In this document: positions 1 to 60,297 of the stretch, one piece after another | How positions within the stretch are numbered: position 1 is the stretch's first letter | Layout: each line of letters opens with the position of its first letter | Assembly: GCA_021731815.1 (NCBI GenBank) | Contig: JAKFWO010000045.1 | Coordinates: forward strand, 1 to 60,297 | Length of the DNA stretch: 60,297 nucleotides | Reading direction: 5' to 3' | Origin: Hyphomonadaceae bacterium | GTDB taxonomy: Bacteria > Pseudomonadota > Alphaproteobacteria > Caulobacterales > Aquidulcibacteraceae | The notes under the pieces: model-generated | The model's database searches: none | Told to the model about the DNA's origin: nothing | The model's input: only the letters and a program-made list of their open reading frames with translations | Position numbers and translations under genes: made by a program

Positions 1-448
1 GGGCTTGGGGTCATCTGGGGTCCGCCTTGGGGTTCGTTTTTCAGTGGGGTTTCGGGTTCGCGCGGAAGTCTTTGGATTGATGTGTCGTCTCTGGGGTATC
101 AAAATGAAATCCAGGGCAAAGCTGTCAGGATTCCATTTGCTTTCTGCACCACACGCATTTGCGATAAAACGCGTTCGGAACACAGGGTCCCAATCCCGAA
201 GATGGAGGATTCGAAATTCCCTGAATATGCATGTGGTGGTTCTGCGCCTTTCACTACACTGTCGCAACGCTTAATTTTCAGTCACCTTCATAGATGCAAT
301 ATCACGTCGCGACGCTGGATTCAGGGGGCGTGCCGTCGTCTCCCTTCACATTGACGCGAGGCGCAGCCCACTTCCTCCGCATTCTTCCTGCGGGGCAGTC
401 AAGCCGGCAATTGCGGCGAAATCACGATGGGCGACCGCGAATCGTGGA
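1..448. other. gene-free left edge
   Basis: No convincing coding region. The first 60 bases are rich in GGGGT/GGGTT runs, and 421-444 contains a short inverted repeat (CACGAT ... ATCGTG) just beyond the stop codon of the leftward hydrolase-OsmC gene. No T-tract follows it, so it is not called a terminator. The short open frames here show no recognisable motif and are treated as chance. Confidence 0.5.
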
Positions 449-1711
449 TCAGGATGTCCTGGCGTCCGGGGCGATGCGCGTGCGCACTTCCGAACGGCGC
501 TCAAGGGTCCGGTGGACCGGGCATTTATTGGCAATCTCGAGCAGTTTCTGCTGTTCGTCCGCCGTCAATGTGCCGCCAAGTGAAATGACGCGCTCGAAAA
601 TGTCGAGAGGCTCGCCAGAGCCCGAATCGGTCTCGCGCCGATGGGTGACCGACACTTCCACCCGATCAAGCGCAATCCCCTTGCGCCCGGCATACATGCG
701 CAGAGTGATGGATGTGCAGGCACCCAAAGCGGCATTGAGTAATTGAAAGGGTGAGGGGCCGGAATCCGCCCCGCCGACCGCGATCGGCTCGTCCACCAGA
801 AAAGGCATATGGCCCACACTCGCTACGATGTTCTGAAAAGCCAGTCCCACGCGCGTTTCCGCGACCGTCACGGCATCGGGCCCTCTGGCCGGAATCGGGG
901 CGGACGAAGCCGGTGCCAGGGCATAGCGCCCGGCCCAGGATCCGATCATTTCGGCAGCGTAATGAGCGTCTTCCCGCCGGCTGAGCAAATGGTCGGAATT
1001 GTCGAGGCTGACAAAGCTCTTGGGATGTTTGGCCGCCGCGAAAATGGCGCTGGCATTCTCGATACCCACCACCTGATCGAGCGGGGCATGCATGACGAGC
1101 AGCGCGCGTTTGAGTTCGGCAGCGGCCGCGCGAATATTCTGGGCGGCCACGTCCTCGATGAATTGCTGCCGGATCCGGAACGGCCGGCCCGCCAGCATGA
1201 CCTCGGCCTCGCCCATGGCGGCAATGTCAGACAGCGCTTCGGAAAACTGGTGCAGCACATGGCTGACATCGACCGGTGCGCCGATCGTCGCGATGGCGCG
1301 CGCCTCTGGAATCTCGCCCGCGGCTGCAATCACTGCCGCCCCGCCCAATGAATGGCCGATCAGGATATCGGGAGCCAGGTTGTGGGAGCGCAGCCAATCG
1401 GCCGCCTTGACCAGATCCTGGACATTGGAGCTGAAATTGGTGTTGGCGAATTCGCCCCCGGAATGGCCGAGCCCCGTGAAATCAAAGCGCAGCACACTGA
1501 TTCCGCGATCGGTCAGGACTTCAGAGATCCGCCGCGCGGCCAACACATCCTTGCCGCAGGAAAAGCAATGCGCAAACAGGGCCACACCCCGGCGTGCGCC
1601 CTTGGCCCGGTCGAGCCGCCCGGCCAGCATCACGCCATGTGCGCCGGGAAATTCAACACGCCCCGAATCGCTGATTCCAGGCGTGGTGGTCGGGCTGTGG
1701 GATTCGTCCAT
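449..1711 (-). CDS. bifunctional alpha/beta hydrolase / OsmC family protein
   Basis: A 420-residue two-domain protein. Residues about 20-255 form an alpha/beta hydrolase with the nucleophile elbow GHSLGG (Ser121). Residues about 275-410 form an OsmC/Ohr-like domain carrying the two family cysteines, in ACTSITLR and NKCPVHR. OsmC proteins reduce organic or fatty-acid hydroperoxides through such a thiol pair; the hydrolase part may release or detoxify an acyl substrate, which is inference. This fused architecture is a known annotation class. GAGGATTGA precedes the ATG and supports the start. It is the last gene of a leftward group, 69 bp after the small membrane protein. It is probably cytosolic, as no signal peptide is visible. 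Confidence 0.9.
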   Translation of the reverse strand: MDESHSPTTTPGISDSGRVEFPGAHGVMLAGRLDRAKGARRGVALFAHCFSCGKDVLAARRISEVLTDRGISVLRFDFTGLGHSGGEFANTNFSSNVQDLVKAADWLRSHNLAPDILIGHSLGGAAVIAAAGEIPEARAIATIGAPVDVSHVLHQFSEALSDIAAMGEAEVMLAGRPFRIRQQFIEDVAAQNIRAAAAELKRALLVMHAPLDQVVGIENASAIFAAAKHPKSFVSLDNSDHLLSRREDAHYAAEMIGSWAGRYALAPASSAPIPARGPDAVTVAETRVGLAFQNIVASVGHMPFLVDEPIAVGGADSGPSPFQLLNAALGACTSITLRMYAGRKGIALDRVEVSVTHRRETDSGSGEPLDIFERVISLGGTLTADEQQKLLEIANKCPVHRTLERRSEVRTRIAPDARTS

Positions 1712-1780
1712 TCAATCCTCGCGATCGATCAGCAGGCCCGGCATCGGATATGGTAGGGGATCCGGCAGGGGATCAGGCCA

Positions 1781-2218
1781 TCAGCGCCGGTTCTCGTCCT
1801 CCACGGCCACGTCGCGGCGGGCGGAGATGATGGTCACCACCACGCCGGCCAGCACGTCGAGCAGGGTCATGATGGTAATGATAAGAAAGGTTGCTGTTCC
1901 AAATCCGGGAGCCAGCAGGAATTCGATCAGGCAGACGATGAACAATATCATCGACAAAGCGTGGTTGATAATGGCCGTCGCCCCTGTCCCTGTCGATTTG
2001 ATCAGCTCGACAAACAGCAATACCAGCGCGAGGATTATCAGCAGATCGCCCGATGCGATCGAAAAACTCCCGCCCGAGACCATGGGGATGTGGAACAGGG
2101 GGGCCGCCAATTGCGCGGCAAAGCCGCCATCGCCGGCGTTTCCGCCCGCAAACAGCGCCATCAGATTATAGATGACCACCGGAATGGTCAGCAATGGAAA
2201 AGCGGTGAACAACGACAT
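1781..2218 (-). CDS. small multi-spanning membrane protein, unknown function
   Basis: 145 residues with about three to four hydrophobic segments (starting with MSLFTAFPLLTIPVV, then two or three segments in the second half) and a charged C-terminus (SARRDVAVEDENRR). I do not recognise a named family. The open frame extends 32 codons further upstream, but a GGAGGGGG ribosome site sits just before the ATG at 2218, so that start is chosen. It lies between the glycosyltransferase and the hydrolase-OsmC gene in the same direction. The position suggests, but does not show, a role in the envelope. Confidence 0.75.
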   Translation of the reverse strand: MSLFTAFPLLTIPVVIYNLMALFAGGNAGDGGFAAQLAAPLFHIPMVSGGSFSIASGDLLIILALVLLFVELIKSTGTGATAIINHALSMILFIVCLIEFLLAPGFGTATFLIITIMTLLDVLAGVVVTIISARRDVAVEDENRR

Positions 2219-2341
2219 GATTCCCCCTCCGCGGATCGGATCTTTCCGTCTTACTCCCACAACGCCGGAATTAGCTAGTCCCCGGCCCGTATCGCCTGGA
2301 ATATTGCGCGCCATGTTCCACCCCTGAAATTGTGTCCGCGG

Positions 2342-3121
2342 TCAGATTTCATCGACACCCGGCCGCAGCCGCCGCCGCTTTTTGAGCCACATAACGCCCT
2401 GAAGATCGGCGATTCCGGCCCGCATCCGGGCGCAATTGGTGTAATGCGAGCGCCCGTGCAAGCGTTCGCGATGGCCGACCTCGGCAAATTCGACGACCCA
2501 GCCATCCATTTGCATCAGCGCCGGCAGAAAGCGATGCATGTGATCGAAATAAGGCAGGTCGAGAAACGCCCTGCGCAGAAAGGCCCGGGAACCGCAGCCC
2601 GAATCCCGCGCCCCGTCGCCGAGCAACGCCCCGCGCAGGCGATTGGCGAGGCCGGACGCCCATTTCTTGCCGGCATCGTCCTCGCGCGTGCGGCGTTCCC
2701 CCTGGACGAGGGCGAGGCCGGCGGGTGCGTCGGCGCGGGTCAGGATAGCGATCAGGCGCGTCAGATCGGCCGGGTCATTCTGCCCGTCGCCATCGAGCGT
2801 GACGATGATTTCACCGCGCGCTGCCCGGACACCATTTTGGACCGCCCGGCTCTGGCCCGCGCGCGTCCGGTGACAGATGACGCGCAGGCCCGGAATCTGC
2901 GCGCGCGCGGCGATCAGGACCGCCCGTGTATCATCGGTCGAGGCATCGTCCACGACCAGGATTTCGCCCGCCCGTCCCTCCAGCAGATCAGCGATCTCGC
3001 GCACCAGCGGGCCGATATTGGCGGCCTCCTGATGGGCGGGCAGGACGACCGAGAATTCCACCCGCTGCCGGGCGGCGATTTCGGGTGCGCGCAGGGAATC
3101 GGCCTGAAGTGTCGTGCTCAC
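2342..3121 (-). CDS. glycosyltransferase family 2
   Basis: 259 residues of GT-A fold: an N-terminal nucleotide-binding segment with VVLPAHQEAANI and EILVVDDASTDDT, and the acidic metal motif DGDGQNDP, as in dolichyl-phosphate mannose synthase-like enzymes that move a sugar from a nucleotide donor to a polyprenyl phosphate. No C-terminal membrane helices are present, so it is probably soluble or peripheral. The start is taken as GTG at 3121 because it forms a GTGA overlap with the stop of the upstream aldehyde dehydrogenase gene, implying translational coupling. The open frame continues upstream, but those codons lie inside that gene. Donor and acceptor cannot be read from the sequence. Confidence 0.88.
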   Translation of the reverse strand: MSTTLQADSLRAPEIAARQRVEFSVVLPAHQEAANIGPLVREIADLLEGRAGEILVVDDASTDDTRAVLIAARAQIPGLRVICHRTRAGQSRAVQNGVRAARGEIIVTLDGDGQNDPADLTRLIAILTRADAPAGLALVQGERRTREDDAGKKWASGLANRLRGALLGDGARDSGCGSRAFLRRAFLDLPYFDHMHRFLPALMQMDGWVVEFAEVGHRERLHGRSHYTNCARMRAGIADLQGVMWLKKRRRLRPGVDEI

Positions 3122-4560
3122 GCCGCGCCCATGATCGCCTTGACCTCGAGAAATTCCTCGAAGCCGAATTCGCCCCATTCCCTGCCATTGCCCGAGGATT
3201 TATAGCCGCCAAAGGGTGCCGCGAAATCCGCCCCGGCCCCGTTCAGATGCACATTGCCGGTCCTCAGCCGGAGGGCGACCGCCCGGGCGCGGTCCACCGT
3301 CCCGGCCGAGACATAGCCCGACAGGCCATAGGGCGTGTCATTGGCGATGCGGATTGCTTCCTCTTCGTCGGAATAGGAGATGATCGACAGCACCGGGCCG
3401 AAAATCTCCTCGCGCGCGATGGTCATGTCGTTGGTGACATTGGCAAAGATGGTCGGCTGGACATAAAAGCCGCGGTTGAAGCCCTCCGGACGGCCCGGAC
3501 CGCCGGCGACCGCATCGGCACCTTCCCGTATCCCGGTCTCGATCAGCGACTGTACCCGCGCATATTGTGTGGCATTGGCCAGCGGCCCGATCGCGCCGCG
3601 TTCGGCAGTAGCGGGGTCCATGACCTTGACGGCCTTCGCGATCATGGCGGCGATGCCGGCGGCTTCTTGATGGCGTTCGGCCGGGACCAGCATGCGCGAG
3701 GGCGCGTTGCAGGATTGGCCGGAATTGGTGAACATCGACATGACCCCGCCTTTCACGGCGCGGGCGAAATCGGCATCCGGCAGAATGATATTGGCGCTTT
3801 TCCCGCCCAGTTCCTGGGCGACGCGCTTGACGCTGTCGGCGGCCGCCTTGGCCACCAGAATCCCCGCCCGTGTCGAGCCGGTGAAGCTCATCATGTCGAT
3901 TTCCGGATGCGCGGACAGGGCCGCGCCCACCCCCGGTCCGTCGCCATTGACGAGGTTGAACACGCCTTTGGGCAGGCCGGCTTCGGCGAGGATATCGGCG
4001 AGGATCATGCCGTCAAACGGCGCATTTTCCGAGGGTTTCAACACCATGGTGCAGCCCGCGGCCAAAGCCGGGGCCACCTTGCACAGGATCTGGTTGATCG
4101 GCCAGTTCCACGGCGTGATGAAGCCGCACACCCCGACCGGCTCGCGCAGGACCAGTGCCGAGCCCATTTTCCGCTCAAAGGCATAGGTTTTCAGGATTTC
4201 GATATTTTGCAAAAGATGCGCGAGCCCGGCCGGCGCATGGGCGGCCTGCGCCAGCCACATGGGTGCCCCCATTTCCAGCGAGATGGCCGAGGCAATTTCC
4301 GGCATTCGCGCCGAATAGAGTGCCGCGATCTTTTCCAGCAGCGCGACCCGTTCCTCGCGGCTGGTCGCAGCCCAGGCCGGAAAGGCCCGCCGGGCAGCGG
4401 CGACAGCGCGATCGACATCGGCCTTGCTGCCCAGCGAAATGGTGCCGAAAGCCTCCTCATTGGCCGGATTGACGATGGCATGCGGCCGGGCTTCAACGGG
4501 ATCAACCCACGCCCCGTCAATGAAGAATTGCGTGCGCTCAAAGGAATTGGCGGGGGTCAT
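3118..4560 (-). CDS. NAD(P)-dependent aldehyde dehydrogenase family protein
   Basis: 480 residues, normal for the ALDH superfamily. The catalytic set is visible: TPWNWPIN near residue 150, the glutamate in ELGGKSANI, and the nucleophile cysteine in NSGQSCNAPSR. It oxidises an aldehyde to the acid with NAD(P)+ in the cytosol; the substrate is not evident. The start at 4560 is supported by GGAGACATTC before the ATG, while the longer frame begins upstream without such a site. It lies 40 bp downstream of pntAA and overlaps the glycosyltransferase gene by 4 bp. ALDH following a transhydrogenase alpha subunit could indicate NADPH/NADH balancing, which is inference only. Confidence 0.93.
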   Translation of the reverse strand: MTPANSFERTQFFIDGAWVDPVEARPHAIVNPANEEAFGTISLGSKADVDRAVAAARRAFPAWAATSREERVALLEKIAALYSARMPEIASAISLEMGAPMWLAQAAHAPAGLAHLLQNIEILKTYAFERKMGSALVLREPVGVCGFITPWNWPINQILCKVAPALAAGCTMVLKPSENAPFDGMILADILAEAGLPKGVFNLVNGDGPGVGAALSAHPEIDMMSFTGSTRAGILVAKAAADSVKRVAQELGGKSANIILPDADFARAVKGGVMSMFTNSGQSCNAPSRMLVPAERHQEAAGIAAMIAKAVKVMDPATAERGAIGPLANATQYARVQSLIETGIREGADAVAGGPGRPEGFNRGFYVQPTIFANVTNDMTIAREEIFGPVLSIISYSDEEEAIRIANDTPYGLSGYVSAGTVDRARAVALRLRTGNVHLNGAGADFAAPFGGYKSSGNGREWGEFGFEEFLEVKAIMGAA

Positions 4561-4600
4561 GAATGTCTCCGGATTCTTGGGGGTCGCGACGGAATGGAAT

Positions 4601-5749
4601 CTATGCCAGTGCCGGGGCCGGCGCAAAAGCCGGATGGATGATGGTACCGGCCTGGGTCAATGCGCAGCCTTTGATGATATCATCGCTCCAGGCCGGGCTG
4701 AAAGCGCCGCTCTCCTTGTCGCGCAGCAGGGGCACGAGATTGAGAAGATTTTTGGCCAGCAAGGCAGAAGCATCCGCAGCGATCCGGCCGGGCAGATTGC
4801 TGAACCCGGCCACGAAGGCACCGTTTTCCGTGCGCACGATTTCGTCGGCTTTGGTTGCGGCGCAATTGCCGCCCTGGGCAGCGGCAAGGTCGATGATCAC
4901 CGAACCCGGCTTCATGCGGGCCACCATGTCGGCGCTGACCAGCAGCGGGGCCGGGCGGCCGGGAATGAGTGCCGTGGTGATGACAATATCCTGTTTGGCA
5001 ATGTGTTCGGCCACCAGTGCTGCCTGTTTTGCCTGATATTCCGCGCTCATCGGTTTCGCGTAACCGGCGGTGGTCTCGGCCGCCTTGAATTCCTCGTCCT
5101 CGATTGCGATGAATTTCGCGCCGAGCGACAATACCTGTTCCTTGGCCGCCGGGCGAACATCGGTCGCCGTCACCTGTGCCCCGAGCCTGCGGGCGGTTGC
5201 AATGGCCTGAAGCCCTGCCACACCCGCGCCCATCACGAAGCATTTTGCGGCCGCGACCGTTCCGGCCGCCGTCATCATCATCGGGAAAGCGCGGCCATAA
5301 AGCGCTGCCGCTTCGACCACCGCCCGATAGCCGGCCAGATTGGCCTGGCTCGACAGCGCATCCATGGCCTGGGCCCGGGTGATGCGGGGAACAAATTCCA
5401 GCGCGAAGGCCGAAATCCCGGCTTTGGCGCAGGCCTCGACGAGCGCTTTGTTGTTATAGGGATTGAGCAGGGCGCATAATCCGGCACCTTTTTTCATGGC
5501 CGCGAGGGCCTCGCTGCCCGGGTCGCGAACGCAGAGCACGAGATCGGCGCTCGCCAGCGCCTTTTCCCGGTTGGTCACGATGACGGCCCCAGCTTCCGCG
5601 AAGGCGGAATCCGGAATGGCGGCATTCATTCCCGCCATGGATTCGACTTCGACCATATCGCCGCCGGCGATCAGCTTGCGCACGGAATCCGGTGTCGCTG
5701 CCACACGGGTCTCACCCGACAAATGGTCCTTGAGAACGAGAATGCGCAT
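4601..5749 (-). CDS. pntAA: Re/Si-specific NAD(P)+ transhydrogenase subunit alpha (domain I only)
   Basis: 382 residues, close to the length of the separate alpha-1 subunit of three-subunit proton-translocating transhydrogenases (as in Rhodospirillum rubrum). It carries the alanine dehydrogenase/PNT N-terminal domain (RILVLKDHLSGETRVAATPD) and the NAD(H)-binding domain with GAGVAGLQAIATARRLGA and the mobile-loop region. Domain I passes hydride between NADH and domain III. The start MRILVL at 5749 is the usual PntAA start; the longer frame is ignored. The membrane subunit genes pntAB and pntB, normally next in the operon, are absent: aldehyde dehydrogenase follows. Alanine dehydrogenase is the main alternative, but the sequence looks PntA-like throughout. 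Confidence 0.87.
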   Translation of the reverse strand: MRILVLKDHLSGETRVAATPDSVRKLIAGGDMVEVESMAGMNAAIPDSAFAEAGAVIVTNREKALASADLVLCVRDPGSEALAAMKKGAGLCALLNPYNNKALVEACAKAGISAFALEFVPRITRAQAMDALSSQANLAGYRAVVEAAALYGRAFPMMMTAAGTVAAAKCFVMGAGVAGLQAIATARRLGAQVTATDVRPAAKEQVLSLGAKFIAIEDEEFKAAETTAGYAKPMSAEYQAKQAALVAEHIAKQDIVITTALIPGRPAPLLVSADMVARMKPGSVIIDLAAAQGGNCAATKADEIVRTENGAFVAGFSNLPGRIAADASALLAKNLLNLVPLLRDKESGAFSPAWSDDIIKGCALTQAGTIIHPAFAPAPALA

Positions 5750-5928
5750 GGCCCTGCCTGATCCGGAAATTGCTGCTTTGGAATTGAGCTTTCGAGTCTG
5801 AAGGGAAATCACGCGCTGCGCAAGTCTTTGGGCGCGATCACGGCCATCACGTCACGCATATTGCGGGATATCCCCCCGGTGCCTCCGCCGGGCTTGACGT
5901 TTCCGTTGCCGCCGGCTTTTGTCAGGGC

Positions 5929-7110
5929 ATGTTCGAACATTTTTTCGCCGAATTGCGCGCCGCACGCGTGCCCGCAAGCCTCCGGGAATATCTGTCGCTG
6001 CTCGAGGCGATGGAAAAGGGTGCGATCGATCCTGCGATCGAGGAATTTTATTATCTCGCGCGGACGACACTCGTGAAAGACGAGCGGCATTTCGACCGCT
6101 TCGATCAGGTATTTGGGCGCGTTTTCAAGGGGATCGAAAGCCTGTCCGAGGCCGGCGCAAATGCCGCGATCCCGGCCGAATGGCTGCGCAGATTGTCGGA
6201 GAAATATCTGAGCGACGAGGAAAAGCGCCAGATCGAAGCGCTGGGCGGCTGGGAAAAGCTGATGGAAGTTCTGCAACAGCGCCTTGCTGAACAGAAGGAA
6301 CGTCACGAGGGCGGTAATAAATGGATCGGCACCGCCGGAACCTCGCCCTTCGGGGCCTATGGCTATAATCCCGAAGGCGTGCGCATCGGCCAGAAGGAAG
6401 GCCGCCATGGCCGCGCCGTCAAGGTATGGGACAAACGCGAATACAGGAATCTGGACGACAGTGCCGAGCTCGGGACGCGCAATATCAAGCTCGCCTTGCG
6501 CCGGCTGCGCAAATTCGCCCGGCTGGGCGCGCCCGAGGAACTCGATCTCGACAATACCATTCGCAAGACCGCCGATCGAGGCTATCTCGATATCGTGCTG
6601 CGCCCGGAAAAGCGGAATTCGATCAAGGTTTTGCTGTTGCTCGACATTGGCGGATCCATGGACGCCCATATCCGCGTATGCGAGGAATTGTTTTCAGCCG
6701 CCCGCGCCGAGTTCAAGCATCTGGAATTCTTTTATTTTCACAATTGCCTCTATGAAGGCCTGTGGAAGGATAATCGCCGCCGCCATACGGAAAAAACCCC
6801 GACCTGGGAAGTCTTTCACAAATACCCGCATGACTACAAGGTGTTCATCGTCGGCGACGCCACGATGAGCCCCTATGAGATCACCTATCCCGGTGGTTCG
6901 GTCGAGCATTGGAACGAGGAGGCGGGGGCCGTCTGGCTGAACCGCCTGTGCGACATCTATCCCGCGACCGCCTGGATCAATCCCGCGCCGGAAAAGCAAT
7001 GGGATTACACGCCTTCCATCGGCCTTGTGCGCGAGATCATCGGGCGTGAGCGCATGTTTCCGATGACGCTCGCCGGGCTCGACCGCGCCATGCGCAGCCT
7101 GGTCCGATAG
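5929..7110 (+). CDS. VWA domain-containing CoxE-like protein
   Basis: 393 residues. The N-terminal third is helical (MFEHFFAELRAARVPASL...). The C-terminal half is a von Willebrand factor A domain with a metal-ion-dependent adhesion site at DIGGSMD (consensus DxSxS, with the first Ser replaced by Gly) and a later FIVGDATMSP segment. Proteins of this kind (COG3825) act with MoxR AAA+ ATPases in metal-centre or complex maturation. The partner MoxR gene is in this window but about 19 kb away at 26230. The gene is divergent from pntAA and convergent with the XRE regulator. A weak site precedes the ATG. Family assignment is firm; the client complex is unknown. Confidence 0.85.
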   Translation: MFEHFFAELRAARVPASLREYLSLLEAMEKGAIDPAIEEFYYLARTTLVKDERHFDRFDQVFGRVFKGIESLSEAGANAAIPAEWLRRLSEKYLSDEEKRQIEALGGWEKLMEVLQQRLAEQKERHEGGNKWIGTAGTSPFGAYGYNPEGVRIGQKEGRHGRAVKVWDKREYRNLDDSAELGTRNIKLALRRLRKFARLGAPEELDLDNTIRKTADRGYLDIVLRPEKRNSIKVLLLLDIGGSMDAHIRVCEELFSAARAEFKHLEFFYFHNCLYEGLWKDNRRRHTEKTPTWEVFHKYPHDYKVFIVGDATMSPYEITYPGGSVEHWNEEAGAVWLNRLCDIYPATAWINPAPEKQWDYTPSIGLVREIIGRERMFPMTLAGLDRAMRSLVR

Positions 7111-7146
7111 GGAATCGGGGTGGGGGGAATCCAAAGGGAATCTGGT

Positions 7147-7614
7147 TCAGCTTTCCAGATCGACGGCCGCACGCGGTGCCGGCTCGGGTGACTGCCCGGC
7201 TTCGGCTTCGACTTCGGCAAGGTTGCGCGCAAATTCCAGCAGCAATTTTTTCCGCCGTTCGCTCGGGATCTGGAGGAACAGGGTGATCAATTCCTCGGCT
7301 TCGACCGTCATGAACACCGTGGCACCGGGGCCTCCGGGTTCGGCAACGCCCCATTTCTTGTGCGAACCACCCCCGATACCGTCGAAAAAAGAGGCGACGC
7401 TGATATCCAGCACCGCGGCGATTTCAAATAACCGGCTTGCGGCGATGCGATTAAGGCCCTTTTCGTATTTCTGCACCTGCTGAAAGGTGATCCCCAGCAG
7501 ATCACCGAGGCGTTCCTGGGAAAGTCCCAGCTCGAGGCGCCGCATTCTTAGCCGGGACCCCAATTGGCGATCCACGGAATTCGTCGCTTTTCGATCGGTC
7601 ATGTCCAAACTCAT
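7147..7614 (-). CDS. XRE-family transcriptional regulator
   Basis: 155 residues with an N-terminal helix-turn-helix of the Cro/CI type (RLRMRRLELGLSQERLGDLL ... FQQVQKYEKGLNRI) and a C-terminal tail conserved in alphaproteobacterial regulators of the lnt-metK neighbourhood (FLQIPSERRKKLLLEFAR). Start MSLDMTDRK at 7614; ATG at 7602 is an alternative and neither has a strong ribosome site. It is transcribed right behind lnt with a 42-bp gap, as in the common alphaproteobacterial order lnt-HTH-metK-trmB, but metK does not follow here. Targets are unknown. Confidence 0.85.
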   Translation of the reverse strand: MSLDMTDRKATNSVDRQLGSRLRMRRLELGLSQERLGDLLGITFQQVQKYEKGLNRIAASRLFEIAAVLDISVASFFDGIGGGSHKKWGVAEPGGPGATVFMTVEAEELITLFLQIPSERRKKLLLEFARNLAEVEAEAGQSPEPAPRAAVDLES

Positions 7615-7656
7615 TTCACGCCCGGAACCTGCCCCGCAAGCGATTGTGGCGGGCAT

Positions 7657-9294
7657 TTATGGGGCTAGCCCTCTGCGGGAAATGAACCAGCCCGTCAAGC
7701 CGAGAAGTGTAAACAAACCCAAGGTCAATGCATCACCAAAGCGTGAAAACAAGGTGATGAATTCAGGTTTTGGTAAAGCAGAATCGGCGTAACCACCATT
7801 GGTTCCCAATTTGACCACAGTCCGGCCCTTCCCGTCAATTATTCCCGAAATCCCTCCCGAAGCTGCGCGGACCAGCGGAATTCCTTGTTCGATCGCACGA
7901 AAGCGTGCCTGGTTATAATGCTGTAAAGGGCCTGAAGTGGGACCGAACCAGGCATCGTTCGAAACCTGCACAAGCCAGGAAGGGCGCTCCCCCTCTTTGG
8001 CGACAAAGCCCGGAAAGATGGCTTCGTAACAAATGAGCGGCCCGGCCGCCGGTGCGCCCGGCACGTTGAGTATTCCTGACCCCGCGCCGGGGGTAAACCC
8101 GCCCGCGATCCACGACATACTGGTGAATCCGAAGCGCTCGAATATCCCCGCCAGAAATGTCCCGCCCGGAATATATTCCCCGAACGGCACCAGTTTGGTC
8201 TTGTCATAGACCGAAAAGGGCCGCAGCCCGAGACCCGGATCGCGGGCCAGAACCGCCATGGAATTGAAATAGCGGATATCTCCATTCTCCGCCGTTTCGC
8301 GCCGGTTGGTCCCCAGAATGAGGGTTCGTGGGCCGAGGCGCGCCTCCATCGCCTCAAGAATGTCGCTGCGCTCCAGCACGAAATCGGGCAAGGCCGATTC
8401 CGGCCACACAATGATTCCGGGGGCGTTGGGACCGGGCGAACCCGAATATTGCAACAGGGTTTCGACCAGCTCGGCGTGGCGATTGGGGTCGTGTTGTTCC
8501 TGTTGGGTGAAACCGGTCTCCACCACCCGGACCACGGGCGCACCCGACGCGAATTGGGTTGGCTCGCGCAGCCGCAACATGCCCCAGCCAATCAGCACGC
8601 CCATCAGGCCACAGGCGATGAAAATCGGCGACAAGTCCCGGAAGCGGTCCACAGGGCGTCCCTTGGCATCCCACAGCACCGCGGGGGAAAAACTCGCGAA
8701 AAATGTGATGATTCCAAGGCCATAGGTCCCGAACAAAGAGGCTGATTGCGACATGGCACCGCCCGCGCGCCATAATTCACCGGCAAGGTTCCACGGCAAT
8801 CCGACCCAGATATGCCCGCGCAGGAAATCGGCGAGCGACATCGCGAAGGCCAGAACAAAGACCCGCCCGGCCCCCTCCGACCAGAAGCGCATCGCCAACA
8901 GGCTCGCCGCAGCCGGAAACAGCGCCATCAGCGCGATCAGCCCGCCGACCAGAAAGGGCATGAACAGGGCAAAGCGGTCGGCATCGACCAGAAAGGCATT
9001 GGCGACCCAATAAAGGCTCGCAACATAAAAGCCGAGTCCATACCGATAGCCGCGGCCAAAGGCGCGTGCGAAGCGTCGGTCCAGACCGTGCGCGCCATCG
9101 AGCCGCCACAGAAAGAGCACGCTGGCAATGGCAAAGCCCGGCCAGAAATTGGCCGGTGCAAAGCTCAGCCCCGAAGCGAGGCCAAGCGCGACATCAAGGA
9201 TGGCCCCGCGCGCGCCGCCGAGGGTGGCGATCAGATGGTGAAAATTGACGGCCGGTCGCGCAATTTTCGAAGATGTGGACGAGGTCGCTGTCAT
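7657..9294 (-). CDS. lnt: apolipoprotein N-acyltransferase
   Basis: 545 residues: an N-terminal block of about six membrane helices, then a nitrilase-fold domain and a last C-terminal helix (LFTLLGLTGWFISRRG). The catalytic triad is visible as Glu in IIVWPESALP, Lys in YDKTKLVPFGEYIPGG and Cys in GPLICYEAIFP. It adds the third acyl chain to the N-terminal cysteine of lipoproteins at the periplasmic face of the inner membrane. The ATG at 9294 overlaps the corC stop (ATGA), so translation is probably coupled; the upstream extension of the frame is inside corC. At least four lipoprotein candidates (13586, 24714, 47308 and 57374) are encoded in this same window. Confidence 0.96.
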   Translation of the reverse strand: MTATSSTSSKIARPAVNFHHLIATLGGARGAILDVALGLASGLSFAPANFWPGFAIASVLFLWRLDGAHGLDRRFARAFGRGYRYGLGFYVASLYWVANAFLVDADRFALFMPFLVGGLIALMALFPAAASLLAMRFWSEGAGRVFVLAFAMSLADFLRGHIWVGLPWNLAGELWRAGGAMSQSASLFGTYGLGIITFFASFSPAVLWDAKGRPVDRFRDLSPIFIACGLMGVLIGWGMLRLREPTQFASGAPVVRVVETGFTQQEQHDPNRHAELVETLLQYSGSPGPNAPGIIVWPESALPDFVLERSDILEAMEARLGPRTLILGTNRRETAENGDIRYFNSMAVLARDPGLGLRPFSVYDKTKLVPFGEYIPGGTFLAGIFERFGFTSMSWIAGGFTPGAGSGILNVPGAPAAGPLICYEAIFPGFVAKEGERPSWLVQVSNDAWFGPTSGPLQHYNQARFRAIEQGIPLVRAASGGISGIIDGKGRTVVKLGTNGGYADSALPKPEFITLFSRFGDALTLGLFTLLGLTGWFISRRGLAP

Positions 9295-10286
9295 GGCGCG
9301 GAAAGGTCCCTTCCGGCAGGCGGCGCAGTCAGAGGCCCGGCTTCGGGCGCGGTTTTCGGCTCGCTGCGCTTGATTTTCAGGCGCTTGACGCGCCTTGGAT
9401 CGGCATCCGTGACCTCGATCTCGAGACCCACGGGATGATGGACAATCTCGCCACGGATCGGAACCCGGCCCAGAAGCGCGAACACGACACCGCCCAGCGT
9501 ATCGATTTCGCCCTCCCAGTCCGGCGGGGTGAGCGGCGCGCCGAGGCGGGATTCCAGCGCGCCGATCGGCAGGCGGGCATCGACCTCCCACACATCTCCG
9601 GCGCGCGCGATGGTGTCGGCCGGCTCGGCCTCGTCATGCTCGTCTTCAATATCTCCCACGATCTGTTCGACCAGATCCTCGATCGACAACAATCCGTCGG
9701 TGCCGCCATATTCGTCGATCACCAGCGCCATGTGGATGCGGCTGGTCTGCATTTTCAGAAGCAGGCTGGACAGGCGCATCGAGGGGGGCACGAATAATAC
9801 GTCGCGCCGCAGGCGGGGCAGGACGCGTTCCTTCGAGCGCGCGCGGCTTTCCAATTCGTCGAGCACGCCATTATCCGCTGCGAGTTCAGTCACCAGATCC
9901 TTGACATGCACCATGCCGATCGGATCGTCCAAGCTGTCACGATAGATCGGCATGCGCGAGACCGTGGCGGCGGCAAATAATTTCACCACTTCGTCCAGCG
10001 GGGTCGCGACCTCGACAGCCACGATATCGGCGCGCGGCACCATGATATCATAGACCTTGAGGACATCGAGCCGGGCGGCGCGCAGGATTTCCTCCCGGCG
10101 TTTGGCGGTCTCGGCACCGGCCAGCGGGCCATGGCTGAGCCCCCCGAAATCATTGGGTGCGGCGCGCCGTTTGTTGAAGAAGCGCGAGACGCGCGACAGC
10201 AAATGGCGATCTGAAGGTCCGGCCGCGATGGGAGCCGATGCGGGCGGAAACGAAGGAGGAATTGACGAGGAATCGGGCGAAGTCAT
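9291..10286 (-). CDS. hemolysin/CorC family protein with CBS domains
   Basis: 331 residues. A tandem CBS pair (VYDIMVPRADIVAVEV; SRMPIYRDSLDDPIGMVHVKDL; EYGGTDGLLSIEDLVEQIVGD) is followed by the CorC_HlyC transporter-associated domain near the C-terminus (ARLPIGALESRLG ... TLGGVVFALLGRVP). There is no membrane domain, as in soluble CorC/YbeX. The E. coli homologue is linked to Mg/Co efflux and ribosome maturation. It lies 4 bp behind ybeY and overlaps lnt. The N-terminal 40 residues are proline- and serine-rich and not conserved in the family. Confidence 0.92.
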   Translation of the reverse strand: MTSPDSSSIPPSFPPASAPIAAGPSDRHLLSRVSRFFNKRRAAPNDFGGLSHGPLAGAETAKRREEILRAARLDVLKVYDIMVPRADIVAVEVATPLDEVVKLFAAATVSRMPIYRDSLDDPIGMVHVKDLVTELAADNGVLDELESRARSKERVLPRLRRDVLFVPPSMRLSSLLLKMQTSRIHMALVIDEYGGTDGLLSIEDLVEQIVGDIEDEHDEAEPADTIARAGDVWEVDARLPIGALESRLGAPLTPPDWEGEIDTLGGVVFALLGRVPIRGEIVHHPVGLEIEVTDADPRRVKRLKIKRSEPKTAPEAGPLTAPPAGRDLSAP

Positions 10287-10290
10287 GAAT

Positions 10291-10908
10291 TTAATGATTG
10301 TTTTCTGTTAATTGATCCAGCCGGCCCGGCGATGCGGACCGGTGCTCCGGATCGGGCGGCAAAAGATAGGGATCCGCGATTCCGAGCCGCCTCAGGCAGG
10401 CGCGTTCGATGTCCTCCATCTCGCGGGCATCATGTTCCTGTTCGTGGTCGAAACCAAGCAGATGCAATGTACCGTGCATCGCAAGATGCAGGAAATGATG
10501 GGCAGGCAGTTTCGATTGAATCGTGGTTTCGCGCAACAATGTCTCCCGGGCAATGGCGATGTCGCCCAGAAATTCGGATTGCGTACCATCCTCGTCGATC
10601 ACGGAGCGAAAGGCTTCCGGCGAAGGAAAAGACAGGACATTGGTGGGCTTGTTCCGGCCACGAAACTGTTCATTTAATGCCGCGATCGCCTCATCATCTC
10701 CCAGAAAAAGCGCGAGACTGAAACAGCGGCCGGAAAATTCCGGCCGCGATATCTCGGCCAAAACCGTACACAACGCATCCATCGCCTGTGGAAGCAATAC
10801 GTCCGTCGGGGTGCCGAGAGCGCTTTCCCACAGGCCCGGTGCGGGGCAGTCGAGATCAAAGCGGATTTTCATGCGCCGCAAATCGTCATTGCTCTGGCTC
10901 TCGCGCAT
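10291..10908 (-). CDS. ybeY: rRNA maturation RNase YbeY
   Basis: 205 residues with the zinc-binding motif HGTLHLLGFDH (HxxxHxxxxxH) near residue 150 and the preceding TNVLSFP strand typical of the UPF0054 family. The enzyme is an endoribonuclease needed for 16S rRNA 3' maturation and ribosome quality control. Two starts are possible: ATG at 10908 (GGGGACG just before it) or ATG at 10872 (MKIRFDL, where family similarity begins). It sits between phoH and corC in the standard order. A C-terminal extension (PDPEHRSASPGRLDQLTENNH) is non-conserved. Confidence 0.95.
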   Translation of the reverse strand: MRESQSNDDLRRMKIRFDLDCPAPGLWESALGTPTDVLLPQAMDALCTVLAEISRPEFSGRCFSLALFLGDDEAIAALNEQFRGRNKPTNVLSFPSPEAFRSVIDEDGTQSEFLGDIAIARETLLRETTIQSKLPAHHFLHLAMHGTLHLLGFDHEQEHDAREMEDIERACLRRLGIADPYLLPPDPEHRSASPGRLDQLTENNH

Positions 10909-10952
10909 CGTCCCCGCACACAGGACCAGTCTGATCGGACACCATGCGGGCT

Positions 10953-12077
10953 TCAGGCAATGTCAACCGCGTCGCCTCCCTGATCCGCCGTCCCGCCGGC
11001 CTTGCCCGCGTCCCGCGCCTGGCGGAGCGCCACATCTTCTTTGTCATAGGCCAAAACCACGCGTTCGACGAGGGGATGACGCACGATATCGCGGCCCGAG
11101 AAGCGGATAATGCGCACGCCTTCGACATGTTCGAGCAGGCGCACCGCATGGATGAGCCCGGATTCCGCCGGTCGTGGCAGATCCACCTGGCTCGGATCGC
11201 CCGTGACCACGATCCGCGAGCCCGAACCCGGACGGGTCAGCGCCATCTTCATTTGCATGCGCGTTGCGTTTTGCGCCTCATCGACAATGATGAACGCGTC
11301 CTTGAGCGTGCGCCCGCGCATGAAGGCCAGCGGCGCGATTTCAATGCGCCCCGCCGCGCGGTGCTTTTCATAGAGGCCGGGGCCCAGCAATTCCCCCAAA
11401 GCGTCCCAGATCGGGCGCAAATAGGGATCGACCTTTTCAGCCAGATCGCCGGGCAAAAAGCCCAGATGCTCGCCGGCTTCCACGGCCGGGCGGGTGATCA
11501 CCAGCTTGCGCACACGATCGGCCTGCAATTCCGCCACCGCCTGGGCGACAGCCAGAAAGGTCTTGCCCGTCCCGGCCGGGCCGATGCCAAACACCAGATC
11601 GGTCCGCGGATCGCGCAAGGCATTGAGATAATTCTGCTGGGCTTCGTTATTCGCGACGATCCGGGCATTCTTTCGGCTGGTTCCTCCGGAATCCCGACCA
11701 CCCGCATCTCGCCCGGCCGAATCCCGACCAGCCGGGTCGCGTGCCCCGCCGTCCCGGGCTGCCGTCAAGGTCCCAAGCGGCCCCTCGCCCGAGCGCGCAT
11801 GGAACAATGCCCCGCGAATTTCCTGTTCGTCGGCCTGTGCGCCGGCACTGACCCGCGCGGCGAGGAATTCGAGCGCTGCGCGTGCTTCTCGAACCGCTCC
11901 GGGCGCGCCTTCAAGCACCACGCCGCCGCCCGGGCTGTCGGCGCGCAATTCGTCTTGACCCCATGCCTGTTCAAGCAAAGCCAGATTGCGATGGCCGGGG
12001 CCACACAGGTCGCGCAGCAGATCCTGGTCGTCAATGACCACGAAATCCCGCACGCGGACGCTCTCCCGCGGGCTCAA
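10953..12077 (-). CDS. phoH: PhoH family P-loop ATPase
   Basis: 374 residues: an N-terminal region of about 100 residues, a variable linker, then the PhoH P-loop domain with Walker A GPAGTGKT, Walker [10 protein letters not shown] and the [13 protein letters not shown] motif. Its cellular function is unresolved; the locus links it to RNA metabolism beside ybeY and miaB. The frame starts with TTG at 12077, giving a TTGA overlap with miaB; GTG codons at residues 9 and 13 are alternatives. The linker (about residues 105-135) contains five-residue repeats of the type AGRDS/GGRDS encoded by a 15-bp period at about 11688-11760. Confidence 0.93.
11688..11760. repeat. phoH: imperfect 15-bp repeat inside phoH linker
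   Basis: The 10-mer ATCCCGACCA recurs at 11691 and 11721, 30 bp (two units) apart, with degenerate units between and after. On the coding strand this gives consecutive five-residue units ending in RDS, RDA and RDP. The repeat keeps frame and lies in a flexible linker, so copy-number change should be tolerated. Confidence 0.7.
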
Positions 12078-13441
12078 GCGGGCGAACCCGCGAGATGCGC
12101 GATCGTCTCCCCGCGCAGGGAATTCTGGCTCGCCGAAACGATGCGGAGCGGCAGGATGGTGCCGGGCGCGTGAATTTCATCGACATGGACGGATTGCAGA
12201 AAGGGGCTGCGGCCGATGGTCTGGCCGGCATGGCGGCCCGGTCCCGTCATCAGCACCGGCAAGGTCGCGCCGATCTGTGCCCGATTAAACCCCAATTGTG
12301 CGGCGAAGAGCTTGTCCTGCAAGACAGCGAGGCGGCGGTCTTTCTCCCCTTCCGGGATCTGGTCGGGCAATTCCGCGGCCGGTGTCCCGGGCCGGGCCGA
12401 GAATTTGAAGGAAAAAGCCTGAGAAAAGCCGATCAGGTCGATCAGTGCAAGGCTTGCCTCGAAATCCGCCGCGGTCTCGCCCGGAAAGCCGACGATGAAA
12501 TCGGTGGCGATCGCGATATCGGGCCGGGCTTTGCGGATATTTTCGATGATCGCGACATAATCGGCAATCGTGTGCCGCCGGTTCATGGCTTTCAGCACCC
12601 GATCCGATCCCGATTGCACCGGCAGATGCAGGAACGGCATCAGCGTTTGGGATTGGCCATGCAAGGCGATGAGATCGGGATTCATCTCGATCGGGTGCGA
12701 GGTCGTATAACGCAACCGGGCGATCCCCTTGATATCGGCCAGCCGGGACAGGAGATCGGCAAGACTGCATTTTGCCCCTCCGTCCGGCGCGGCACCCGCA
12801 TAGGCATTGACGTTCTGGCCGAGCAGCACGATTTCGCGCACGCCATGTTCCGCGAGATGCTGGGCCTCCGCCACGATCTGGGCAACGGGCCGAGAATATT
12901 CTGCGCCCCGCGTATAGGGCACCACACAGAAGGTGCAGAATTTGTCGCAGCCTTCCTGCACCGAGAGAAAGGCCGAAACGCCGTCCGGCGCGCGCGGGGC
13001 GGATTCGAGGACATCGAACTTGTCGATGGCGGCGAAATCGGTCTCCAGCACCAACCTTTGGCTGCGTGCCGCTTGCGCCACCATTTCCGGTAATTTGTGC
13101 AGGGCCTGGGGACCGAACACCAGATCCACCGCCGGCTGGCGTGCGCGAATCTCCGCACCCTCGGCCTGGGCGACGCAGCCGGCCACTGCAAGCGTGGTCT
13201 CGAGCCCGAGTGCGGCGCGCCGGTCTTTCAAAAGCTTCATCTGCCCGAGTTCGGAATAGATTTTTTCCGTGGCCTTTTCGCGGATATGGCAGGTATTGAG
13301 GATGATGAGATCCGCATCCTCGGCAATGTCCGTTGGCGCAAAGCCGAGCGGTGCCAGCAGATCGCGCATCCGCCCGGAATCATAGACATTCATCTGGCAG
13401 CCATAGGTCTTAACAAATAGCCGCTTCTTCGGAGTGTGCAT
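12074..13441 (-). CDS. miaB: tRNA-2-methylthio-N6-dimethylallyladenosine synthase
   Basis: 455 residues. An N-terminal UPF0004 domain carries the first cluster cysteines ([31 protein letters not shown]). It is followed by the radical SAM motif CDKFCTFC in [18 protein letters not shown] and a C-terminal TRAM domain ([21 protein letters not shown]). The enzyme methylthiolates i6A37 of tRNAs using two 4Fe-4S clusters and SAM. The start [14 protein letters not shown] at 13441 matches the family; the open frame reads 224 codons further upstream but overlaps the divergent cyclophilin and is rejected. It is the first gene of the miaB-phoH-ybeY-corC-lnt operon. Confidence 0.97.
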
Positions 13442-13585
13442 GGTTCTGCTATGACGAATCACCCGGCCGGTGGCAAGCCCCGCGGCCGTGGGAAAATTCG
13501 GGACCCGCGCGGTTTTGTCTTGACCATCAAGGCTGCAAAAGGCCATGTTGCTGGCGAGCGTCCAATTGCCGGGGGAGTTGCGTCC

Positions 13586-14512
13586 ATGAATCGTCGCGCG
13601 GGACCCGGTGCCTTGGGCACAGCAATTTTTCGGCTGACGGCTCTCTCTTGCGTGGCTGTTCTCGCGGCCTGCGCCAATGTTCCGGGGGGTGGCCCGCCGG
13701 TCCGGGCGGCCGGGGCGTCCTGGCGCATGCCCGATCCCGCCAATGTGGTGGTGATGGAAACCACACGCGGCGAAATCCTGATCGAACTCTCTCCCGACAT
13801 CGCACCCGCCCATGTGGCGCAGATCCGGACGCTCACGCAGCGCGGCTTTTACGACGGCATCAAATTCCACCGCGTGATCGATCGCTTCATGGCCCAGACC
13901 GGGGATCCGCTCGGCACTGGCGAGGGCGGATCGGATCTGCCCGACATCAAGGGTGAATTCCTGTTCCGGCGCGATCCCGCCGCCCCCTTTACCGAAGTTG
14001 CGAGCCAGGGCGGCCTGAGGCTGGGCTTTGTCGGCGCATTGCCGGTGGCGTCCCAGCCCGACTGGATTGCCGCCCGCAGCGTCGACAAAAAGGTCAGCGC
14101 CTGGGGGCTGCATTGCCCCGGCGTGGCCTCGATGGCGCGCGACGACAATCCCGACAGTGCCAACAGCCAGATATTCCTGATGCGCGCGCCATATCTGTCG
14201 CTCGACAAGCGTTATTCGATCTGGGGGCGGGTGATCGCGGGCCAGGCAGCGGTCAATGCACTGGCGGCCGGTGAACCACCATCCGCGCCCGACCGCATGC
14301 TCCGCGTGCGGCTGATGGCGGATATTCCGACGGGTGAGCGGCGGGAAATACTCGTCCTGCGCACCGAATCGCCCGAATTTGCGCGTCTTCTCGCCGAGAC
14401 CCGCCGCACACGCGGGGCCGATTTCAGCCCCTGCGATATTGACCTTCCCACCCGTCCTGCCAGCACATCCGGCGGCGGATTGTCTGTACCATCACCCACC
14501 GGCCCGCAATGA
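13586..14512 (+). CDS. cyclophilin-type peptidyl-prolyl isomerase, lipoprotein
   Basis: 308 residues. A signal sequence ends with the lipobox LAAC (Cys29; residue +2 is Ala, compatible with outer-membrane sorting by the E. coli rule). A cyclophilin domain follows: [32 protein letters not shown], then [18 protein letters not shown] and [10 protein letters not shown]. It is long for a cyclophilin because of an insert around residues 130-170 and a C-terminal extension of about 70 residues. It probably assists folding of envelope proteins in the periplasm. GGGGGAG lies 8 bp before the ATG at 13586; the longer upstream frame has no signal peptide at its start. It heads a rightward group with a second cyclophilin and dapF. 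Confidence 0.92.
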
Positions 14513-14548
14513 GTGCCGGCCAATTGAAGCTCCAGCAGAAGAAGATGC

Positions 14549-15040
14549 ATGACCCAGCCCGACCTCCAGCCTGACCCCCGGCCCGACCCCCGGCCTGACC
14601 AATTGACCCTTGAGCTCGACACCGGAATCGTCACGATCCGCTTGCGTCCGGATCTCGCCCCCCGCCATGTCGCGCGCATCACCGAACTGGTGCGGCAGGG
14701 TTATTATGACGGACTGACCTTCCACCGCGTGGTGGATGGCTTCGTTGCCCAGGGTGGCTGCCCGCAGGGTTCGGGCATGGGCGGGTCGGGCCAGAAACTC
14801 AAATCCGAGTTCACCGACACGCCCCATGCCCGCGGGGCCTGCTCCATGGCGCGCGCCAATGATCCCCATTCGGCCGACAGCCAGTTCTTCATCTGCCTCG
14901 ATGATGCGGGCTTCCTCGACGGGCAATATACCGTGTGGGGCGAAGTGATTTCGGGCATGGAGGCGGTGGACGCGCTGCCCAGGGGCGAGCCGCCCAAAAA
15001 GCCCGGCAAGATCGTGAAAGCCAGCGTGCCGGCCGGATAA
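14549..15040 (+). CDS. cyclophilin-type peptidyl-prolyl isomerase, cytoplasmic
   Basis: 163 residues, a single minimal cyclophilin domain without signal peptide: FHRVVDGFVAQGGCPQGSGMG, ARGACSMARANDPHSADSQF and YTVWGEVISGMEAV. It catalyses cis/trans isomerisation of X-Pro bonds, presumably in the cytosol, paired with the secreted paralogue 36 bp upstream. The N-terminus carries three four-residue units (PDLQ, PDPR, PDPR) encoded by a 12-bp tandem repeat at 14558-14600. AGAAGAAG precedes the ATG. Confidence 0.94.
   Translation: MTQPDLQPDPRPDPRPDQLTLELDTGIVTIRLRPDLAPRHVARITELVRQGYYDGLTFHRVVDGFVAQGGCPQGSGMGGSGQKLKSEFTDTPHARGACSMARANDPHSADSQFFICLDDAGFLDGQYTVWGEVISGMEAVDALPRGEPPKKPGKIVKASVPAG
14558..14600. 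repeat. 12-bp tandem repeat in the second cyclophilin gene
   Basis: About three units of a CCTGACCCCCGG-like dodecamer encode PDxx tetrapeptides ahead of the folded domain. Unit length is a multiple of three. Confidence 0.75.
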
Positions 15041-15080
15041 TTTATTCGCGCGCCACGGGTGAGTGGCCGACGGGGCTGCC

Positions 15081-15908
15081 ATGCATTATCTGAAAATGAA
15101 CGGCTGCGGCAATGATTTCGTGGTGCTCGACCATCGCACGCATGGAGCGGTGCTGCTGGATGAAGACCGGGTCCGGGCGATTTCAGACCGGAAATCCGGC
15201 ATTGGCTGTGACCAGCTCATTGCCATCGAGCCCTCGATTCGCGCCGATTTGTTCATGCGCATCTGGAATTCGGATGGTGGCGAGGTCAAGGCCTGCGGCA
15301 ATGCCGCACGCTGTGTGGGCTGGCTGGGTCTGGAAGAAAGCGGGCGCGACGCCCTGCGTATCGAGACCGAAGCCGGAATTCTCGCCATCACCCGGGCGGG
15401 CGACCACCGGGTGACGGTGGATTTCGGCTCGCCCTTGCTCAAATGGGAAGAAATTCCGCTCGCCGAGCGGATGGACACGCGACGGCTCGATGTGAAGATC
15501 GGCCCGATCGACGCGCCGATCCTGCATGGGCCGGGCGGGGTCAATATGGGTAATCCGCATTGCGTTTTCTTCCATCATGACGTGGACAGTCTGCGCGTGG
15601 ATCTGATCGGGCCGCTGATCGAGAACCACCCTTTGTTTCCCGATCGGGTGAATGTCGGCTTTGCGCAAGTGCTTGCCCCCGACCGGATTCGCCTCCGGGT
15701 ATGGGAGCGGGGGGCTGGCATCACCCGGGCTTGCGGCACCGGGGCCTGCGCTGCACTTGTCGCGGCTGCGCGACGTGGGCTGGCCGGGCGGGAGGCAGTA
15801 TTGCTCATGGATGGCGGGGAATTGGGCGTTCATTGGTCGGAGGCGGATGACCATGTCCTGCTGACCGGACCAGTGGGAGTGGATGGGGAAGGCGAGTGGC
15901 CGCGCTGA
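15081..15908 (+). CDS. dapF: diaminopimelate epimerase
   Basis: 275 residues. Both catalytic-cysteine motifs are present: KACGNAARCVGW near residue 75 and TRACGTGACAALVAA near residue 220. The enzyme interconverts LL- and meso-diaminopimelate in lysine and peptidoglycan synthesis. The ATG at 15081 (MHYLKMNGCGNDF) is the family start; GTG at 15063 in frame would add six residues. It lies 40 bp behind the cytoplasmic cyclophilin and in the same direction. Confidence 0.97.
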   Translation: MHYLKMNGCGNDFVVLDHRTHGAVLLDEDRVRAISDRKSGIGCDQLIAIEPSIRADLFMRIWNSDGGEVKACGNAARCVGWLGLEESGRDALRIETEAGILAITRAGDHRVTVDFGSPLLKWEEIPLAERMDTRRLDVKIGPIDAPILHGPGGVNMGNPHCVFFHHDVDSLRVDLIGPLIENHPLFPDRVNVGFAQVLAPDRIRLRVWERGAGITRACGTGACAALVAAARRGLAGREAVLLMDGGELGVHWSEADDHVLLTGPVGVDGEGEWPR

Positions 15909-16075
15909 GATCCGTAAGCTGATTCATTTGCGTTTTTTGTGTCCGGATATGAGGCTTCCCGGGTTCCGTCGGTGGTGTCAGGCGCGCAGCCCGCGCGGGT
16001 GCTGCGTGCAGGCCTTGAATCCTCTTCGAATCAGCGCAAATATGTTGCGCTGCGAAACGGAGTAGAATCACCGCC

Positions 16076-16474
16076 ATGATTGGCATTGTTGTTGTGACTC
16101 ACGGCAGGCTCGCTCAGGAATTCATCGCCGCTCTGGAACATGTGGTGGGACCGCAGCCCCAGGCGGCGGGTATCTCCATCGGGCCAGAGGATGATCCGGA
16201 AATCCGGCGTCAGGAAATCATCGAGACCGTTCGTTCGGTGGATGACGGGTCGGGTGTGGTTATTCTCACCGATATGTTTGGCGGCACCCCCTCCAATCTG
16301 GCGATCGCTGCGATGGCGCGCGGTCGGATTGAGGTCATTGCCGGCGTCAATCTGCCCATGCTGATCAAGCTGGCGGAAGTCCGCGAAACCCGGCCTTTGG
16401 AGCGCGCCGTGTTCGAGGCCCAGGACGCCGCCCGCAAATATGTCGCCGTGGCCTCGGCCCAATTGGCGAGCTGA
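16076..16474 (+). CDS. PTS EIIA component, mannose/fructose family (PtsM-type)
   Basis: 132 residues of EIIA-Man type with the phosphorylated histidine at position 9 (MIGIVVVTHGRLAQE) and the segment VILTDMFGGTPSNLA. In alphaproteobacteria this protein belongs to an incomplete regulatory PTS (EI-Ntr, HPr, EIIA) without sugar permease. Here it is followed after 97 bp by HPr, as is usual, but the normal upstream hprK and chvG/chvI-type two-component genes are not adjacent; dapF is. The leader contains a 6-bp inverted repeat (GCGCAA ... TTGCGC, 16034-16050). Confidence 0.93.
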   Translation: MIGIVVVTHGRLAQEFIAALEHVVGPQPQAAGISIGPEDDPEIRRQEIIETVRSVDDGSGVVILTDMFGGTPSNLAIAAMARGRIEVIAGVNLPMLIKLAEVRETRPLERAVFEAQDAARKYVAVASAQLAS

Positions 16475-16571
16475 AGCGGGAAGCCAACCCCTTTTACCGC
16501 TTGACGAAATGTGGCCGAACTGAGCCAATCCGCGGGATAATGGTCGCCAGCCCCGGATGCAGCGCTATCAG

Positions 16572-16856
16572 ATGAGCCAGGATTCCATTGCCCGACAATC
16601 GGTGATGATCACCAACCAGCGTGGGCTCCATGCCCGCGCCTCGGCGCGCTTTTCCGAACGCGCGCGCCAGTTTGCATCGGACGTTACGGCACGCGCCAAT
16701 GGCGAGATTGCCGATGGCCGATCCATCATGGATTTGCTGATGCTGGCAGCGGGACCCGGGACGGAACTCGATATCGAGGCCCGCGGCGATGATGCCGAGC
16801 AGGCGGTAGCGGCATTGGTCGAGCTCGTGGCCGCCAAATTCGGCGAAGGTGTGTGA
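16572..16856 (+). CDS. HPr family phosphocarrier protein
   Basis: 94 residues with the active-site His20 in RGLHARASARF and the regulatory serine region GRSIMDLLMLAAGPG (Ser51), suggesting it could be a target of an HPr kinase encoded elsewhere. It shuttles phosphate from EI to EIIA. ATG at 16572 (MSQDSIAR) is preferred by family length; ATG at 16557 is in frame and neither has a clear ribosome site. It is paired with the upstream EIIA gene. Confidence 0.93.
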   Translation: MSQDSIARQSVMITNQRGLHARASARFSERARQFASDVTARANGEIADGRSIMDLLMLAAGPGTELDIEARGDDAEQAVAALVELVAAKFGEGV

Positions 16857-16868
16857 CGGAAGTATTTT

Positions 16869-16898
16869 CGGCCAATATTATTGCGGCCAATATTAATC
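16869..16898. repeat. two-copy 15-bp direct repeat (CGGCCAATATTA core)
   Basis: The 12-mer CGGCCAATATTA occurs at 16869 and 16884, exactly 15 bp apart, in the gap behind the HPr gene. It is AT-rich relative to its surroundings and could be an operator pair or another member of the 15-bp repeat group seen through the window. Confidence 0.6.
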
Positions 16899-17078
16899 CG
16901 GATAAACGCTCTCGGTAGAATGCCGCTGGGCATAGTTCGGCCATGGCCGACATTCGACGGATGAGGTCCGGCCCGGCTTCCTCCGTCGGGCAATTCCGCG
17001 AATCAGGGTAGAAATGCTGGCCATTTGGCCACATCCTCTACCGGTGATCAGGACCCGTTCCTGCAAGGAGCCGCGCCG

Positions 17079-18443
17079 ATGATCGCCAGAAAGACCAAAG
17101 TGAAGCCGGATTTCCGACCGACTTCTGCCTCCGTGTTTCTTGTGGTGATCCTGATCGGGCTGACCGCATTCGCTTTCCTCGGGGCTTTTCCGACCAGTGC
17201 CCAATCCCCCGGGCGCGCAATCGCGGCAGCCGAGGGGCCGAAGTCACCGCCTGCCGACCCTGTGGTCGCTTTTGCCCGCTGGAAGCAGGAATTTGCGCCA
17301 AAGGCGATTGCCGCCGGCCTGCCCGCGGAATTTTCCGGCCCCCTGATCGCGGGGCTTGCCCCCGTGCCGCGCGCTTTGGAGCAGGCCCAGGCCGCAAGCC
17401 GCTTTCTGCCGATCTGGCGGCGGATCGAACCTTTGGCCGATCCCCGACGCATCACGGCAGCGCGGACTTTCCTCGCGCGCCACAAAAGCACTCTGGCGGC
17501 GATCGAGGCGCGGTATGATGTGCCAGCTGCATTACTGGTGGCCTTGTGGGGGGTGGAGACCAATTTCGGGCAATTGCGTGGCAGCTTTGATCTGCTTGAC
17601 GTGCTCGCGACCCGCGCCGCCCTCGATCCCGAAGCCCGCTGGCGCAGTTTTGGTGAGGAAAACCTGTTGGCGGCGCTCCGGATGCTGCGCAATCCCGGGG
17701 CGGATCGATCGCAATTGCGGGCCTCCTATGCGGGGGCAACGGGACAGGTCCAGTTCATTCCCACCACTTTTGCGCGTTTTGCGGTTGATTTCCGAGGCGA
17801 TGGCTTCGCTGATATCTGGAATGATCCGGCTGACGCCCTGGCTTCCGCGGCCAATTACCTCAAGCAATCGGGGTTCAGGGGAACCGAGCCGATCGCCGCC
17901 GAAGTCAGGATTCCACCCGATTTTGATTATCTGCTCGCCCATGATGCCCGGCGCACTATCCGCGAATGGCGCGCGCTGGGAATAGGTCGGGCCAATGGAG
18001 TGCCTTTCAGTCCGGCGGCTCTCGATCTACCGGCGGAACTCTTTGTTGCGGCCGGTCGCCACGGTCCGGCCTTTCTGTTGTTCGACAATTTCGAGGCAAT
18101 AAAGGTCTATAATCAAGCGGATTTCTATGCGCTGGCCTTATGGCGCATTGCCGAGGAATTACGTGGACGTGCGGCTTTGCGGGGCTCGTGGCCGCGCCAC
18201 ATTCCCCTCATTTCGGATGCGGAGGCGCTGGAAATGCAGAATGCGCTGTCGGCTTCAGGATTCCCGCTCGTTGTGGATGGCCGTTTCGGACGGGAGACCC
18301 GGCGCCAATTACAGCTTTTCCAGCATTCTCGGGGGCAGATCGCAGACGGATTTCCCACCCGAACGGTCATGGAAGAATTGCGGGCAGCACTGGCGCAGGC
18401 CCGGGCCGCATCAGTCGCGGGCGCTACTGCCCCTCGACCGTAA
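17079..18443 (+). CDS. lytic murein transglycosylase, MltB type, with peptidoglycan-binding domain
   Basis: 454 residues: N-terminal hydrophobic signal/anchor (about residues 17-37), an SLT_2 catalytic domain with Glu160 in LWGVETNFGQ and SYAGATGQVQFIPTTFARFA, and a C-terminal PG_binding_1 domain (EALEMQNALSASGFPLVVDG; RETRRQLQLFQ). It cleaves glycan strands to 1,6-anhydro muropeptides in the periplasm. AAGGAG lies before the ATG at 17079, which is preferred over an upstream in-frame start. A 15-bp tandem repeat begins at the base after its TAA stop. Confidence 0.94.
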   Translation: MIARKTKVKPDFRPTSASVFLVVILIGLTAFAFLGAFPTSAQSPGRAIAAAEGPKSPPADPVVAFARWKQEFAPKAIAAGLPAEFSGPLIAGLAPVPRALEQAQAASRFLPIWRRIEPLADPRRITAARTFLARHKSTLAAIEARYDVPAALLVALWGVETNFGQLRGSFDLLDVLATRAALDPEARWRSFGEENLLAALRMLRNPGADRSQLRASYAGATGQVQFIPTTFARFAVDFRGDGFADIWNDPADALASAANYLKQSGFRGTEPIAAEVRIPPDFDYLLAHDARRTIREWRALGIGRANGVPFSPAALDLPAELFVAAGRHGPAFLLFDNFEAIKVYNQADFYALALWRIAEELRGRAALRGSWPRHIPLISDAEALEMQNALSASGFPLVVDGRFGRETRRQLQLFQHSRGQIADGFPTRTVMEELRAALAQARAASVAGATAPRP

Positions 18444-18520
18444 GCTCCAACACACAGGGCTCCAACACACAGGGCTCCAACACACAGGGCTCCAACACAC
18501 AGGGCTCCAACACACAGGGC
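18444..18520. repeat. five-copy 15-bp perfect tandem repeat
   Basis: Unit GCTCCAACACACAGG repeated five times without mismatch (18444-18518) plus two bases. It starts directly at the base after the stop codon of the transglycosylase gene. Perfect copies suggest recent expansion or contraction. It is a tandem repeat without spacers, so not CRISPR. Confidence 0.95.
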
Positions 18521-18599
18521 CATGCTGCGCCGTGACCCATGCCCCCGGGTAGAGGGAAGCCGGAAATCGCCCCGCCCGCATTGATTAGCAAAAATTAAT

Positions 18600-18660
18600 G
18601 CATGATTATCGATAAAACTTCTTGTAATCCTCATCGATAAACAATATGTAGGGAGGGTCA
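18600..18660 (+). promoter_or_regulatory. AT-rich leader with two ATCGATAAA direct repeats
   Basis: The sequence ATCGATAAA occurs at 18609 and 18633, 24 bp apart, within an island much richer in A/T than its surroundings, just ahead of the small membrane protein gene. A TTGTAA at 18622 and TATGTA at 18645 with 17-bp spacing could be a promoter. The repeats may bind a regulator; no experiment supports this. Confidence 0.45.
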
Positions 18661-18678
18661 TCACAACAGGAGACAGAC

Positions 18679-18993
18679 ATGACCAACGCCGCCCCCCACG
18701 AGACTGCTACCAACAACATTGCCTCTCAAAAGTCTGGCTTGAGCGCCGCCGCCGGCCGTCAGGCCATCGCTTTCGGCCTCGCACTGGCCATTACGGCACT
18801 GGGGATTGCCGGAATCAACACCGCGACAATGACGCGCGAAACGGCCGAGCCGACCTCCTGGCAAATCGCCACGACCAGCTCGACTAATGTCTCCAATCAT
18901 CAGGCGCAGATCGCGGATGCATCGTCAGGAATCGTGGCGCAGGTCGCGGCCACCGCCGCCGAGCTGGCGCAGAAAGTCAGCCCTGCACGCTAA
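18679..18993 (+). CDS. small single-span membrane protein, unknown
   Basis: 104 residues, no recognised family. A hydrophilic N-terminus is followed by one hydrophobic helix (about residues 29-47, AIAFGLALAITALGIAG) and a Thr/Ser/Ala-rich C-terminal part (WQIATTSSTNVSNHQAQIAD ...) probably outside the membrane. ACAGGAGACAGAC gives a strong ribosome site. It has its own AT-rich leader and is closed by a very strong terminator, so it looks like a monocistronic and possibly abundant or induced transcript. Confidence 0.75.
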   Translation: MTNAAPHETATNNIASQKSGLSAAAGRQAIAFGLALAITALGIAGINTATMTRETAEPTSWQIATTSSTNVSNHQAQIADASSGIVAQVAATAAELAQKVSPAR

Positions 18994-19056
18994 GGAATAG
19001 CTGTCCGACAGCGGGTTGCTCTGTTGATCCCACCCTTGACCCGCCAGATAGACGCA

Positions 19057-19103
19057 CGGGTCGGAGGTACCGGTGATTACCGGTACTTCCGACCCGATTT
19101 TTT
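19057..19103 (+). terminator. strong intrinsic terminator
   Basis: An 18-bp stem (19057-19074 with 19079-19096, one G-U pair) closes a four-base GATT loop and is followed by ATTTTTT. It ends the transcript of the small membrane protein. Read leftwards the hairpin lacks a T-tract, so it would be a weaker end for the TonB receptor gene. Confidence 0.95.
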
Positions 19104-19154
19104 GTCCGATGCTGTCAAGCCCGCATTGAGGCCCAAACCTGCAAGTCTTTCGGA

Positions 19155-21824
19155 TCAGAACGCCCGCTTCAGATTGACGGTGAATTTCCGACCAAGGCCA
19201 TAGGTGTCGAAATTCGTGAAGGTGCCGTCATCGAAATTCTGGGTGGCTTCGTAATCTTCGCCGAGAATATTCTCGATCTTGAAGCCGAAATCCCAGGTCC
19301 CGCCCAGCGCCACGATCTTTCGGCTATAGACGAAATCCAGCGTGATCGGCGGGCGTTCCAGCACGGCTGGCGCGACGACGCCAAGAGGGCGGCTGATCAC
19401 GAGTTCCACATTGCGAATGCGCTGGGAAGCGTAATTGACGAGGAATGTGGCGCGGGAGTCCTTTTCCTTGTCCTCATAGCCAAGTTGCAGATTGAACAAA
19501 TGGCGCGACTGGCCCTGAAGGGCGCGGCCCGGATTGAACACTGACACCGCCGCGATTTCGGATGGGGTCGCGCCAGTATTGCCATTGATCACCGGCGTCG
19601 TCACCGTTCCGTCGCCGCTGACATTGGATTCGCTGAAGGTATAATTGGTCTTGAGTACCAACAATTTCGTCGTCAGCCAGGAGGCGCTCGACCATTCCGA
19701 CAATTCGTAATTCTTTTCGAATTCGAATTCGAAGCCATAGAGGTCCGCCGACGGAGCATTGATGAAGGAAATCAGCGGAAGTCCGCCGAGATCACGGGCA
19801 AATTGTTCCTCGATCGGGTTCTCAATCTGCTTGTAGAATCCGCCCAGCGTGATGAATTGCCCGCGCGAGAAATAATATTCGGCCCGGAGGTCATAATTGT
19901 CGAGGCGGGAATTGCGCAGGAACGGATTACCGCGAACCAGCAGATTGGTGTCTTCATTGAGGAAGAAGGCCGGGGTCAGTTCCCGGAATTGCGGCCGGTT
20001 GATGGTTTGTGAAAACCCGAAGCGCAATTGCAGGCTGCTGATTGGATTCCAGGTCAGGGTCAGCGATGGCAAAGCGTAATCGACATCGATTGCGGTTTCC
20101 GACAGTGAAGTAATCGGCGACAGGGTGGCAAAGGCCGACGTTCGCTGCACGCCATCTTCATAGCGCACCCCGGCTGCGAGCCGGAAATATTGGCTGAGCT
20201 CGAGATCCACGCCAACATAGACACCATGCACAACCAGCGAGCTCGCCGAATTGTCGAGGTCGATATTGGCTTGCAACAGGGTCAGATCGAACAGTGCAGT
20301 CTCGATGACCGGCCGGGAGAGCAACAGATCAATGCGCGAGCCCAGAATGGATTGCGGAACCGCGGCATTGCTCTGGAACTCGAAGTTCCGGGTGATCGTG
20401 CTGCGTTCCTTGTCGGTATAGGCGTAACCGAATTTCAGCTTGCCTTGCTGTTTGAACAGCGAAAACGGCACCGTGAAATCCACGCCGGCATCGATATTCT
20501 GGTCCGATACCCGGGAGAAGCCGAGCGTATTGGGGGTCGAGCCGACCAGGCCGCTGGCGTCGTAGAGGAACGGATCGTCGGTCCCCAATTGACGAATATA
20601 GGTATATTCGCGTTGAAACGGCGCATTGCGGTAGGCTTGGCCATAGGCCCCGCGCCATTTCACATTGACCGCATCGCCGAACAGCGGAATGTCATGCTCG
20701 CCCCGCAATTGGGTTTGCCAGACCTGACGCTCGAAAAATTCGAGATTGGAGCGGTTGAATTCGAGGCCGACATCGTCGCCATCCACGCCCTGGGTGACAC
20801 GGGCTTCCTTCAGTGTCGAACGCAGAACCAGGCTGGTCGAGGTGATCTCGCCAAGAGCGCCAAGATCGATCCCGAAGGAACCGATCGCGCTGGTCTCAAC
20901 AACGTTTTGGGTCGAAACGAAATCCACCTGGGTCGATTCGATGGTCGGTGTCGCGGCGCTCTGTGTAAAGCCTTGCTCGCGGCGGCCGTCCCTGGTCTGG
21001 AAGGTGTTGTTGAAACCGATGGCGATCGTCCCGCCAATGCTGATATCGCCGCCGAGATCGATCCGCCCGCCAAAGGCCGTGTTGACGCCGTAATTGGGTT
21101 GAATGCGTGCCTGCGAGATGACCGCGGTGCGGAAATTTTCGAGGCTGACATCGATCGCCTGCTGGTTTTGCGGCGTGATGGCTCCGCTCTCAAACACCTC
21201 GCTGAGCGGTCCGGGAATATCGCGTGTGCCGTCGTCAATGCCGAGAAAGTCGAGCGCGCCGCCGTCATAGACAAGCCCGGTTCTGCCGGTGCTGGCGAGA
21301 TCTGCGCCGACCGTCCCACCGAATTCGAAAAAGTTCTTTTTGGGCACCGATTTGGTGCGTAATTCTACCGCCCCGCCACCGAATTCAGCGGATCGTTCGG
21401 CGGAAAACGTTTTTTGAATCAGTGTCCCGGAAAGAATTGATGTCGGGATGAGGTCGAGGGGGACAACCCGTTGCAGCGGCTCGGGGCTCGGCAAAGGCGA
21501 GCCATTGAGCGTCACGGAAGAATAACGCTCATTAAGACCGCGCACGATGACGAATTTGCCTTCGCTGATCGACAGACCAGTCACCCGGCGCAAGGCACCT
21601 GCGATGTCGCTGTCACCCGTGCGGATGAATGATGCTTCGTCGAGAATGCTGGAAATCTCGGACGTCACGCGCTTCTCGTCAGGAATACGCGCGCCGCGCA
21701 CCACGATTTCCTCGGCCACTTCCTCTTCGACCGGTGCGGGCTCGGCTTCCTGGGCCCATGCGTTGACCGAAGTCAGCATGGTGGTCGCCATCAGCGCCGA
21801 CAGAGCAAAAGCATATTTCTTCAT
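19155..21824 (-). CDS. TonB-dependent outer-membrane receptor
   Basis: 889 residues. A signal peptide (MKKYAFALSALMATTMLTS ... AWAQ), a TonB-box-like EEIVVRGAR, then a plug domain (LRRVTGLSISEGKFVIVRGL; NERYSSVTLNGSPLPSPEP; RSAEFGGGAVELRTKSVP) and a 22-strand-type barrel ending in the aromatic terminus VNLKRAF. The start at 21824 has GAGGTGGG upstream. It lies 112 bp downstream of the beta-helix lipoprotein with an intrinsic terminator between them, so it may depend on read-through from the Pho-box promoter. Substrate is not encoded in a recognisable motif; a phosphorus compound is an inference from the upstream Pho-like array. Confidence 0.93.
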   Translation of the reverse strand: MKKYAFALSALMATTMLTSVNAWAQEAEPAPVEEEVAEEIVVRGARIPDEKRVTSEISSILDEASFIRTGDSDIAGALRRVTGLSISEGKFVIVRGLNERYSSVTLNGSPLPSPEPLQRVVPLDLIPTSILSGTLIQKTFSAERSAEFGGGAVELRTKSVPKKNFFEFGGTVGADLASTGRTGLVYDGGALDFLGIDDGTRDIPGPLSEVFESGAITPQNQQAIDVSLENFRTAVISQARIQPNYGVNTAFGGRIDLGGDISIGGTIAIGFNNTFQTRDGRREQGFTQSAATPTIESTQVDFVSTQNVVETSAIGSFGIDLGALGEITSTSLVLRSTLKEARVTQGVDGDDVGLEFNRSNLEFFERQVWQTQLRGEHDIPLFGDAVNVKWRGAYGQAYRNAPFQREYTYIRQLGTDDPFLYDASGLVGSTPNTLGFSRVSDQNIDAGVDFTVPFSLFKQQGKLKFGYAYTDKERSTITRNFEFQSNAAVPQSILGSRIDLLLSRPVIETALFDLTLLQANIDLDNSASSLVVHGVYVGVDLELSQYFRLAAGVRYEDGVQRTSAFATLSPITSLSETAIDVDYALPSLTLTWNPISSLQLRFGFSQTINRPQFRELTPAFFLNEDTNLLVRGNPFLRNSRLDNYDLRAEYYFSRGQFITLGGFYKQIENPIEEQFARDLGGLPLISFINAPSADLYGFEFEFEKNYELSEWSSASWLTTKLLVLKTNYTFSESNVSGDGTVTTPVINGNTGATPSEIAAVSVFNPGRALQGQSRHLFNLQLGYEDKEKDSRATFLVNYASQRIRNVELVISRPLGVVAPAVLERPPITLDFVYSRKIVALGGTWDFGFKIENILGEDYEATQNFDDGTFTNFDTYGLGRKFTVNLKRAF

Positions 21825-21892
21825 GATCCCACCTCGCAGCCGCAACGGCGCATCGTTGTGAATTTACGTCACCAGCGCGCCCCGGCGCGCCG

Positions 21893-21927
21893 AGAGAAAA
21901 AGAGGCGGCGAGGTCTCCCCCGCCGCC
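21893..21927 (-). terminator. intrinsic terminator/attenuator between lipoprotein and receptor genes
   Basis: On the minus strand GGCGGCG pairs with CGCCGCC (21904-21910 with 21921-21927) around a ten-base loop, followed by TCTTTTTCTC. It lies 10 bp beyond the lipoprotein stop and 69 bp before the receptor start, so it may set the lipoprotein:receptor ratio by partial termination. Confidence 0.75.
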
Positions 21928-21936
21928 CATTCGATC

Positions 21937-24714
21937 CTAGAGGCCGGTCGTCCAGCCCTGGAACCAGGTGTCGTTGGCGTCCCGCACCGCGCCGGCATAG
22001 TCCACCGCTGTGAAGAAGGGCGAGAGCGGAACCGGATTGGTCAGGACCACCGAACTCTCATTGGCCCCGCGAATGAGCGGGGTCGTGGTGTTCGGCGCAT
22101 TGGTGAGGGTCGAGGCTGCAAAGGACAGATTATTCGGGCCGGTATTGAACAAGACGAGGCCGGCGGTGTTGGCGAGCGTGGTGTTGCGCGTAAAGACCGA
22201 GGACGCAATCACCGGCAATGTTCCAGCCACCACCGTGTGGCTGAGGCCGAGCCCGAAATTGTCAACGATGCTGTTCAGCAATTGTCCATTGGTACCGGCA
22301 CGAACCTGAACTCCTTCGCTTGCCGCACCCTGCTGGGAACCGATCAACGTGAAATTCGAGAGGATGGGGTTGGAAACCGGCGTCGCGGTCGCGTTCGTAG
22401 ACAGATTGTCGCCTTCGATCCCGTTGTCATTTGCGGCAAAGCGCGCGTCCTGGCGCACGATCACAAATTGCGACCGTCCGACCCATCCATCTGTCCAGTC
22501 AAAGGCATCGTCTTCGGCACCCACCACGATCGCATGGCGCACATTGACCGTTCCGCCGAAGAATTCAATGCCGTCATCGGCACCGAAGGTTGTCTGCACG
22601 AAATCGATCATTGTCCCGCTGCCAACGCCCTGAAGCTGCAGCGAATTAGCTTCATTGGTGCCGGAGAACTGGAAGCCGGCGAATTCGATGCGCAGGAAAT
22701 TGAGGCGGCCTGAATTGTCCGCGGCTGTGGCGCCACCAAACAGGCCGGTCCCGGCTTCGCCCGATTTCACGCAGGTCACCGAGCCACCAATTGCGCCCGG
22801 ATTGGCCGAGCAATCATTGATCGGCGCGCGACCATTGATCGACAGACCGTTCCAGTCCCCGGAATTGCCGGTATTGGTGAACAGCGCCTCGCGGCTGGTC
22901 ATCACCACCGGAGCCGCGGCCGATCCATTGACGATCAATTGATTGCCGCGCGAGACGATCAGCGCGTCCTGACCATTGAGGTTTCCGGAGGAGAAGAGGG
23001 TTACACCCGGGTCGACCGTCAGGGTCGTCACGACGGTACCGGCCGTGGGTGCTGCCGGATCCGCGCCGCGGTCGGCGCCGACAAAGACCAACCCGTCGAG
23101 TTCATAGAGATTGCCGCGCGTCAGCGTGACATTGCCGTTGACCGGGTTGATCAGGCGGCAGACATTGGTTTCGGAACGGCCAGCCGGCAGCGCGCCCGTC
23201 TGCAACGTGGTACCTGCGGGGCAGGTCACGGAAGGTGCGCCGGGCACGCCGACAGTCCAGCCCGTCGTGAAATTGTTGGCGGCGCTGTCTGTGGCCGCGA
23301 AAGCACCCGCAAACTGCCCGCCGGTGAAGAAGCTCGAGGCGAGGGCAGTGGCGGGAACCAGAGCCGGAACCGAGGATTCGTTCGGCCCCGGCAGGATACC
23401 GGCGAGAGTTGATACGACATTCTGCCGGTTGGCGCTGCCGGCATTGAACAAAGCCTGATCGTCGGCATCGGTGCCGAGCACCGCATTGCCATTAAAGGCG
23501 ACTGCATTGATCACCGGAACGGGGGCACCGGCCACGGCGTTGAATTCCAGCCCCTGACCAAAGCCTGCCACGATCGAATTGATGATGCGGCCATTGGTGC
23601 CGGCGCGAACCTGAATGCCCTCATTGGTATTGATGGTCCGGTTATTGGAGATCAGTGTCACATTGGAGATATTGGGATTGGAGCGCGGAAGCGCATTGCC
23701 GCTCGTCGTCAGATTGTCGCCTTCGATACCGTTATCACCATTGGCTCCGGTCTGCACCACCAAAGCAGTCTGCAGATTGCCGACCCAGCCATCGGTCCAG
23801 TCGATATTGTCATCATCATTGCCGATCAGCACGAGATTGCGGGCATTGACCGTGCCGCCAAAGAACTCGATGCCGTCATCGCCATTGTTGAAGATTTCGA
23901 TATTTTCGACCACCGTCCCCGAGCCCACACCCTGAAGCGCAAGGCCATTGAGTTCATTGGTCGACGAAAACTGGAAACCCGCGTGCTGGATGCGCACGAA
24001 ACGCAGAATCCCGGAATTGTCGGCGGGGCGGTCACCGCCGAACAGGCCCGATCCGCCTTCGCCATTCTTGGTGCAGGCGGCAGTGCCACCCGTGGCACCC
24101 GGATTGGCCGAGCAATCATTGATCGGGGCAAAGCCGTTGACGATCAGTCCGCCCCATTGGCTGCGGCCAGTGATCGAAGCGTCGGGGCGGCCATTGTCGA
24201 GCATATCCTGGGCGCTCGTGAACACGATCGGTGCGGCTGCTGTTCCGTTGGCGATGATCTGCGAGCCGCGCGTGACGGTCAGGGCATCAACCGATCCCGA
24301 CGATGCGACATTGTCGGCATCATTGCCGATCAATACCGCACCCGGCATGATGGTCAGGACACCCGACGCACCGCCATCGGTGCCCACAAACATCTGACCG
24401 TTCAGAAGATAAGGCAGGCCACCATTGGCGGGCAGGGTAACGTTTCCGGAAATATTGCCCGAAAGCTGGCAGAAAGCGCGGATGACATTGTCGCCGAGAT
24501 TGACATTGTTGTTCTGCGTGGTCCCGGCTGGGCAACCTGCGCCGGGGACATTGTTCTGGCCAAAGGCCCCGGTCGCGCCACCGCCCGGAATGACGACCGG
24601 CGTGATCGGGGTGTTCGAGCCCGGAGACACCACTTCGGCTTCCGTGCAGGCGGCGAGCAAGCCCAGGGCGCTGCCGGCCAGAAGCAAAGAACTGAATTTA
24701 GGAAGACGCCCCAT
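21937..24714 (-). CDS. large outer-membrane lipoprotein of two homologous beta-helix-like halves
   Basis: 925 residues. Signal peptide with lipobox LAAC (Cys23, Thr at +2). The rest is a duplication: residues about 45-475 and 480-925 share, in the same order, GNVTLxxxxxYxLxGxxFVG, NDCSANPGA, ADNSGxLxFxRI, AGFQFS-TNE, DDGIEFFGGTVN, DWTDGWVG, DNGIEGDN and EGxQVRAGTNG. The regularly spaced short strands and Asn/Gly/Asp turns suggest a right-handed parallel beta-helix, and acidic clusters could bind metal. Proteins with these motifs occur next to TonB receptors in other proteobacteria; no function is established to my knowledge. The start at 24714 is chosen because it gives the signal peptide; the frame is open 75 codons upstream. 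Four Pho-box-like units precede it. Confidence 0.88.
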   Translation of the reverse strand: MGRLPKFSSLLLAGSALGLLAACTEAEVVSPGSNTPITPVVIPGGGATGAFGQNNVPGAGCPAGTTQNNNVNLGDNVIRAFCQLSGNISGNVTLPANGGLPYLLNGQMFVGTDGGASGVLTIMPGAVLIGNDADNVASSGSVDALTVTRGSQIIANGTAAAPIVFTSAQDMLDNGRPDASITGRSQWGGLIVNGFAPINDCSANPGATGGTAACTKNGEGGSGLFGGDRPADNSGILRFVRIQHAGFQFSSTNELNGLALQGVGSGTVVENIEIFNNGDDGIEFFGGTVNARNLVLIGNDDDNIDWTDGWVGNLQTALVVQTGANGDNGIEGDNLTTSGNALPRSNPNISNVTLISNNRTINTNEGIQVRAGTNGRIINSIVAGFGQGLEFNAVAGAPVPVINAVAFNGNAVLGTDADDQALFNAGSANRQNVVSTLAGILPGPNESSVPALVPATALASSFFTGGQFAGAFAATDSAANNFTTGWTVGVPGAPSVTCPAGTTLQTGALPAGRSETNVCRLINPVNGNVTLTRGNLYELDGLVFVGADRGADPAAPTAGTVVTTLTVDPGVTLFSSGNLNGQDALIVSRGNQLIVNGSAAAPVVMTSREALFTNTGNSGDWNGLSINGRAPINDCSANPGAIGGSVTCVKSGEAGTGLFGGATAADNSGRLNFLRIEFAGFQFSGTNEANSLQLQGVGSGTMIDFVQTTFGADDGIEFFGGTVNVRHAIVVGAEDDAFDWTDGWVGRSQFVIVRQDARFAANDNGIEGDNLSTNATATPVSNPILSNFTLIGSQQGAASEGVQVRAGTNGQLLNSIVDNFGLGLSHTVVAGTLPVIASSVFTRNTTLANTAGLVLFNTGPNNLSFAASTLTNAPNTTTPLIRGANESSVVLTNPVPLSPFFTAVDYAGAVRDANDTWFQGWTTGL

Positions 24715-24781
24715 GTGATAATCCCCGCTGGAATGGCCCCCGGGGACTGGCGTCCCGGGCCTGGATGAGCGAGAGCCTACT

Positions 24782-24821
24782 AGGCCAGATTTGTAACGAC
24801 GGAATGACGCAAAAGTGACAG
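24782..24821 (-). promoter_or_regulatory. Pho-box-like array (four heptamers, 11-bp period)
   Basis: Reading leftwards on the minus strand: CTGTCAC, TTTT, GCGTCAT, TCCG, TCGTTAC, AAAT, CTGGCCT. Each heptamer is separated by exactly four bases, matching the PhoB site architecture (CTGTCAT-N4-CTGTCAT). The first two units fit the consensus well, the third and fourth less. It lies 68 bp upstream of the lipoprotein start with a possible -10 (TAGTAG/TAGGCT) just after the third or fourth unit. This indicates phosphate-starvation control of the lipoprotein/receptor pair, as inference. Confidence 0.7.
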
Positions 24822-24996
24822 AACAAAGACACCCGCCTTGATCCAAGGGGGTGCAGTCTGAACTGCCCATTGCCACGCGATCCGGGCACATGGCGGCGAA
24901 ATCTGGCGGGCGGGCGTGGACTTTCCGGTTGAAAGACACCCCTCATACCCGTAAGGCCCACCCCATCATGCGAAAATGGCACTGGACCGAGGCTTC

Positions 24997-25419
24997 ATGA
25001 CCTGGCCGATTATTCCCGTGAGTGATGATTTTGCCACGGCGCCGCAATTGGGTCCGGCCGATCTCCGCGCGGCTTCCAGCCTCGGATTCCGGCTGATCAT
25101 GTGCAACCGCCCCGACCACGAAGAACCGGGCCAGATCCTGTCGCGCGCAATGGCGGCCTGCGCCGGGGACCTCGGCCTCGCTTTCGTATTTCTGCCCTTT
25201 GTCGGTCTGCCGGATGCCCGAATTGTCGACCGGTTCTGCGCGCTGCGCCAGGAAAATCCCGGTCCTGTGCTGGCTTTTTGCCGGTCGGGAACGCGGTCGA
25301 TTTTTCTCTGGGCACTTGCTGAGGCGCGCAATGGCCGACCGGGAACAGAGATCCTCGCCTTGGCGCGTCAGGCCGGCTATGATGTGTCGGCGGTGGCACC
25401 CCTCCTGCCGCCCGCTTGA
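24997..25419 (+). CDS. TIGR01244-type (Blh-like) phosphatase/sulfurtransferase family protein
   Basis: 140 residues with a rhodanese/protein-tyrosine-phosphatase-like active-site loop CRSGTRS (Cys95) and the family elements VSDDFATAPQL and FVFLPFVG. Related domains are fused to metallo-hydrolases in sulfide oxidation (Blh), but this is the stand-alone form, whose substrate is unknown. ATG at 24997 has GAGG at proper distance and is preferred over ATG at 24976. It is divergent from the Pho-like lipoprotein operon, so the Pho array lies between the two starts. Confidence 0.82.
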   Translation: MTWPIIPVSDDFATAPQLGPADLRAASSLGFRLIMCNRPDHEEPGQILSRAMAACAGDLGLAFVFLPFVGLPDARIVDRFCALRQENPGPVLAFCRSGTRSIFLWALAEARNGRPGTEILALARQAGYDVSAVAPLLPPA

Positions 25420-25462
25420 GGCGAAGGCTTGACAGCCCGTCCGGGGTCCGGGAAACCGGCCC

Positions 25463-26251
25463 ATGCGCGCCTTGTTTCGCTTTCTTCTGACGCTTGATGC
25501 CGGGGCCTGGCGCGCCGCATTGGTTTCCGGCGGATTATTCGTCGCCATCGCCGCTGTTTTCGCGGCCGGACGCCTGGGCTGGCTGCCCGATTATTCGGTC
25601 CGGATCCTCGATGAATTGCGGAACTGGGCCGATGGCCCCTTCGGTCCATTGTCCGTCGGGATGCTGTTCCTTGCCGGAGCCTTTCTGGGGATACCGCAAT
25701 TCGTGTTGATCGGGGCAAGCGTCGGGGTCTTCGGCCCGTTGACCGGCGCGATCCATGCATGGGCAGCGACATTGTTTTCGGCGGTATTTACCTTCTGCGT
25801 CGGACGCTGGGGGGGGGCAGAGACTCTGGCGCGCTTTGGCGGCCCGGGCATCGCGCGGCTCACGCAATTGGTGGCAAGAAACGGGTTCATGGCGGCCTTT
25901 CTCATCCGGAATGCGCCATCCGCTCCGTTCATCGTGGTCAATATGGTCATGGGCGCGGCGCGCGTGGGCACGGCCTCCTTCACCCTTGGAACAGCGCTGG
26001 GGATCATTCCCAAAATAGCGCTGATCGCGCTTGCGGGAGGCACGCTGACCGAAGCCGCGAAAGGCGCATTGGGGGCCGCGGCCGTCCTGGCGCTGCTGGC
26101 TGGCGCGGTGTGGATATCCATTGTGTTCCACACGCGCGCCCGGATGCAACGGGAATTGATGCGGGGGGAAGCAAATCCGAAAATTCCGGGGGCGCGGGAT
26201 CCGGAATCTGCGGATCCCGCAGTGCAGGATCAGGTTCCGCCGCCCCGCTGA
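25463..26251 (+). CDS. TVP38/TMEM64-like VTT-domain membrane protein
   Basis: 262 residues with about five to six membrane segments and the VTT (DedA-like) signature: FLAGAFLGIPQFVLIGASVG, then IRNAPSAPFIVVNMVMGAAR and FTLGTALGIIPKIALIALAG. Such proteins reside in the inner membrane and are thought to move or scramble lipids. The hydrophilic C-terminus (KIPGARDPESADPAVQDQ) is variable. Its last 22 bp overlap the end of the convergent MoxR gene. It lies 43 bp behind the phosphatase-like gene, probably co-transcribed. Confidence 0.85.
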   Translation: MRALFRFLLTLDAGAWRAALVSGGLFVAIAAVFAAGRLGWLPDYSVRILDELRNWADGPFGPLSVGMLFLAGAFLGIPQFVLIGASVGVFGPLTGAIHAWAATLFSAVFTFCVGRWGGAETLARFGGPGIARLTQLVARNGFMAAFLIRNAPSAPFIVVNMVMGAARVGTASFTLGTALGIIPKIALIALAGGTLTEAAKGALGAAAVLALLAGAVWISIVFHTRARMQRELMRGEANPKIPGARDPESADPAVQDQVPPPR

Positions 26252-27087
26252 TCGCGCCGGGCGAGGAAGGCAAGGCGCTCGAACAGATGCACATCCTGCT
26301 CGTTTTTGAGCAGGGCACCGTGCAAGGGTGGAATAAGCTTTGTCGGATCGCGCTCGCGCAGGACCTTTTCATCCACATCCTCGACCAGCAGCAATTTCAG
26401 CCAGTCGAGCAATTCCGAAGTCGAGGGCTTTTTCTTTAAACCGGGAGCCTTGCGGATGTCGTAAAAAATATTCAGCGCCTCTGCCACCAGACGCTGCTTG
26501 ATCCCGGGGAAATGGACATCGACGATCGCCCGCATCGTGTCTTCGTCCGGAAACTTGATGTAATGGAAGAAACAGCGGCGCAAAAAGGCGTCCGGCAATT
26601 CCTTTTCGTTGTTGGACGTGATGATGACCACCGGCCGCCGCGTGGCCTTGATGGTTTCATCGGTCTCATAGACATAGAATTCCATCCGGTCGAGTTCCTG
26701 AAGGAGATCGTTGGGGAATTCGATATCGGCCTTGTCGATTTCGTCGATCAGCAGAACAGGGCGCTCCGGGGCGATGAAGGCTTCCCATAATTTTCCGCGC
26801 TTGATGTAATGGCGGATGTCGCGCACCCGCTCATCGCCCAATTGGCTGTCACGCAGGCGGCTGACCGCGTCATATTCATAGAGTCCCTGCTGGGCCCTGG
26901 TCGTCGATTTGATGTGCCATTCGATGAGCGGGGCACCGAGCGCGCGCGCAATTTCGACCGCCAGCACGGATTTTCCGGTCCCCGGCTCGCCCTTGACCAG
27001 CAAAGGCCGCTCGAGCGCGATGGCGGCATTGACCGCGACCTGCAAATCCTGCGTGGCGACGTAAGAGGCCGATCCGTTGAAGCGCAT
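26230..27087 (-). CDS. MoxR family AAA+ ATPase
   Basis: 285 residues with Walker A GEPGTGKS (about residue 35), Walker B VLLIDEIDKA, sensor 1 ITSNNEKELPDAFLRR and a lid domain. MoxR ATPases insert metals or remodel complexes together with VWA proteins; the matching CoxE-like VWA gene is at 5929. In many alphaproteobacteria these two are adjacent, so here the pair is split. GGGAG precedes the ATG at 27087. It is convergent with and overlaps the VTT gene by 22 bp. Confidence 0.93.
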   Translation of the reverse strand: MRFNGSASYVATQDLQVAVNAAIALERPLLVKGEPGTGKSVLAVEIARALGAPLIEWHIKSTTRAQQGLYEYDAVSRLRDSQLGDERVRDIRHYIKRGKLWEAFIAPERPVLLIDEIDKADIEFPNDLLQELDRMEFYVYETDETIKATRRPVVIITSNNEKELPDAFLRRCFFHYIKFPDEDTMRAIVDVHFPGIKQRLVAEALNIFYDIRKAPGLKKKPSTSELLDWLKLLLVEDVDEKVLRERDPTKLIPPLHGALLKNEQDVHLFERLAFLARRDQRGGGT

Positions 27088-27120
27088 GCTGTTCTCCCTT
27101 TCAGCCAGCATAGTTCGCCT

Positions 27121-27597
27121 TCATGGGGACTCAAGCGCGCGTGGCACTGACCCGCTGATCACCAGTTCGGCAGCTTCGCTTTTCAGCCATGCAGCGCAGC
27201 TTTCGAGGACAATTTCCGGATCCAGCCGGTTTCGGCCCTTGATCGCACATTCCCACACGCACCCGATGCGCCAGCCCAGCGCGCGGAGTTCCGCGACCTG
27301 GCGTTCATCGCGCACGCGATTGCCGGTGATCTTGAGGTGCCAGAAGTCCTTGCGGGTCGCCGGCCATTTGAACAGGGCGCATTCATGGGCGTGCCAGAAA
27401 CAGCCATGGGCAAACAAGAGTGCCCGGTATTTCGGGAAAACGAGATCGGGCGTGCCCGGAAGGGTCCGGTCGTGCAGGCGGAACCGAAATCCGCGGCGGT
27501 GCAGGCCTTTGCGCAGCATCATTTCGGGCGCGGTGTCGGTCCCGCCGATGCCCGACATCATCTTCGAGCGAATTACGGGCGAAACCACGTCAGCCAT
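27121..27597 (-). CDS. vsr: very short patch repair endonuclease
   Basis: 158 residues with the Vsr signatures RSKMMSGIGGTDTAPE, LPGTPDLVFPKYRALLF (catalytic Asp in TPDLVF) and HGCFWHAHECALFKWP (zinc/metal ligands). It nicks 5' of the T in T:G mismatches arising from deamination of 5-methylcytosine. It overlaps the end of the methyltransferase gene by 8 bp, so the two are translated together. No restriction endonuclease gene is next to it. Confidence 0.96.
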   Translation of the reverse strand: MADVVSPVIRSKMMSGIGGTDTAPEMMLRKGLHRRGFRFRLHDRTLPGTPDLVFPKYRALLFAHGCFWHAHECALFKWPATRKDFWHLKITGNRVRDERQVAELRALGWRIGCVWECAIKGRNRLDPEIVLESCAAWLKSEAAELVISGSVPRALESP

Positions 27598-28741
27598 GGT
27601 GCCGCCGGAAGGGCAATTCCCCCTGCACGGGACCGGATGCCAGGGCAGCCATTGGCAGATGAGGCTGCATCAGCTTCGCCACCGCCCGGACCACCGGAAC
27701 CACCACCGCATTCCCGAATTGCCGCCAGGCCTGTGTATCGGAAACCGGAATGACGAAATCCGAACCCCGCGGCGGATCAAAGCCCATGATACGCGCGCAT
27801 TCGCGCGGGGTCAGTCGACGCGGCCGGTTACCTTCCTGCCGGATCAGGATTTCCGAGCCGTCCTTGTGATAGCGGGCCGACAAGGTACGGGCGACATCGC
27901 GTGGGCCGCACAGCGAGAATCCAAATCCGTGCCCGGCCGCTTCGTGCTTGCGTCGATACGCCTGGAGATAATCCCAAAGAAGCGGGGTGAGCGTGTATTT
28001 CGCCGGAACGTCCGACTCGAGGATGTCCCCGAGCACGGGGGCAGGCCCGGACGGCATGGCCAGCGCGGAGAAGTCGAAGCGCGATTTTTCCCTGAAACCA
28101 ACGATGAAAATCCGCTCCCGCTTTTGCGGGACCCATGGGCCCGAATGGATGATGCGGGTGTGAACCTCGTAGCCGAGTTCCTTTTCGAGGACATCCATGA
28201 TCGTGTGAAAGGTGCGCCCACCATCATGCCGTTCGAGATTTTTGACATTTTCCAGCAGGAAAGCGGCGGGGCGGCGATAATGGATGATTGCGGCAAGGTC
28301 ATGGAACAGGGTCCCTTGCGTGGTGCATTGAAATCCATGCGGACGCCCAAGCGCATTCTTTTTTGACACTCCGGCGATCGAAAAGGGCTGGCAGGGGAAG
28401 CCGGCCAGCAGGACGTCATGGGCGGGTACACGGCCCGGCTCAGCAGCGAAGGGCCGGACATCGCCGGCATGGATATGGTTCTCATCGGATACGAAATTCG
28501 CGGCATAGGTTTGCCGCGAGAAGCGGTCCCATTCGGCGGTGAACACACAGCGCCCGCCGATCTCGTCAAAGGGGATCCGCAAGCCGCCAATCCCGGCAAA
28601 CAGATCCACGAAGCGGAAGCCCGGATCGACTTGAGCAGGCGAGATATCCGTCGGGCGGGAAGCGGGGTGAAATTGGATGCAAGGCCGGGCTGCTTCCGCA
28701 CCTGCACCGAATTCATATTCCGCAGAGGCAGTAAGAGCCAT
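27590..28741 (-). CDS. dcm: DNA (cytosine-5-)-methyltransferase
   Basis: 383 residues with the ordered C5-MTase motifs: I FVDLFAGIGGLRI, IV AGFPCQPFS (catalytic Cys117), VI FLLENVKNL, VIII QKRERIFIVGF, and IX/X RRLTPRECARIMGFDP and QFGNAVVVPVV. The target recognition domain is compact (about residues 230-290). Coupling with vsr and resemblance to Dcm/EcoRII-type enzymes suggest a CCWGG-like target, which the sequence alone does not prove. The first 40 residues are non-conserved. It is divergent from flbT across a 267-bp gap. Confidence 0.95.
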   Translation of the reverse strand: MALTASAEYEFGAGAEAARPCIQFHPASRPTDISPAQVDPGFRFVDLFAGIGGLRIPFDEIGGRCVFTAEWDRFSRQTYAANFVSDENHIHAGDVRPFAAEPGRVPAHDVLLAGFPCQPFSIAGVSKKNALGRPHGFQCTTQGTLFHDLAAIIHYRRPAAFLLENVKNLERHDGGRTFHTIMDVLEKELGYEVHTRIIHSGPWVPQKRERIFIVGFREKSRFDFSALAMPSGPAPVLGDILESDVPAKYTLTPLLWDYLQAYRRKHEAAGHGFGFSLCGPRDVARTLSARYHKDGSEILIRQEGNRPRRLTPRECARIMGFDPPRGSDFVIPVSDTQAWRQFGNAVVVPVVRAVAKLMQPHLPMAALASGPVQGELPFRRHHG

Positions 28742-29008
28742 GGGATTCCGTCAGCATTCGAATCGGAAGCGCTATTTCAACATGGCAGAAATTGCTTCAC
28801 CACTCCATCCCGGGCAGGAGAATGCTGTCTTTTGCAACTCTGGCATTTGCAACTCTGGCAGGCGCGCAACCAGACATTGCACCCGAAGCGTACAAAGCGG
28901 CGGCGTTAATGTTTACGAAACCGCCCTTTGGTTAGGTGGTCCGGTTCGGGGGCAGGCTCCGGGAATCTGAACAAGTAGCGGTGCAGAAGGCGTCGGAGGA
29001 CATACGGA
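28742..29008. other. divergent dcm/flbT intergenic region with a 15-bp direct repeat
   Basis: No gene is visible. The sequence TTTGCAACTCTGGCA occurs twice back to back (28831-28845, 28846-28860). GTCGGAGGACATACGG before 29009 is the flbT ribosome site. I looked for a sigma-54 type GG-N10-GC element because flagellar genes are near, and found no good match. Confidence 0.6.
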
Positions 29009-29434
29009 ATGGCTCTCAAACTCTCCCTCAAGCCCGGCGAGAAATTCGTGGTCAACGGGGCGGTCATGATGAATGGTGACCGCCGCGGGGTTCTCGTACT
29101 GCAAAACAAGGCGTCGATCCTGCGCGAGAAGGACATCATGCAGCCGCACGATGTCAATACGCCGGCGAAACATATCTATTTCCCGATCATGATGATGTAT
29201 CTTGAGCAGGACAATCAGCCTAAATATTACGATGAATTTGTTCGCCGTACCGGCGAATTCATGGGCGCGGTGATTTCACCCGACATAATGACGGCCTGTG
29301 TGGCGATTTCCCGCGACGTCATGGCAGGCGAATATTACAAGGCGCTCTTGCGCTGCCGCAAGATCATCGAATGGGAAGAAGAAAGGCTTGGCCATGTCGC
29401 TCAAGGCGTATCAGAAAGCAGCGAGCCAGGCTGA
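29009..29434 (+). CDS. flbT: flagellar biosynthesis repressor FlbT
   Basis: 141 residues of the FlbT family (LSLKPGEKFVVNGAVMMNGD; LQNKASILREKDIMQP; YFPIMMMYLEQD). In Caulobacter it binds the flagellin mRNA leader and promotes its decay when the hook is unfinished. A good GGAGG site precedes the ATG. It overlaps flaF by 41 bp. No flagellin gene is in the window, so its target lies elsewhere. Confidence 0.96.
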   Translation: MALKLSLKPGEKFVVNGAVMMNGDRRGVLVLQNKASILREKDIMQPHDVNTPAKHIYFPIMMMYLEQDNQPKYYDEFVRRTGEFMGAVISPDIMTACVAISRDVMAGEYYKALLRCRKIIEWEEERLGHVAQGVSESSEPG

Positions 29435-29774
29435 GGCACCGCGCGACACGGAATATCGGGTGTTTGCCCGCGTGACGCATGCGCTGCTGGAAATTGCCGG
29501 GCAATCCGCTCCTTCGCCAACGGCTTTGGTCGGTGCACTCGATCTCAACCGCCGTTTGTGGAGTGCACTGGCGCTGGATTGCAGCGATCCCGGCAATCAA
29601 TTGCCAGAGGCATTGCGCGCACAGATCATTTCGCTGTCCATCTGGGTGAGCAAGCATTCGAGCCTCGTGGCAACGCGCGAAGGTTCGATCCGTGATCTCA
29701 TCGAACTCAACCGCACGATCATGCAGGGTCTGGCGCCTTCCGGAAGCGGAATTGCGGGGATCGACGCAGGTTAG
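29394..29774 (+). CDS. flaF: flagellar biosynthesis regulator FlaF
   Basis: 126 residues matching FlaF (MSLKAYQKAASQAEAPRDTE; TALVGALDLNRRLWSALALD; LIELNRTIMQGL). FlaF promotes flagellin synthesis or secretion and opposes FlbT. The start at 29394 (MSLKAYQ) is inside the flbT end, giving a 41-bp overlap and likely translational coupling. Its TAG overlaps the TAA of the convergent histidine kinase gene. Confidence 0.95.
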   Translation: MSLKAYQKAASQAEAPRDTEYRVFARVTHALLEIAGQSAPSPTALVGALDLNRRLWSALALDCSDPGNQLPEALRAQIISLSIWVSKHSSLVATREGSIRDLIELNRTIMQGLAPSGSGIAGIDAG

Positions 29775-31123
29775 ATTCGTTCCGGGTTGGGCAGCCACAA
29801 TCTGACACGCAGGCCTCCTGGCGGGCTGGTTTCGAGTGAAATTTCGCCACCATGGGCGCGAACGATATCGCGTGCGATGGCGAGTCCGAGGCCGGAGCCA
29901 GCGGATTCCGCATCATTGAGATTGCGTCCTGTATCAAGGCGCACAAAGGGGGAAAACGCATCTTCCCGGCGATCCTCGGGGATTCCGGGGCCATTGTCGT
30001 CGATCAGAACATGAGTCGCATCCACACCCTCCGTCGCATCGATGTGGATTTCGGTCGCATGACGGTTCGCGTTTTCGAGGATATTGCGCAAGGCGCGCTC
30101 GATGGAATTGGGACGCAGAAGGACAACCAGCGGACCCGGGGCGTTCAGAATGATCCTCGTGCCCCGAACACGGGCATGATCCGCCACCTTGCGGAGCAAC
30201 GCGCCGAGATCGGTCGGGCTGGCAGCTTCGGTTTGCGCGTCGCGGGCGAAGTCGAGATAGGATTCAAGTGTCCGCCGCATGAATTCGACATCCGCGGCCA
30301 GCGCGTCCCGATCGGGGCCTGGTGGCGCGAGCGCGAGATGCAGTTTCATGCGGGTAAGCGGCGTGCGCAGATCATGGCTGACGCCGGCCAGCAATAATGT
30401 CCGCTGTTCAATCTGGGCCCTGATCCGGGCATGCATGTCGAGAAAGGCCTGGCCCGCCCGCCGCACTTCGCGGGCTCCCCAGGGGTGGAAATCGGGTACC
30501 GGAAGATTTTGGCCCAGAGCCTGGGCTGCGCGCGCCAGTTCCTCGATGGGACGGATCTGGTTGCGAATGAACAAAAGTGCAGCGCCCGTCATCAGCAGCG
30601 TAAAAACCCCGACGGCAACCAGAAACTGGTAGGAACGGGAAGGTGACAGGCGCGCGCGCGGTATGCGCAGTTCGAGGGTGCGGGGCTGTCCATCTTCAGC
30701 TTCATCCATGAGCGGAATGCGCACGATAACGGTTTTTGCCAGCCGGTCGGAGATAAAGTCGAAGCGGGTTTGCAAGGTCCTTCTTATCGCTCTCAAGGCG
30801 ACCTTGTCCTCGAATCCGCTCATGCGCGTTTGTCCTCGCACCGGCTCAGGAGAAATTCGGCCCTCCGCAAGCTTCAGTCGCGAAATCTTCCCGACGAATC
30901 GCTGAAATTCCGATTCCGGCACGTCGCGCGCGAGTTCCGCCAGAAAGGCGATTTCACTTGCCATGGCGTCCGATTGATTTCGGGCTGCACGCTCCCAATG
31001 CACATCGAAAAACGCCTGGATGATGGCGATCTGCATCAGCGCGACCGGAGTCGCAAAGATGAGCAGGGTGCGCCAGAATAGCCCTTTGGGCGCGAGGCTG
31101 CGTAATCTGGACGCGATGCTCAC
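29771..31123 (-). CDS. EnvZ-like sensor histidine kinase
   Basis: 450 residues: transmembrane helix about 17-38, periplasmic sensor about 39-163, second helix about 165-187, HAMP (QIRPIEELARAAQALG), HisKA with phospho-acceptor His250 in GVSHDLRTPL, and HATPase with NILENANRHA, DNGPGIP and GSGLGLAIARDIV. It presumably phosphorylates the response regulator whose gene it overlaps by ATGA. The petPR order with an EnvZ-type kinase third is common in alphaproteobacteria. The signal is unknown. Confidence 0.93.
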   Translation of the reverse strand: MSIASRLRSLAPKGLFWRTLLIFATPVALMQIAIIQAFFDVHWERAARNQSDAMASEIAFLAELARDVPESEFQRFVGKISRLKLAEGRISPEPVRGQTRMSGFEDKVALRAIRRTLQTRFDFISDRLAKTVIVRIPLMDEAEDGQPRTLELRIPRARLSPSRSYQFLVAVGVFTLLMTGAALLFIRNQIRPIEELARAAQALGQNLPVPDFHPWGAREVRRAGQAFLDMHARIRAQIEQRTLLLAGVSHDLRTPLTRMKLHLALAPPGPDRDALAADVEFMRRTLESYLDFARDAQTEAASPTDLGALLRKVADHARVRGTRIILNAPGPLVVLLRPNSIERALRNILENANRHATEIHIDATEGVDATHVLIDDNGPGIPEDRREDAFSPFVRLDTGRNLNDAESAGSGLGLAIARDIVRAHGGEISLETSPPGGLRVRLWLPNPERI

Positions 31124-31824
31124 GGGCCGGTGGCCGCTGTCAGGACATAACCTATGCCGCGCACGGTCCGGATGAAATTCGGGTTGTCGGGATCAGTCTC
31201 GACCTTGCGGCGCAATCGCGTCACCGCGACATCGACCGATCGCTCGAGTCCTCCCATGGCCTGCGCGAGCGCCTCGCGCGAGACCGGGCGGCCGAATTCC
31301 TGCGCCAGCAGTCGCAGCAATTCGATCTCCTTGTCGGTCAGCGGCACCGCTTCGCCGGCGATTTTCAGTTCGCCACTCGGGCCATCGAACAGGGCCTGTC
31401 CGAACCGGACCCGTGGAAAAACGGATTCCTCGCTATTCCGGCTCCGGCGCAGGACCGCATGGATCCGCAGCGCCAGTTCCTCGGGTTCAAAGGGTTTGGC
31501 GAGGTAATCATCAGCTCCGGCGGAAAGCCCCTCGATGCGGCTTTCCACTTCGCCGCGCGCTGACAGCATGAGCACCGGCGGACCATTGGTGCTGCGCATG
31601 AAGCGCAAGAGTGACAGGCCGTCCTCGCCCGGCATCATGATGTCGAGAACCACGAGGTCGAAGGCGAGCCGCTCCATTTGCGCCCGTGCTTCAGCCGCGT
31701 TGGCGGCGACAGCGACGCGAAATCCCTTGTTCATCAGGAAGCGCTGAAGCAGGGTCCGGATGCGGTCGTCGTCATCGACCACCATGAGATGCACGGCATC
31801 ATGGGCAGCGGGTTCAGGAATCAT
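31120..31824 (-). CDS. petR: OmpR-family response regulator, PetR-like
   Basis: 234 residues: receiver domain with acidic pocket VVDDDD, phospho-acceptor Asp61 (VVLDIMMPGEDG) and Lys110 (LAKPFEP), followed by a winged-helix domain (LTDKEIELLRLLAQEFGRPV; VDVAVTRLRRKVE; IRTVRGIGYVL). The start at 31824 forms an ATGA overlap with the MarR gene. Placement behind a MarR protein resembles Rhodobacter petP-petR. Symbol given by context, with some uncertainty. Confidence 0.9.
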   Translation of the reverse strand: MIPEPAAHDAVHLMVVDDDDRIRTLLQRFLMNKGFRVAVAANAAEARAQMERLAFDLVVLDIMMPGEDGLSLLRFMRSTNGPPVLMLSARGEVESRIEGLSAGADDYLAKPFEPEELALRIHAVLRRSRNSEESVFPRVRFGQALFDGPSGELKIAGEAVPLTDKEIELLRLLAQEFGRPVSREALAQAMGGLERSVDVAVTRLRRKVETDPDNPNFIRTVRGIGYVLTAATGP

Positions 31825-32303
31825 GGTGCCTCGGTCAGCAGGTTCAATATTCGCCGAAAAATGCCGGCCTGTTCGGGGCCGAATTCCCGCAGGCATCGGG
31901 CAAGACGCAGGCGCGCTCCTGCCGCGATCGTTGCGTGCAGAACGGCACCGCCAGTGCTCAGTCGCAGCGATTTTCGCCGCCCATCGGCAGCATCCCCGTG
32001 CTTGATGATGATATCGCGGGTCAGAAGTGATTCCACGACCCCGTGAAGGCTTTGTTTCGTAACATTGAGCTTGCTGCGCAAATCGCCGAGCGCCAGCGAG
32101 GAACAGGGGGCAAGCGCGGACATTACCCGCCATTGCGACGCGGCAATGGCGTGGGCTTCGGCCGATTCAATCGCCAGATCCTCGAGACATCTGGCGGCGT
32201 GGACCAGCCGGTCGGCGACGAGATCGAGCTCGGCTTCGTGAAGATAAGGCCGGCCGGTCCGGATCGCAGCCATGGCCCGCGGCAGGGGGGGAGGGGCAGT
32301 CAT
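31821..32303 (-). CDS. petP: MarR-family transcriptional regulator, PetP-like
   Basis: 160 residues with a MarR winged helix (ASQWRVMSALAPCSSLALGD; LNVTKQSLHGVVESLLTRDI; DAADGRRKSLRLS). First gene of a three-gene operon with a response regulator and histidine kinase, joined by two ATGA overlaps. ATG at 32303 or 32273 could be used. It is divergent from a DoxX-like gene across a gap holding a heptanucleotide repeat. Confidence 0.86.
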   Translation of the reverse strand: MTAPPPLPRAMAAIRTGRPYLHEAELDLVADRLVHAARCLEDLAIESAEAHAIAASQWRVMSALAPCSSLALGDLRSKLNVTKQSLHGVVESLLTRDIIIKHGDAADGRRKSLRLSTGGAVLHATIAAGARLRLARCLREFGPEQAGIFRRILNLLTEAP

Positions 32304-32335
32304 TTGGTTACGCCAATCGGGGGTACGCGCAGCTG

Positions 32336-32390
32336 GGCCAGTCGGCCAGTCGGTCAGAAGTCAGAAGTCAGAAGTCAGAAGTCAGTCGGC
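32336..32390. repeat. heptanucleotide tandem repeat (TCAGAAG)4
   Basis: TCAGAAG is repeated four times (32354-32381) plus TCAG, preceded by two copies of an overlapping GCCAGTCGG-like unit. It lies in the divergent promoter region between the marR-petR-envZ operon and the DoxX-like gene. The seven-base unit makes it the only clear repeat here whose unit is not a multiple of three, consistent with its non-coding position. Confidence 0.9.
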
Positions 32391-32533
32391 ACGGTATCAA
32401 ATATCAAACGCCTCCACCAGCGTGGCGACAAAAAGGGGCGAAATCAGGATTTGCATTTGGTGGTGGCGAAAAGCTCTGTTAAATGCGATAGCGGCCGGGC
32501 GGGATATGGCGGGCACCAGGACGGGAGACAGAT

Positions 32534-32971
32534 ATGCGGCTGATCGCAAGTGCTGCGAGCTGGGTTCTCGCGCTCCTCATGGCAGCGTTTCTTGCGCTCG
32601 ATGCGCTGACCGCAAAATTGCAGAATGCGCCGGGTGAGGATGCGATTTTCTCGGGACTCGCGGCGCAATCGGGCTTCGCCTTGTTCGAACCGAGCCTGCG
32701 GGTCGGTTTCGGGCTGCTGGAACTGGTGATTGCCGTCCTGCTTCTTATGCCCGGCAGCCGGAGGCTCGGGGCATGGCTGGCCTTGCTGACCTGCGGCCTG
32801 GCCATGTCCGTGCATTTCAGCCCCTGGATGGGGATTGAGGCACCGATTGCTGCCGGAGGACCACCAGCGGATGGCGGCGCATTGTTCTTCTTCGCGTCGT
32901 TTCTGCTCGGGCTCGCGATCCTGTTGACCCTGGTTGAAGGGCAGCGCCAGCGGCTGGACGCTTTGGCGTAG
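32534..32971 (+). CDS. DoxX-like inner-membrane protein
   Basis: 145 residues with four predicted membrane helices (SWVLALLMAAFLALDALT; LRVGFGLLELVIAVLLLMPG; LGAWLALLTCGLAMSVHFS; ALFFFASFLLGLAILLTL). The pattern of four helices with an early GLLEL/IAVLLL segment matches DoxX/MauE-like proteins, which are often redox- or quinone-related; the exact role is unknown. GGGAGACAGAT precedes the ATG. It is convergent with the M23 peptidase gene. Confidence 0.75.
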   Translation: MRLIASAASWVLALLMAAFLALDALTAKLQNAPGEDAIFSGLAAQSGFALFEPSLRVGFGLLELVIAVLLLMPGSRRLGAWLALLTCGLAMSVHFSPWMGIEAPIAAGGPPADGGALFFFASFLLGLAILLTLVEGQRQRLDALA

Positions 32972-33076
32972 AACGCGGCGGGCGCAGGCTGTGTTGCGCC
33001 GAACACTGCTTCCCGCCTTGGGCCAGAACCAATATGGGCGTCGCGCCGCGCGCCAAAATCCGGAACGCTGCCGAAT

Positions 33077-34651
33077 CTACCGCAATTGCCCCGTATCGCC
33101 CGAAGCGCCGGGTGCGAGGTTGGCCGGTGCGCTTTTCCCCGGTGCGCTGTTCCCCGGCGCGCTTTTTAATGCGTCGATGCGGTCCTTTTCGGCTGCAAAG
33201 GCCGCAAGCATCGTCCCGCTCAACTGGCGCCCTGTCTGTGGTCTGAGGGAATTGGGATTGATCGCTGCGCCCTTGATCAGCACTTCGTAATGGAGATGCG
33301 GCCCCGTTGACCGACCGGTTGTTCCGACATAGCCGATACGCTGGCCCTGGGAGACCTTGGCACCGTTCCGGATATTTTTGGCAAAGCCCGACATATGGGC
33401 ATAGGCGGTCTCAAAGCCTTTGGAATGCCGGATGCGCACATAGCGTCCATAGGAGCCGAACCAGCTCGCCTTGACGACCACCCCGCCGGCGGCCGCCACG
33501 ATCGGTGTGCCGGTCGGAGCCGCGAAATCGACGCCCTTGTGCAGCCGCGTATAGCCGAGCACCGGATGGCGGCGATAGCCGAAACCCGACGAGACCCTCG
33601 CGGCATTGACTGGTGTGCGGATCAGGAATTTGCGCGCCGACTGGCCCTTTGCGTCGTAAAAATCGGATTTGCCATCGTCAGGCGTGGTGAAGCGGTAGAA
33701 TTCCTTGCTGAGCTTGCCCGTCTTGAGCGCCAGATACATCGCATCGCCGGATTTGACGAGGCGGCCGCGCTCGTCGGCGAATTTCTCGAAAAAGATCGAA
33801 AAGCGGTCGCCGGCCTGAATATCACGCTGAAAATCAACGTCATATTTGAACACATCGATGAACAGATCGACCTCGCGGTCGCTTGCGCCGGCGATCCGGG
33901 CGGATTGATAGAGACTGCCTTCGATTTCGCTCTCGACGAACGCCATGCTGCGTGTCAGATCGAGCGTAAGGATGCGTGAGGAATAGTCTCCGTTTGCGCT
34001 GCGCTCGAGCAGGATTGTCGATTCCGGTGCAATCCGTGTGGTCAGCGCGGCAATCTGGCGGTTTTCGTTTTCGCCCGTGAAGAAGATCCGGAATTTCTGG
34101 CCTGCCCTGAAAACAGGCTTTGTTGTCGCCCGGGTGAGCGCCAGCAGGAGATTGGCGGCCTCCGTCCGGTTCACACCGCTCCGCGAGAGGGCAGCGATGA
34201 CCGTTTCCCCAGACCCCAGCCGCATCTCGACCTGTTCCCAGGATGCGGGCCGGTCGGCAAAGGCTGCATGTTCCAGCAATTGGACATTGCGATAGTCGAT
34301 CTTGGGATTGGCGAGTTCTTCAAGCCATTCCGGCGTCAGAGGCCAGTGGGCGAAGGCAAAAAAAGCGGCCGCGATCATTCCGGCACCGGTCAGCGCGATC
34401 GCGGAATACCCCGCCAGGGCCTTGATGCGGCGGGAACCCGGCCGACCATCATCCGATGATCCTGCGCCTTGCCCAGGCCCCTGCCACGTGAATCGCGGCC
34501 GCTCGGGCATCATCTGACGCCGGGCATCGGCGCGGACCGTAAGTGTCAACGGTATTTCGGCGGTCGGTTCCGCCGGTTCGGCTTCCATTGACGGATTCGC
34601 GCGGGACGCACGCCCGAACGGGGTGGCCTGCGATTTTCCGGAGGGCTCCAT
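33077..34651 (-). CDS. M23 family murein endopeptidase with membrane anchor
   Basis: 524 residues: a cytoplasmic N-terminus of about 80 residues, one membrane helix (ALTGAGMIAAAFFAFAHW), a LysM/OapA-like middle part (LGSGETVIAALSRSGV) and a C-terminal LytM domain with zinc ligands in HKGVDFAAP (about residue 371) and HLHYE (about residue 452). All metal ligands look intact, so it should cleave peptide cross-links. GAGGAGGACATTGA precedes the ATG. The last 30 residues are made of APGxS-like pentapeptides encoded by a 15-bp repeat. Confidence 0.94.
   Translation of the reverse strand: MEPSGKSQATPFGRASRANPSMEAEPAEPTAEIPLTLTVRADARRQMMPERPRFTWQGPGQGAGSSDDGRPGSRRIKALAGYSAIALTGAGMIAAAFFAFAHWPLTPEWLEELANPKIDYRNVQLLEHAAFADRPASWEQVEMRLGSGETVIAALSRSGVNRTEAANLLLALTRATTKPVFRAGQKFRIFFTGENENRQIAALTTRIAPESTILLERSANGDYSSRILTLDLTRSMAFVESEIEGSLYQSARIAGASDREVDLFIDVFKYDVDFQRDIQAGDRFSIFFEKFADERGRLVKSGDAMYLALKTGKLSKEFYRFTTPDDGKSDFYDAKGQSARKFLIRTPVNAARVSSGFGYRRHPVLGYTRLHKGVDFAAPTGTPIVAAAGGVVVKASWFGSYGRYVRIRHSKGFETAYAHMSGFAKNIRNGAKVSQGQRIGYVGTTGRSTGPHLHYEVLIKGAAINPNSLRPQTGRQLSGTMLAAFAAEKDRIDALKSAPGNSAPGKSAPANLAPGASGDTGQLR
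33111..33170. repeat. four-unit 15-bp repeat at the 3' end of the M23 peptidase gene
   Basis: Units start at 33111, 33126, 33141 and 33156, with the GGTGCGCTTTTCCCC and GGTGCGCTGTTCCCC copies most alike. On the coding strand they give SAPGN, SAPGK, SAPAN and LAPGA-like pentapeptides in the disordered tail. Confidence 0.85.
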
Positions 34652-34904
34652 TCAATGTCCTCCTCGCGCCGGAGAGCGCAGCATTTTCCGGGAGGCTCCC
34701 GGCCGGTCCGGACCGAAATCAGATGCCAATGTGAAGCGAGAACTCAGGGCATTTACCATTCTCGTCGCCAATTGCGGCGAAACCAGGCGGCCCCATCCGG
34801 GGCAATGGACATGTCCTATCATGAATCGGTCTTGAGACTACAAATCCGGAGATGCATTTTTTGGGCCGGGAGCCAGGGAGGCTTCGGAATTTTGGGCCAA
34901 TCGG

Positions 34905-35249
34905 TCAGGGCTCGGTTCCCGGTGCCAGACGCACGCGCAGACCGTCGAATTCGGGACGCATCAGGATCTGGCAGGACAGCCGGGAATTGGGTTTCACTTC
35001 GAAAGCTTCATCGAGGCGTTCGATTTCCTCGTCCGTGGCAGGGACAAGCCTGTCCAGCCAGTCCGCATCGACATAGACATGGCAGGTCGCGCAGGCGCAG
35101 GCACCTCCGCATTCCGCCTTGATCGGAATGCCATTGTCCCGGATGATTTCCATCACGCGCCAGCCGTCAAGGCCGTCCACTTCATGCGGGGTGCCCGTCT
35201 GGTCGATGACATGGACCTTGCGAATCTCGTCACTCATTCCGTCGCTCAC
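34905..35249 (-). CDS. 2Fe-2S ferredoxin, adrenodoxin type
   Basis: 114 residues with cluster ligands in ECGGACACATCHVYV (C-x5-C-x2-C) and the fourth cysteine in SRLSCQILM. It is similar to FdxB/adrenodoxin-like ferredoxins that feed P450s or Fe-S assembly. The frame begins at 35249; ATG at 35237 (MSDEIRK) is in frame. No partner reductase or P450 is nearby. The 253 bp between it and the M23 gene contains no gene I can support. Confidence 0.93.
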   Translation of the reverse strand: MSDGMSDEIRKVHVIDQTGTPHEVDGLDGWRVMEIIRDNGIPIKAECGGACACATCHVYVDADWLDRLVPATDEEIERLDEAFEVKPNSRLSCQILMRPEFDGLRVRLAPGTEP

Positions 35250-35433
35250 CCGAAAATCCTTCCGCAGCTCATGTTTTTCGACCTATAAGCGAACGGATCG
35301 CGCCCGGCGAGCCCTGATTTGTTCCGCCCCCGTTTTGCGCGACCCTCGCCGAACTGCTTGACTTTCCGGGAAATCCTCCAATCTGTCCTACAAGCGCGTT
35401 CGACAGGGTTTCGATCCAATTGCGCTGTCCGGA

Positions 35434-36363
35434 ATGCTTGAAAGGCAATTGATGGCCGAAGACCGCCTTCCTCCGCTCACCGCCTTGCGGGCTTTTGAAG
35501 CGGCGGCGCGGCATCTGAGCTTCCGCCGCGCAGCCGAGGAATTATATGTCACGCCGGGCGCGATCAGCCAGCAGATCCGGCTGCTTGAGGATCATCTGGG
35601 GGTTCAGGTCTTCCGCCGCGTGGGACGCCAGGTGTTGCTCACCGATTCGGGTCAGGCCGCGCTGCCCTTGTTGCGCGAAGGGTTCGAGCGCCTCGCCGAG
35701 GCCTCGCGGCTCCTGCGCCAGCCGGGGCGCAAGGGGCGGGTGGCGGTGGCTATCGCCCCGTCCTTCGCGGCCAAATGGCTGGTGCCGCGGCTTGAATCCT
35801 TCCATCGCGCCCATCCCGAAATCGAAGTGTGGATTTCGGCGGCCATGGAGATCGTCGATCTGGCTTCGGCCGACCTCGACCTTGCGATCCGTTACGGGCG
35901 GGGGCTCTATCCGGGGCTCGACAGCCGGCTTCTGCTGTCGGAGACCGTGATCGCGGTCTGCGCGCCATCGCTCGCAGCAGGAAACCTGCCCTTGCGCGGG
36001 CCTGCCGATCTTGCCGGGCTCACCTTGTTGCATGACGGCAGTCCCGAACAGGATCCTTCCTGTCCCGATTGGGCAATGTGGCTCATGGCGCGCGGGCAGA
36101 CCACCATCGATGCCACGCGCGGGCCGCGCTTCAACCAGGGCAGTCTGGTGATCGAGGCCGCGGTCAATGGTGCAGGTGTGGCACTGGCCAAGCGCGCGAT
36201 CGCCGGGGCCGATCTCTCCGCGGGGCGTCTTGTCGAGCCCTTTTCGCGCGAGGATGCCACCCCGATCGCCTTTGCCTATCACATCGTCTGGCCGAAAACC
36301 CGCAGCTTCTCGCCCGCCGCCCGCCTGTTCGTGGAATGGCTGGAGGCCGAAGCCGCCGACTGA
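35434..36363 (+). CDS. LysR family regulator, GcvA-like
   Basis: 309 residues. The N-terminal HTH is typical of GcvA (LPPLTALRAFEAAARHLSFR; VTPGAISQQIRLLEDHLGV), followed by a type 2 periplasmic-binding-like effector domain. Starts at 35434 or 35452 (MAEDRLPP). Regulated genes are not evident; the neighbours are a ferredoxin (divergent) and nth (convergent, 7 bp away). Confidence 0.9.
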   Translation: MLERQLMAEDRLPPLTALRAFEAAARHLSFRRAAEELYVTPGAISQQIRLLEDHLGVQVFRRVGRQVLLTDSGQAALPLLREGFERLAEASRLLRQPGRKGRVAVAIAPSFAAKWLVPRLESFHRAHPEIEVWISAAMEIVDLASADLDLAIRYGRGLYPGLDSRLLLSETVIAVCAPSLAAGNLPLRGPADLAGLTLLHDGSPEQDPSCPDWAMWLMARGQTTIDATRGPRFNQGSLVIEAAVNGAGVALAKRAIAGADLSAGRLVEPFSREDATPIAFAYHIVWPKTRSFSPAARLFVEWLEAEAAD

Positions 36364-36370
36364 CCAGCAA

Positions 36371-37147
36371 TTATCCCCTGCCGTCGATCTCCTTGCTTTC
36401 GAAGGCGCAATAGTCCCGGATCACGCATTCCCTGCATCGCGGCCGGCGGGCAAGGCAGGTATAGCGCCCATGGAGGATCAACCAGTGATGGGCCCCTTTC
36501 GCGTAGGCAGGGGGGATGACCTTCAGCAATTCGAGTTCCACTTTCAGCGGATTGGCTCCGGGCGCGAGTCCGGTCCGGTTGGCCACCCGAAAAATATGGG
36601 TGTCGACGGCGATCGTCGCTTCGCCAAAGGCTTCGTTGAGCACCACATTGGCGGTCTTTCGTCCGATCCCCGGCAGGGTCTCGAGGGCCGCGCGGTCATG
36701 GGGAACCTCGCCGCCATGGCGCTCGATCAACAAGGCCGACATGGCGACAAGGTTCCTGGCCTTGTTGCGCCAGAGCCCGATGGTCCTGATATAGTCACCG
36801 ATCCTGTCTTCGCCCAAAGCGAGCATGGCGGCCGGGTTGTCCGCCGCGGCAAACAGGCCCCGCGTCGCCTGATTGACGGATTTGTCAGTGGCTTGCGCCG
36901 ACAGCGCCACCGCGGCGAGCAGGGTGAAGGGATTGGTGAAGTCGAGCTCGGTGCGCGGGTCGGGACGTTCGGTTTTCAGTGTCTCAAAAAAAGCCGCGAC
37001 GCGCTCGGGTGTCCAGACGGAAGCCGATGATTTCTCCCGTTTTTTTTCGGGGCTGGGGATAGCGGATTTTTTCGGCCCGGGTTTCGGTTCTGGCTTCGAC
37101 CCGGGTCGGGTCCCCACAGGAGAAGCAGATTTTTTCGGCCCGGTCAT
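36371..37147 (-). CDS. nth: endonuclease III
   Basis: 258 residues. The helix-hairpin-helix LPGIGRKTANVVLNEAFG supplies the catalytic lysine (GRKTA), the catalytic aspartate is in AVDTHIFRVANR, and a 4Fe-4S cluster is bound by C-LARRPR-C-REC-VIRDY-C. It is a bifunctional glycosylase/AP lyase for oxidised pyrimidines. The first 40 residues are a Lys/Pro/Ser-rich extension absent from E. coli Nth. Its ATG overlaps the stop of the esterase gene (ATGA). Confidence 0.95.
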   Translation of the reverse strand: MTGPKKSASPVGTRPGSKPEPKPGPKKSAIPSPEKKREKSSASVWTPERVAAFFETLKTERPDPRTELDFTNPFTLLAAVALSAQATDKSVNQATRGLFAAADNPAAMLALGEDRIGDYIRTIGLWRNKARNLVAMSALLIERHGGEVPHDRAALETLPGIGRKTANVVLNEAFGEATIAVDTHIFRVANRTGLAPGANPLKVELELLKVIPPAYAKGAHHWLILHGRYTCLARRPRCRECVIRDYCAFESKEIDGRG

Positions 37148-38109
37148 GCGGGTCTTGCCCCCGATTCCGGCCCGATCGCGCCCAATGTCCGCCCGATCGC
37201 CAGTCCGGCATCGCGCACTGCATCCCGGGCGACAACCGACAAGGCTGTCATCATGAAGAAGCCATGGGTCTGGCTGGGATAATCCCGGTGGGTAACCGGC
37301 ACCCCCAGAGCCGCGAGCCTGGCTGCGTAAGCCGTGCCTTCCCCGTGCAGGGGGTCGAGCCCGGCGGTGACGATGAAAGCCGGCGCAATTCCTGCGAGGT
37401 CATTGGCCAGCAAAGGCGAGATCCGTTCGTCCATGGCGTCCGCGCCGGCGCGCAGATAGGCCCGCTTGAAATAATCGAGCGCGGCACCCGACAGAAAAAA
37501 GCCCTGTTTGAGTCCAAAACGCCCCGGTGCGATGTCGGCGAGCTGCAAAAGCGGATAGAGCAAGGCCTGCATCGCTGGCTCTTTTTCTCCGGTGCGCAGG
37601 GTGTGGAGGGCAATTCCGGCTGCGAGATTACCCCCCGCCGAATCCCCCGCCACCGCCACACGGTCGGGATCAAAGCCAATCGCTTCGGCCCGCGCCATCA
37701 CCCATGCCCATGCTGATTGCGCATCCTCGAATGCGGCAGGAAATTTGTGCTCGGGCGCGCGGCGATAATCGAGGGCCAGCAGCCGGCATCGCGAGGCATC
37801 TGCGAGCCGCCGGCACAGGGCATCATGGCTTTCGAGATCGCCCAGCACGAAGCCGCCGCCGTGAAAGAATACAATCCCGGGTCCCGGAGGATGTCCACAG
37901 GCGCGCGGAACATAGAGCCGGGCGCGCAAAGGCCCCTCCGCGCCATCGACCAGCAAATCATTGACGCTGGCCAGCGCGGGCGGATCGATCTCAAGCTTTT
38001 GCGCCGCACGGAAAAAGGCCGAGCGGATCTGATCGACCGACAACCGCCAATCCACGCCGCTCAATTCGGCAAGCTGCTTCCAGAGATCCCTGGCATCGGA
38101 ATCCGGCAT
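37144..38109 (-). CDS. alpha/beta hydrolase, hormone-sensitive-lipase family
   Basis: 321 residues with the oxyanion-hole motif FFHGGGFVLGD, nucleophile GDSAGGN, an acid in TAGLDPLHGEG and histidine in QTHGFFMM. Typical of bacterial HSL/esterase family IV, acting on short acyl esters in the cytosol. Start MPDSDARD at 38109 has GGGGAATTGGG upstream; the longer frame is ignored. Coupled to nth by ATGA, with no evident functional link. Confidence 0.92.
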   Translation of the reverse strand: MPDSDARDLWKQLAELSGVDWRLSVDQIRSAFFRAAQKLEIDPPALASVNDLLVDGAEGPLRARLYVPRACGHPPGPGIVFFHGGGFVLGDLESHDALCRRLADASRCRLLALDYRRAPEHKFPAAFEDAQSAWAWVMARAEAIGFDPDRVAVAGDSAGGNLAAGIALHTLRTGEKEPAMQALLYPLLQLADIAPGRFGLKQGFFLSGAALDYFKRAYLRAGADAMDERISPLLANDLAGIAPAFIVTAGLDPLHGEGTAYAARLAALGVPVTHRDYPSQTHGFFMMTALSVVARDAVRDAGLAIGRTLGAIGPESGARPA

Positions 38110-38295
38110 TGTCCCAATTCCCCTGTGATCCGACTTTTCCTGTGTAGTGATTCGACAGAAGCCACGCTTGGCATCGTAACAGAGAAAATGGAAATCACGC
38201 TGGCGAATCCGGCTGCACGGCGTTAACCGTGATGGACGGGATCGGCGGACAGCGTCGGTTTGGCGATCCCGGTGTCGGGGGAAAGTTCGAGGCCC

Positions 38296-38802
38296 ATGCT
38301 GAATGCCGCAGCCCTTGTAACCGGACTGGCCGGAGCCCTCGTTCTCATGGCGGGCTTTCCGGTGACACCATCGCGACAAATCGCGCTCGCGCTGGCCGTT
38401 GTCGCCGTCGCCTGGCTGGTCTGGCGGTTGCGCGCCATGGATCGGGAGGCTGCAATCCTGCGGCGGCTGCTGCCCCACATAATTGGGGCCATCAGCAGCG
38501 TGCCCGGGCGATCGGGAAAGATCGGTCGACTGGCGATGCGAATGGCAGGACGCAAGGGCGATTCGGCGCTGGTTCATCTGCGTGCGGGCAATCTCGACCG
38601 GATCGGACGGGCGGCGACAGCGCTTGGTGCAGCCTGGACAGGATTGCTCGTGCCCACGCGGGAGGACGACGACGGCTTCGAGGCTCATGTGATGGTGGAG
38701 GGCGACGAGCGGTCCGGAATTGCGGGGGTCACGTCAACCGGGCGGAATTCGCATCCGAAGCGGCGATCGCGGGCGAATGAGGGTAGGTCCGGAAAGATAT
38801 GA
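38296..38802 (+). CDS. MrpE/MnhE-like subunit (MbhA-like)
   Basis: 168 residues, a divergent MrpE. Two helices are near the N-terminus (AALVTGLAGALVLMAGFP; IALALAVVAVAWLVWRL), and a C-terminal segment GAAWTGLLVPTREDDDGFEA aligns by eye with the family stretch SITLTPGTLSV-EDGFLVHAL. ATG at 38296 is chosen; the frame opens with TTG at 38260. First gene of a ten-gene cluster in the order E-F-G-J-B-C-D-D'-x-D''. Family membership rests strongly on context and moderately on sequence. Confidence 0.72.
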   Translation: MLNAAALVTGLAGALVLMAGFPVTPSRQIALALAVVAVAWLVWRLRAMDREAAILRRLLPHIIGAISSVPGRSGKIGRLAMRMAGRKGDSALVHLRAGNLDRIGRAATALGAAWTGLLVPTREDDDGFEAHVMVEGDERSGIAGVTSTGRNSHPKRRSRANEGRSGKI

Positions 38803-38934
38803 TTTCCGATGAAACCAGGCCTGTTCGGCAACAGGTCAGGGGTCCGGCGGCGTAAATGGGCGGGCCGGGTGCGTGAACAGGCCCCGTGTCGGGGGTTCCG
38901 GGATGTAGGCCGGATGTTGGAAAAGGGGCGAAAA

Positions 38935-39267
38935 ATGATGGTGGGCATCGCGCTCGCGGCTCTGGGTCTCGCATTCAGCCTCGTCATGTGGCGGCTGCTG
39001 CGCGGCCCTTCCTTTGGCGATCGCCTCGCGGCGTTCCACGGTGCCGGGCTCATTCTGGGGCTGGGAATTCTCCTGCTGGCCGGCAGCAGCGGCTCGGGGG
39101 AACTGACACTGTTCGTTTCCGTCCTGGTTCCAGCTATTCTGGTCATCGCCTTAAGCCTGCACAAGCTTTCGGTTCAGGGGGCCCCCTCGGGCCGGCTGGC
39201 CCCCATGAGCGCCGGCGAAACCTTTTCGGGCGACGGGCCCGACCCGGGAGCGCGCGCCGATGGCTGA
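38935..39267 (+). CDS. MrpF-like subunit (MbhB-like)
   Basis: 110 residues with three hydrophobic segments; MVGIALAALGLAFSLVMWRL followed by LRGPSFGDRLAAFHGAG is the characteristic MrpF pattern (LRGPT-DR-LA). AAGGGGCG precedes ATG at 38935; an upstream in-frame ATG (38809) lacks a clear site. It overlaps the MrpG gene by 8 bp. The C-terminal 30 residues are a polar tail not typical of MrpF. Confidence 0.82.
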   Translation: MMVGIALAALGLAFSLVMWRLLRGPSFGDRLAAFHGAGLILGLGILLLAGSSGSGELTLFVSVLVPAILVIALSLHKLSVQGAPSGRLAPMSAGETFSGDGPDPGARADG

Positions 39268-39592
39268 TATCGCCAATCTGGTGGGGGCGGTCATCGCCAT
39301 CTGCGGAAGCCTGCTGTTCCTGCTCGGGATCATTGGCTTTGCCGCCTTGTCCGATCCATTGCGCCGGTTGCATGGTGCGGCGCTCGCTTTCGGACCGGGT
39401 CTGTCGCTGGCAGCGCTCGGTACCGTATTCATGGCTGCGTTCACACCCGCTTTCGGAGCCACCCTGTTGGCCGGGAGCGTGCTTGGCGCGTCGGGACCGG
39501 CCTTCATCTATCTTGCCGGAACGCATGCCCGGGCGCGTGGACATTCCCCCCGTACAGGCATTTTTGTTGATCCCGATGGGGGGGCGAGTTGA
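39260..39592 (+). CDS. MrpG-like subunit (MbhC-like)
   Basis: 110 residues with three predicted helices and the MrpG signature region GIIGFAALSDPLRRLHGAA (family pattern GLLRLPDLYTRLHAATK). Located by 8-bp overlap behind MrpF and overlapping the next gene by TTGA. MrpG is an obligatory small subunit of Mrp antiporters. Confidence 0.85.
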   Translation: MADIANLVGAVIAICGSLLFLLGIIGFAALSDPLRRLHGAALAFGPGLSLAALGTVFMAAFTPAFGATLLAGSVLGASGPAFIYLAGTHARARGHSPRTGIFVDPDGGAS

Positions 39593-40281
39593 AACCCGAA
39601 ATGCTGGACGTGGCCCGGGCCGGGCTCGATCACTGGATGGTCGTGTGCATGGTGGGGCTTTCGGCGCCGGGCGCATTGGCCGCGGCGATCGCTGCGGCAC
39701 TCGCGCGTCATTTGCCGACGGCGCTGGTCTGCGCCTGTTTTTCCGGGCTGTCGCTGGGGGTCGGCCTTGCGGCGTCGGGTTTCGTCGCCGCAGGCCTGTT
39801 GACCATAATCGTGACCGGCGGCGCATTTGCGCTGACCGGGGCGGCCTTTCTCGGCCTCACGGAGAGCGCCGCGCGCGCGCGCCAGCCCGTGCAGACGATT
39901 GGCGTTGTGGTCGCAACATTGGTGACCGGTGCCTTTGGCTTGTCGGGAATCATCTCTCTCCTTCGCGATGAGAAAGGTGATTGGCCCGAGGATGCGATTG
40001 CGGCCGCGGAGCGGATATTTGTTTCAGCCGGACCTGATTTCGCCCCGGCAATCGCCGGACTGTGTGGCGTGATCGTGCTTATGGCCGGGGCACTGGCGGT
40101 CCATGTCCGGCTCGGCAGGGATTCACGAAGTTTTGGGACAGAAGCGTCCGGAATTGCTGCCGGACACGATGTTCGATCCGGAAATGATCGGGGGGCGGAA
40201 GCGCGCCCGGGGTTTCGACCAGAGTCGCGATTTGAACCGCGGGCAGAATCCGCGCGCGGTGGGGACGGTCCCCGGCCATGA
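39589..40281 (+). CDS. NuoJ/MbhD-MbhE-like membrane subunit
   Basis: 230 residues with about five to six helices. The first half (APGALAAAIAAALARHLPTA ... FVAAGLLTIIVTGGAFALTG) resembles MbhD or the MrpA C-terminal DUF4040 region; the second (VATLVTGAFGLSGIISLLRD ... GLCGVIVLMAGALAVHVRLG) resembles MbhE. A fused MbhD-MbhE is thus likely, in the position such genes hold in archaeal mbh operons. TTG at 39589 overlaps mrpG; ATG at 39601 is the alternative. The last 50 residues are polar. Confidence 0.7.
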   Translation: MKPEMLDVARAGLDHWMVVCMVGLSAPGALAAAIAAALARHLPTALVCACFSGLSLGVGLAASGFVAAGLLTIIVTGGAFALTGAAFLGLTESAARARQPVQTIGVVVATLVTGAFGLSGIISLLRDEKGDWPEDAIAAAERIFVSAGPDFAPAIAGLCGVIVLMAGALAVHVRLGRDSRSFGTEASGIAAGHDVRSGNDRGAEARPGFRPESRFEPRAESARGGDGPRP

Positions 40282-40748
40282 TCATGCGCAACGCTGCCCT
40301 TGCCGTCTTTGTCAAAACCTTTGCACCCATCGCACTGATTTCGGCGATCGGCATGGTCGCAGCCGGTCAGTCATGGACCAATCCGCTGCTGCTTGCGGCG
40401 GCGGGTGCCAGTTTTGGCCTTTCGCTCTGTCTTTATGGCCTGGTATTCGGCCCTTCAGCGCTGGCGCGCGGCTTTGGCCCTTTTTCAGCGCGTGTGCTGC
40501 TCGGGCTGGGCCTGTTGGCGGGCTTTGGCGCACTCGCCCTCGATCTGGTCGATGGGACCGCACCTTTCCTGTTTCTGGAAGCGGCGGCCATCAATCGCGG
40601 AATTGTGCGCGACGATGAGCTCCTTCTTCTCTTCGGATCGGGGCTTGCGACCAGCGCCGCCGGAGCGTTGCCTGCCCTGTATTTCTCGTTTTCGGGACGG
40701 GTCAGCAGGATTATCAGCGCGGGCCCCGCTACGGATATCGAAACGTGA
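40278..40748 (+). CDS. MrpB/MnhB-like subunit
   Basis: 156 residues with four hydrophobic segments; the start (ALAVFVKTFAPIALISAIGM) followed by a hairpin with LLLAAAGASFGLSLCLYGLV parallels the MnhB domain. Strong divergence: the usual GGGFQGG motif after helix 1 is not seen. Coupled on both sides by 4-bp overlaps. Assignment is based on position plus weak similarity. Confidence 0.65.
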   Translation: MIMRNAALAVFVKTFAPIALISAIGMVAAGQSWTNPLLLAAAGASFGLSLCLYGLVFGPSALARGFGPFSARVLLGLGLLAGFGALALDLVDGTAPFLFLEAAAINRGIVRDDELLLLFGSGLATSAAGALPALYFSFSGRVSRIISAGPATDIET

Positions 40749-41098
40749 GCGAACTCGAGGCGGCACTTGTCCTTTCGGCGATCTGGCTGGCCCTGGGGCT
40801 CGGGCTGTTCGGGCTCGGTCTCGTGCTGGCAACAAGAAGCCGTCATTATTTCAAACGCTTTCTGGGGCTCGGCCTCGGATTTTTCGGACTCGCCGCCCTT
40901 GCCGCTGCCCGCGGTGCGGCCGCCGAACCGGTGGTCGCGATGTTCGTCATGATTGGTGGGGGTCTTGTCATGGCCGGACTCGCGTCAGCGCTGCGCGGAT
41001 TCGAGGCAGGGAAAGGTCTTGATCCGGATTCCCCGCCCGATATTGCGAAAAGCGCATCATCGGTGCCGCCCGAGCCATTCGCAAAGGATGCTGAATGA
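40745..41098 (+). CDS. MrpC/NuoK-like subunit
   Basis: 117 residues with three helices. The pattern LGLFGLGLVLATRSRHYFKR followed by FLGLGLGFFGLAALAAARGA and EPVVAMFVMIGGGLVMAGLA matches NuoK/MnhC, where the third helix normally reads DPLPQALVLTAIVIGFA. The two NuoK glutamates essential in complex I are absent, as also in MnhC. Start GTG at 40745 in a GTGA overlap. Confidence 0.75.
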   Translation: MSELEAALVLSAIWLALGLGLFGLGLVLATRSRHYFKRFLGLGLGFFGLAALAAARGAAAEPVVAMFVMIGGGLVMAGLASALRGFEAGKGLDPDSPPDIAKSASSVPPEPFAKDAE

Positions 41099-42678
41099 GC
41101 GTCCACGAATTTCTTGCCTTGCTGCCCGCGGACCTGGTGCGTCACGCCTCGCTCGCGGCTGTGGGGGCCCCGTTTTTGGGCGCCGTACTCGCTATGACCG
41201 TTGGCGCACGGTGGGGCTGGGGGCTCGTGCTCCCGGGGGCGGTGACGGGGTTGTGCTGTGCGCTGATCGGTGCGGCGCACGCCCATTCCTTCGCTGCCAA
41301 CCGCGCCGGCACCGGGTTTCAGGACGGCCCGTTTGAAATGATGCTCGCAGTGCTGGTCGCCATTGCGGGTCTTTTTGTCGCGATTTACCGGGCGTGCGCG
41401 GAGATTCCGGAGCGACGGGCCGATGGTGCGGGGCCAGCCTTGTTCGGGCTGTTGCTCGGCGGCGGGGGGCTGGTCGCGCTGGCCGACATGCCAATGATCT
41501 TGTTTGCAGGCATGGCGATCGTCGAACTCGCAGGGTTCGGGCTCTCCGGGATCGCGCGGCCCGCATTATCGGGCGCCACAGAAACCGGAACCGGAAGAGA
41601 ACCGGATCAATTGCTGGCCTCGGGCACCTGGTTGGCGCTGATGGCCGCCGGGATCGCACTCGCGCCCTTTTCCTTTGGCGGCGAAGGCAATGCCGGGATG
41701 ATCGGTGCAGTCCTCACTGCCATCGGGCTCGCGGGGATAGTGTGGCATCGGGGTGTTTTCCCCGCGGGGTGGGGTGATCCTAAGGCCGTGGGCGGGCTCG
41801 CCATCCGCGGATGGATCAGTCTTGTGGGCGCGATCGCCCTGATGCGGACCCTGGCCGGAATTGCGGGCTCGGACCACCCTGCCAGCCCGATATTTTGCGA
41901 GCTCTTCGGGATCGTGGCGCTTGGGGTCGCGGCGATTGCCTCGTTTCGGGCAGTCCTGTCCCGCGATGCGGAGCATGTGCTCAGCCTGTTTGTCTGTGCA
42001 GAATTCGCATTGATGGTCCTGGCGCTTGCCTCGGGGTCGCGCGCGGGGGCCGAGGCCGCGATGCTGGCGCTTGCCCATGGCGGGGCTCTGGCGATCGGCG
42101 GACCATTTCTCCTCGCACGGCTTGTCGATGCCCGGGGCGGTTATGGATTCAATACGCTTGCCGGGACCGCACGCAACGCGCCCTGGGCGGGTGCATCCCT
42201 GGTACTGATCGGGGCGAGCATGGCGGGGGCACCTCTTACCCTTGGATTTCTGGTGCGCTGGCGCATGATCGATTCGGCGATCGAGGCGGGTGCCTTTTGG
42301 GCGGCAGCGGGCATCGGCGTTGTTGCGGCGCTTTTGCTTGCCGCGGTCGGGCGGTTGATCGAAAATATTTCGCTCTCCGGGCCAGAACCGGAGAGCGGCG
42401 ACGGGGCAGCGGCCGGGAGGGCGGGGGGAACTTCCGCGGCGATTTCCGGCACCGCGATCTGGGCGGAATGGGCCGCAGGTGCGCTGGCTTTGGCTCTGTT
42501 ATGGGCCGGGCTGGCCGGGGGCGTGATCAATCCGGCGCTTACCCGCATGAGTGCGCTGTTTGCTGGCGGGCTGTCACCGGTTCGCACCCATGTTTTTCCT
42601 CCGCCGGCGCGGCCCTTTCGGGGTCTTGCCGGGGATGATCGGGTACAGGCCCCACGCGACGACAAGGGGGCATCATGA
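41095..42678 (+). CDS. MrpD-like antiporter subunit, copy 1
   Basis: 527 residues, about 13-14 helices, of the NuoL/M/N-MrpD family by hydropathy and position. The helix-5 glutamate region is kept (FAGMAIVELAGFGLSG), but the helix-7 lysine position reads GIVWHRGVFPAGWGDPKAVG and the helix-8 lysine position reads WISLVGAIALMRTL, so both lysines appear replaced. A hydrophilic loop near residue 430 and a polar C-terminus of about 40 residues are unusual. Overlaps both neighbours by ATGA. Confidence 0.75.
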   Translation: MSVHEFLALLPADLVRHASLAAVGAPFLGAVLAMTVGARWGWGLVLPGAVTGLCCALIGAAHAHSFAANRAGTGFQDGPFEMMLAVLVAIAGLFVAIYRACAEIPERRADGAGPALFGLLLGGGGLVALADMPMILFAGMAIVELAGFGLSGIARPALSGATETGTGREPDQLLASGTWLALMAAGIALAPFSFGGEGNAGMIGAVLTAIGLAGIVWHRGVFPAGWGDPKAVGGLAIRGWISLVGAIALMRTLAGIAGSDHPASPIFCELFGIVALGVAAIASFRAVLSRDAEHVLSLFVCAEFALMVLALASGSRAGAEAAMLALAHGGALAIGGPFLLARLVDARGGYGFNTLAGTARNAPWAGASLVLIGASMAGAPLTLGFLVRWRMIDSAIEAGAFWAAAGIGVVAALLLAAVGRLIENISLSGPEPESGDGAAAGRAGGTSAAISGTAIWAEWAAGALALALLWAGLAGGVINPALTRMSALFAGGLSPVRTHVFPPPARPFRGLAGDDRVQAPRDDKGAS

Positions 42679-44219
42679 GCCCGGAACTACTGATTGGCAT
42701 CGCGATTCTGGCACCGCTGGTCTCAGGCTTGTTGGCGATGTTTTTCGACGAGGCGCCCGACGCGCGCGAGACGATCGGGCTCGTTGCGGGTGCGCTGTCG
42801 CTCGCGGCGGCGGGCGCGGTCCTGTCGCTGTCGGCGTCCGGGAACCGGGCGACCATCGCTTTGCTGGAATTTGAGCCGGGTCTGGATTTTTCGCTCGGAA
42901 TGGAGCCGCTCGCGGCGGTGCTTGCGGTATGTATCGGCAGTGTCCATCTCTTGTTCAAGCTGCATGCCGCAGGCATGGCGCGTGCCGAAAGGGATCGCGA
43001 TCAGACCCGCTTCTTTGCAGGCTCAGACCTTGCGGTTGCGTCCTCCATTGCTTTGGCTTTTTCCGGAAATCTGCTCACAACGGTGACGGCCTATGGCCTG
43101 CTTGGCCTCGTTCTGTATGCCTTGCTGACCCTGCGGGCCGATGCCTCCGCGCGTCGGGCCGGGCGGTTGTTTGCTGCCTCCGTCGCCTTGCCGGCACAAG
43201 CCTTGTTGACGATCGGCTGGGTTCTGACCCTGCGCATGGCCGGCAGCGCGGATTATAGTGAGGGGCCACTGCTCGGGCAGACGGAACCGGGGCTGCGCAA
43301 TCTGCTGGCGCTGATGTTCGGGATCGGGTTTTCGCTCGCCGGGATTGCCCCGATGGTCGTATGGGTCTTTGCGACCCAAACGGGGACTGGTGCCACCGGG
43401 GCCTTTGTGCAAATCATGGGGGGGCTTGCCGGAGCCACAGCCTTTCTCAAGGTAGCGGGCTTTGTTTTCGGGCCCGGCGAAATCGGTGCGACCTCCTGGG
43501 GTATGGTTCTGTGTATCGCCTCGACTCTGGCCGGATTTGCTGCGGCTCTTGTCACCTGTTTTGGCCGTGATTTGCGGGCACGGGCATCGGCGGCGCATGC
43601 CAGCGGCCTGTGTTTTGCGGCCGCTGCAATCCTTGCCGCCACCCCGCTTGGCTTGCAGGCGGGTGCGCTGACCGTGGTGGCAAGCGCGATCGCGGGTGCC
43701 ACCGCTTTCATCTGTGCGGGCGCTGTCGAAACCGCGATCGGCAAGCACCCGATCGCGGACCTTTCCGGGCTTGGCCGGCGCATGCCTGCGATTGCCGCAT
43801 GTTTTGCCGCGGCGGCATTGTCGCTGGCGAGTCTTCCGCCCGGAGGCGGCGCCGCCGCCCGGATCGGGCTGATCCGCGCGGCAGGTGAGGCCCATGATTA
43901 TCTGCTGCTGGCGGCGAGCGCGGCCGCGAGTGTTCTCGTCCTGCTCGGCTTCGCCCCGATCGCGGCGCGCGCCATGTTGCCACCCAAGGGATCGGCACCC
44001 CCACCGCTCTTTCGTCGCCCGCGCGGAGCCCATCCTTTGTCGGTGCTCGCTGCCGGGCTTGGTGCTATCGGATGCATGCTGGTTTTGTTATATGCCGGTA
44101 AAATCGGCGATTTCGTGCGTGCGGGAACCGAATGGAGCCCGTTGGGCCGGGAGAGTGTGGTTCCAGCGGATGTCGAAGAATCCCGCAGGAATGCAAATTC
44201 CGGGGAGGTACAGCCATGA
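42675..44219 (+). CDS. MrpD/NuoN-like antiporter subunit, copy 2
   Basis: 514 residues, about 14 helices. Family traces: LLTTVTAYGLLGLVLYALLT (helix 5, Glu replaced), FGIGFSLAGIAPMVVWVFAT (helix 7, Lys replaced) and GKHPIADLSGLGRRMPAIAA before helix 11, a typical MrpD/NuoN segment. Without the charged residues, proton transfer through this subunit is doubtful. Coupled by ATGA to copy 1 and to the small membrane protein. Confidence 0.75.
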   Translation: MSPELLIGIAILAPLVSGLLAMFFDEAPDARETIGLVAGALSLAAAGAVLSLSASGNRATIALLEFEPGLDFSLGMEPLAAVLAVCIGSVHLLFKLHAAGMARAERDRDQTRFFAGSDLAVASSIALAFSGNLLTTVTAYGLLGLVLYALLTLRADASARRAGRLFAASVALPAQALLTIGWVLTLRMAGSADYSEGPLLGQTEPGLRNLLALMFGIGFSLAGIAPMVVWVFATQTGTGATGAFVQIMGGLAGATAFLKVAGFVFGPGEIGATSWGMVLCIASTLAGFAAALVTCFGRDLRARASAAHASGLCFAAAAILAATPLGLQAGALTVVASAIAGATAFICAGAVETAIGKHPIADLSGLGRRMPAIAACFAAAALSLASLPPGGGAAARIGLIRAAGEAHDYLLLAASAAASVLVLLGFAPIAARAMLPPKGSAPPPLFRRPRGAHPLSVLAAGLGAIGCMLVLLYAGKIGDFVRAGTEWSPLGRESVVPADVEESRRNANSGEVQP

Positions 44220-44536
44220 GCAGGCCCGGTGCCCTGCGCCGTGCGGGCCGGACCGGTCGCATGGCAGCTGCATTGTTCGGCTTCCTGCGCCAGGGCGCGC
44301 TCATTCTCGCCGGACTCGCAATCCTTGCGATACCAGACTGGATCGGTCTGCGCGCCAGCCGGTTCCGGTGGGAGGATTATGCCGGCATCTATGCGCTGGC
44401 CGGTTTTGCGAGTGTTTTTCTGGGCCTCGGGCTGGGGCGTCTGTGGGCGGCGTTGTTCGATGCCGGAATCGGCGACGATTTGGAGACGGGCGAGGCCGGC
44501 ACTCCGCCACAAATACGAAATGGTGAAGCGTCATGA
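44216..44536 (+). CDS. small two-helix membrane protein of the Mrp-like cluster
   Basis: 106 residues, no recognised family. Arg-rich N-terminus, then helices ALFGFLRQGALILAGLAILA and DYAGIYALAGFASVFLGLGL, and an acidic C-terminus. GGGGAGGTACAGCC gives a strong ribosome site and the start overlaps the previous stop (ATGA). Its position between two MrpD-like genes suggests an accessory subunit. Confidence 0.72.
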   Translation: MSRPGALRRAGRTGRMAAALFGFLRQGALILAGLAILAIPDWIGLRASRFRWEDYAGIYALAGFASVFLGLGLGRLWAALFDAGIGDDLETGEAGTPPQIRNGEAS

Positions 44537-44546
44537 GTAAGCCCCG

Positions 44547-46325
44547 ATGAATCTGTGGCGCGAAATCAATCCGGGATTTGTCCTGATCGTGCTGGGCGTG
44601 ATCGCTTTTCTTCCCCCGCGCGGGCGTCTGCGCGCCGGTCTGATTACGCTCGCGCCGTTGATTGCGCTCGGCCTGTTGTTGCTGGCGCGCTACGATTCCT
44701 ATGGCCGTACGGCTTTGCTCGGCATGGAGCTTGTCACCTATCGGCTTGATCCGCTGAGCTTTGGTTTTGCGGTCGCCGCCCTGATCACACAATTCCTGTG
44801 GGCGGTTCATTCATGGAACCGGACGCGGGAGGGCGAGGATGCGGCAGGCCTTGTCCAGGCGGGTGCGGCGGTCTCGGCCATTCTGGCAGGCGACCTTGCA
44901 AGTTTCTCGGTCCTGTTCGGCTTGTGGGGGCTGGCATTCACAGTCGTTCCGTTGTCAGGTCGGAATGAAAGGGGACTCAATGCAGCCCTGCGCGGATTGC
45001 TGCTGCTGTCAGCGGCCTGGGTCGTGCTGCTGGCGGGGGTTTCACTGCATGCCGCCGACGCCGGGACAGGGCTCGCTTTTGTCAGACTCAGTCCCGATAA
45101 TCCGGCCGGATTTCTCATTCTGGCGGGAATTCTGACCGCCGCCGGTGCGCCTTTCATCAATCTCTGGCTGATCGAGGGTGTGTCCTGGTCCGGGGCGCAT
45201 GGGGCAGCGGGCCTCGCCCCACTGGCAGGCAAGCTCGGGCTCTATGCATTGATGCGCGCCTTCCCGGGCGAGGATTCCCTGCTGGCCATCGGCGCATTCG
45301 GAGCCGTCTGGGCAGCGATCGCAGCACTCTCGGAGCGCGATGCCCGACGCGCCGTGGCCCATCTGCTGGCGGGTTCACTCGCTCTCATGATCATGGGGGT
45401 GGGGATGGGTGCTCCCTTCGGCCTGGTCGGGGCGGGAGTTTATTCCACCGTACAAGGTCTTGGAATCCTGCTGGTCATGATGGCAATGAGTGATGCCCAA
45501 ACCTTGCGCCAGCCTGTTCGTCGCCCCCCTGACCACATCTCCGCCGGCCCATCCGGGCGAATGCCCCTGACGGCGGCCGCCTTTGCTCTGGGCGGGGCAG
45601 TCCTGATCGGAGTTCCGGGAATTGGCGGGTTTGCCGGCTTTGCCTTGCTCCATGCCGGAATTGACGGTGCCCCTGTCTGGGCGCTTGCGGCGCTGATCAT
45701 CTATCCGGTGGCGGGCCTCCGGGTGATGATGTTCAGGCTTGCACCTGCGATCGGCGGGGATGCGGATACCCGCCTTGCGCAGTTTTCCCCGACGGACCCG
45801 CGCGCACCGGCGCCGGCGGCAGGGACCGGTGTTCTTCAGATCCTGGCCTTTGGACTTGCGGCGAGCATCTGTCTCTATTCGGGCGTCGCGCCCGATTGGC
45901 TGGCCGCGCTGACGCCCAGTCCTGACGTGCTTGAACCCTATGCCGGCGGATTTCTGTGGGTGTCGCTCCAGATTCTCGGTGGCGGGGCAATCGCCCTGGC
46001 GTTTTTCGGGCGCGGGCTGTTGCCCGAGAGCCGGCTGGCACAACGGCTTGCGGGGGTGGTGGATTATGGTGACGGCCCGCTGAAGCGTTTGTTTGAATTC
46101 GGGTCGCATCAGGCTGGTCTGGTCTGGCGCGGGACGAAATTTCTGCGAACAGGGGCTGGGCGCGGTGCGCTTGCGAGCCACAAGGCTGAGGACAAGACAT
46201 ATCAGCCAGAGTCGCGGCCCGCGCGCCGGTCAATCGCCACGAGAGCTGCTTTGCTGCGCGATGCCGCCCTGCTCGGCCCGGGCGCGATCGGGGCCGCCAT
46301 GGTCTGGTGGGTGATCCTGCGGTAA
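44547..46325 (+). CDS. MrpD/NuoL-like antiporter subunit, copy 3
   Basis: 592 residues, about 14 helices plus a long C-terminal part with a further helix. The helix-8 lysine is kept (APLAGKLGLYALMRAF), but the helix-7 lysine site reads LTAAGAPFINLWLIEG and the helix-5 Glu site reads FSVLFGLWGLAF. The C-terminal segment QRLAGVVDYGDGPLKRLFEF resembles the extension of some MrpD/MbxH-type proteins. Ends the cluster; it lies 10 bp behind the small membrane gene. Confidence 0.78.
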   Translation: MNLWREINPGFVLIVLGVIAFLPPRGRLRAGLITLAPLIALGLLLLARYDSYGRTALLGMELVTYRLDPLSFGFAVAALITQFLWAVHSWNRTREGEDAAGLVQAGAAVSAILAGDLASFSVLFGLWGLAFTVVPLSGRNERGLNAALRGLLLLSAAWVVLLAGVSLHAADAGTGLAFVRLSPDNPAGFLILAGILTAAGAPFINLWLIEGVSWSGAHGAAGLAPLAGKLGLYALMRAFPGEDSLLAIGAFGAVWAAIAALSERDARRAVAHLLAGSLALMIMGVGMGAPFGLVGAGVYSTVQGLGILLVMMAMSDAQTLRQPVRRPPDHISAGPSGRMPLTAAAFALGGAVLIGVPGIGGFAGFALLHAGIDGAPVWALAALIIYPVAGLRVMMFRLAPAIGGDADTRLAQFSPTDPRAPAPAAGTGVLQILAFGLAASICLYSGVAPDWLAALTPSPDVLEPYAGGFLWVSLQILGGGAIALAFFGRGLLPESRLAQRLAGVVDYGDGPLKRLFEFGSHQAGLVWRGTKFLRTGAGRGALASHKAEDKTYQPESRPARRSIATRAALLRDAALLGPGAIGAAMVWWVILR

Positions 46326-46361
46326 GGGGTTGGTCAGGCAATAATCCCCACCCCGCATCGG

Positions 46362-46979
46362 TTAATCCCGCCGGAGCAGGCCGGGTCTGAACAGGCCGGG
46401 TCTGAACAGGCCGGGTCTGAACAGGCCGGGTCTGATGAGTGTCTTGCGCATGAAGCAGCGCAAATCACCGGGCATGATCCCGGCATGGGCCCGAGCAATC
46501 GAGCGCTGCCATTCCGTCAAGCGCGCGCGGGGGATTTCGCGATAGCCGCGGCGGCGATAAAAGGGCCCGTTCCAGGCGAGATCCCGAAAGGTGGTGAGCA
46601 CCACACCGGACCGTCCGCGTGTTCGGGCCATTTGCTCGACCCGGGCCAGCAAGGCCGAGCCCACGCCCCTGCGGCCATGGCGCGTACTGACGGAGATCTG
46701 TTCGAGCAGCAGATCGGGGGCTTCATCCCGGCACAGGGCGTATCCAATCGCTGAATCGTCGGGGGCGAACGCCGCAAGCAAAAGCCCGGCCCCGACGCTG
46801 TCGTGATAGGCGGAGACCGGAATGGGCTCGGGCCGACAATCGGGCGTGGCAATCAGCCCGGTTGGGATGAACCGCGCCCCGGAATCATATTCGACCTGTT
46901 GCAAAGCGGGAATATCGGCAGTTTGGGCTGCGCGCAGGGTAAAGGCAAACTCCCGAAGGGGGGCATGGGTCATCGGCAA
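46362..46979 (-). CDS. GNAT family N-acetyltransferase
   Basis: 205 residues with a GNAT fold: beta-bulge strand LLLEQISVSTRHGRRGVGSA containing the acetyl-CoA pyrophosphate loop (RHGRRGVGSALL), and FYRRRGYREIPRARL. Acetyl acceptor unknown. The C-terminus ends in four RPGLF/RPGLL pentapeptides encoded by a 15-bp tandem repeat. Convergent with the Mrp-like cluster, 36 bp away. Starts at 46979 or 46973. Confidence 0.9.
   Translation of the reverse strand: MPMTHAPLREFAFTLRAAQTADIPALQQVEYDSGARFIPTGLIATPDCRPEPIPVSAYHDSVGAGLLLAAFAPDDSAIGYALCRDEAPDLLLEQISVSTRHGRRGVGSALLARVEQMARTRGRSGVVLTTFRDLAWNGPFYRRRGYREIPRARLTEWQRSIARAHAGIMPGDLRCFMRKTLIRPGLFRPGLFRPGLFRPGLLRRD
46377..46436. repeat. four-copy 15-bp tandem repeat at the GNAT gene 3' end
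   Basis: Unit CAGGCCGGGTCTGAA at 46377, 46392, 46407 and 46422 (the last ends GAT). Coding on the minus strand for FRPGL-type pentapeptides immediately before the stop codon. Confidence 0.95.
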
Positions 46980-47307
46980 CCGGCCGCCATCAATAACGCC
47001 GGCCTTGGGGGCTGTGGATCGTGATCATCCAGATGTTCGCGCGGAAAACTTTCCATGCCGTCCCGATATCATGCCATTTGCGATTCCGGAATTTCGTTCG
47101 GTTGGATGAAACATCATTGCGCGCCGGGCGCTTCAATGCGCACGCGTTACGGGACAAAATGCTGAAAATTCCCCAATCGGTGTTTTTCGGTGGGCAAGCC
47201 GGAATCACCCGGTCAGGACAAAAGCCCGGGGTTCAGCTATCTGGTGCATCATTCCGGTAAATCCGGACATGCGGGTTCAAAATAACCGGATCAGGTGGAG
47301 AAATTCG
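46980..47307. other. divergent GNAT/GDPD intergenic region
   Basis: 328 bp without a supportable gene. The right end holds GGTGGAGAAATTCG, the ribosome site of the GDPD gene. I searched for Pho-box heptamers because the right gene acts on phosphodiesters and found none of acceptable quality. Confidence 0.5.
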
Positions 47308-48423
47308 ATGCACAATCGACGGGAATGGATCACCGCAGCCGGCGGGGCGCTGGTGCTGTCCGGATGCGATCCTGCATATCTCTTGTATTCGCAATCGGCC
47401 GGACAGGGTCGCAAACAGCCGCTGATCATCGCCCATCGCGGGGCTTCGGGCCAATACCCCGAGCATAGTCTGACCGCTTATGCCCTCGGCATCGAACAGG
47501 GTGCCGATTTCATCGAGCCCGATCTGGTCTTCACGAAGGATGGGGTGCTGGTCTGTCGGCACGAGAACGAGATTTCCGGCACGACCGATATCGCCACCCA
47601 TCCCGAATTCGCCGATCGCAAAACCACGAAAACCATCGATGGCGAATCATTGACCGGCTGGTTTACCGAGGATTTCACCCTCGCCGAACTCAAAACCCTG
47701 CGCGTGCGTGAGCGCCTGCCGGGACTCAGGCCGGGAAATACGCGCTTCGACGGGCAGGATGTCATCCCGACTTTCGCCGAACTCATTGCGCTGGTGCGCG
47801 CGGCTGGCTCCAAAGCGGGTCGGGCCATCGGCCTTTATCCGGAGCTGAAACACCCGGCATTTTTCGAGGGGCTGGGATTTTCGCCGGGTTCTTCCCTGCT
47901 TGCCGAATTGAAGATGGCGGGGCTCGATGATCCTCAAGGCCCGGCTTTTGCCGCCAATCCGGTCTATATCCAGTGTTTTGAGGCTGATACCCTCAAAAAA
48001 CTCGCGGCCGAGACCCGGATTCCGTTGATCGAATTGTGGAGTGCCGAAGGGTGGTGGGACACGAGCCGGATTCGCAACCGGATGGCGGAGGTCAAGCGTT
48101 ATGCGGCCGGCATCGGGGTCGAGAAAATAATGATTTTCCCCCGTAACCGCAAGGAACAAAGTCAAGGCGTCACGCCATTGATCTTCAACGCGCATCGCCT
48201 TGGGCTGCTGGTCCATGCCTGGACGTTCCGCGCTGAAAACGCGTTTCTGCCGGCGGAACTGCGACGCGGCGATCCCGCCGATTCTGGCTATCAGGCATTG
48301 CATGGGGATCTCGACAGCGAAATCGGCAAATTCATTCGCGCTGGGGTCGACGGGATCTTCACCGACTTTCCGGCGGCCGGCGCGCGGGCGCGCGAGGCAG
48401 AGAAATTCTGGCGGGAGCCCTGA
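47308..48423 (+). CDS. glycerophosphodiester phosphodiesterase, lipoprotein
   Basis: 371 residues. Signal peptide with lipobox VLSGC (Cys20); Asp at +2 would mean inner-membrane retention under the E. coli rule. GDPD catalytic residues are present: HRG at 43-45, Glu70 and Asp72 in EPDLVFTKDG, and His85 in CRHEN. It releases glycerol-3-phosphate and an alcohol from phospholipid head groups, acting at the membrane or periplasm (GlpQ-like). ATG at 47308 with GGTGGAG is preferred over 47269. The next gene follows after 3 bp. Confidence 0.93.
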   Translation: MHNRREWITAAGGALVLSGCDPAYLLYSQSAGQGRKQPLIIAHRGASGQYPEHSLTAYALGIEQGADFIEPDLVFTKDGVLVCRHENEISGTTDIATHPEFADRKTTKTIDGESLTGWFTEDFTLAELKTLRVRERLPGLRPGNTRFDGQDVIPTFAELIALVRAAGSKAGRAIGLYPELKHPAFFEGLGFSPGSSLLAELKMAGLDDPQGPAFAANPVYIQCFEADTLKKLAAETRIPLIELWSAEGWWDTSRIRNRMAEVKRYAAGIGVEKIMIFPRNRKEQSQGVTPLIFNAHRLGLLVHAWTFRAENAFLPAELRRGDPADSGYQALHGDLDSEIGKFIRAGVDGIFTDFPAAGARAREAEKFWREP

Positions 48424-48426
48424 AAC

Positions 48427-49512
48427 ATGACGGATTTTTCAACGCAACGCGCCCTTGCCGGGGGACAGATTCTGGCGTCGGCCAGCGGGGGTATCGGTCG
48501 CTTGCGGCTCAACCGGCCCGAGGCGCTGAACGCGCTCAATGAAGCCATGTGCGCCGCGATGATCGAGGTGCTGCTGGCCTGGCGCACCGATCCCGCGATC
48601 CGCGCACTGGTGATCGATCATCATGACGGCCGCGGCTTTTGTGCCGGCGGCGATATCCGCATGCTCGCCGAAAGCGGTGCCGGTGACGGCGCCGATGCGC
48701 AGGCTTTTTTCCGGGTCGAATACCGGCTCAATCACCTGCTCAAGGAATATCCGAAGCCGGTCATCGCGTTTATGGACGGGATCACCATGGGCGGCGGCGT
48801 CGGGATTTCGGTGCATACCCGGTTCCGGGTGGCCAGTGAACGTACCCGTTTTGCCATGCCCGAAACCGGGATCGGCCTGTTCCCCGATGTGGGCGGTGGC
48901 TGGTTTTTGCCGCGCCTGGCGGGGGAGACCGGTGCCTTTCTGGCGCTGACCGGCGCGCGGCTCGATGGCGCGGAATGCCTCTATGCGGGGCTGGCCGATT
49001 ATTTTATTCCCGCCGATCGGCTCGATGAAGCGAAGGCAGCCCTGGAGCGCGCAAATCCGGGAGATGATTCAGCAATCGCCGCCATTCTCGCCGGGTTCCA
49101 TACCGATCCGGGCCCGGCGCGGCTGGCTGAAAACCGGGAACGGATCGACCCGTTTTTCGCCTTTGACCGGGTGGAGGAGATTTTTGCGGCATTGGCGGCC
49201 AATTCCTCTGACTGGGCGCAGAAGGAACTGTCGACGCTCCGCAGCAAATCACCGCAGGCGCTCAAAATCTCGCTGCGCCAGATCAGGACCGGCGCGCATC
49301 TCACGGATTTCGCAGCCAATATGGCGATGGAATATCGCATCGCCTGCCGGGTGGTGCACAGCCATGATTTTGCCGAGGGCGTGCGCGCGGTGATCATCGA
49401 CAAGGATCAGGCACCCCAATGGGCCCCCGCAACCCTCGCGGAAATGGACGATGCGCGGCTCGATGCCATTTTCGCGCCGCTGCCGGATTCCGATGAATGG
49501 AGCCCGCTCTGA
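48427..49512 (+). CDS. enoyl-CoA hydratase/isomerase family, 3-hydroxyisobutyryl-CoA hydrolase-like
   Basis: 361 residues, longer than plain crotonases and typical of HIBYL-CoA hydrolases. Crotonase features: HDGRGFCAGGDIRMLAE (oxyanion hole), ITMGGGVGISVHTRFRVASE, and AMPETGIGLFPDVGGGWFL with the catalytic Glu. It would release 3-hydroxyisobutyrate in valine breakdown. No valine-pathway genes are adjacent, so substrate is inferred from family. Confidence 0.9.
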   Translation: MTDFSTQRALAGGQILASASGGIGRLRLNRPEALNALNEAMCAAMIEVLLAWRTDPAIRALVIDHHDGRGFCAGGDIRMLAESGAGDGADAQAFFRVEYRLNHLLKEYPKPVIAFMDGITMGGGVGISVHTRFRVASERTRFAMPETGIGLFPDVGGGWFLPRLAGETGAFLALTGARLDGAECLYAGLADYFIPADRLDEAKAALERANPGDDSAIAAILAGFHTDPGPARLAENRERIDPFFAFDRVEEIFAALAANSSDWAQKELSTLRSKSPQALKISLRQIRTGAHLTDFAANMAMEYRIACRVVHSHDFAEGVRAVIIDKDQAPQWAPATLAEMDDARLDAIFAPLPDSDEWSPL

Positions 49513-49519
49513 GGCAAAA

Positions 49520-50188
49520 TCACCCGAACAGCCGGTCCGCAACATAGGGGTTTTGGGCGCGCTCGGCCCCGAAGCTCGAAATCGGCCCGTGGCCGGGGAC
49601 AAAGCGGATATCATCGCCAAGCGGGAAAAGCTTTTCGCGGATCGCCGCGATCAGCGCGCCATGATCGCCCCGGGGAAAATCCGTGCGCCCGATCGAGCCC
49701 TGGAACAGCACATCGCCGACAAAGGCGATCCGTGCGCCGTGATGGACAAATACCACATGGCCCGGCGTATGGCCGGGGCAGTGATGGACGGTCAGGGTTT
49801 CGCCGCCGATTTCGACCTCGTCGCCATCGTCCAGCCATTGATCGGGAACACAGGCCTCAAGCCCCCTGAGGCCGTACAGCGCCGCCTGGGTCGGAATGCT
49901 TTCCAAAAGCCAGTCATCGCCGGGATGGGGCCCGATGATCGGGACAGCGAGCGCGCGCTGGATGGCGGCTGCACCCCCGGCATGGTCGAGATGGCCGTGG
50001 GTGAGCAGGATTTTCTCGATGGTCACGCCATGTTTTTTCGCTTCGGCCAGCAGGCGCTCCGGCTCGCCGCCCGGATCGACAAAGGCACCGCGCATGGATC
50101 CGGGCACCCAGACCAGTGAGCAATTCTGCTGCAAGGGGGTGACCGGGATGAGCACGACCCGGATCGGCGGAGCAGGTGGTTCGGACAT
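49520..50188 (-). CDS. MBL-fold metallo-hydrolase (YcbL/glyoxalase II-like)
   Basis: 222 residues with the zinc motif THGHLDH (His64, His66, Asp68, His69), CPGHTPGHVVF and GDVLFQGSIGRTDFPRG, then a final PGHGP histidine. Close to single-domain glyoxalase II-like hydrolases (YcbL). Start MSEPPAPP at 50188 is preferred over an upstream codon lying in the symporter gene. Separated by 22 bp from the AGCS symporter gene in the same direction. Confidence 0.93.
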   Translation of the reverse strand: MSEPPAPPIRVVLIPVTPLQQNCSLVWVPGSMRGAFVDPGGEPERLLAEAKKHGVTIEKILLTHGHLDHAGGAAAIQRALAVPIIGPHPGDDWLLESIPTQAALYGLRGLEACVPDQWLDDGDEVEIGGETLTVHHCPGHTPGHVVFVHHGARIAFVGDVLFQGSIGRTDFPRGDHGALIAAIREKLFPLGDDIRFVPGHGPISSFGAERAQNPYVADRLFG

Positions 50189-50210
50189 CGGGCTCACCGG
50201 GAGATGGAGA

Positions 50211-51680
50211 TTATCGGGCGAGGGCGGCGATCGGGCGGATCTCGCCGCTGCGCAGGCGCTGTGCATAAGACAGGAATTCCCGCCTTATCTCGGGGGCGAG
50301 CACGGCCAGGCCGATGAGATTGGGAACCGCCATCAGAAAGAAGCAGGAATCGATGAAATCGACCACTTTTCCCAGCGGCAACACGGCCCCGAACGGGATG
50401 AGCAGACAATAGAGCACGCGATAGGTCCAGATCGAGGCGCTGGAGCGCCCGAACAGAAAGCCCCAGGCCTGTGTGCCGTAATAGCCCCAGCTCACCAATG
50501 TCGAATAGGCAAACAGGAACACCGCCAGCGCCAATACATAAGGAAACCACGCAAACACGCTGCCAAAGGCGGCCGAAGTGATGGCCACCCCTTCCGCGCC
50601 CTCGATCTGCCAGGCACCGGAGACCACGACGACCAGCGCCGTCATGGTGCAAATCACCATGGTGTCGATAAAGGGCTCGAGCAATGCCACCATGCCCTCG
50701 GAAGCCGGCTCGCGCGTGCGCGCCAGCGTATGGGCCATCACGGCGGAACCGATCCCGGCTTCGCAGGAATAGACTGCCCGGCGCATCCCGACGACAAAGG
50801 CACCAATTGCACCGCCCGCCACCGCCTTGGGCGCAAAGGCGCTGGTGACGATCAGCACCAGCGCGTCGGGGATCGCCGCTGCATTGGCGATGAGCACGGC
50901 GGCCCCTCCCAGCAGATAGATCCCGCACATGGCCGGCACGAGCGCCGAGGCGACCGTCGCAAGCCGTCTGGCCGAACCCAGCACGACCAGCGCCACCGCC
51001 AGCGCCATGAAAATGCCATAGGCCCAGCGCGCATTGGCCTCGCCCAGCCATTGGTTCAGGCCGGTAACGGCGGCCATTTGGGCGTAGGACTGGTTGGTCT
51101 GGAGCATGGGAATGGCACCGCCCAGCGCAGCAATCGCATAAAACCCGCCGAGAATGAGGCCGATCTGCTTCAGCCCGCCGATCTTGCCGAGCCCGTCGCG
51201 CAGATAGAACATCGGGCCGCCGCTTACCCCCAAAACCGGGTCCAGCCGCCGGTATTTCATGCCCAAAGTCACCTCGGCGGCCTTGAGCGCCATGGCGAAA
51301 AAGCCGATGATGAACATCCAGAAGGCCGCGCCCGGCCCGCCTGCCGTGATGGCAATCGCCACGCCGGCAATGTTCCCGAGCCCCACCGTGCCCGACAGTG
51401 CAGTCGACAATGCCGCGAAATGGCTGCCATGACCGGGTGCGTCGGGATCGGCATAGCGCCCGCGCAGGATCGACACTGCATGGCCGGGAAAGCGCAATTG
51501 CGGCAGGCCGAGCCAGATCGTGAAGAAGATCATCCCCGCTGCCAAAGCGAGGACGAGGGCCTCGACCTGCACATTCAGCACTTCGACCTTGAAAAAAACG
51601 GCGGCGGTCAATGCGTCGATCGGCGGACCGAGCAGCCGGTCGAGCGGCGTGATGCTTTCTTCAATCGTCCTGAAAATCAC
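50211..51680 (-). CDS. alanine/glycine:cation symporter (AGCS family)
   Basis: 489 residues, about 10-11 membrane helices. AGCS signatures: ALSTALSGTVGLGNIAGVAI, GGPGAAFWMFIIGFFAMALK, KYRRLDPVLGVSGGPMFYL and CEAGIGSAVMAHTLAR. It imports alanine or glycine with Na+ or H+ across the inner membrane. Clear family; substrate range not determinable here. Confidence 0.95.
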   Translation of the reverse strand: MIFRTIEESITPLDRLLGPPIDALTAAVFFKVEVLNVQVEALVLALAAGMIFFTIWLGLPQLRFPGHAVSILRGRYADPDAPGHGSHFAALSTALSGTVGLGNIAGVAIAITAGGPGAAFWMFIIGFFAMALKAAEVTLGMKYRRLDPVLGVSGGPMFYLRDGLGKIGGLKQIGLILGGFYAIAALGGAIPMLQTNQSYAQMAAVTGLNQWLGEANARWAYGIFMALAVALVVLGSARRLATVASALVPAMCGIYLLGGAAVLIANAAAIPDALVLIVTSAFAPKAVAGGAIGAFVVGMRRAVYSCEAGIGSAVMAHTLARTREPASEGMVALLEPFIDTMVICTMTALVVVVSGAWQIEGAEGVAITSAAFGSVFAWFPYVLALAVFLFAYSTLVSWGYYGTQAWGFLFGRSSASIWTYRVLYCLLIPFGAVLPLGKVVDFIDSCFFLMAVPNLIGLAVLAPEIRREFLSYAQRLRSGEIRPIAALAR

Positions 51681-51910
51681 GGCTTGTCCTTCCGGAATAT
51701 TGCGAGGGCGCGCGTCCGCCCGCTGCTTGTTCCGGAAAATTACGGGCTTGCCAAGCGCCGATCTGCGCGAGGCGCTCTGCCGGTCCCCGGCATCGCACGC
51801 AAATCCCCGTTCCGGCGGTGGCGGAGGAGCAGATGTCTTGTCGGCATGAACAGGAAGGTTTAGCCTGCCGTCCGGGCCAATAGGGCATTTTTCTAACGTT
51901 TTGAGATATC

Positions 51911-52336
51911 ATGGGCGTGGTGCCGGAAGCCCTGTTGATTCCGCTGGGATCGCTCGCGGCGATCGGGGCCCTGGTCGGGCTCGCGGCACTTTTGCGGCTT
52001 CCGGACCAGCCGGATCTGACGCGTGCGGCGATCGCGTCCGGGCTGGTCCGCTTTGACCCGCGCGCGCAATTGGTGGATTATTTCGTGACATCGGACGGCA
52101 GGGCCGCCTTTGGCCGCGCGGCGGATGGACGGGTGGTGATCGCGCGCGCGATGGGGATTCACCTGGCCGTGCGCGCATTGCCCGCCGAACGCCTGAAAAT
52201 TTCGGCGCAGGCTGGCGCGGATGGGACGAAATTGTGGCATTTCGGCTTTGGCGATGCCGGCTTTCCCGATTTCACCGTCCCGGTGCCTTCCGTGCTCCCG
52301 GCCTGGTGGCCTTTGGAATCGTTGGAAACCCGCTGA
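51911..52336 (+). CDS. hypothetical protein with N-terminal membrane helix
   Basis: 141 residues. One N-terminal helix (ALLIPLGSLAAIGALVGLAA), then a soluble domain with alternating strands (LVDYFVTSDGRAAFGRAADG ...; LKISAQAGADGTKLWHFGFG) and a proline/aromatic C-terminus. No family recognised. The stop overlaps the start of the fatty acid hydroxylase gene (TGATG), so the two are likely co-expressed. No strong ribosome site at 51911. Confidence 0.72.
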   Translation: MGVVPEALLIPLGSLAAIGALVGLAALLRLPDQPDLTRAAIASGLVRFDPRAQLVDYFVTSDGRAAFGRAADGRVVIARAMGIHLAVRALPAERLKISAQAGADGTKLWHFGFGDAGFPDFTVPVPSVLPAWWPLESLETR

Positions 52337-53292
52337 TGAGTGTCAATCTCCCGCCAGTGACGCCGGACCTGCCGCCCAATCTGCCAGATGTCGTCACCTG
52401 GGCGATCCCGGCCTTTGTCGTGCTGATTCTGATCGAGCTGGTCGGTATCCGCATGGGCTGGCTGCGCGGACATTATGAGCGGCGGGACATGGCGGCGAGC
52501 CTGTTCATGGGCCTCGGAAATGTCGTATCGGGGATCATTTTCGGATTTGTCGGGCTGGCGGCGCTTTATTTGGCCTATGAGCACCGCATCTTCGAACCCG
52601 GCCGGGAATGGTGGGTGTGGGTCCTGTGCTTTTTGGGCGAGGATCTGGCTTATTATTGGGGCCATCGCCTCGGGCATGAGCGGCGCTGGTTCTGGGCCTC
52701 CCATGTCGTGCACCATTCCTCGCAACATTATAATCTGTCCACGGCCTTGCGCCAGACCTGGACGGGGACCTTCTCGCTCGGCTTCATCTTCGTGATGCCC
52801 TTGGCCTTTCTGGGCCTGCATCCGGTGATGATCGTGTTTTTCTCGGGCCTGAGCCTTGTCTATCAATTCTGGATCCATACCGAGAGCATTCGCAGGCTCG
52901 GCCCGCTTGAATGGGTGCTCAACACGCCCTCGCATCACCGGGTGCATCATGCGGTCAATCCGCACTATCTAGATGCCAATTATGCCGGCGTGCTGATCAT
53001 CTGGGACCGGCTGTTCGGGACCTTTGTGCGGGAGGCCGAAGACAATCCGCCGGTTTACGGGATCATCGCCAATCTCGGTGCATTCAATCCGCTGCGCATC
53101 GCCTTTCACGAATGGGCGGGGATTTTGAGGGACTGGCGGAGCGCCCGCAATCTGCGGGAAGTCCTGCTTTATGCCTTTGGCCCGCCGGGCTGGTCACCGG
53201 ATGGCACGCGCCTGACCACATGCGCGATCAAGGAAGCCGCCCGGAAGGAGCCGGCACTGGCCGATAGTCCAAAGGCGATGCCGGCCGAATGA
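52336..53292 (+). CDS. sterol desaturase / fatty acid hydroxylase family protein
   Basis: 318 residues, membrane di-iron enzyme. Histidine boxes: HRLGHE, HVVHHSSQHYN and HRVHHAVNPHYLD; hydrophobic hairpins before and between them (AFVVLILIELVGI; FIFVMPLAFLGLHPVMIVFF). Hydroxylates or desaturates an acyl, carotenoid or sterol-like substrate. Start at 52336 overlaps the previous stop. The specific substrate is unknown. Confidence 0.92.
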   Translation: MSVNLPPVTPDLPPNLPDVVTWAIPAFVVLILIELVGIRMGWLRGHYERRDMAASLFMGLGNVVSGIIFGFVGLAALYLAYEHRIFEPGREWWVWVLCFLGEDLAYYWGHRLGHERRWFWASHVVHHSSQHYNLSTALRQTWTGTFSLGFIFVMPLAFLGLHPVMIVFFSGLSLVYQFWIHTESIRRLGPLEWVLNTPSHHRVHHAVNPHYLDANYAGVLIIWDRLFGTFVREAEDNPPVYGIIANLGAFNPLRIAFHEWAGILRDWRSARNLREVLLYAFGPPGWSPDGTRLTTCAIKEAARKEPALADSPKAMPAE

Positions 53293-53310
53293 TCCCCGGC
53301 CGGGTGGCGG

Positions 53311-54321
53311 TCAGGCCGCGACGATTTTCTGCTCGATGGCCCCAAAGATGCTGCGCCCGGCGGAATCCGTCATCTCGATGCGCACTTCGTCGCCCGGCAT
53401 CAGAAATTCCGACCGCGGCGCGCCAAAGCGCAAGGTCTCGACCATCCGCAATTCGGCGATGCAGGAAAACCCTTTGCCGCCCTCATCCACGGGAAAGCCG
53501 GGGCCGCCATCCTCCGAGCGGTTGGACACCGTACCCGAGCCGATGATCGTGCCCGCCGCGAGTGCGCGTGTCCGCGCTGCATGGGCAATGAGGCGGCCGA
53601 AATCGAAGGTCATTTCCTGACCGGCATCGGGTTTGCCGAACAAATTCCCGTTGAGCCAGGACATAAGCGGCCCCGACACTTTCCCGCCCGCCCAGGCGGG
53701 GCCGAGCGCAGCGGGCGTGACCGCCACCGGCGAGAAGGAGCCCGCCGGCTTCGACTGGAAGAAGCCGAAATTCTTCGCGAGCTCCCCGGGGATGAGATTG
53801 CGCAGGCTGACATCATTGGCCAGCATCACCAGCTTGATATGGCCAAGGGCGGCTTCAGGCGAAATTCCCATGGGCACGTCATCGGTGATGACCGCGATTT
53901 CGGCCTCGAAATCACAACCAAAGGCCGGATCGGTCAGCGGGATCGGCGCGCGCGGCGCGAGGAACCCGTCCGACCCGCCTTGATAGAGCAGGGGATCGGT
54001 CCAGAAACTTTCAGGCATTTCCGCGCCGCGCGCCTTGCGCACCAGTTCCACGTGATTCACATAGGCCGAGCCATCGGCCCATTGATAAGCGCGCGGCAGA
54101 GGTGACAGCGCCTCACGCTCATGGAAGCGCTCGACAGGCACCGATTCGCTGCGCAGGGTACCCGCAAGGCGCTCGAGCGCAGGACCCGCCCTTGCCCAAT
54201 CCTCGAGTGCGGCTTGCAGATTCGGCGCAATCAGCCCGGCATCGGTACAAAATCGGAGATCGTCGGAGACGACAACGAGGCGCCCGTCACGGCGTTCGGA
54301 AGGAAGCGAAGCGAGTTTCAT
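53311..54321 (-). CDS. fumarylacetoacetate hydrolase family protein
   Basis: 336 residues. FAH features: FGCDFEAEIAVITDDVP with the metal-binding Glu pair, MLANDVSLRNLIP, and GTIIGSGTVSNRSEDGG. The N-terminal domain (MKLASLPSERRDGRLVVVS) resembles bacterial fumarylacetoacetases. It may cleave fumarylacetoacetate in tyrosine breakdown, but no hmgA or maiA is near. Start at 54321; the upstream frame overlaps ispA and is rejected. Confidence 0.92.
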   Translation of the reverse strand: MKLASLPSERRDGRLVVVSDDLRFCTDAGLIAPNLQAALEDWARAGPALERLAGTLRSESVPVERFHEREALSPLPRAYQWADGSAYVNHVELVRKARGAEMPESFWTDPLLYQGGSDGFLAPRAPIPLTDPAFGCDFEAEIAVITDDVPMGISPEAALGHIKLVMLANDVSLRNLIPGELAKNFGFFQSKPAGSFSPVAVTPAALGPAWAGGKVSGPLMSWLNGNLFGKPDAGQEMTFDFGRLIAHAARTRALAAGTIIGSGTVSNRSEDGGPGFPVDEGGKGFSCIAELRMVETLRFGAPRSEFLMPGDEVRIEMTDSAGRSIFGAIEQKIVAA

Positions 54322-54442
54322 CGCCAAAGAATACAAACTAATATGGCCGGCGCAATGAGGAAGAAGCTGATTTTTGTCGGCCGGGACATCCGAACCATTT
54401 TCAGGAAATCCGGGCCGGTTTTGTCTCCACGCGCTTTTGTGC

Positions 54443-55366
54443 TCAGTCGGATCCGTCAGAAGCGCTGCGGGCCAGAACCAGATCGATGGAATCGCTGAGC
54501 GCATTGGCGCGTGCGCCGAGCGGCATGAGATGGGCGCGGGCCTGCTGGGCCAGGATATCGATCCGCCGGGCGGCCGCCTCGCGCCCGAACAGGCCGACAT
54601 AGCCGCCGCCATCGGGCGGCGCGCCACTGCGCTGGCGTTCAGCTTCCGCCCCCGCGTCCTGGACGAGATCGGAATGGATCTCGCGCGCCAGCGCCAGATC
54701 CTGGGCAAAGCCCGACAATGCATGGCGGTGTTCGTCGCTCGCCCCGCCCATCAGCGCCCCGATTTCCACGGCAAAGATGGTCAGCGGTGTGGCGGTCAGA
54801 CGGTGCTGGCGCGCGGCGAAATTCATGTCACCCGCAAATTCTCCCGACAGGCTCTGCAACATCCGCCCCGCCATCCGTCCGCGCGCACCGATTGCATGGG
54901 CCAGACGCTGGATCAGTCTGACGCGCAAAATGGCGTCCGGCGCAGTGTCGCGGTCGGCCAGAATCTCGAAAGCCAGCGCAAACAATGCGTCACCCGCGAG
55001 GATGGCAGTCGCTTCGTCGAAAGCTTCGTGCAGACGCATCTGGTTGCGGCGGGGGCCGCCGCCGAGACTCGGCAGATCCTCATGGGCCTGCGCAAAGGCA
55101 GTGATACATTCAACGGCGGTGGCCGCGCGCAACAGGCTGCGCTCATCCGTGCCAAAAATCCGGCCGCTTTCGATGACCAGAAACGGCTTGTAGCGCCAGC
55201 CTGGCGCGAGTGCCGCATGGCGCATGGCGCGCATCAGACGCGCCTCGGGCCCGTCGGCAGCGGGGATCAGCGCATCGAGCGCGACAGTCGCCTGATCCGC
55301 GCATTCGGCGATATATTTGGCGATCGCCGAATGGGGGCGCGGAATTTCCGGTTTTGTCGTCGCCAC
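54443..55366 (-). CDS. polyprenyl synthetase (IspA)-like protein with degenerate active site
   Basis: 307 residues, aligned by eye to farnesyl diphosphate synthase throughout (AFDEATAILAGDALFALAFEIL and the downstream helices are well kept). The catalytic motifs are lost: the first aspartate-rich HDDLPAMDDDDLRRG reads HEDLPSLGGGPRRN; the second DDxxD region reads HSDLVQDAG; the GGKRxRP motif reads APGWRYKPF; KTG reads TATP. Hence Mg-diphosphate binding seems unlikely. It lies 52 bp behind xseB, the classic place of ispA. Possible roles: non-catalytic partner or decaying gene; a functional prenyl synthase must exist elsewhere. Confidence 0.8.
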   Translation of the reverse strand: MATTKPEIPRPHSAIAKYIAECADQATVALDALIPAADGPEARLMRAMRHAALAPGWRYKPFLVIESGRIFGTDERSLLRAATAVECITAFAQAHEDLPSLGGGPRRNQMRLHEAFDEATAILAGDALFALAFEILADRDTAPDAILRVRLIQRLAHAIGARGRMAGRMLQSLSGEFAGDMNFAARQHRLTATPLTIFAVEIGALMGGASDEHRHALSGFAQDLALAREIHSDLVQDAGAEAERQRSGAPPDGGGYVGLFGREAAARRIDILAQQARAHLMPLGARANALSDSIDLVLARSASDGSD

Positions 55367-55418
55367 GCCGCCTTCACCCGCACTTTCTGCCGTCTGACCC
55401 GTCGCTGTTATGGCGCTC

Positions 55419-55673
55419 TCACTCGAACGAGGCGGCCTCGGTACTGACCTCGCCGCCGGCCCGCAGAACGATTTGCTCTACCTTCAATTGCGCATCCTTC
55501 AACCGCTTTTCGCAATGCGCCTTGAGGGCCGCCCCGCGCTCGTAATAGCGGATGGAATCCTCGAGCGCGACATCGCCGCGCTCGAGCAGCGTCACGATTT
55601 TTTCGAGCTCCTGCAAGGCACGCTCAAAACTCAGTGCCGAAATTTCCGTGCCGGCCTGCCCGGTTTCGCTCAT
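55419..55673 (-). CDS. xseB: exodeoxyribonuclease VII small subunit
   Basis: 84 residues matching XseB ([40 protein letters not shown]). Joins XseA to degrade single-stranded DNA. ATG at 55673 with CTGGAGCATCAGGC upstream is preferred over the longer frame. Followed by the IspA-like gene as usual. Confidence 0.94.
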
Positions 55674-55745
55674 GCCTGATGCTCCAGAAAAACACGCTCT
55701 ACACATTTATGCCGTGCTGACAAATGGTTTTCGTTCGAAACCGCG

Positions 55746-56378
55746 TCAGCTGGCGCGACGCACCATCAACCGCCACGACCAATAGGAATGACCGCCGCGC
55801 CGGTCCACAACTTTCCAGCCCATGTCGCGCAGCGCGCTGATGATCATGCGGTTGAACCAACCATGGCCGAACAGCACCACATTCTGTTCGTTTTCGGCGG
55901 CTTCGGCCAGCTTGCCGGCTGCAGCACGAGCGCGTTCGCGGGCGGCGGTATGGCTTTCCATGCCACCGGCGCGGCCGAGCCGCCAGGCAAGGCGTGCGAC
56001 GATGCCCCAATGCCGCGGCCTGAGCCGCAACCCCCAGAGCGGCGGTGGCGGCAAAGAAGCTTCCACCATCACCGGATCGATCTCGACGGATGAATCGCCG
56101 ACCACTGCGCGCGCGCTTTCCTGCGATCGGGGAAGAACGCTGACAAAGATCCGCCGCGCATCATTCGCCACCTTTCGCAAGGGGAGGGGCGGCATCGAGC
56201 CTGGCGACAGCCCGGCCTGATCATAGCGGATCCAGAATTCGCGGTAATCGGCGGCCTTCATTGCCGGATGGGCATCACGGGGCGACAATATTGGCTTTCC
56301 GTGCCGCACGATGAGAATCGTTCCGCTTGTGCCGGTCCGTGATCCGCTCCGTTTTCCCGCCTTCTTTGCCCGCCCCAT
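55746..56378 (-). CDS. histidine phosphatase family protein
   Basis: 210 residues with the RHG motif ILIVRHGKP (His26) and second histidine in VVLFGHGWFNRMI, placing it in the phosphoglycerate mutase-like branch-1 superfamily. The substrate is unknown. It lies 12 bp behind the repeat-tailed lipoprotein gene. Confidence 0.87.
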   Translation of the reverse strand: MGRAKKAGKRSGSRTGTSGTILIVRHGKPILSPRDAHPAMKAADYREFWIRYDQAGLSPGSMPPLPLRKVANDARRIFVSVLPRSQESARAVVGDSSVEIDPVMVEASLPPPPLWGLRLRPRHWGIVARLAWRLGRAGGMESHTAARERARAAAGKLAEAAENEQNVVLFGHGWFNRMIISALRDMGWKVVDRRGGHSYWSWRLMVRRAS

Positions 56379-56390
56379 CGCATCTATCCG

Positions 56391-57374
56391 TCAGGTGCCG
56401 GTGGAGGGGGTTCGGGGCGGCACGGAATTGGTGCGGAGGCTGTTCCTGCGTCCCTCTTCCGTTTGCGCTCCGCGCCTCTCCTCCGTTTGCGCTCCGCGCC
56501 TCTCCTCCGTTTGCGCTCCGCGCCTCTCCTCCGTTTGCGCTCCGCGCCTCTCCTCCGTTTGCGCTCCGCGCCTCTCCTCCGTTTGCGCTCCGCGCAGGGC
56601 AAGCGCTTCGGAGAGCGCCACCGACCGATCATGCTCAGCACGCAGATGCGCACGGTCGATGTCGATGCGCACCAGTTCCGTTGCCGGAGCGGGGATTGCA
56701 GCCGGGGCCTCTCCCGTGACCTCGGCACCATTGGCATCAGGTGCGACAGGCGGGAGGGACAGCCATTCCCGGACATCGGCGAATAATTGATTGCCGCGAT
56801 CGAGCGAAAAGCTGGCCCGTTCGAGATCGGTCAATTCCTCCCGCCAGAGCGGCGAAAGTTCGCGGGCCTTGAGCGCGTTCTCGGCCGCGCGGTTGAGGGC
56901 TCGCGCCGCGCGCAAAGCGAGGCGAAGATCCTCCTCCACAGCAGCACGCACCGCAGTGACATCGGGGGCGTCCGTCTGCTTGCCGGCAAGATATTTGTCG
57001 AGCGTGTCGCGGCGGAGCGCTTCGGGTGTCGTCGCCTCCCCGCCCCCGCCCAGCAGGACATTGGCGATCGCCCCGAGCGGGTTGCCAGGTGCCGGCACCC
57101 ATTTCCGGGCCTGATATTCTGCGATCAGCCGGCGGGCTTCGGCGCGCAGGGGGCTCGTCAACGCAAGCTCGGCTTCGCGCGTGCCCGGCGGCGTGGTGAT
57201 GGCGACAGTGGTGCAGCCGGCGAGCAGGACGCCCATCGCCGCCAGAATCACCCCCGGCACCAGACCCCGTCGTCGCGTGCCGATAAATTGCCGGGTCTCG
57301 AATTGTCTGGTCGCGTGCTTGCGGCGTTCTGCGCCGAAACGACCGGACGGGGAGGGGGGTGGGCTGGATGGCAT
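56391..57374 (-). CDS. putative lipoprotein with C-terminal octapeptide repeats
   Basis: 327 residues, no recognised family. A long Arg-rich n-region precedes a hydrophobic stretch and lipobox LAGC (Cys54). The middle is helical, with Ala/Arg/Leu-rich heptads (LRAEARRLIAEYQARK; AALRAARALNRAAENALKAR). The C-terminus carries six RGAQTEE-containing octapeptides from a 24-bp tandem repeat, followed by a short tail. ATG at 57374 is chosen; the frame opens at 57491. The unusually long n-region raises the chance that the true start is later. Confidence 0.7.
   Translation of the reverse strand: MPSSPPPSPSGRFGAERRKHATRQFETRQFIGTRRRGLVPGVILAAMGVLLAGCTTVAITTPPGTREAELALTSPLRAEARRLIAEYQARKWVPAPGNPLGAIANVLLGGGGEATTPEALRRDTLDKYLAGKQTDAPDVTAVRAAVEEDLRLALRAARALNRAAENALKARELSPLWREELTDLERASFSLDRGNQLFADVREWLSLPPVAPDANGAEVTGEAPAAIPAPATELVRIDIDRAHLRAEHDRSVALSEALALRGAQTEERRGAQTEERRGAQTEERRGAQTEERRGAQTEERRGAQTEEGRRNSLRTNSVPPRTPSTGT
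56452..56600. repeat. 24-bp tandem repeat, five full copies plus partial
   Basis: Unit GTTTGCGCTCCGCGCCTCTCCTCC starts at 56461, 56485, 56509, 56533 and 56557, with a partial copy at 56581 and a partial one before 56461. It encodes RGAQTEER octapeptides in the C-terminus of the lipoprotein. Copies are identical, implying recent copy-number change. Confidence 0.95.
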
Positions 57375-57726
57375 GGAAACTCGCCGGCTGTCCCGTTCGC
57401 GGGTGTGGTGGCGACACTTAGAACGCATGGACGCAAAAGTGGAGTCCGGTTTTCTTTCGGAAACAATTTGGCCGGAACCAGTTCGGATCATTGCGCGTCA
57501 CCATAGCCTGATTCAGCACTTTCGCGCTGCAATCATTTTGCGCGGGCGTGATCCCGCTGCCAACAGGCTCGACCGTGACGGCCTTTATCCTGTCCTGTGC
57601 GAATCCTTTTCTGGGCACCATACTAGGCGAAAAGCCTTGTAAACACTGGGTTTGTTGAGTTTCATAAGCGCAAAATCCGCCTTCGGTACTAAACCGGGGT
57701 ACTAAGCGTGGCGCTGAACTGGATGC
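57375..57726. other. intergenic region at the left edge of the accessory segment
   Basis: 352 bp without a convincing gene. It is divergent between the lipoprotein gene and the integrase remnant. GGTACTAA occurs twice (57688 and 57701) shortly before the remnant. I looked for a tRNA 3' end that could mark an attachment site and found none with a proper T-arm. Confidence 0.5.
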
Positions 57727-58474
57727 TTGCACGTGACGCCAAGTCGGGCGAGCCAGAAGCGCTTTTGGGTGGCCCGCAAACAGATTCCGGCCCGGTTGAG
57801 GGCCGCCTATACGGCGGCTTTCGGGAAGGGCTGGGCCGAGAAGTTCGCCCGGCCGGCCTCGCTCTCCGAGCAGGAAGTGCGGGTCGCCTTCGCCGAATGG
57901 CTGGCGCCAAGGGGTGTTTTGGGGTCGAAGGCCGCATCCATTTCGTCACCGCCGGCCTGCGCGGCCCAATACCAATGACGGCGTCGATCTCTCCCACATT
58001 CAGGCCCACGCGCTGGCGGGCCGCTGGTATCGATGGAAGGTCGCCCGCCACCAGGACGCCCCCGGCGCGGCCGATCGCTGGTCCAAGGAGATCGGGGCGC
58101 TCATCGCGGGCCTCGCCGGACTGCTGCCGAAGGAAGTCGCCAAGGGTCTCTCGGCCTCCGGGGCGCGCCCGGCGCCTGAACGGCTCGCCGAACTCCTCGA
58201 CACCCTCACAGAGACGCAAGGCCGGGTGCTGGACAGGCTCGCGGCTGCAGCGCTCGTTCCGGATTTCCTCGCCCAGGAGCGCGTGATCCTGTCGGCGGCG
58301 GGCCGGCGACGCTTCCTCGCTGCTCTGGTCCAGGAGCTGATGGCCGCGAACGCTCTGCTCATCCGCCGCGCCAAGGGGGATTATTCGCCCGATCCGCGGC
58401 CCGCGCGGTTGTCCGTTTGCAGCGTGACTGTTAGTCATACACACAACGGCAAATCGAGAAAAGTTGCCGCTTAG
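57727..58474 (+). pseudogene. tyrosine recombinase, N-terminal fragment (frameshifted)
   Basis: The reading KRFWVARKQIPARLRAAYTA up to VRVAFAEWLA at 57727-57903 resembles the start of phage-type integrases; after frame changes around 57900-57975 the similarity resumes with DGVDLSHIQAHALAGRWYRW and continues to 58474. The core-binding and catalytic domains do not follow; the reading ends in an unrelated tail (SVTVSHTHNGKSRKVAA). The matching catalytic half is found at 59413-60082, beyond the TIR gene. So this is one broken integrase whose middle has been replaced. Confidence 0.78.
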
Positions 58475-58494
58475 CGTGGATTTTGGAGTGGAGA

Positions 58495-59352
58495 ATGACT
58501 GACATTTTTTTGTCATATTCGCGGCTGGATTCTCAGCGAATTGCAAAGTTGGTCGAATGCCTGAGCGCTTTTGGTCTTACCGTATGGTGGGATAGATCTT
58601 TGGAACAAGACTCGCGATTTGCGCGCACTATCGAAGCCCAAATTACTCTAGCAAAGATCGCGGTTGTATGTTGGAGTGCAGCAGCAAAAGACTCAGATTG
58701 GGTGAGAGCCGAATCGCACATGGCCGATGGACAGAATAAATACTTTGGTTGCGTTATTTCTCATGGTGAACCTGCCATGCCTTATAATCAGCGACAAGTC
58801 GTAGACCTTCGCGGCTGGGATGAAACCGCAGACCATACGGATTTTTTGCGTCTCTTGGCAGCCCTTGGCCAGAGGCTAGACCGAAAAGACCTGATAGGAT
58901 TGAAAGAGGCGGTTGAGAGGCGGGAGCAAGCCGAGCGCCTAGCAGAAGCTGCGCGGGCGAAAGCTGAGTCTGTGAAGGCGGCTAAGCAAAAAGCCACACA
59001 AGAAAAAGCTAACGAACTAGCTCGTTATCACGCCGACCTATCAAAAGCTATCCGAGACTACAAGACGCCGAGGACCGCAACAAAGTGGGGATATTTTGTC
59101 GCATGTTTAATCATGTTGTTCTTTTTATCTCTTGTTTATCCGGTCATTGCTGCAGAACCGTCAATCTGGATTAAGTTGTTGCTTCTTACTGGCACGGTGT
59201 TGGGGGGCGGTTTTTTAGCCAGCATTTGGGCTGGAATCTTTTCTATATTCGACATCCCCGGAAAACGTGACAGAAAGAGGCGGGTGCTCGGGGCAGCCTC
59301 CAAAATCAAAGAAATTACTGGCGAGCAACCATACACTGGCGGATTAAAGTAA
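58495..59352 (+). CDS. TIR-domain protein with coiled coil and two transmembrane helices
   Basis: 285 residues. TIR domain at about 1-130 (MTDIFLSYSRLDSQRIAKLV; LTVWWDRSLEQDSRF) with the catalytic-type pair Trp69 and Glu73 in SDWVRAESHM, the Glu position used by NAD+-cleaving TIRs. Then a charged coiled coil (about 138-190, ERREQAERLAEAARAKAESV ...) and two membrane helices (about 198-220 and 227-248), ending in a basic tail. GGAGTGGAGA gives the start at 58495. Base composition is clearly more AT-rich than the neighbours, a sign of transfer. No adjacent Thoeris ThsA, CBASS cyclase or similar partner. A membrane-linked NADase-type defence effector is possible but unproven. Confidence 0.87.
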   Translation: MTDIFLSYSRLDSQRIAKLVECLSAFGLTVWWDRSLEQDSRFARTIEAQITLAKIAVVCWSAAAKDSDWVRAESHMADGQNKYFGCVISHGEPAMPYNQRQVVDLRGWDETADHTDFLRLLAALGQRLDRKDLIGLKEAVERREQAERLAEAARAKAESVKAAKQKATQEKANELARYHADLSKAIRDYKTPRTATKWGYFVACLIMLFFLSLVYPVIAAEPSIWIKLLLLTGTVLGGGFLASIWAGIFSIFDIPGKRDRKRRVLGAASKIKEITGEQPYTGGLK

Positions 59353-59412
59353 ATCAATTCCAACGCCGCACCATCAAGACTTTTATATTGAGCCGCAGAT
59401 CGGCCTGGTCCC

Positions 59413-60082
59413 TTTCGGCGGGATTTTTGAGTATTGAAGATTGGGTCCCTTGGCTGCTCGCCTACACCGGCGCCCGCCCCGGCGAGATATCTCAGCTCCG
59501 GCGCGAGGATCTGCGCAAAGTGCAGGGCCCGCGCGCACGCAGCGAAAGTGTAGAGTGGTTTGGCGTTCGCGTGCGCGCTACTTTGCGAGAGACCAATTCG
59601 CGTTGCGAATTGGTCGGGGGCGCTGCGGCTGACGCCGGAGGCCGGCCAAAAAAGCGTTACTTGGCAAGGACCGGGAGGCGCGGATCATCCCGATCCACGA
59701 CCATCTGCTCAAACAGGGCTTGATCGAGTTCATCCAGGCGGAAGCGGATGGCCCGCTCTTCTTCGCGCCGGAACGGTTACGGCGGACAACACCTGACGAC
59801 CCATCCAATCCGCGGCGCCATGCGCACGAAAAAGTATCCGTGCGGCTGGCGGGCTGGGTCCGCGAGCTGGGCGTCAGCGATCTCAACATCAAGCCGAACC
59901 ACGCCTGGCGCCACACTTTCAAGACGCGCGCGCTGGTGGCGGGGATCGACAGCGTCGTGGCGGACTTCATCTGCGGCCATTCCCCGAAGACCGTGGGCGA
60001 CGGCTATTACGCGCTTGAAGGCGACGCCGGCTGGCCCGCGCTCACGCGCGCGATCGACGCGTTCCCGATCTACAAATTCTGA
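59413..60082 (+). pseudogene. tyrosine recombinase, catalytic-domain fragment
   Basis: Begins with DWVPWLLAYTGARPGEISQLRREDLR (first catalytic Arg region), broken in the middle, then resumes in another frame (ARIIPIHDHLLKQGLIEF) and runs through HAWRHTFKTRAL (H-x-x-R), ICGHSP and GDGYYAL to a normal integrase C-terminus. Two frame changes lie at about 59559-59619 and in the A-run near 59646-59653. It is the C-terminal half of the integrase begun at 57727. Confidence 0.85.
59559..59619. other. 61-nt insertion with a perfect 11-bp palindrome in the integrase remnant
   Basis: The integrase reading ...SVEW (ending at 59558) and ALRLTPEAG (from 59620) would join neatly if the 61 bases between were removed. 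The insertion contains GACCAATTCGC GTT GCGAATTGGTC (59591-59615), a perfect 11-bp hairpin. It resembles a small palindromic mobile sequence; no second copy is visible in this window. Confidence 0.55.
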
Positions 60083-60163
60083 TGAGAAAAGATTGTCGGC
60101 CTCAGGTCCTCACCTGTCCGGCGTCAGCGCACATGGGACTAAATTGAGATATTGAGATAAGGA

Positions 60164-60214
60164 GGGTTTGGGTCTCATCTTGCTATCAAGGAGCAAAAGA
60201 TGAGACCCAAACCC
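60164..60214 (+). promoter_or_regulatory. perfect 18-bp inverted repeat around the transposase start
   Basis: 60164-60181 is the exact reverse complement of 60197-60214, with a 15-base loop GCTATCAAGGAGCAA. The Shine-Dalgarno AAGGAG lies in the loop and the ATG (60200) in the right arm. A transcript entering from outside would fold this stem, while one starting within the element might not contain the left arm. Confidence 0.85.
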
Positions 60215-60297
60215 GTAACCCTTAAGATAACTAAACCGGCGGCTGAACAGGTCGTCAAATCGATCCGTCGTGAGACGCGTCGAATATTCTCAGCCGA
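60200..60297 (+). CDS. IS3-family transposase OrfA (partial, cut by window end)
   Basis: Only the first 32 codons are in the window: MRPKPVTLKITKPAAEQVVK then SIRRETRRIFSA. This resembles the start of IS3-type OrfA proteins (AEQVVKDIRRATRKHYSAED...), which carry a helix-turn-helix next. AAGGAGCAAAAG is a strong ribosome site. The left end of the element is probably between 60130 and 60164. Confidence 0.65.
   Translation, partial: MRPKPVTLKITKPAAEQVVKSIRRETRRIFSA

Follow-up and report, generated by a model that had tools for sequence, protein, structure and literature searches.

Does the regular heptamer array in front of a lipoprotein gene of a Hyphomonadaceae bacterium serve as an operator for the phosphate regulator PhoB, and what would the genes behind it do? 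We addressed this question in a 60,297-nucleotide stretch of contig JAKFWO010000045.1 (the window), in which the lipoprotein gene is followed by a gene for a TonB-dependent receptor (Table 1). From its sequence we read the locus, with a probability of about 0.8, as a PhoB-activated promoter that precedes a surface lipoprotein of the ElpS type and the TonB-dependent receptor paired with it.

Table 1. Features of the lipoprotein-receptor locus, with positions counted from the first base of the window.
Feature	Position	Strand	Remarks
TonB-dependent receptor, 889 aa	19155..21824	minus	PF00593, PF07715; TIGR01782 below its cut-off
GC-rich stem-loop followed by T-run, terminator/attenuator-like	21903..21928	minus	between lipoprotein and receptor genes
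Predicted outer-membrane lipoprotein, 925 aa	21937..24714	minus	two tandem beta-helix repeats
Repeat 2, about aa 493-925	21940..23238	minus	acidic cluster D713 D714 E717 / D735 D736 D739
Repeat 1, about aa 57-490	23245..24546	minus	acidic cluster D279 D280 E283 / D301 D302 D305
Signal peptide and lipobox LLAAC (Cys23)	24646..24714	minus	Cys23 invariant in 18 aligned sequences
-10 region CTGGCCTAGT	24779..24788	minus	CTAG at 24783-24780, lattice phase common to relatives and pst promoters
Pho-box array of four 7-mers separated by 4-base linkers	24793..24832	minus	matrix score 21.1 bits, highest in the window
Array 7-mers	GTGTCTT 24832-24826; CTGTCAC 24821-24815; GCGTCAT 24810-24804; TCGTTAC 24799-24793	minus	

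The lipoprotein and its receptor

The two repeats of the lipoprotein share 47% identity, and the invariant acidic clusters recur in both (18 aligned sequences); elsewhere the repeat number differs, with one in a Sphingomonas homologue and three in a Pseudoalteromonas homologue. At E 0.001, neither Pfam nor NCBIfam assigned the lipoprotein to a family, and a PDB sequence search was likewise empty at the limits used. AlphaFold yielded a full-length model with a pLDDT of 80. Foldseek matched this model only loosely and at low TM-scores. Repeat 1 was therefore folded by itself, which resulted in a beta-helix (pLDDT 82, pTM 0.88). This model matched beta-helix proteins with VIA-align Z values of about 21, for example 7akv_G (Z 21.5, rmsd 3.4 over 267) and the endopolygalacturonase 7b8b_A (Z 20.3, rmsd 3.9 over 275). 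Many of the matched proteins are polysaccharide-active; the matches say nothing about the activity of the lipoprotein. The original prediction of a beta-helix lipoprotein is thus backed by the AlphaFold model, by its likeness to beta-helix proteins and by the lipobox with Cys23. GHG and RIK, the catalytic motifs of GH28 polygalacturonases, are all but missing, with GHG in none and RIK in one of the 18 sequences. It is possible that the acidic clusters form a metal-bridged phosphate site.

The receptor comprises plug and barrel domains (Pfam), and no solved chain matched it at E 0.01 in a PDB sequence search. Like SusCD and PusCD, the locus combines a putative surface lipoprotein with a TonB receptor. 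Unlike in SusCD, however, the lipoprotein is a predicted beta-helix without a SusD-family match (Pfam, E 0.001), and the Pfam search found no carboxypeptidase-like N-terminal domain in the receptor, unlike in SusCD and PusCD. The SusD-like role that had been proposed for the lipoprotein is best taken as an attractive and plausible analogy.

That the two genes form a unit, as originally proposed, is supported by a survey of 32 loci (L015 and L070 are apparently the same contig). A TonB receptor gene adjoins the lipoprotein gene in 30 of them, while the other two end inside the lipoprotein gene at a contig end. The receptor gene lies downstream in 26 loci and upstream in four, whose record titles name Myxococcota or Myxococcales, Planctomycetota and, in one case, an uncultured bacterium. 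The lipoprotein was found in 26 of 60 genomes of the family and in 8 of 289 across the class, the window's own genome included.

In 12 of the 26 lipoprotein-bearing family genomes, a full-type type II secretin gene follows 3.9-4.2 kb after the lipoprotein gene on the same strand; eight genomes of one genus (g2) possess the lipoprotein without a full-type gspD. One genome (G024) shows the order lipoprotein, receptor, type II secretion system (T2SS) genes (C, D, E, F, H, J and L matched), PstS-like protein and PstC. In two further genomes (G011 and G012) pstS and pstC lie further on in the same order, in another (G047) pstC does, and in a fifth (G015) a PstS gene stands directly behind the receptor gene. 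T2SS genes accompany the pair also in Sphingomonas parapaucimobilis, and the Pseudoalteromonas locus has ExbB-ExbD-TonB genes of its own. In the window genome the pair is not beside the T2SS operon, as gspD is encoded on contig C11 and the window is contig C16.

Comparison with known phosphate-responsive lipoproteins

The closest described counterpart is ElpS of Caulobacter crescentus (CC_0170), reported as a phosphate-starvation-induced, surface-exposed lipoprotein whose gene adjoins the TonB receptor gene CC_0171 (PMC2996285). According to the same report, cc0170 has T2SS genes next to it in Xanthomonas campestris, Sphingomonas alaskensis and Hyphomonas neptunium as well, and ElpS itself seems to be no phosphatase (PMC2996285). 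Deletion of elpS left phosphatase activity unchanged (PMC2996285), which counts against the reading adopted here. The window locus shares with ElpS the lipoprotein signal and the adjoining TonB-dependent receptor gene, together with the T2SS beside the pair in the 12 family genomes, a trait of some members that we did not treat as defining. It differs in having two repeats, whereas ElpS (about 50 kDa) has one as judged by its size, and in the place of the T2SS, which in the window genome is encoded elsewhere. The likeness is one of description and gene order rather than of the CC_0170 sequence; the single-repeat Sphingomonas homologue, whose genes stand in the same order, matches the window lipoprotein at 33-40% in long alignments.

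In Flavobacterium johnsoniae, the lipoproteins FI, FII and FIII of PUSIII and PUSIV are induced by low phosphate, were modelled as polygalacturonase-like and share 31-36% identity with ElpS as relatives of it; TonB-dependent transporters are induced along with FI and FII (PMC8115612). The window lipoprotein resembles the FI type in lipoprotein signal, beta-helix fold and neighbouring receptor, a likeness by description and not by sequence. F. johnsoniae belongs to another phylum, and PUSIII has sigma and FecR-like genes alongside. The term Pho box is absent from the main text of the ElpS paper (PMC2996285). Among the titles and opening parts of abstracts that we found, none described a Pho box before elpS-like genes; we claim no priority.

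The junction between the two genes

With up to one mismatch, a GC-rich stem of 11-20 pairs follows soon after the lipoprotein stop codon in all 27 loci examined, at a distance of 4-19 bases (42 in L218), and by a strict count it has a T-rich tail in 12 of them. In this survey, whose shuffles preserved base content only, the T-run of the window stem was counted into the stem, the terminator-like call in Table 1 coming from a separate search. By itself the window stem-loop is not significant, because that search found seven terminator-like sites in the region and 6.9 were expected from shuffles. Rfam at its gathering threshold detected nothing in 18900-25500.

The recurrent stem argues for unequal expression of the lipoprotein and receptor genes. 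In keeping with this, elpS is reported as inducible and cc0171 as constitutive, although the cc0171 data are not shown there (PMC2996285). The original prediction had the array drive both genes. For the receptor gene this finds only partial support, given the stem-loop and the lack of a second Pho array before that gene in the window, and joint control appears doubtful because the receptor gene of C. crescentus is reported to be constitutive. The ElpS paper also calls the T2SS constitutive (PMC2996285), in contrast to a list of PhoB-regulon functions elsewhere that includes both the T2SS and TonB receptors (PMC11208175).

These observations also bear on the function of the lipoprotein, which might be no capture lid but a released protein that aids a secreted phosphatase or attacks a polymer, with the receptor working alone. 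ElpS is cleaved off in a T2SS-dependent manner and its overproduction raises alkaline phosphatase in the supernatant (PMC2996285), which together with the constitutive cc0171, a fold common to many polysaccharide-active enzymes and a stem-loop that may uncouple the two genes would suit such a role. We nevertheless regard it as rather unlikely, given that the pairing with a receptor persists in either gene order and up to records titled Planctomycetota and Myxococcota, that the Pseudoalteromonas locus carries an ExbB-ExbD-TonB set, and that the GHG of GH28 enzymes is absent from all 18 sequences.

The array matches pst operators

Upstream of the lipoprotein gene, the minus strand (24821-24782) reads CTGTCAC-tttt-GCGTCAT-tccg-TCGTTAC-aaat-CTGGCCT. 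The four heptamers at exact 4-base spacing that had been noted before the gene are present and exceed chance, with 67 rather than 68 bases between the end of CTGGCCT (24782) and the ATG (24714). Their register had to be revised: the best-scoring 29-mer begins one heptamer further upstream, at GTGTCTT, and CTGGCCT was discarded as the fourth unit, as it is a poor heptamer and carries the CTAG of the -10 element. The array thus contains at least two CTGTCAT-like direct repeats of 11 bp. Escherichia coli Pho box promoters consist of CTGTCAT-type 7-mers with 4-base linkers, arranged head to tail (PMC3465305, PMC4415409); compared with these, the window array consists of four units and shows degeneracy at either end.

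For scoring, a matrix was built from 11 pst operators of related genomes, with the window's own genome held out. Six of the 11 came from genomes whose lipoprotein promoter, belonging to a different gene, was also scored, and the matrix leans to the consensus because the best three-heptamer stretch of each region was chosen for training. Scoring with an alphaproteobacterial PhoB-type matrix, which the original prediction had proposed, gave 21.1 bits for the window array (p=0.001 against 1000 dinucleotide shuffles). The array therefore matches operators that belong to known Pho genes within this lineage. Applied to the held-out genome, the matrix recovered the box of its own pstS (28.9 bits) and scored 16.2 bits before pstC in its pst operon. 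The next scores in the window were 11.5 bits, for the same array shifted by one heptamer, and 11.1 bits inside a TIR-domain gene; a box-like site at 58499, inside a TIR-domain ORF, was taken as chance. In the 300 bp before 71 ORFs from three stretches of the genome (the window, L111 and L112) the maximum was 7.6 bits, the window array and the L111 pst promoters having dropped out of this control owing to start codons chosen by script.

In the 2.53-Mb genome, the window array is the single exact match to the pattern CTGTCAYNNNNNYGTCAY, which alone is an unfair test because the site was already known when the pattern was drawn up. With up to two mismatches there were 228 sites, compared with 110 when the pattern was reversed. 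Sites with one mismatch numbered 20, among them one that is 76 bp upstream of the pstS gene. The pstS promoters of relatives frequently contain three or four 7-mers that repeat every 11 bp, and no such series was seen where pstS seems to follow another gene; the pstS region of L208 scored -12.7 bits owing to a wrongly set ORF start. The window's own genome encodes PhoB (330 bits, above the NCBIfam cut-off), PstC and a PstS-like protein (PF12849). TIGR00975 missed this pstS and scored above its cut-off in 4 of 60 genomes, and the PstS protein itself was used as query instead.

The same matrix found no second Pho array before the window receptor (-7.2 bits). Among 17 lipoprotein-receptor junctions, 16 scored at most 1.3 bits and are thus without an array. 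The exception (L064, 8.5 bits) lies inside the stem-loop of that locus and exceeds the score of its own lipoprotein promoter (8.1 bits). The TonB-gspC junctions of four loci were without an array as well (-1.7 to -3.8 bits).

Conservation and phase of the promoter

We applied the pst matrix and dinucleotide shuffles to orthologous lipoprotein promoters, leaving out 3 of 30 loci (L016 without a lipobox; L018 and L021 from outside the Alphaproteobacteria). Of the 27 promoters, which represent fewer independent cases because they include eight of one genus (G001-G008) and two similar Sphingomonas loci, 26 reached p<0.02, while L059 gave 0.059. The distance from the start of the best array to the ATG is 91-182 bases (269 in L055). 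Seven more distant homologues gave mixed and weaker support (p = 0.617, 0.058, 0.072, 0.004, 0.022, 0.020 and 0.012), and two plasmid-borne ones, scored without shuffles, reached 22.7 bits (S. parapaucimobilis) and 13.8 bits (Pseudoalteromonas donghaensis). The original prediction had named missing conservation of the 11-bp phased heptamers before orthologues as one possible refutation; they are kept before the nearer ones and less clearly before the seven distant ones.

The housekeeping -10 element of Caulobacter is GCTANAWC, which the predicted -10 of the window roughly fits. In silico, the array lies just upstream of this predicted element and shares its helical face. Over 28 promoters, 19 of the 25 CTA occurrences downstream of the array sit on phase 5 of 11, and 12 of 14 do so among 19 representative promoters. 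This count is partly post hoc, because some of the promoters had suggested the phase to the eye before it was counted on all. In pst promoters CTA occupies the same lattice phase in 14 of 17 occurrences, counted in the 21 of 32 regions that scored at least 10 bits (the 11 below were left out), nine of the 21 being from the same genus as G001-G008; the own pstS is included in both CTA phase counts. Operator and -10 element thus share one lattice, the arrangement to be expected if the regulator binds head to tail and makes contact with the polymerase.

The pst matrix, the conservation before orthologues, the fixed -10 phase and the gene neighbourhood together support a PhoB operator, and we consider the Pho reading of the array very likely on these sequence grounds. 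A 7-mer with a 4-base spacer is common to other members of the OmpR/PhoB family, for instance mycobacterial PhoP (PMC4832192), and with nine Trans_reg_C matches in the genome, ChvI or another winged-helix regulator could in principle use the array. We deem this improbable: the matrix that ranks the array derives from pst operators, the -10 phase is that of the pstS promoter, pst genes neighbour the pair in some relatives, and inspection by eye did not reveal the Caulobacter ChvI motif TTGC-N3-GCAA in the array. A mere chance arrangement of GTCA words, for which the frequency of CTGTCAY-like pairs and the 110 reversed-pattern matches might be invoked, is scarcely credible with the array kept before 26 of 27 orthologues and phase-locked to the -10 element.

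A model for phosphate scavenging

If the array is a PhoB operator, phosphorylated PhoB would bind the heptamers of the 11-bp lattice in head-to-tail order when phosphate is low, and would recruit RNA polymerase to the CTAG-containing -10 element on the same helical phase. Much lipoprotein would be made, and the stem-loop after its stop codon would pass less, or differently regulated, message to the receptor gene. The double beta-helix lipoprotein would then reach the surface and bind or process a phosphate-bearing polymer or ester, the receptor would import the product with TonB energy, and Pst would take up the freed phosphate.

A wider reading, which we put forward only tentatively, would see in such loci the proteobacterial phosphate counterpart of polysaccharide utilisation loci. 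In it, the single, double or triple beta-helix surface lipoprotein would act as the lid, or as a receptor domain, of a TonB importer dedicated to a phosphate-bearing polymer; T2SS and Pst would be further stages; and all of these would be controlled by one promoter type, in which PhoB heptamers and -10 element share an 11-bp lattice that would have survived the scattering of the genes.

As a system the window locus is ordinary: it adds a well-supported case to a kind of scavenging that is known but little understood. Yet the analysis links the lipoprotein family, in the Alphaproteobacteria, with a PhoB-type promoter and a TonB receptor and, in some of the genomes, with T2SS and Pst as well. 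The heptamer lattice with its phased CTA offers a simple rule to predict Pho genes in this lineage, and the question of the ligand has become testable.

The unlinked T2SS operon of the window genome carries GCGTCAT-gcta-TTGTCAT-atcg-GTGGCCTAG (10.2 bits) roughly 200 bases upstream of the gspC frame, a box with CTAG similar to the window promoter.

Relatives of the lipoprotein/receptor pair

The pair of lipoprotein and TonB-dependent receptor (window 19155-24714) was 48-58% identical to its counterparts at four loci from metagenome-assembled genomes (L010-L013), two of which bear the title Parvularculaceae, versus 34-42% for loci of its own family (L051-L070). The pair is nearer to L010-L013 than to own-family loci, perhaps through horizontal exchange. 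On a Pseudoalteromonas plasmid (L219), the ExbB, ExbD and TonB genes and one more gene are followed by a lipoprotein gene and a TonB receptor gene, and the lipoprotein comprises three repeats.

Further arrays and other features

Within the same genome, but unlinked to the pair, a type II secretion system (T2SS) operon carries a Pho-like array that ends with GTGGCCTAG, with a -10 phase identical to that of the lipoprotein promoter. Among the 21 near-exact sites scored with the pst-operator matrix, the array on C12 ranked highest, and the adjoining sequence (L154/L155) held no clear target gene. The L146 array lies after a putative ammonium-transporter-like gene, assigned by eye, and ahead of a 251-aa ORF.

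Arrays, tandem repeats and a domain protein (G000, own genome)
Feature	Location	Strand	Bits
Array ATGTCAT-tttt-ATGTCAT-gaaa-CTGTCAT	L154/L155, G000:C12:75610-75638		29.9
Array	L146, G000:C4:37133-37150	minus	24.1
Pho-like array, T2SS operon	L112 14660-14630 (G000:C11)	minus	10.2
Tandem repeat, perfect, 15 bp x 5.1	window 18444-18520
Tandem repeat, near-perfect, 24 bp x 5.9	window 56454-56595
TIR-domain protein, PF13676	window 58483-59352

The 15-bp repeat is located directly past a lytic transglycosylase gene, and the 24-bp repeat falls within an ORF whose translation reiterates RGAQTEER. Inspection of ORFs by eye also revealed a putative Vsr-like endonuclease adjoining a putative C5 cytosine methyltransferase (window 27121-28741, minus strand).
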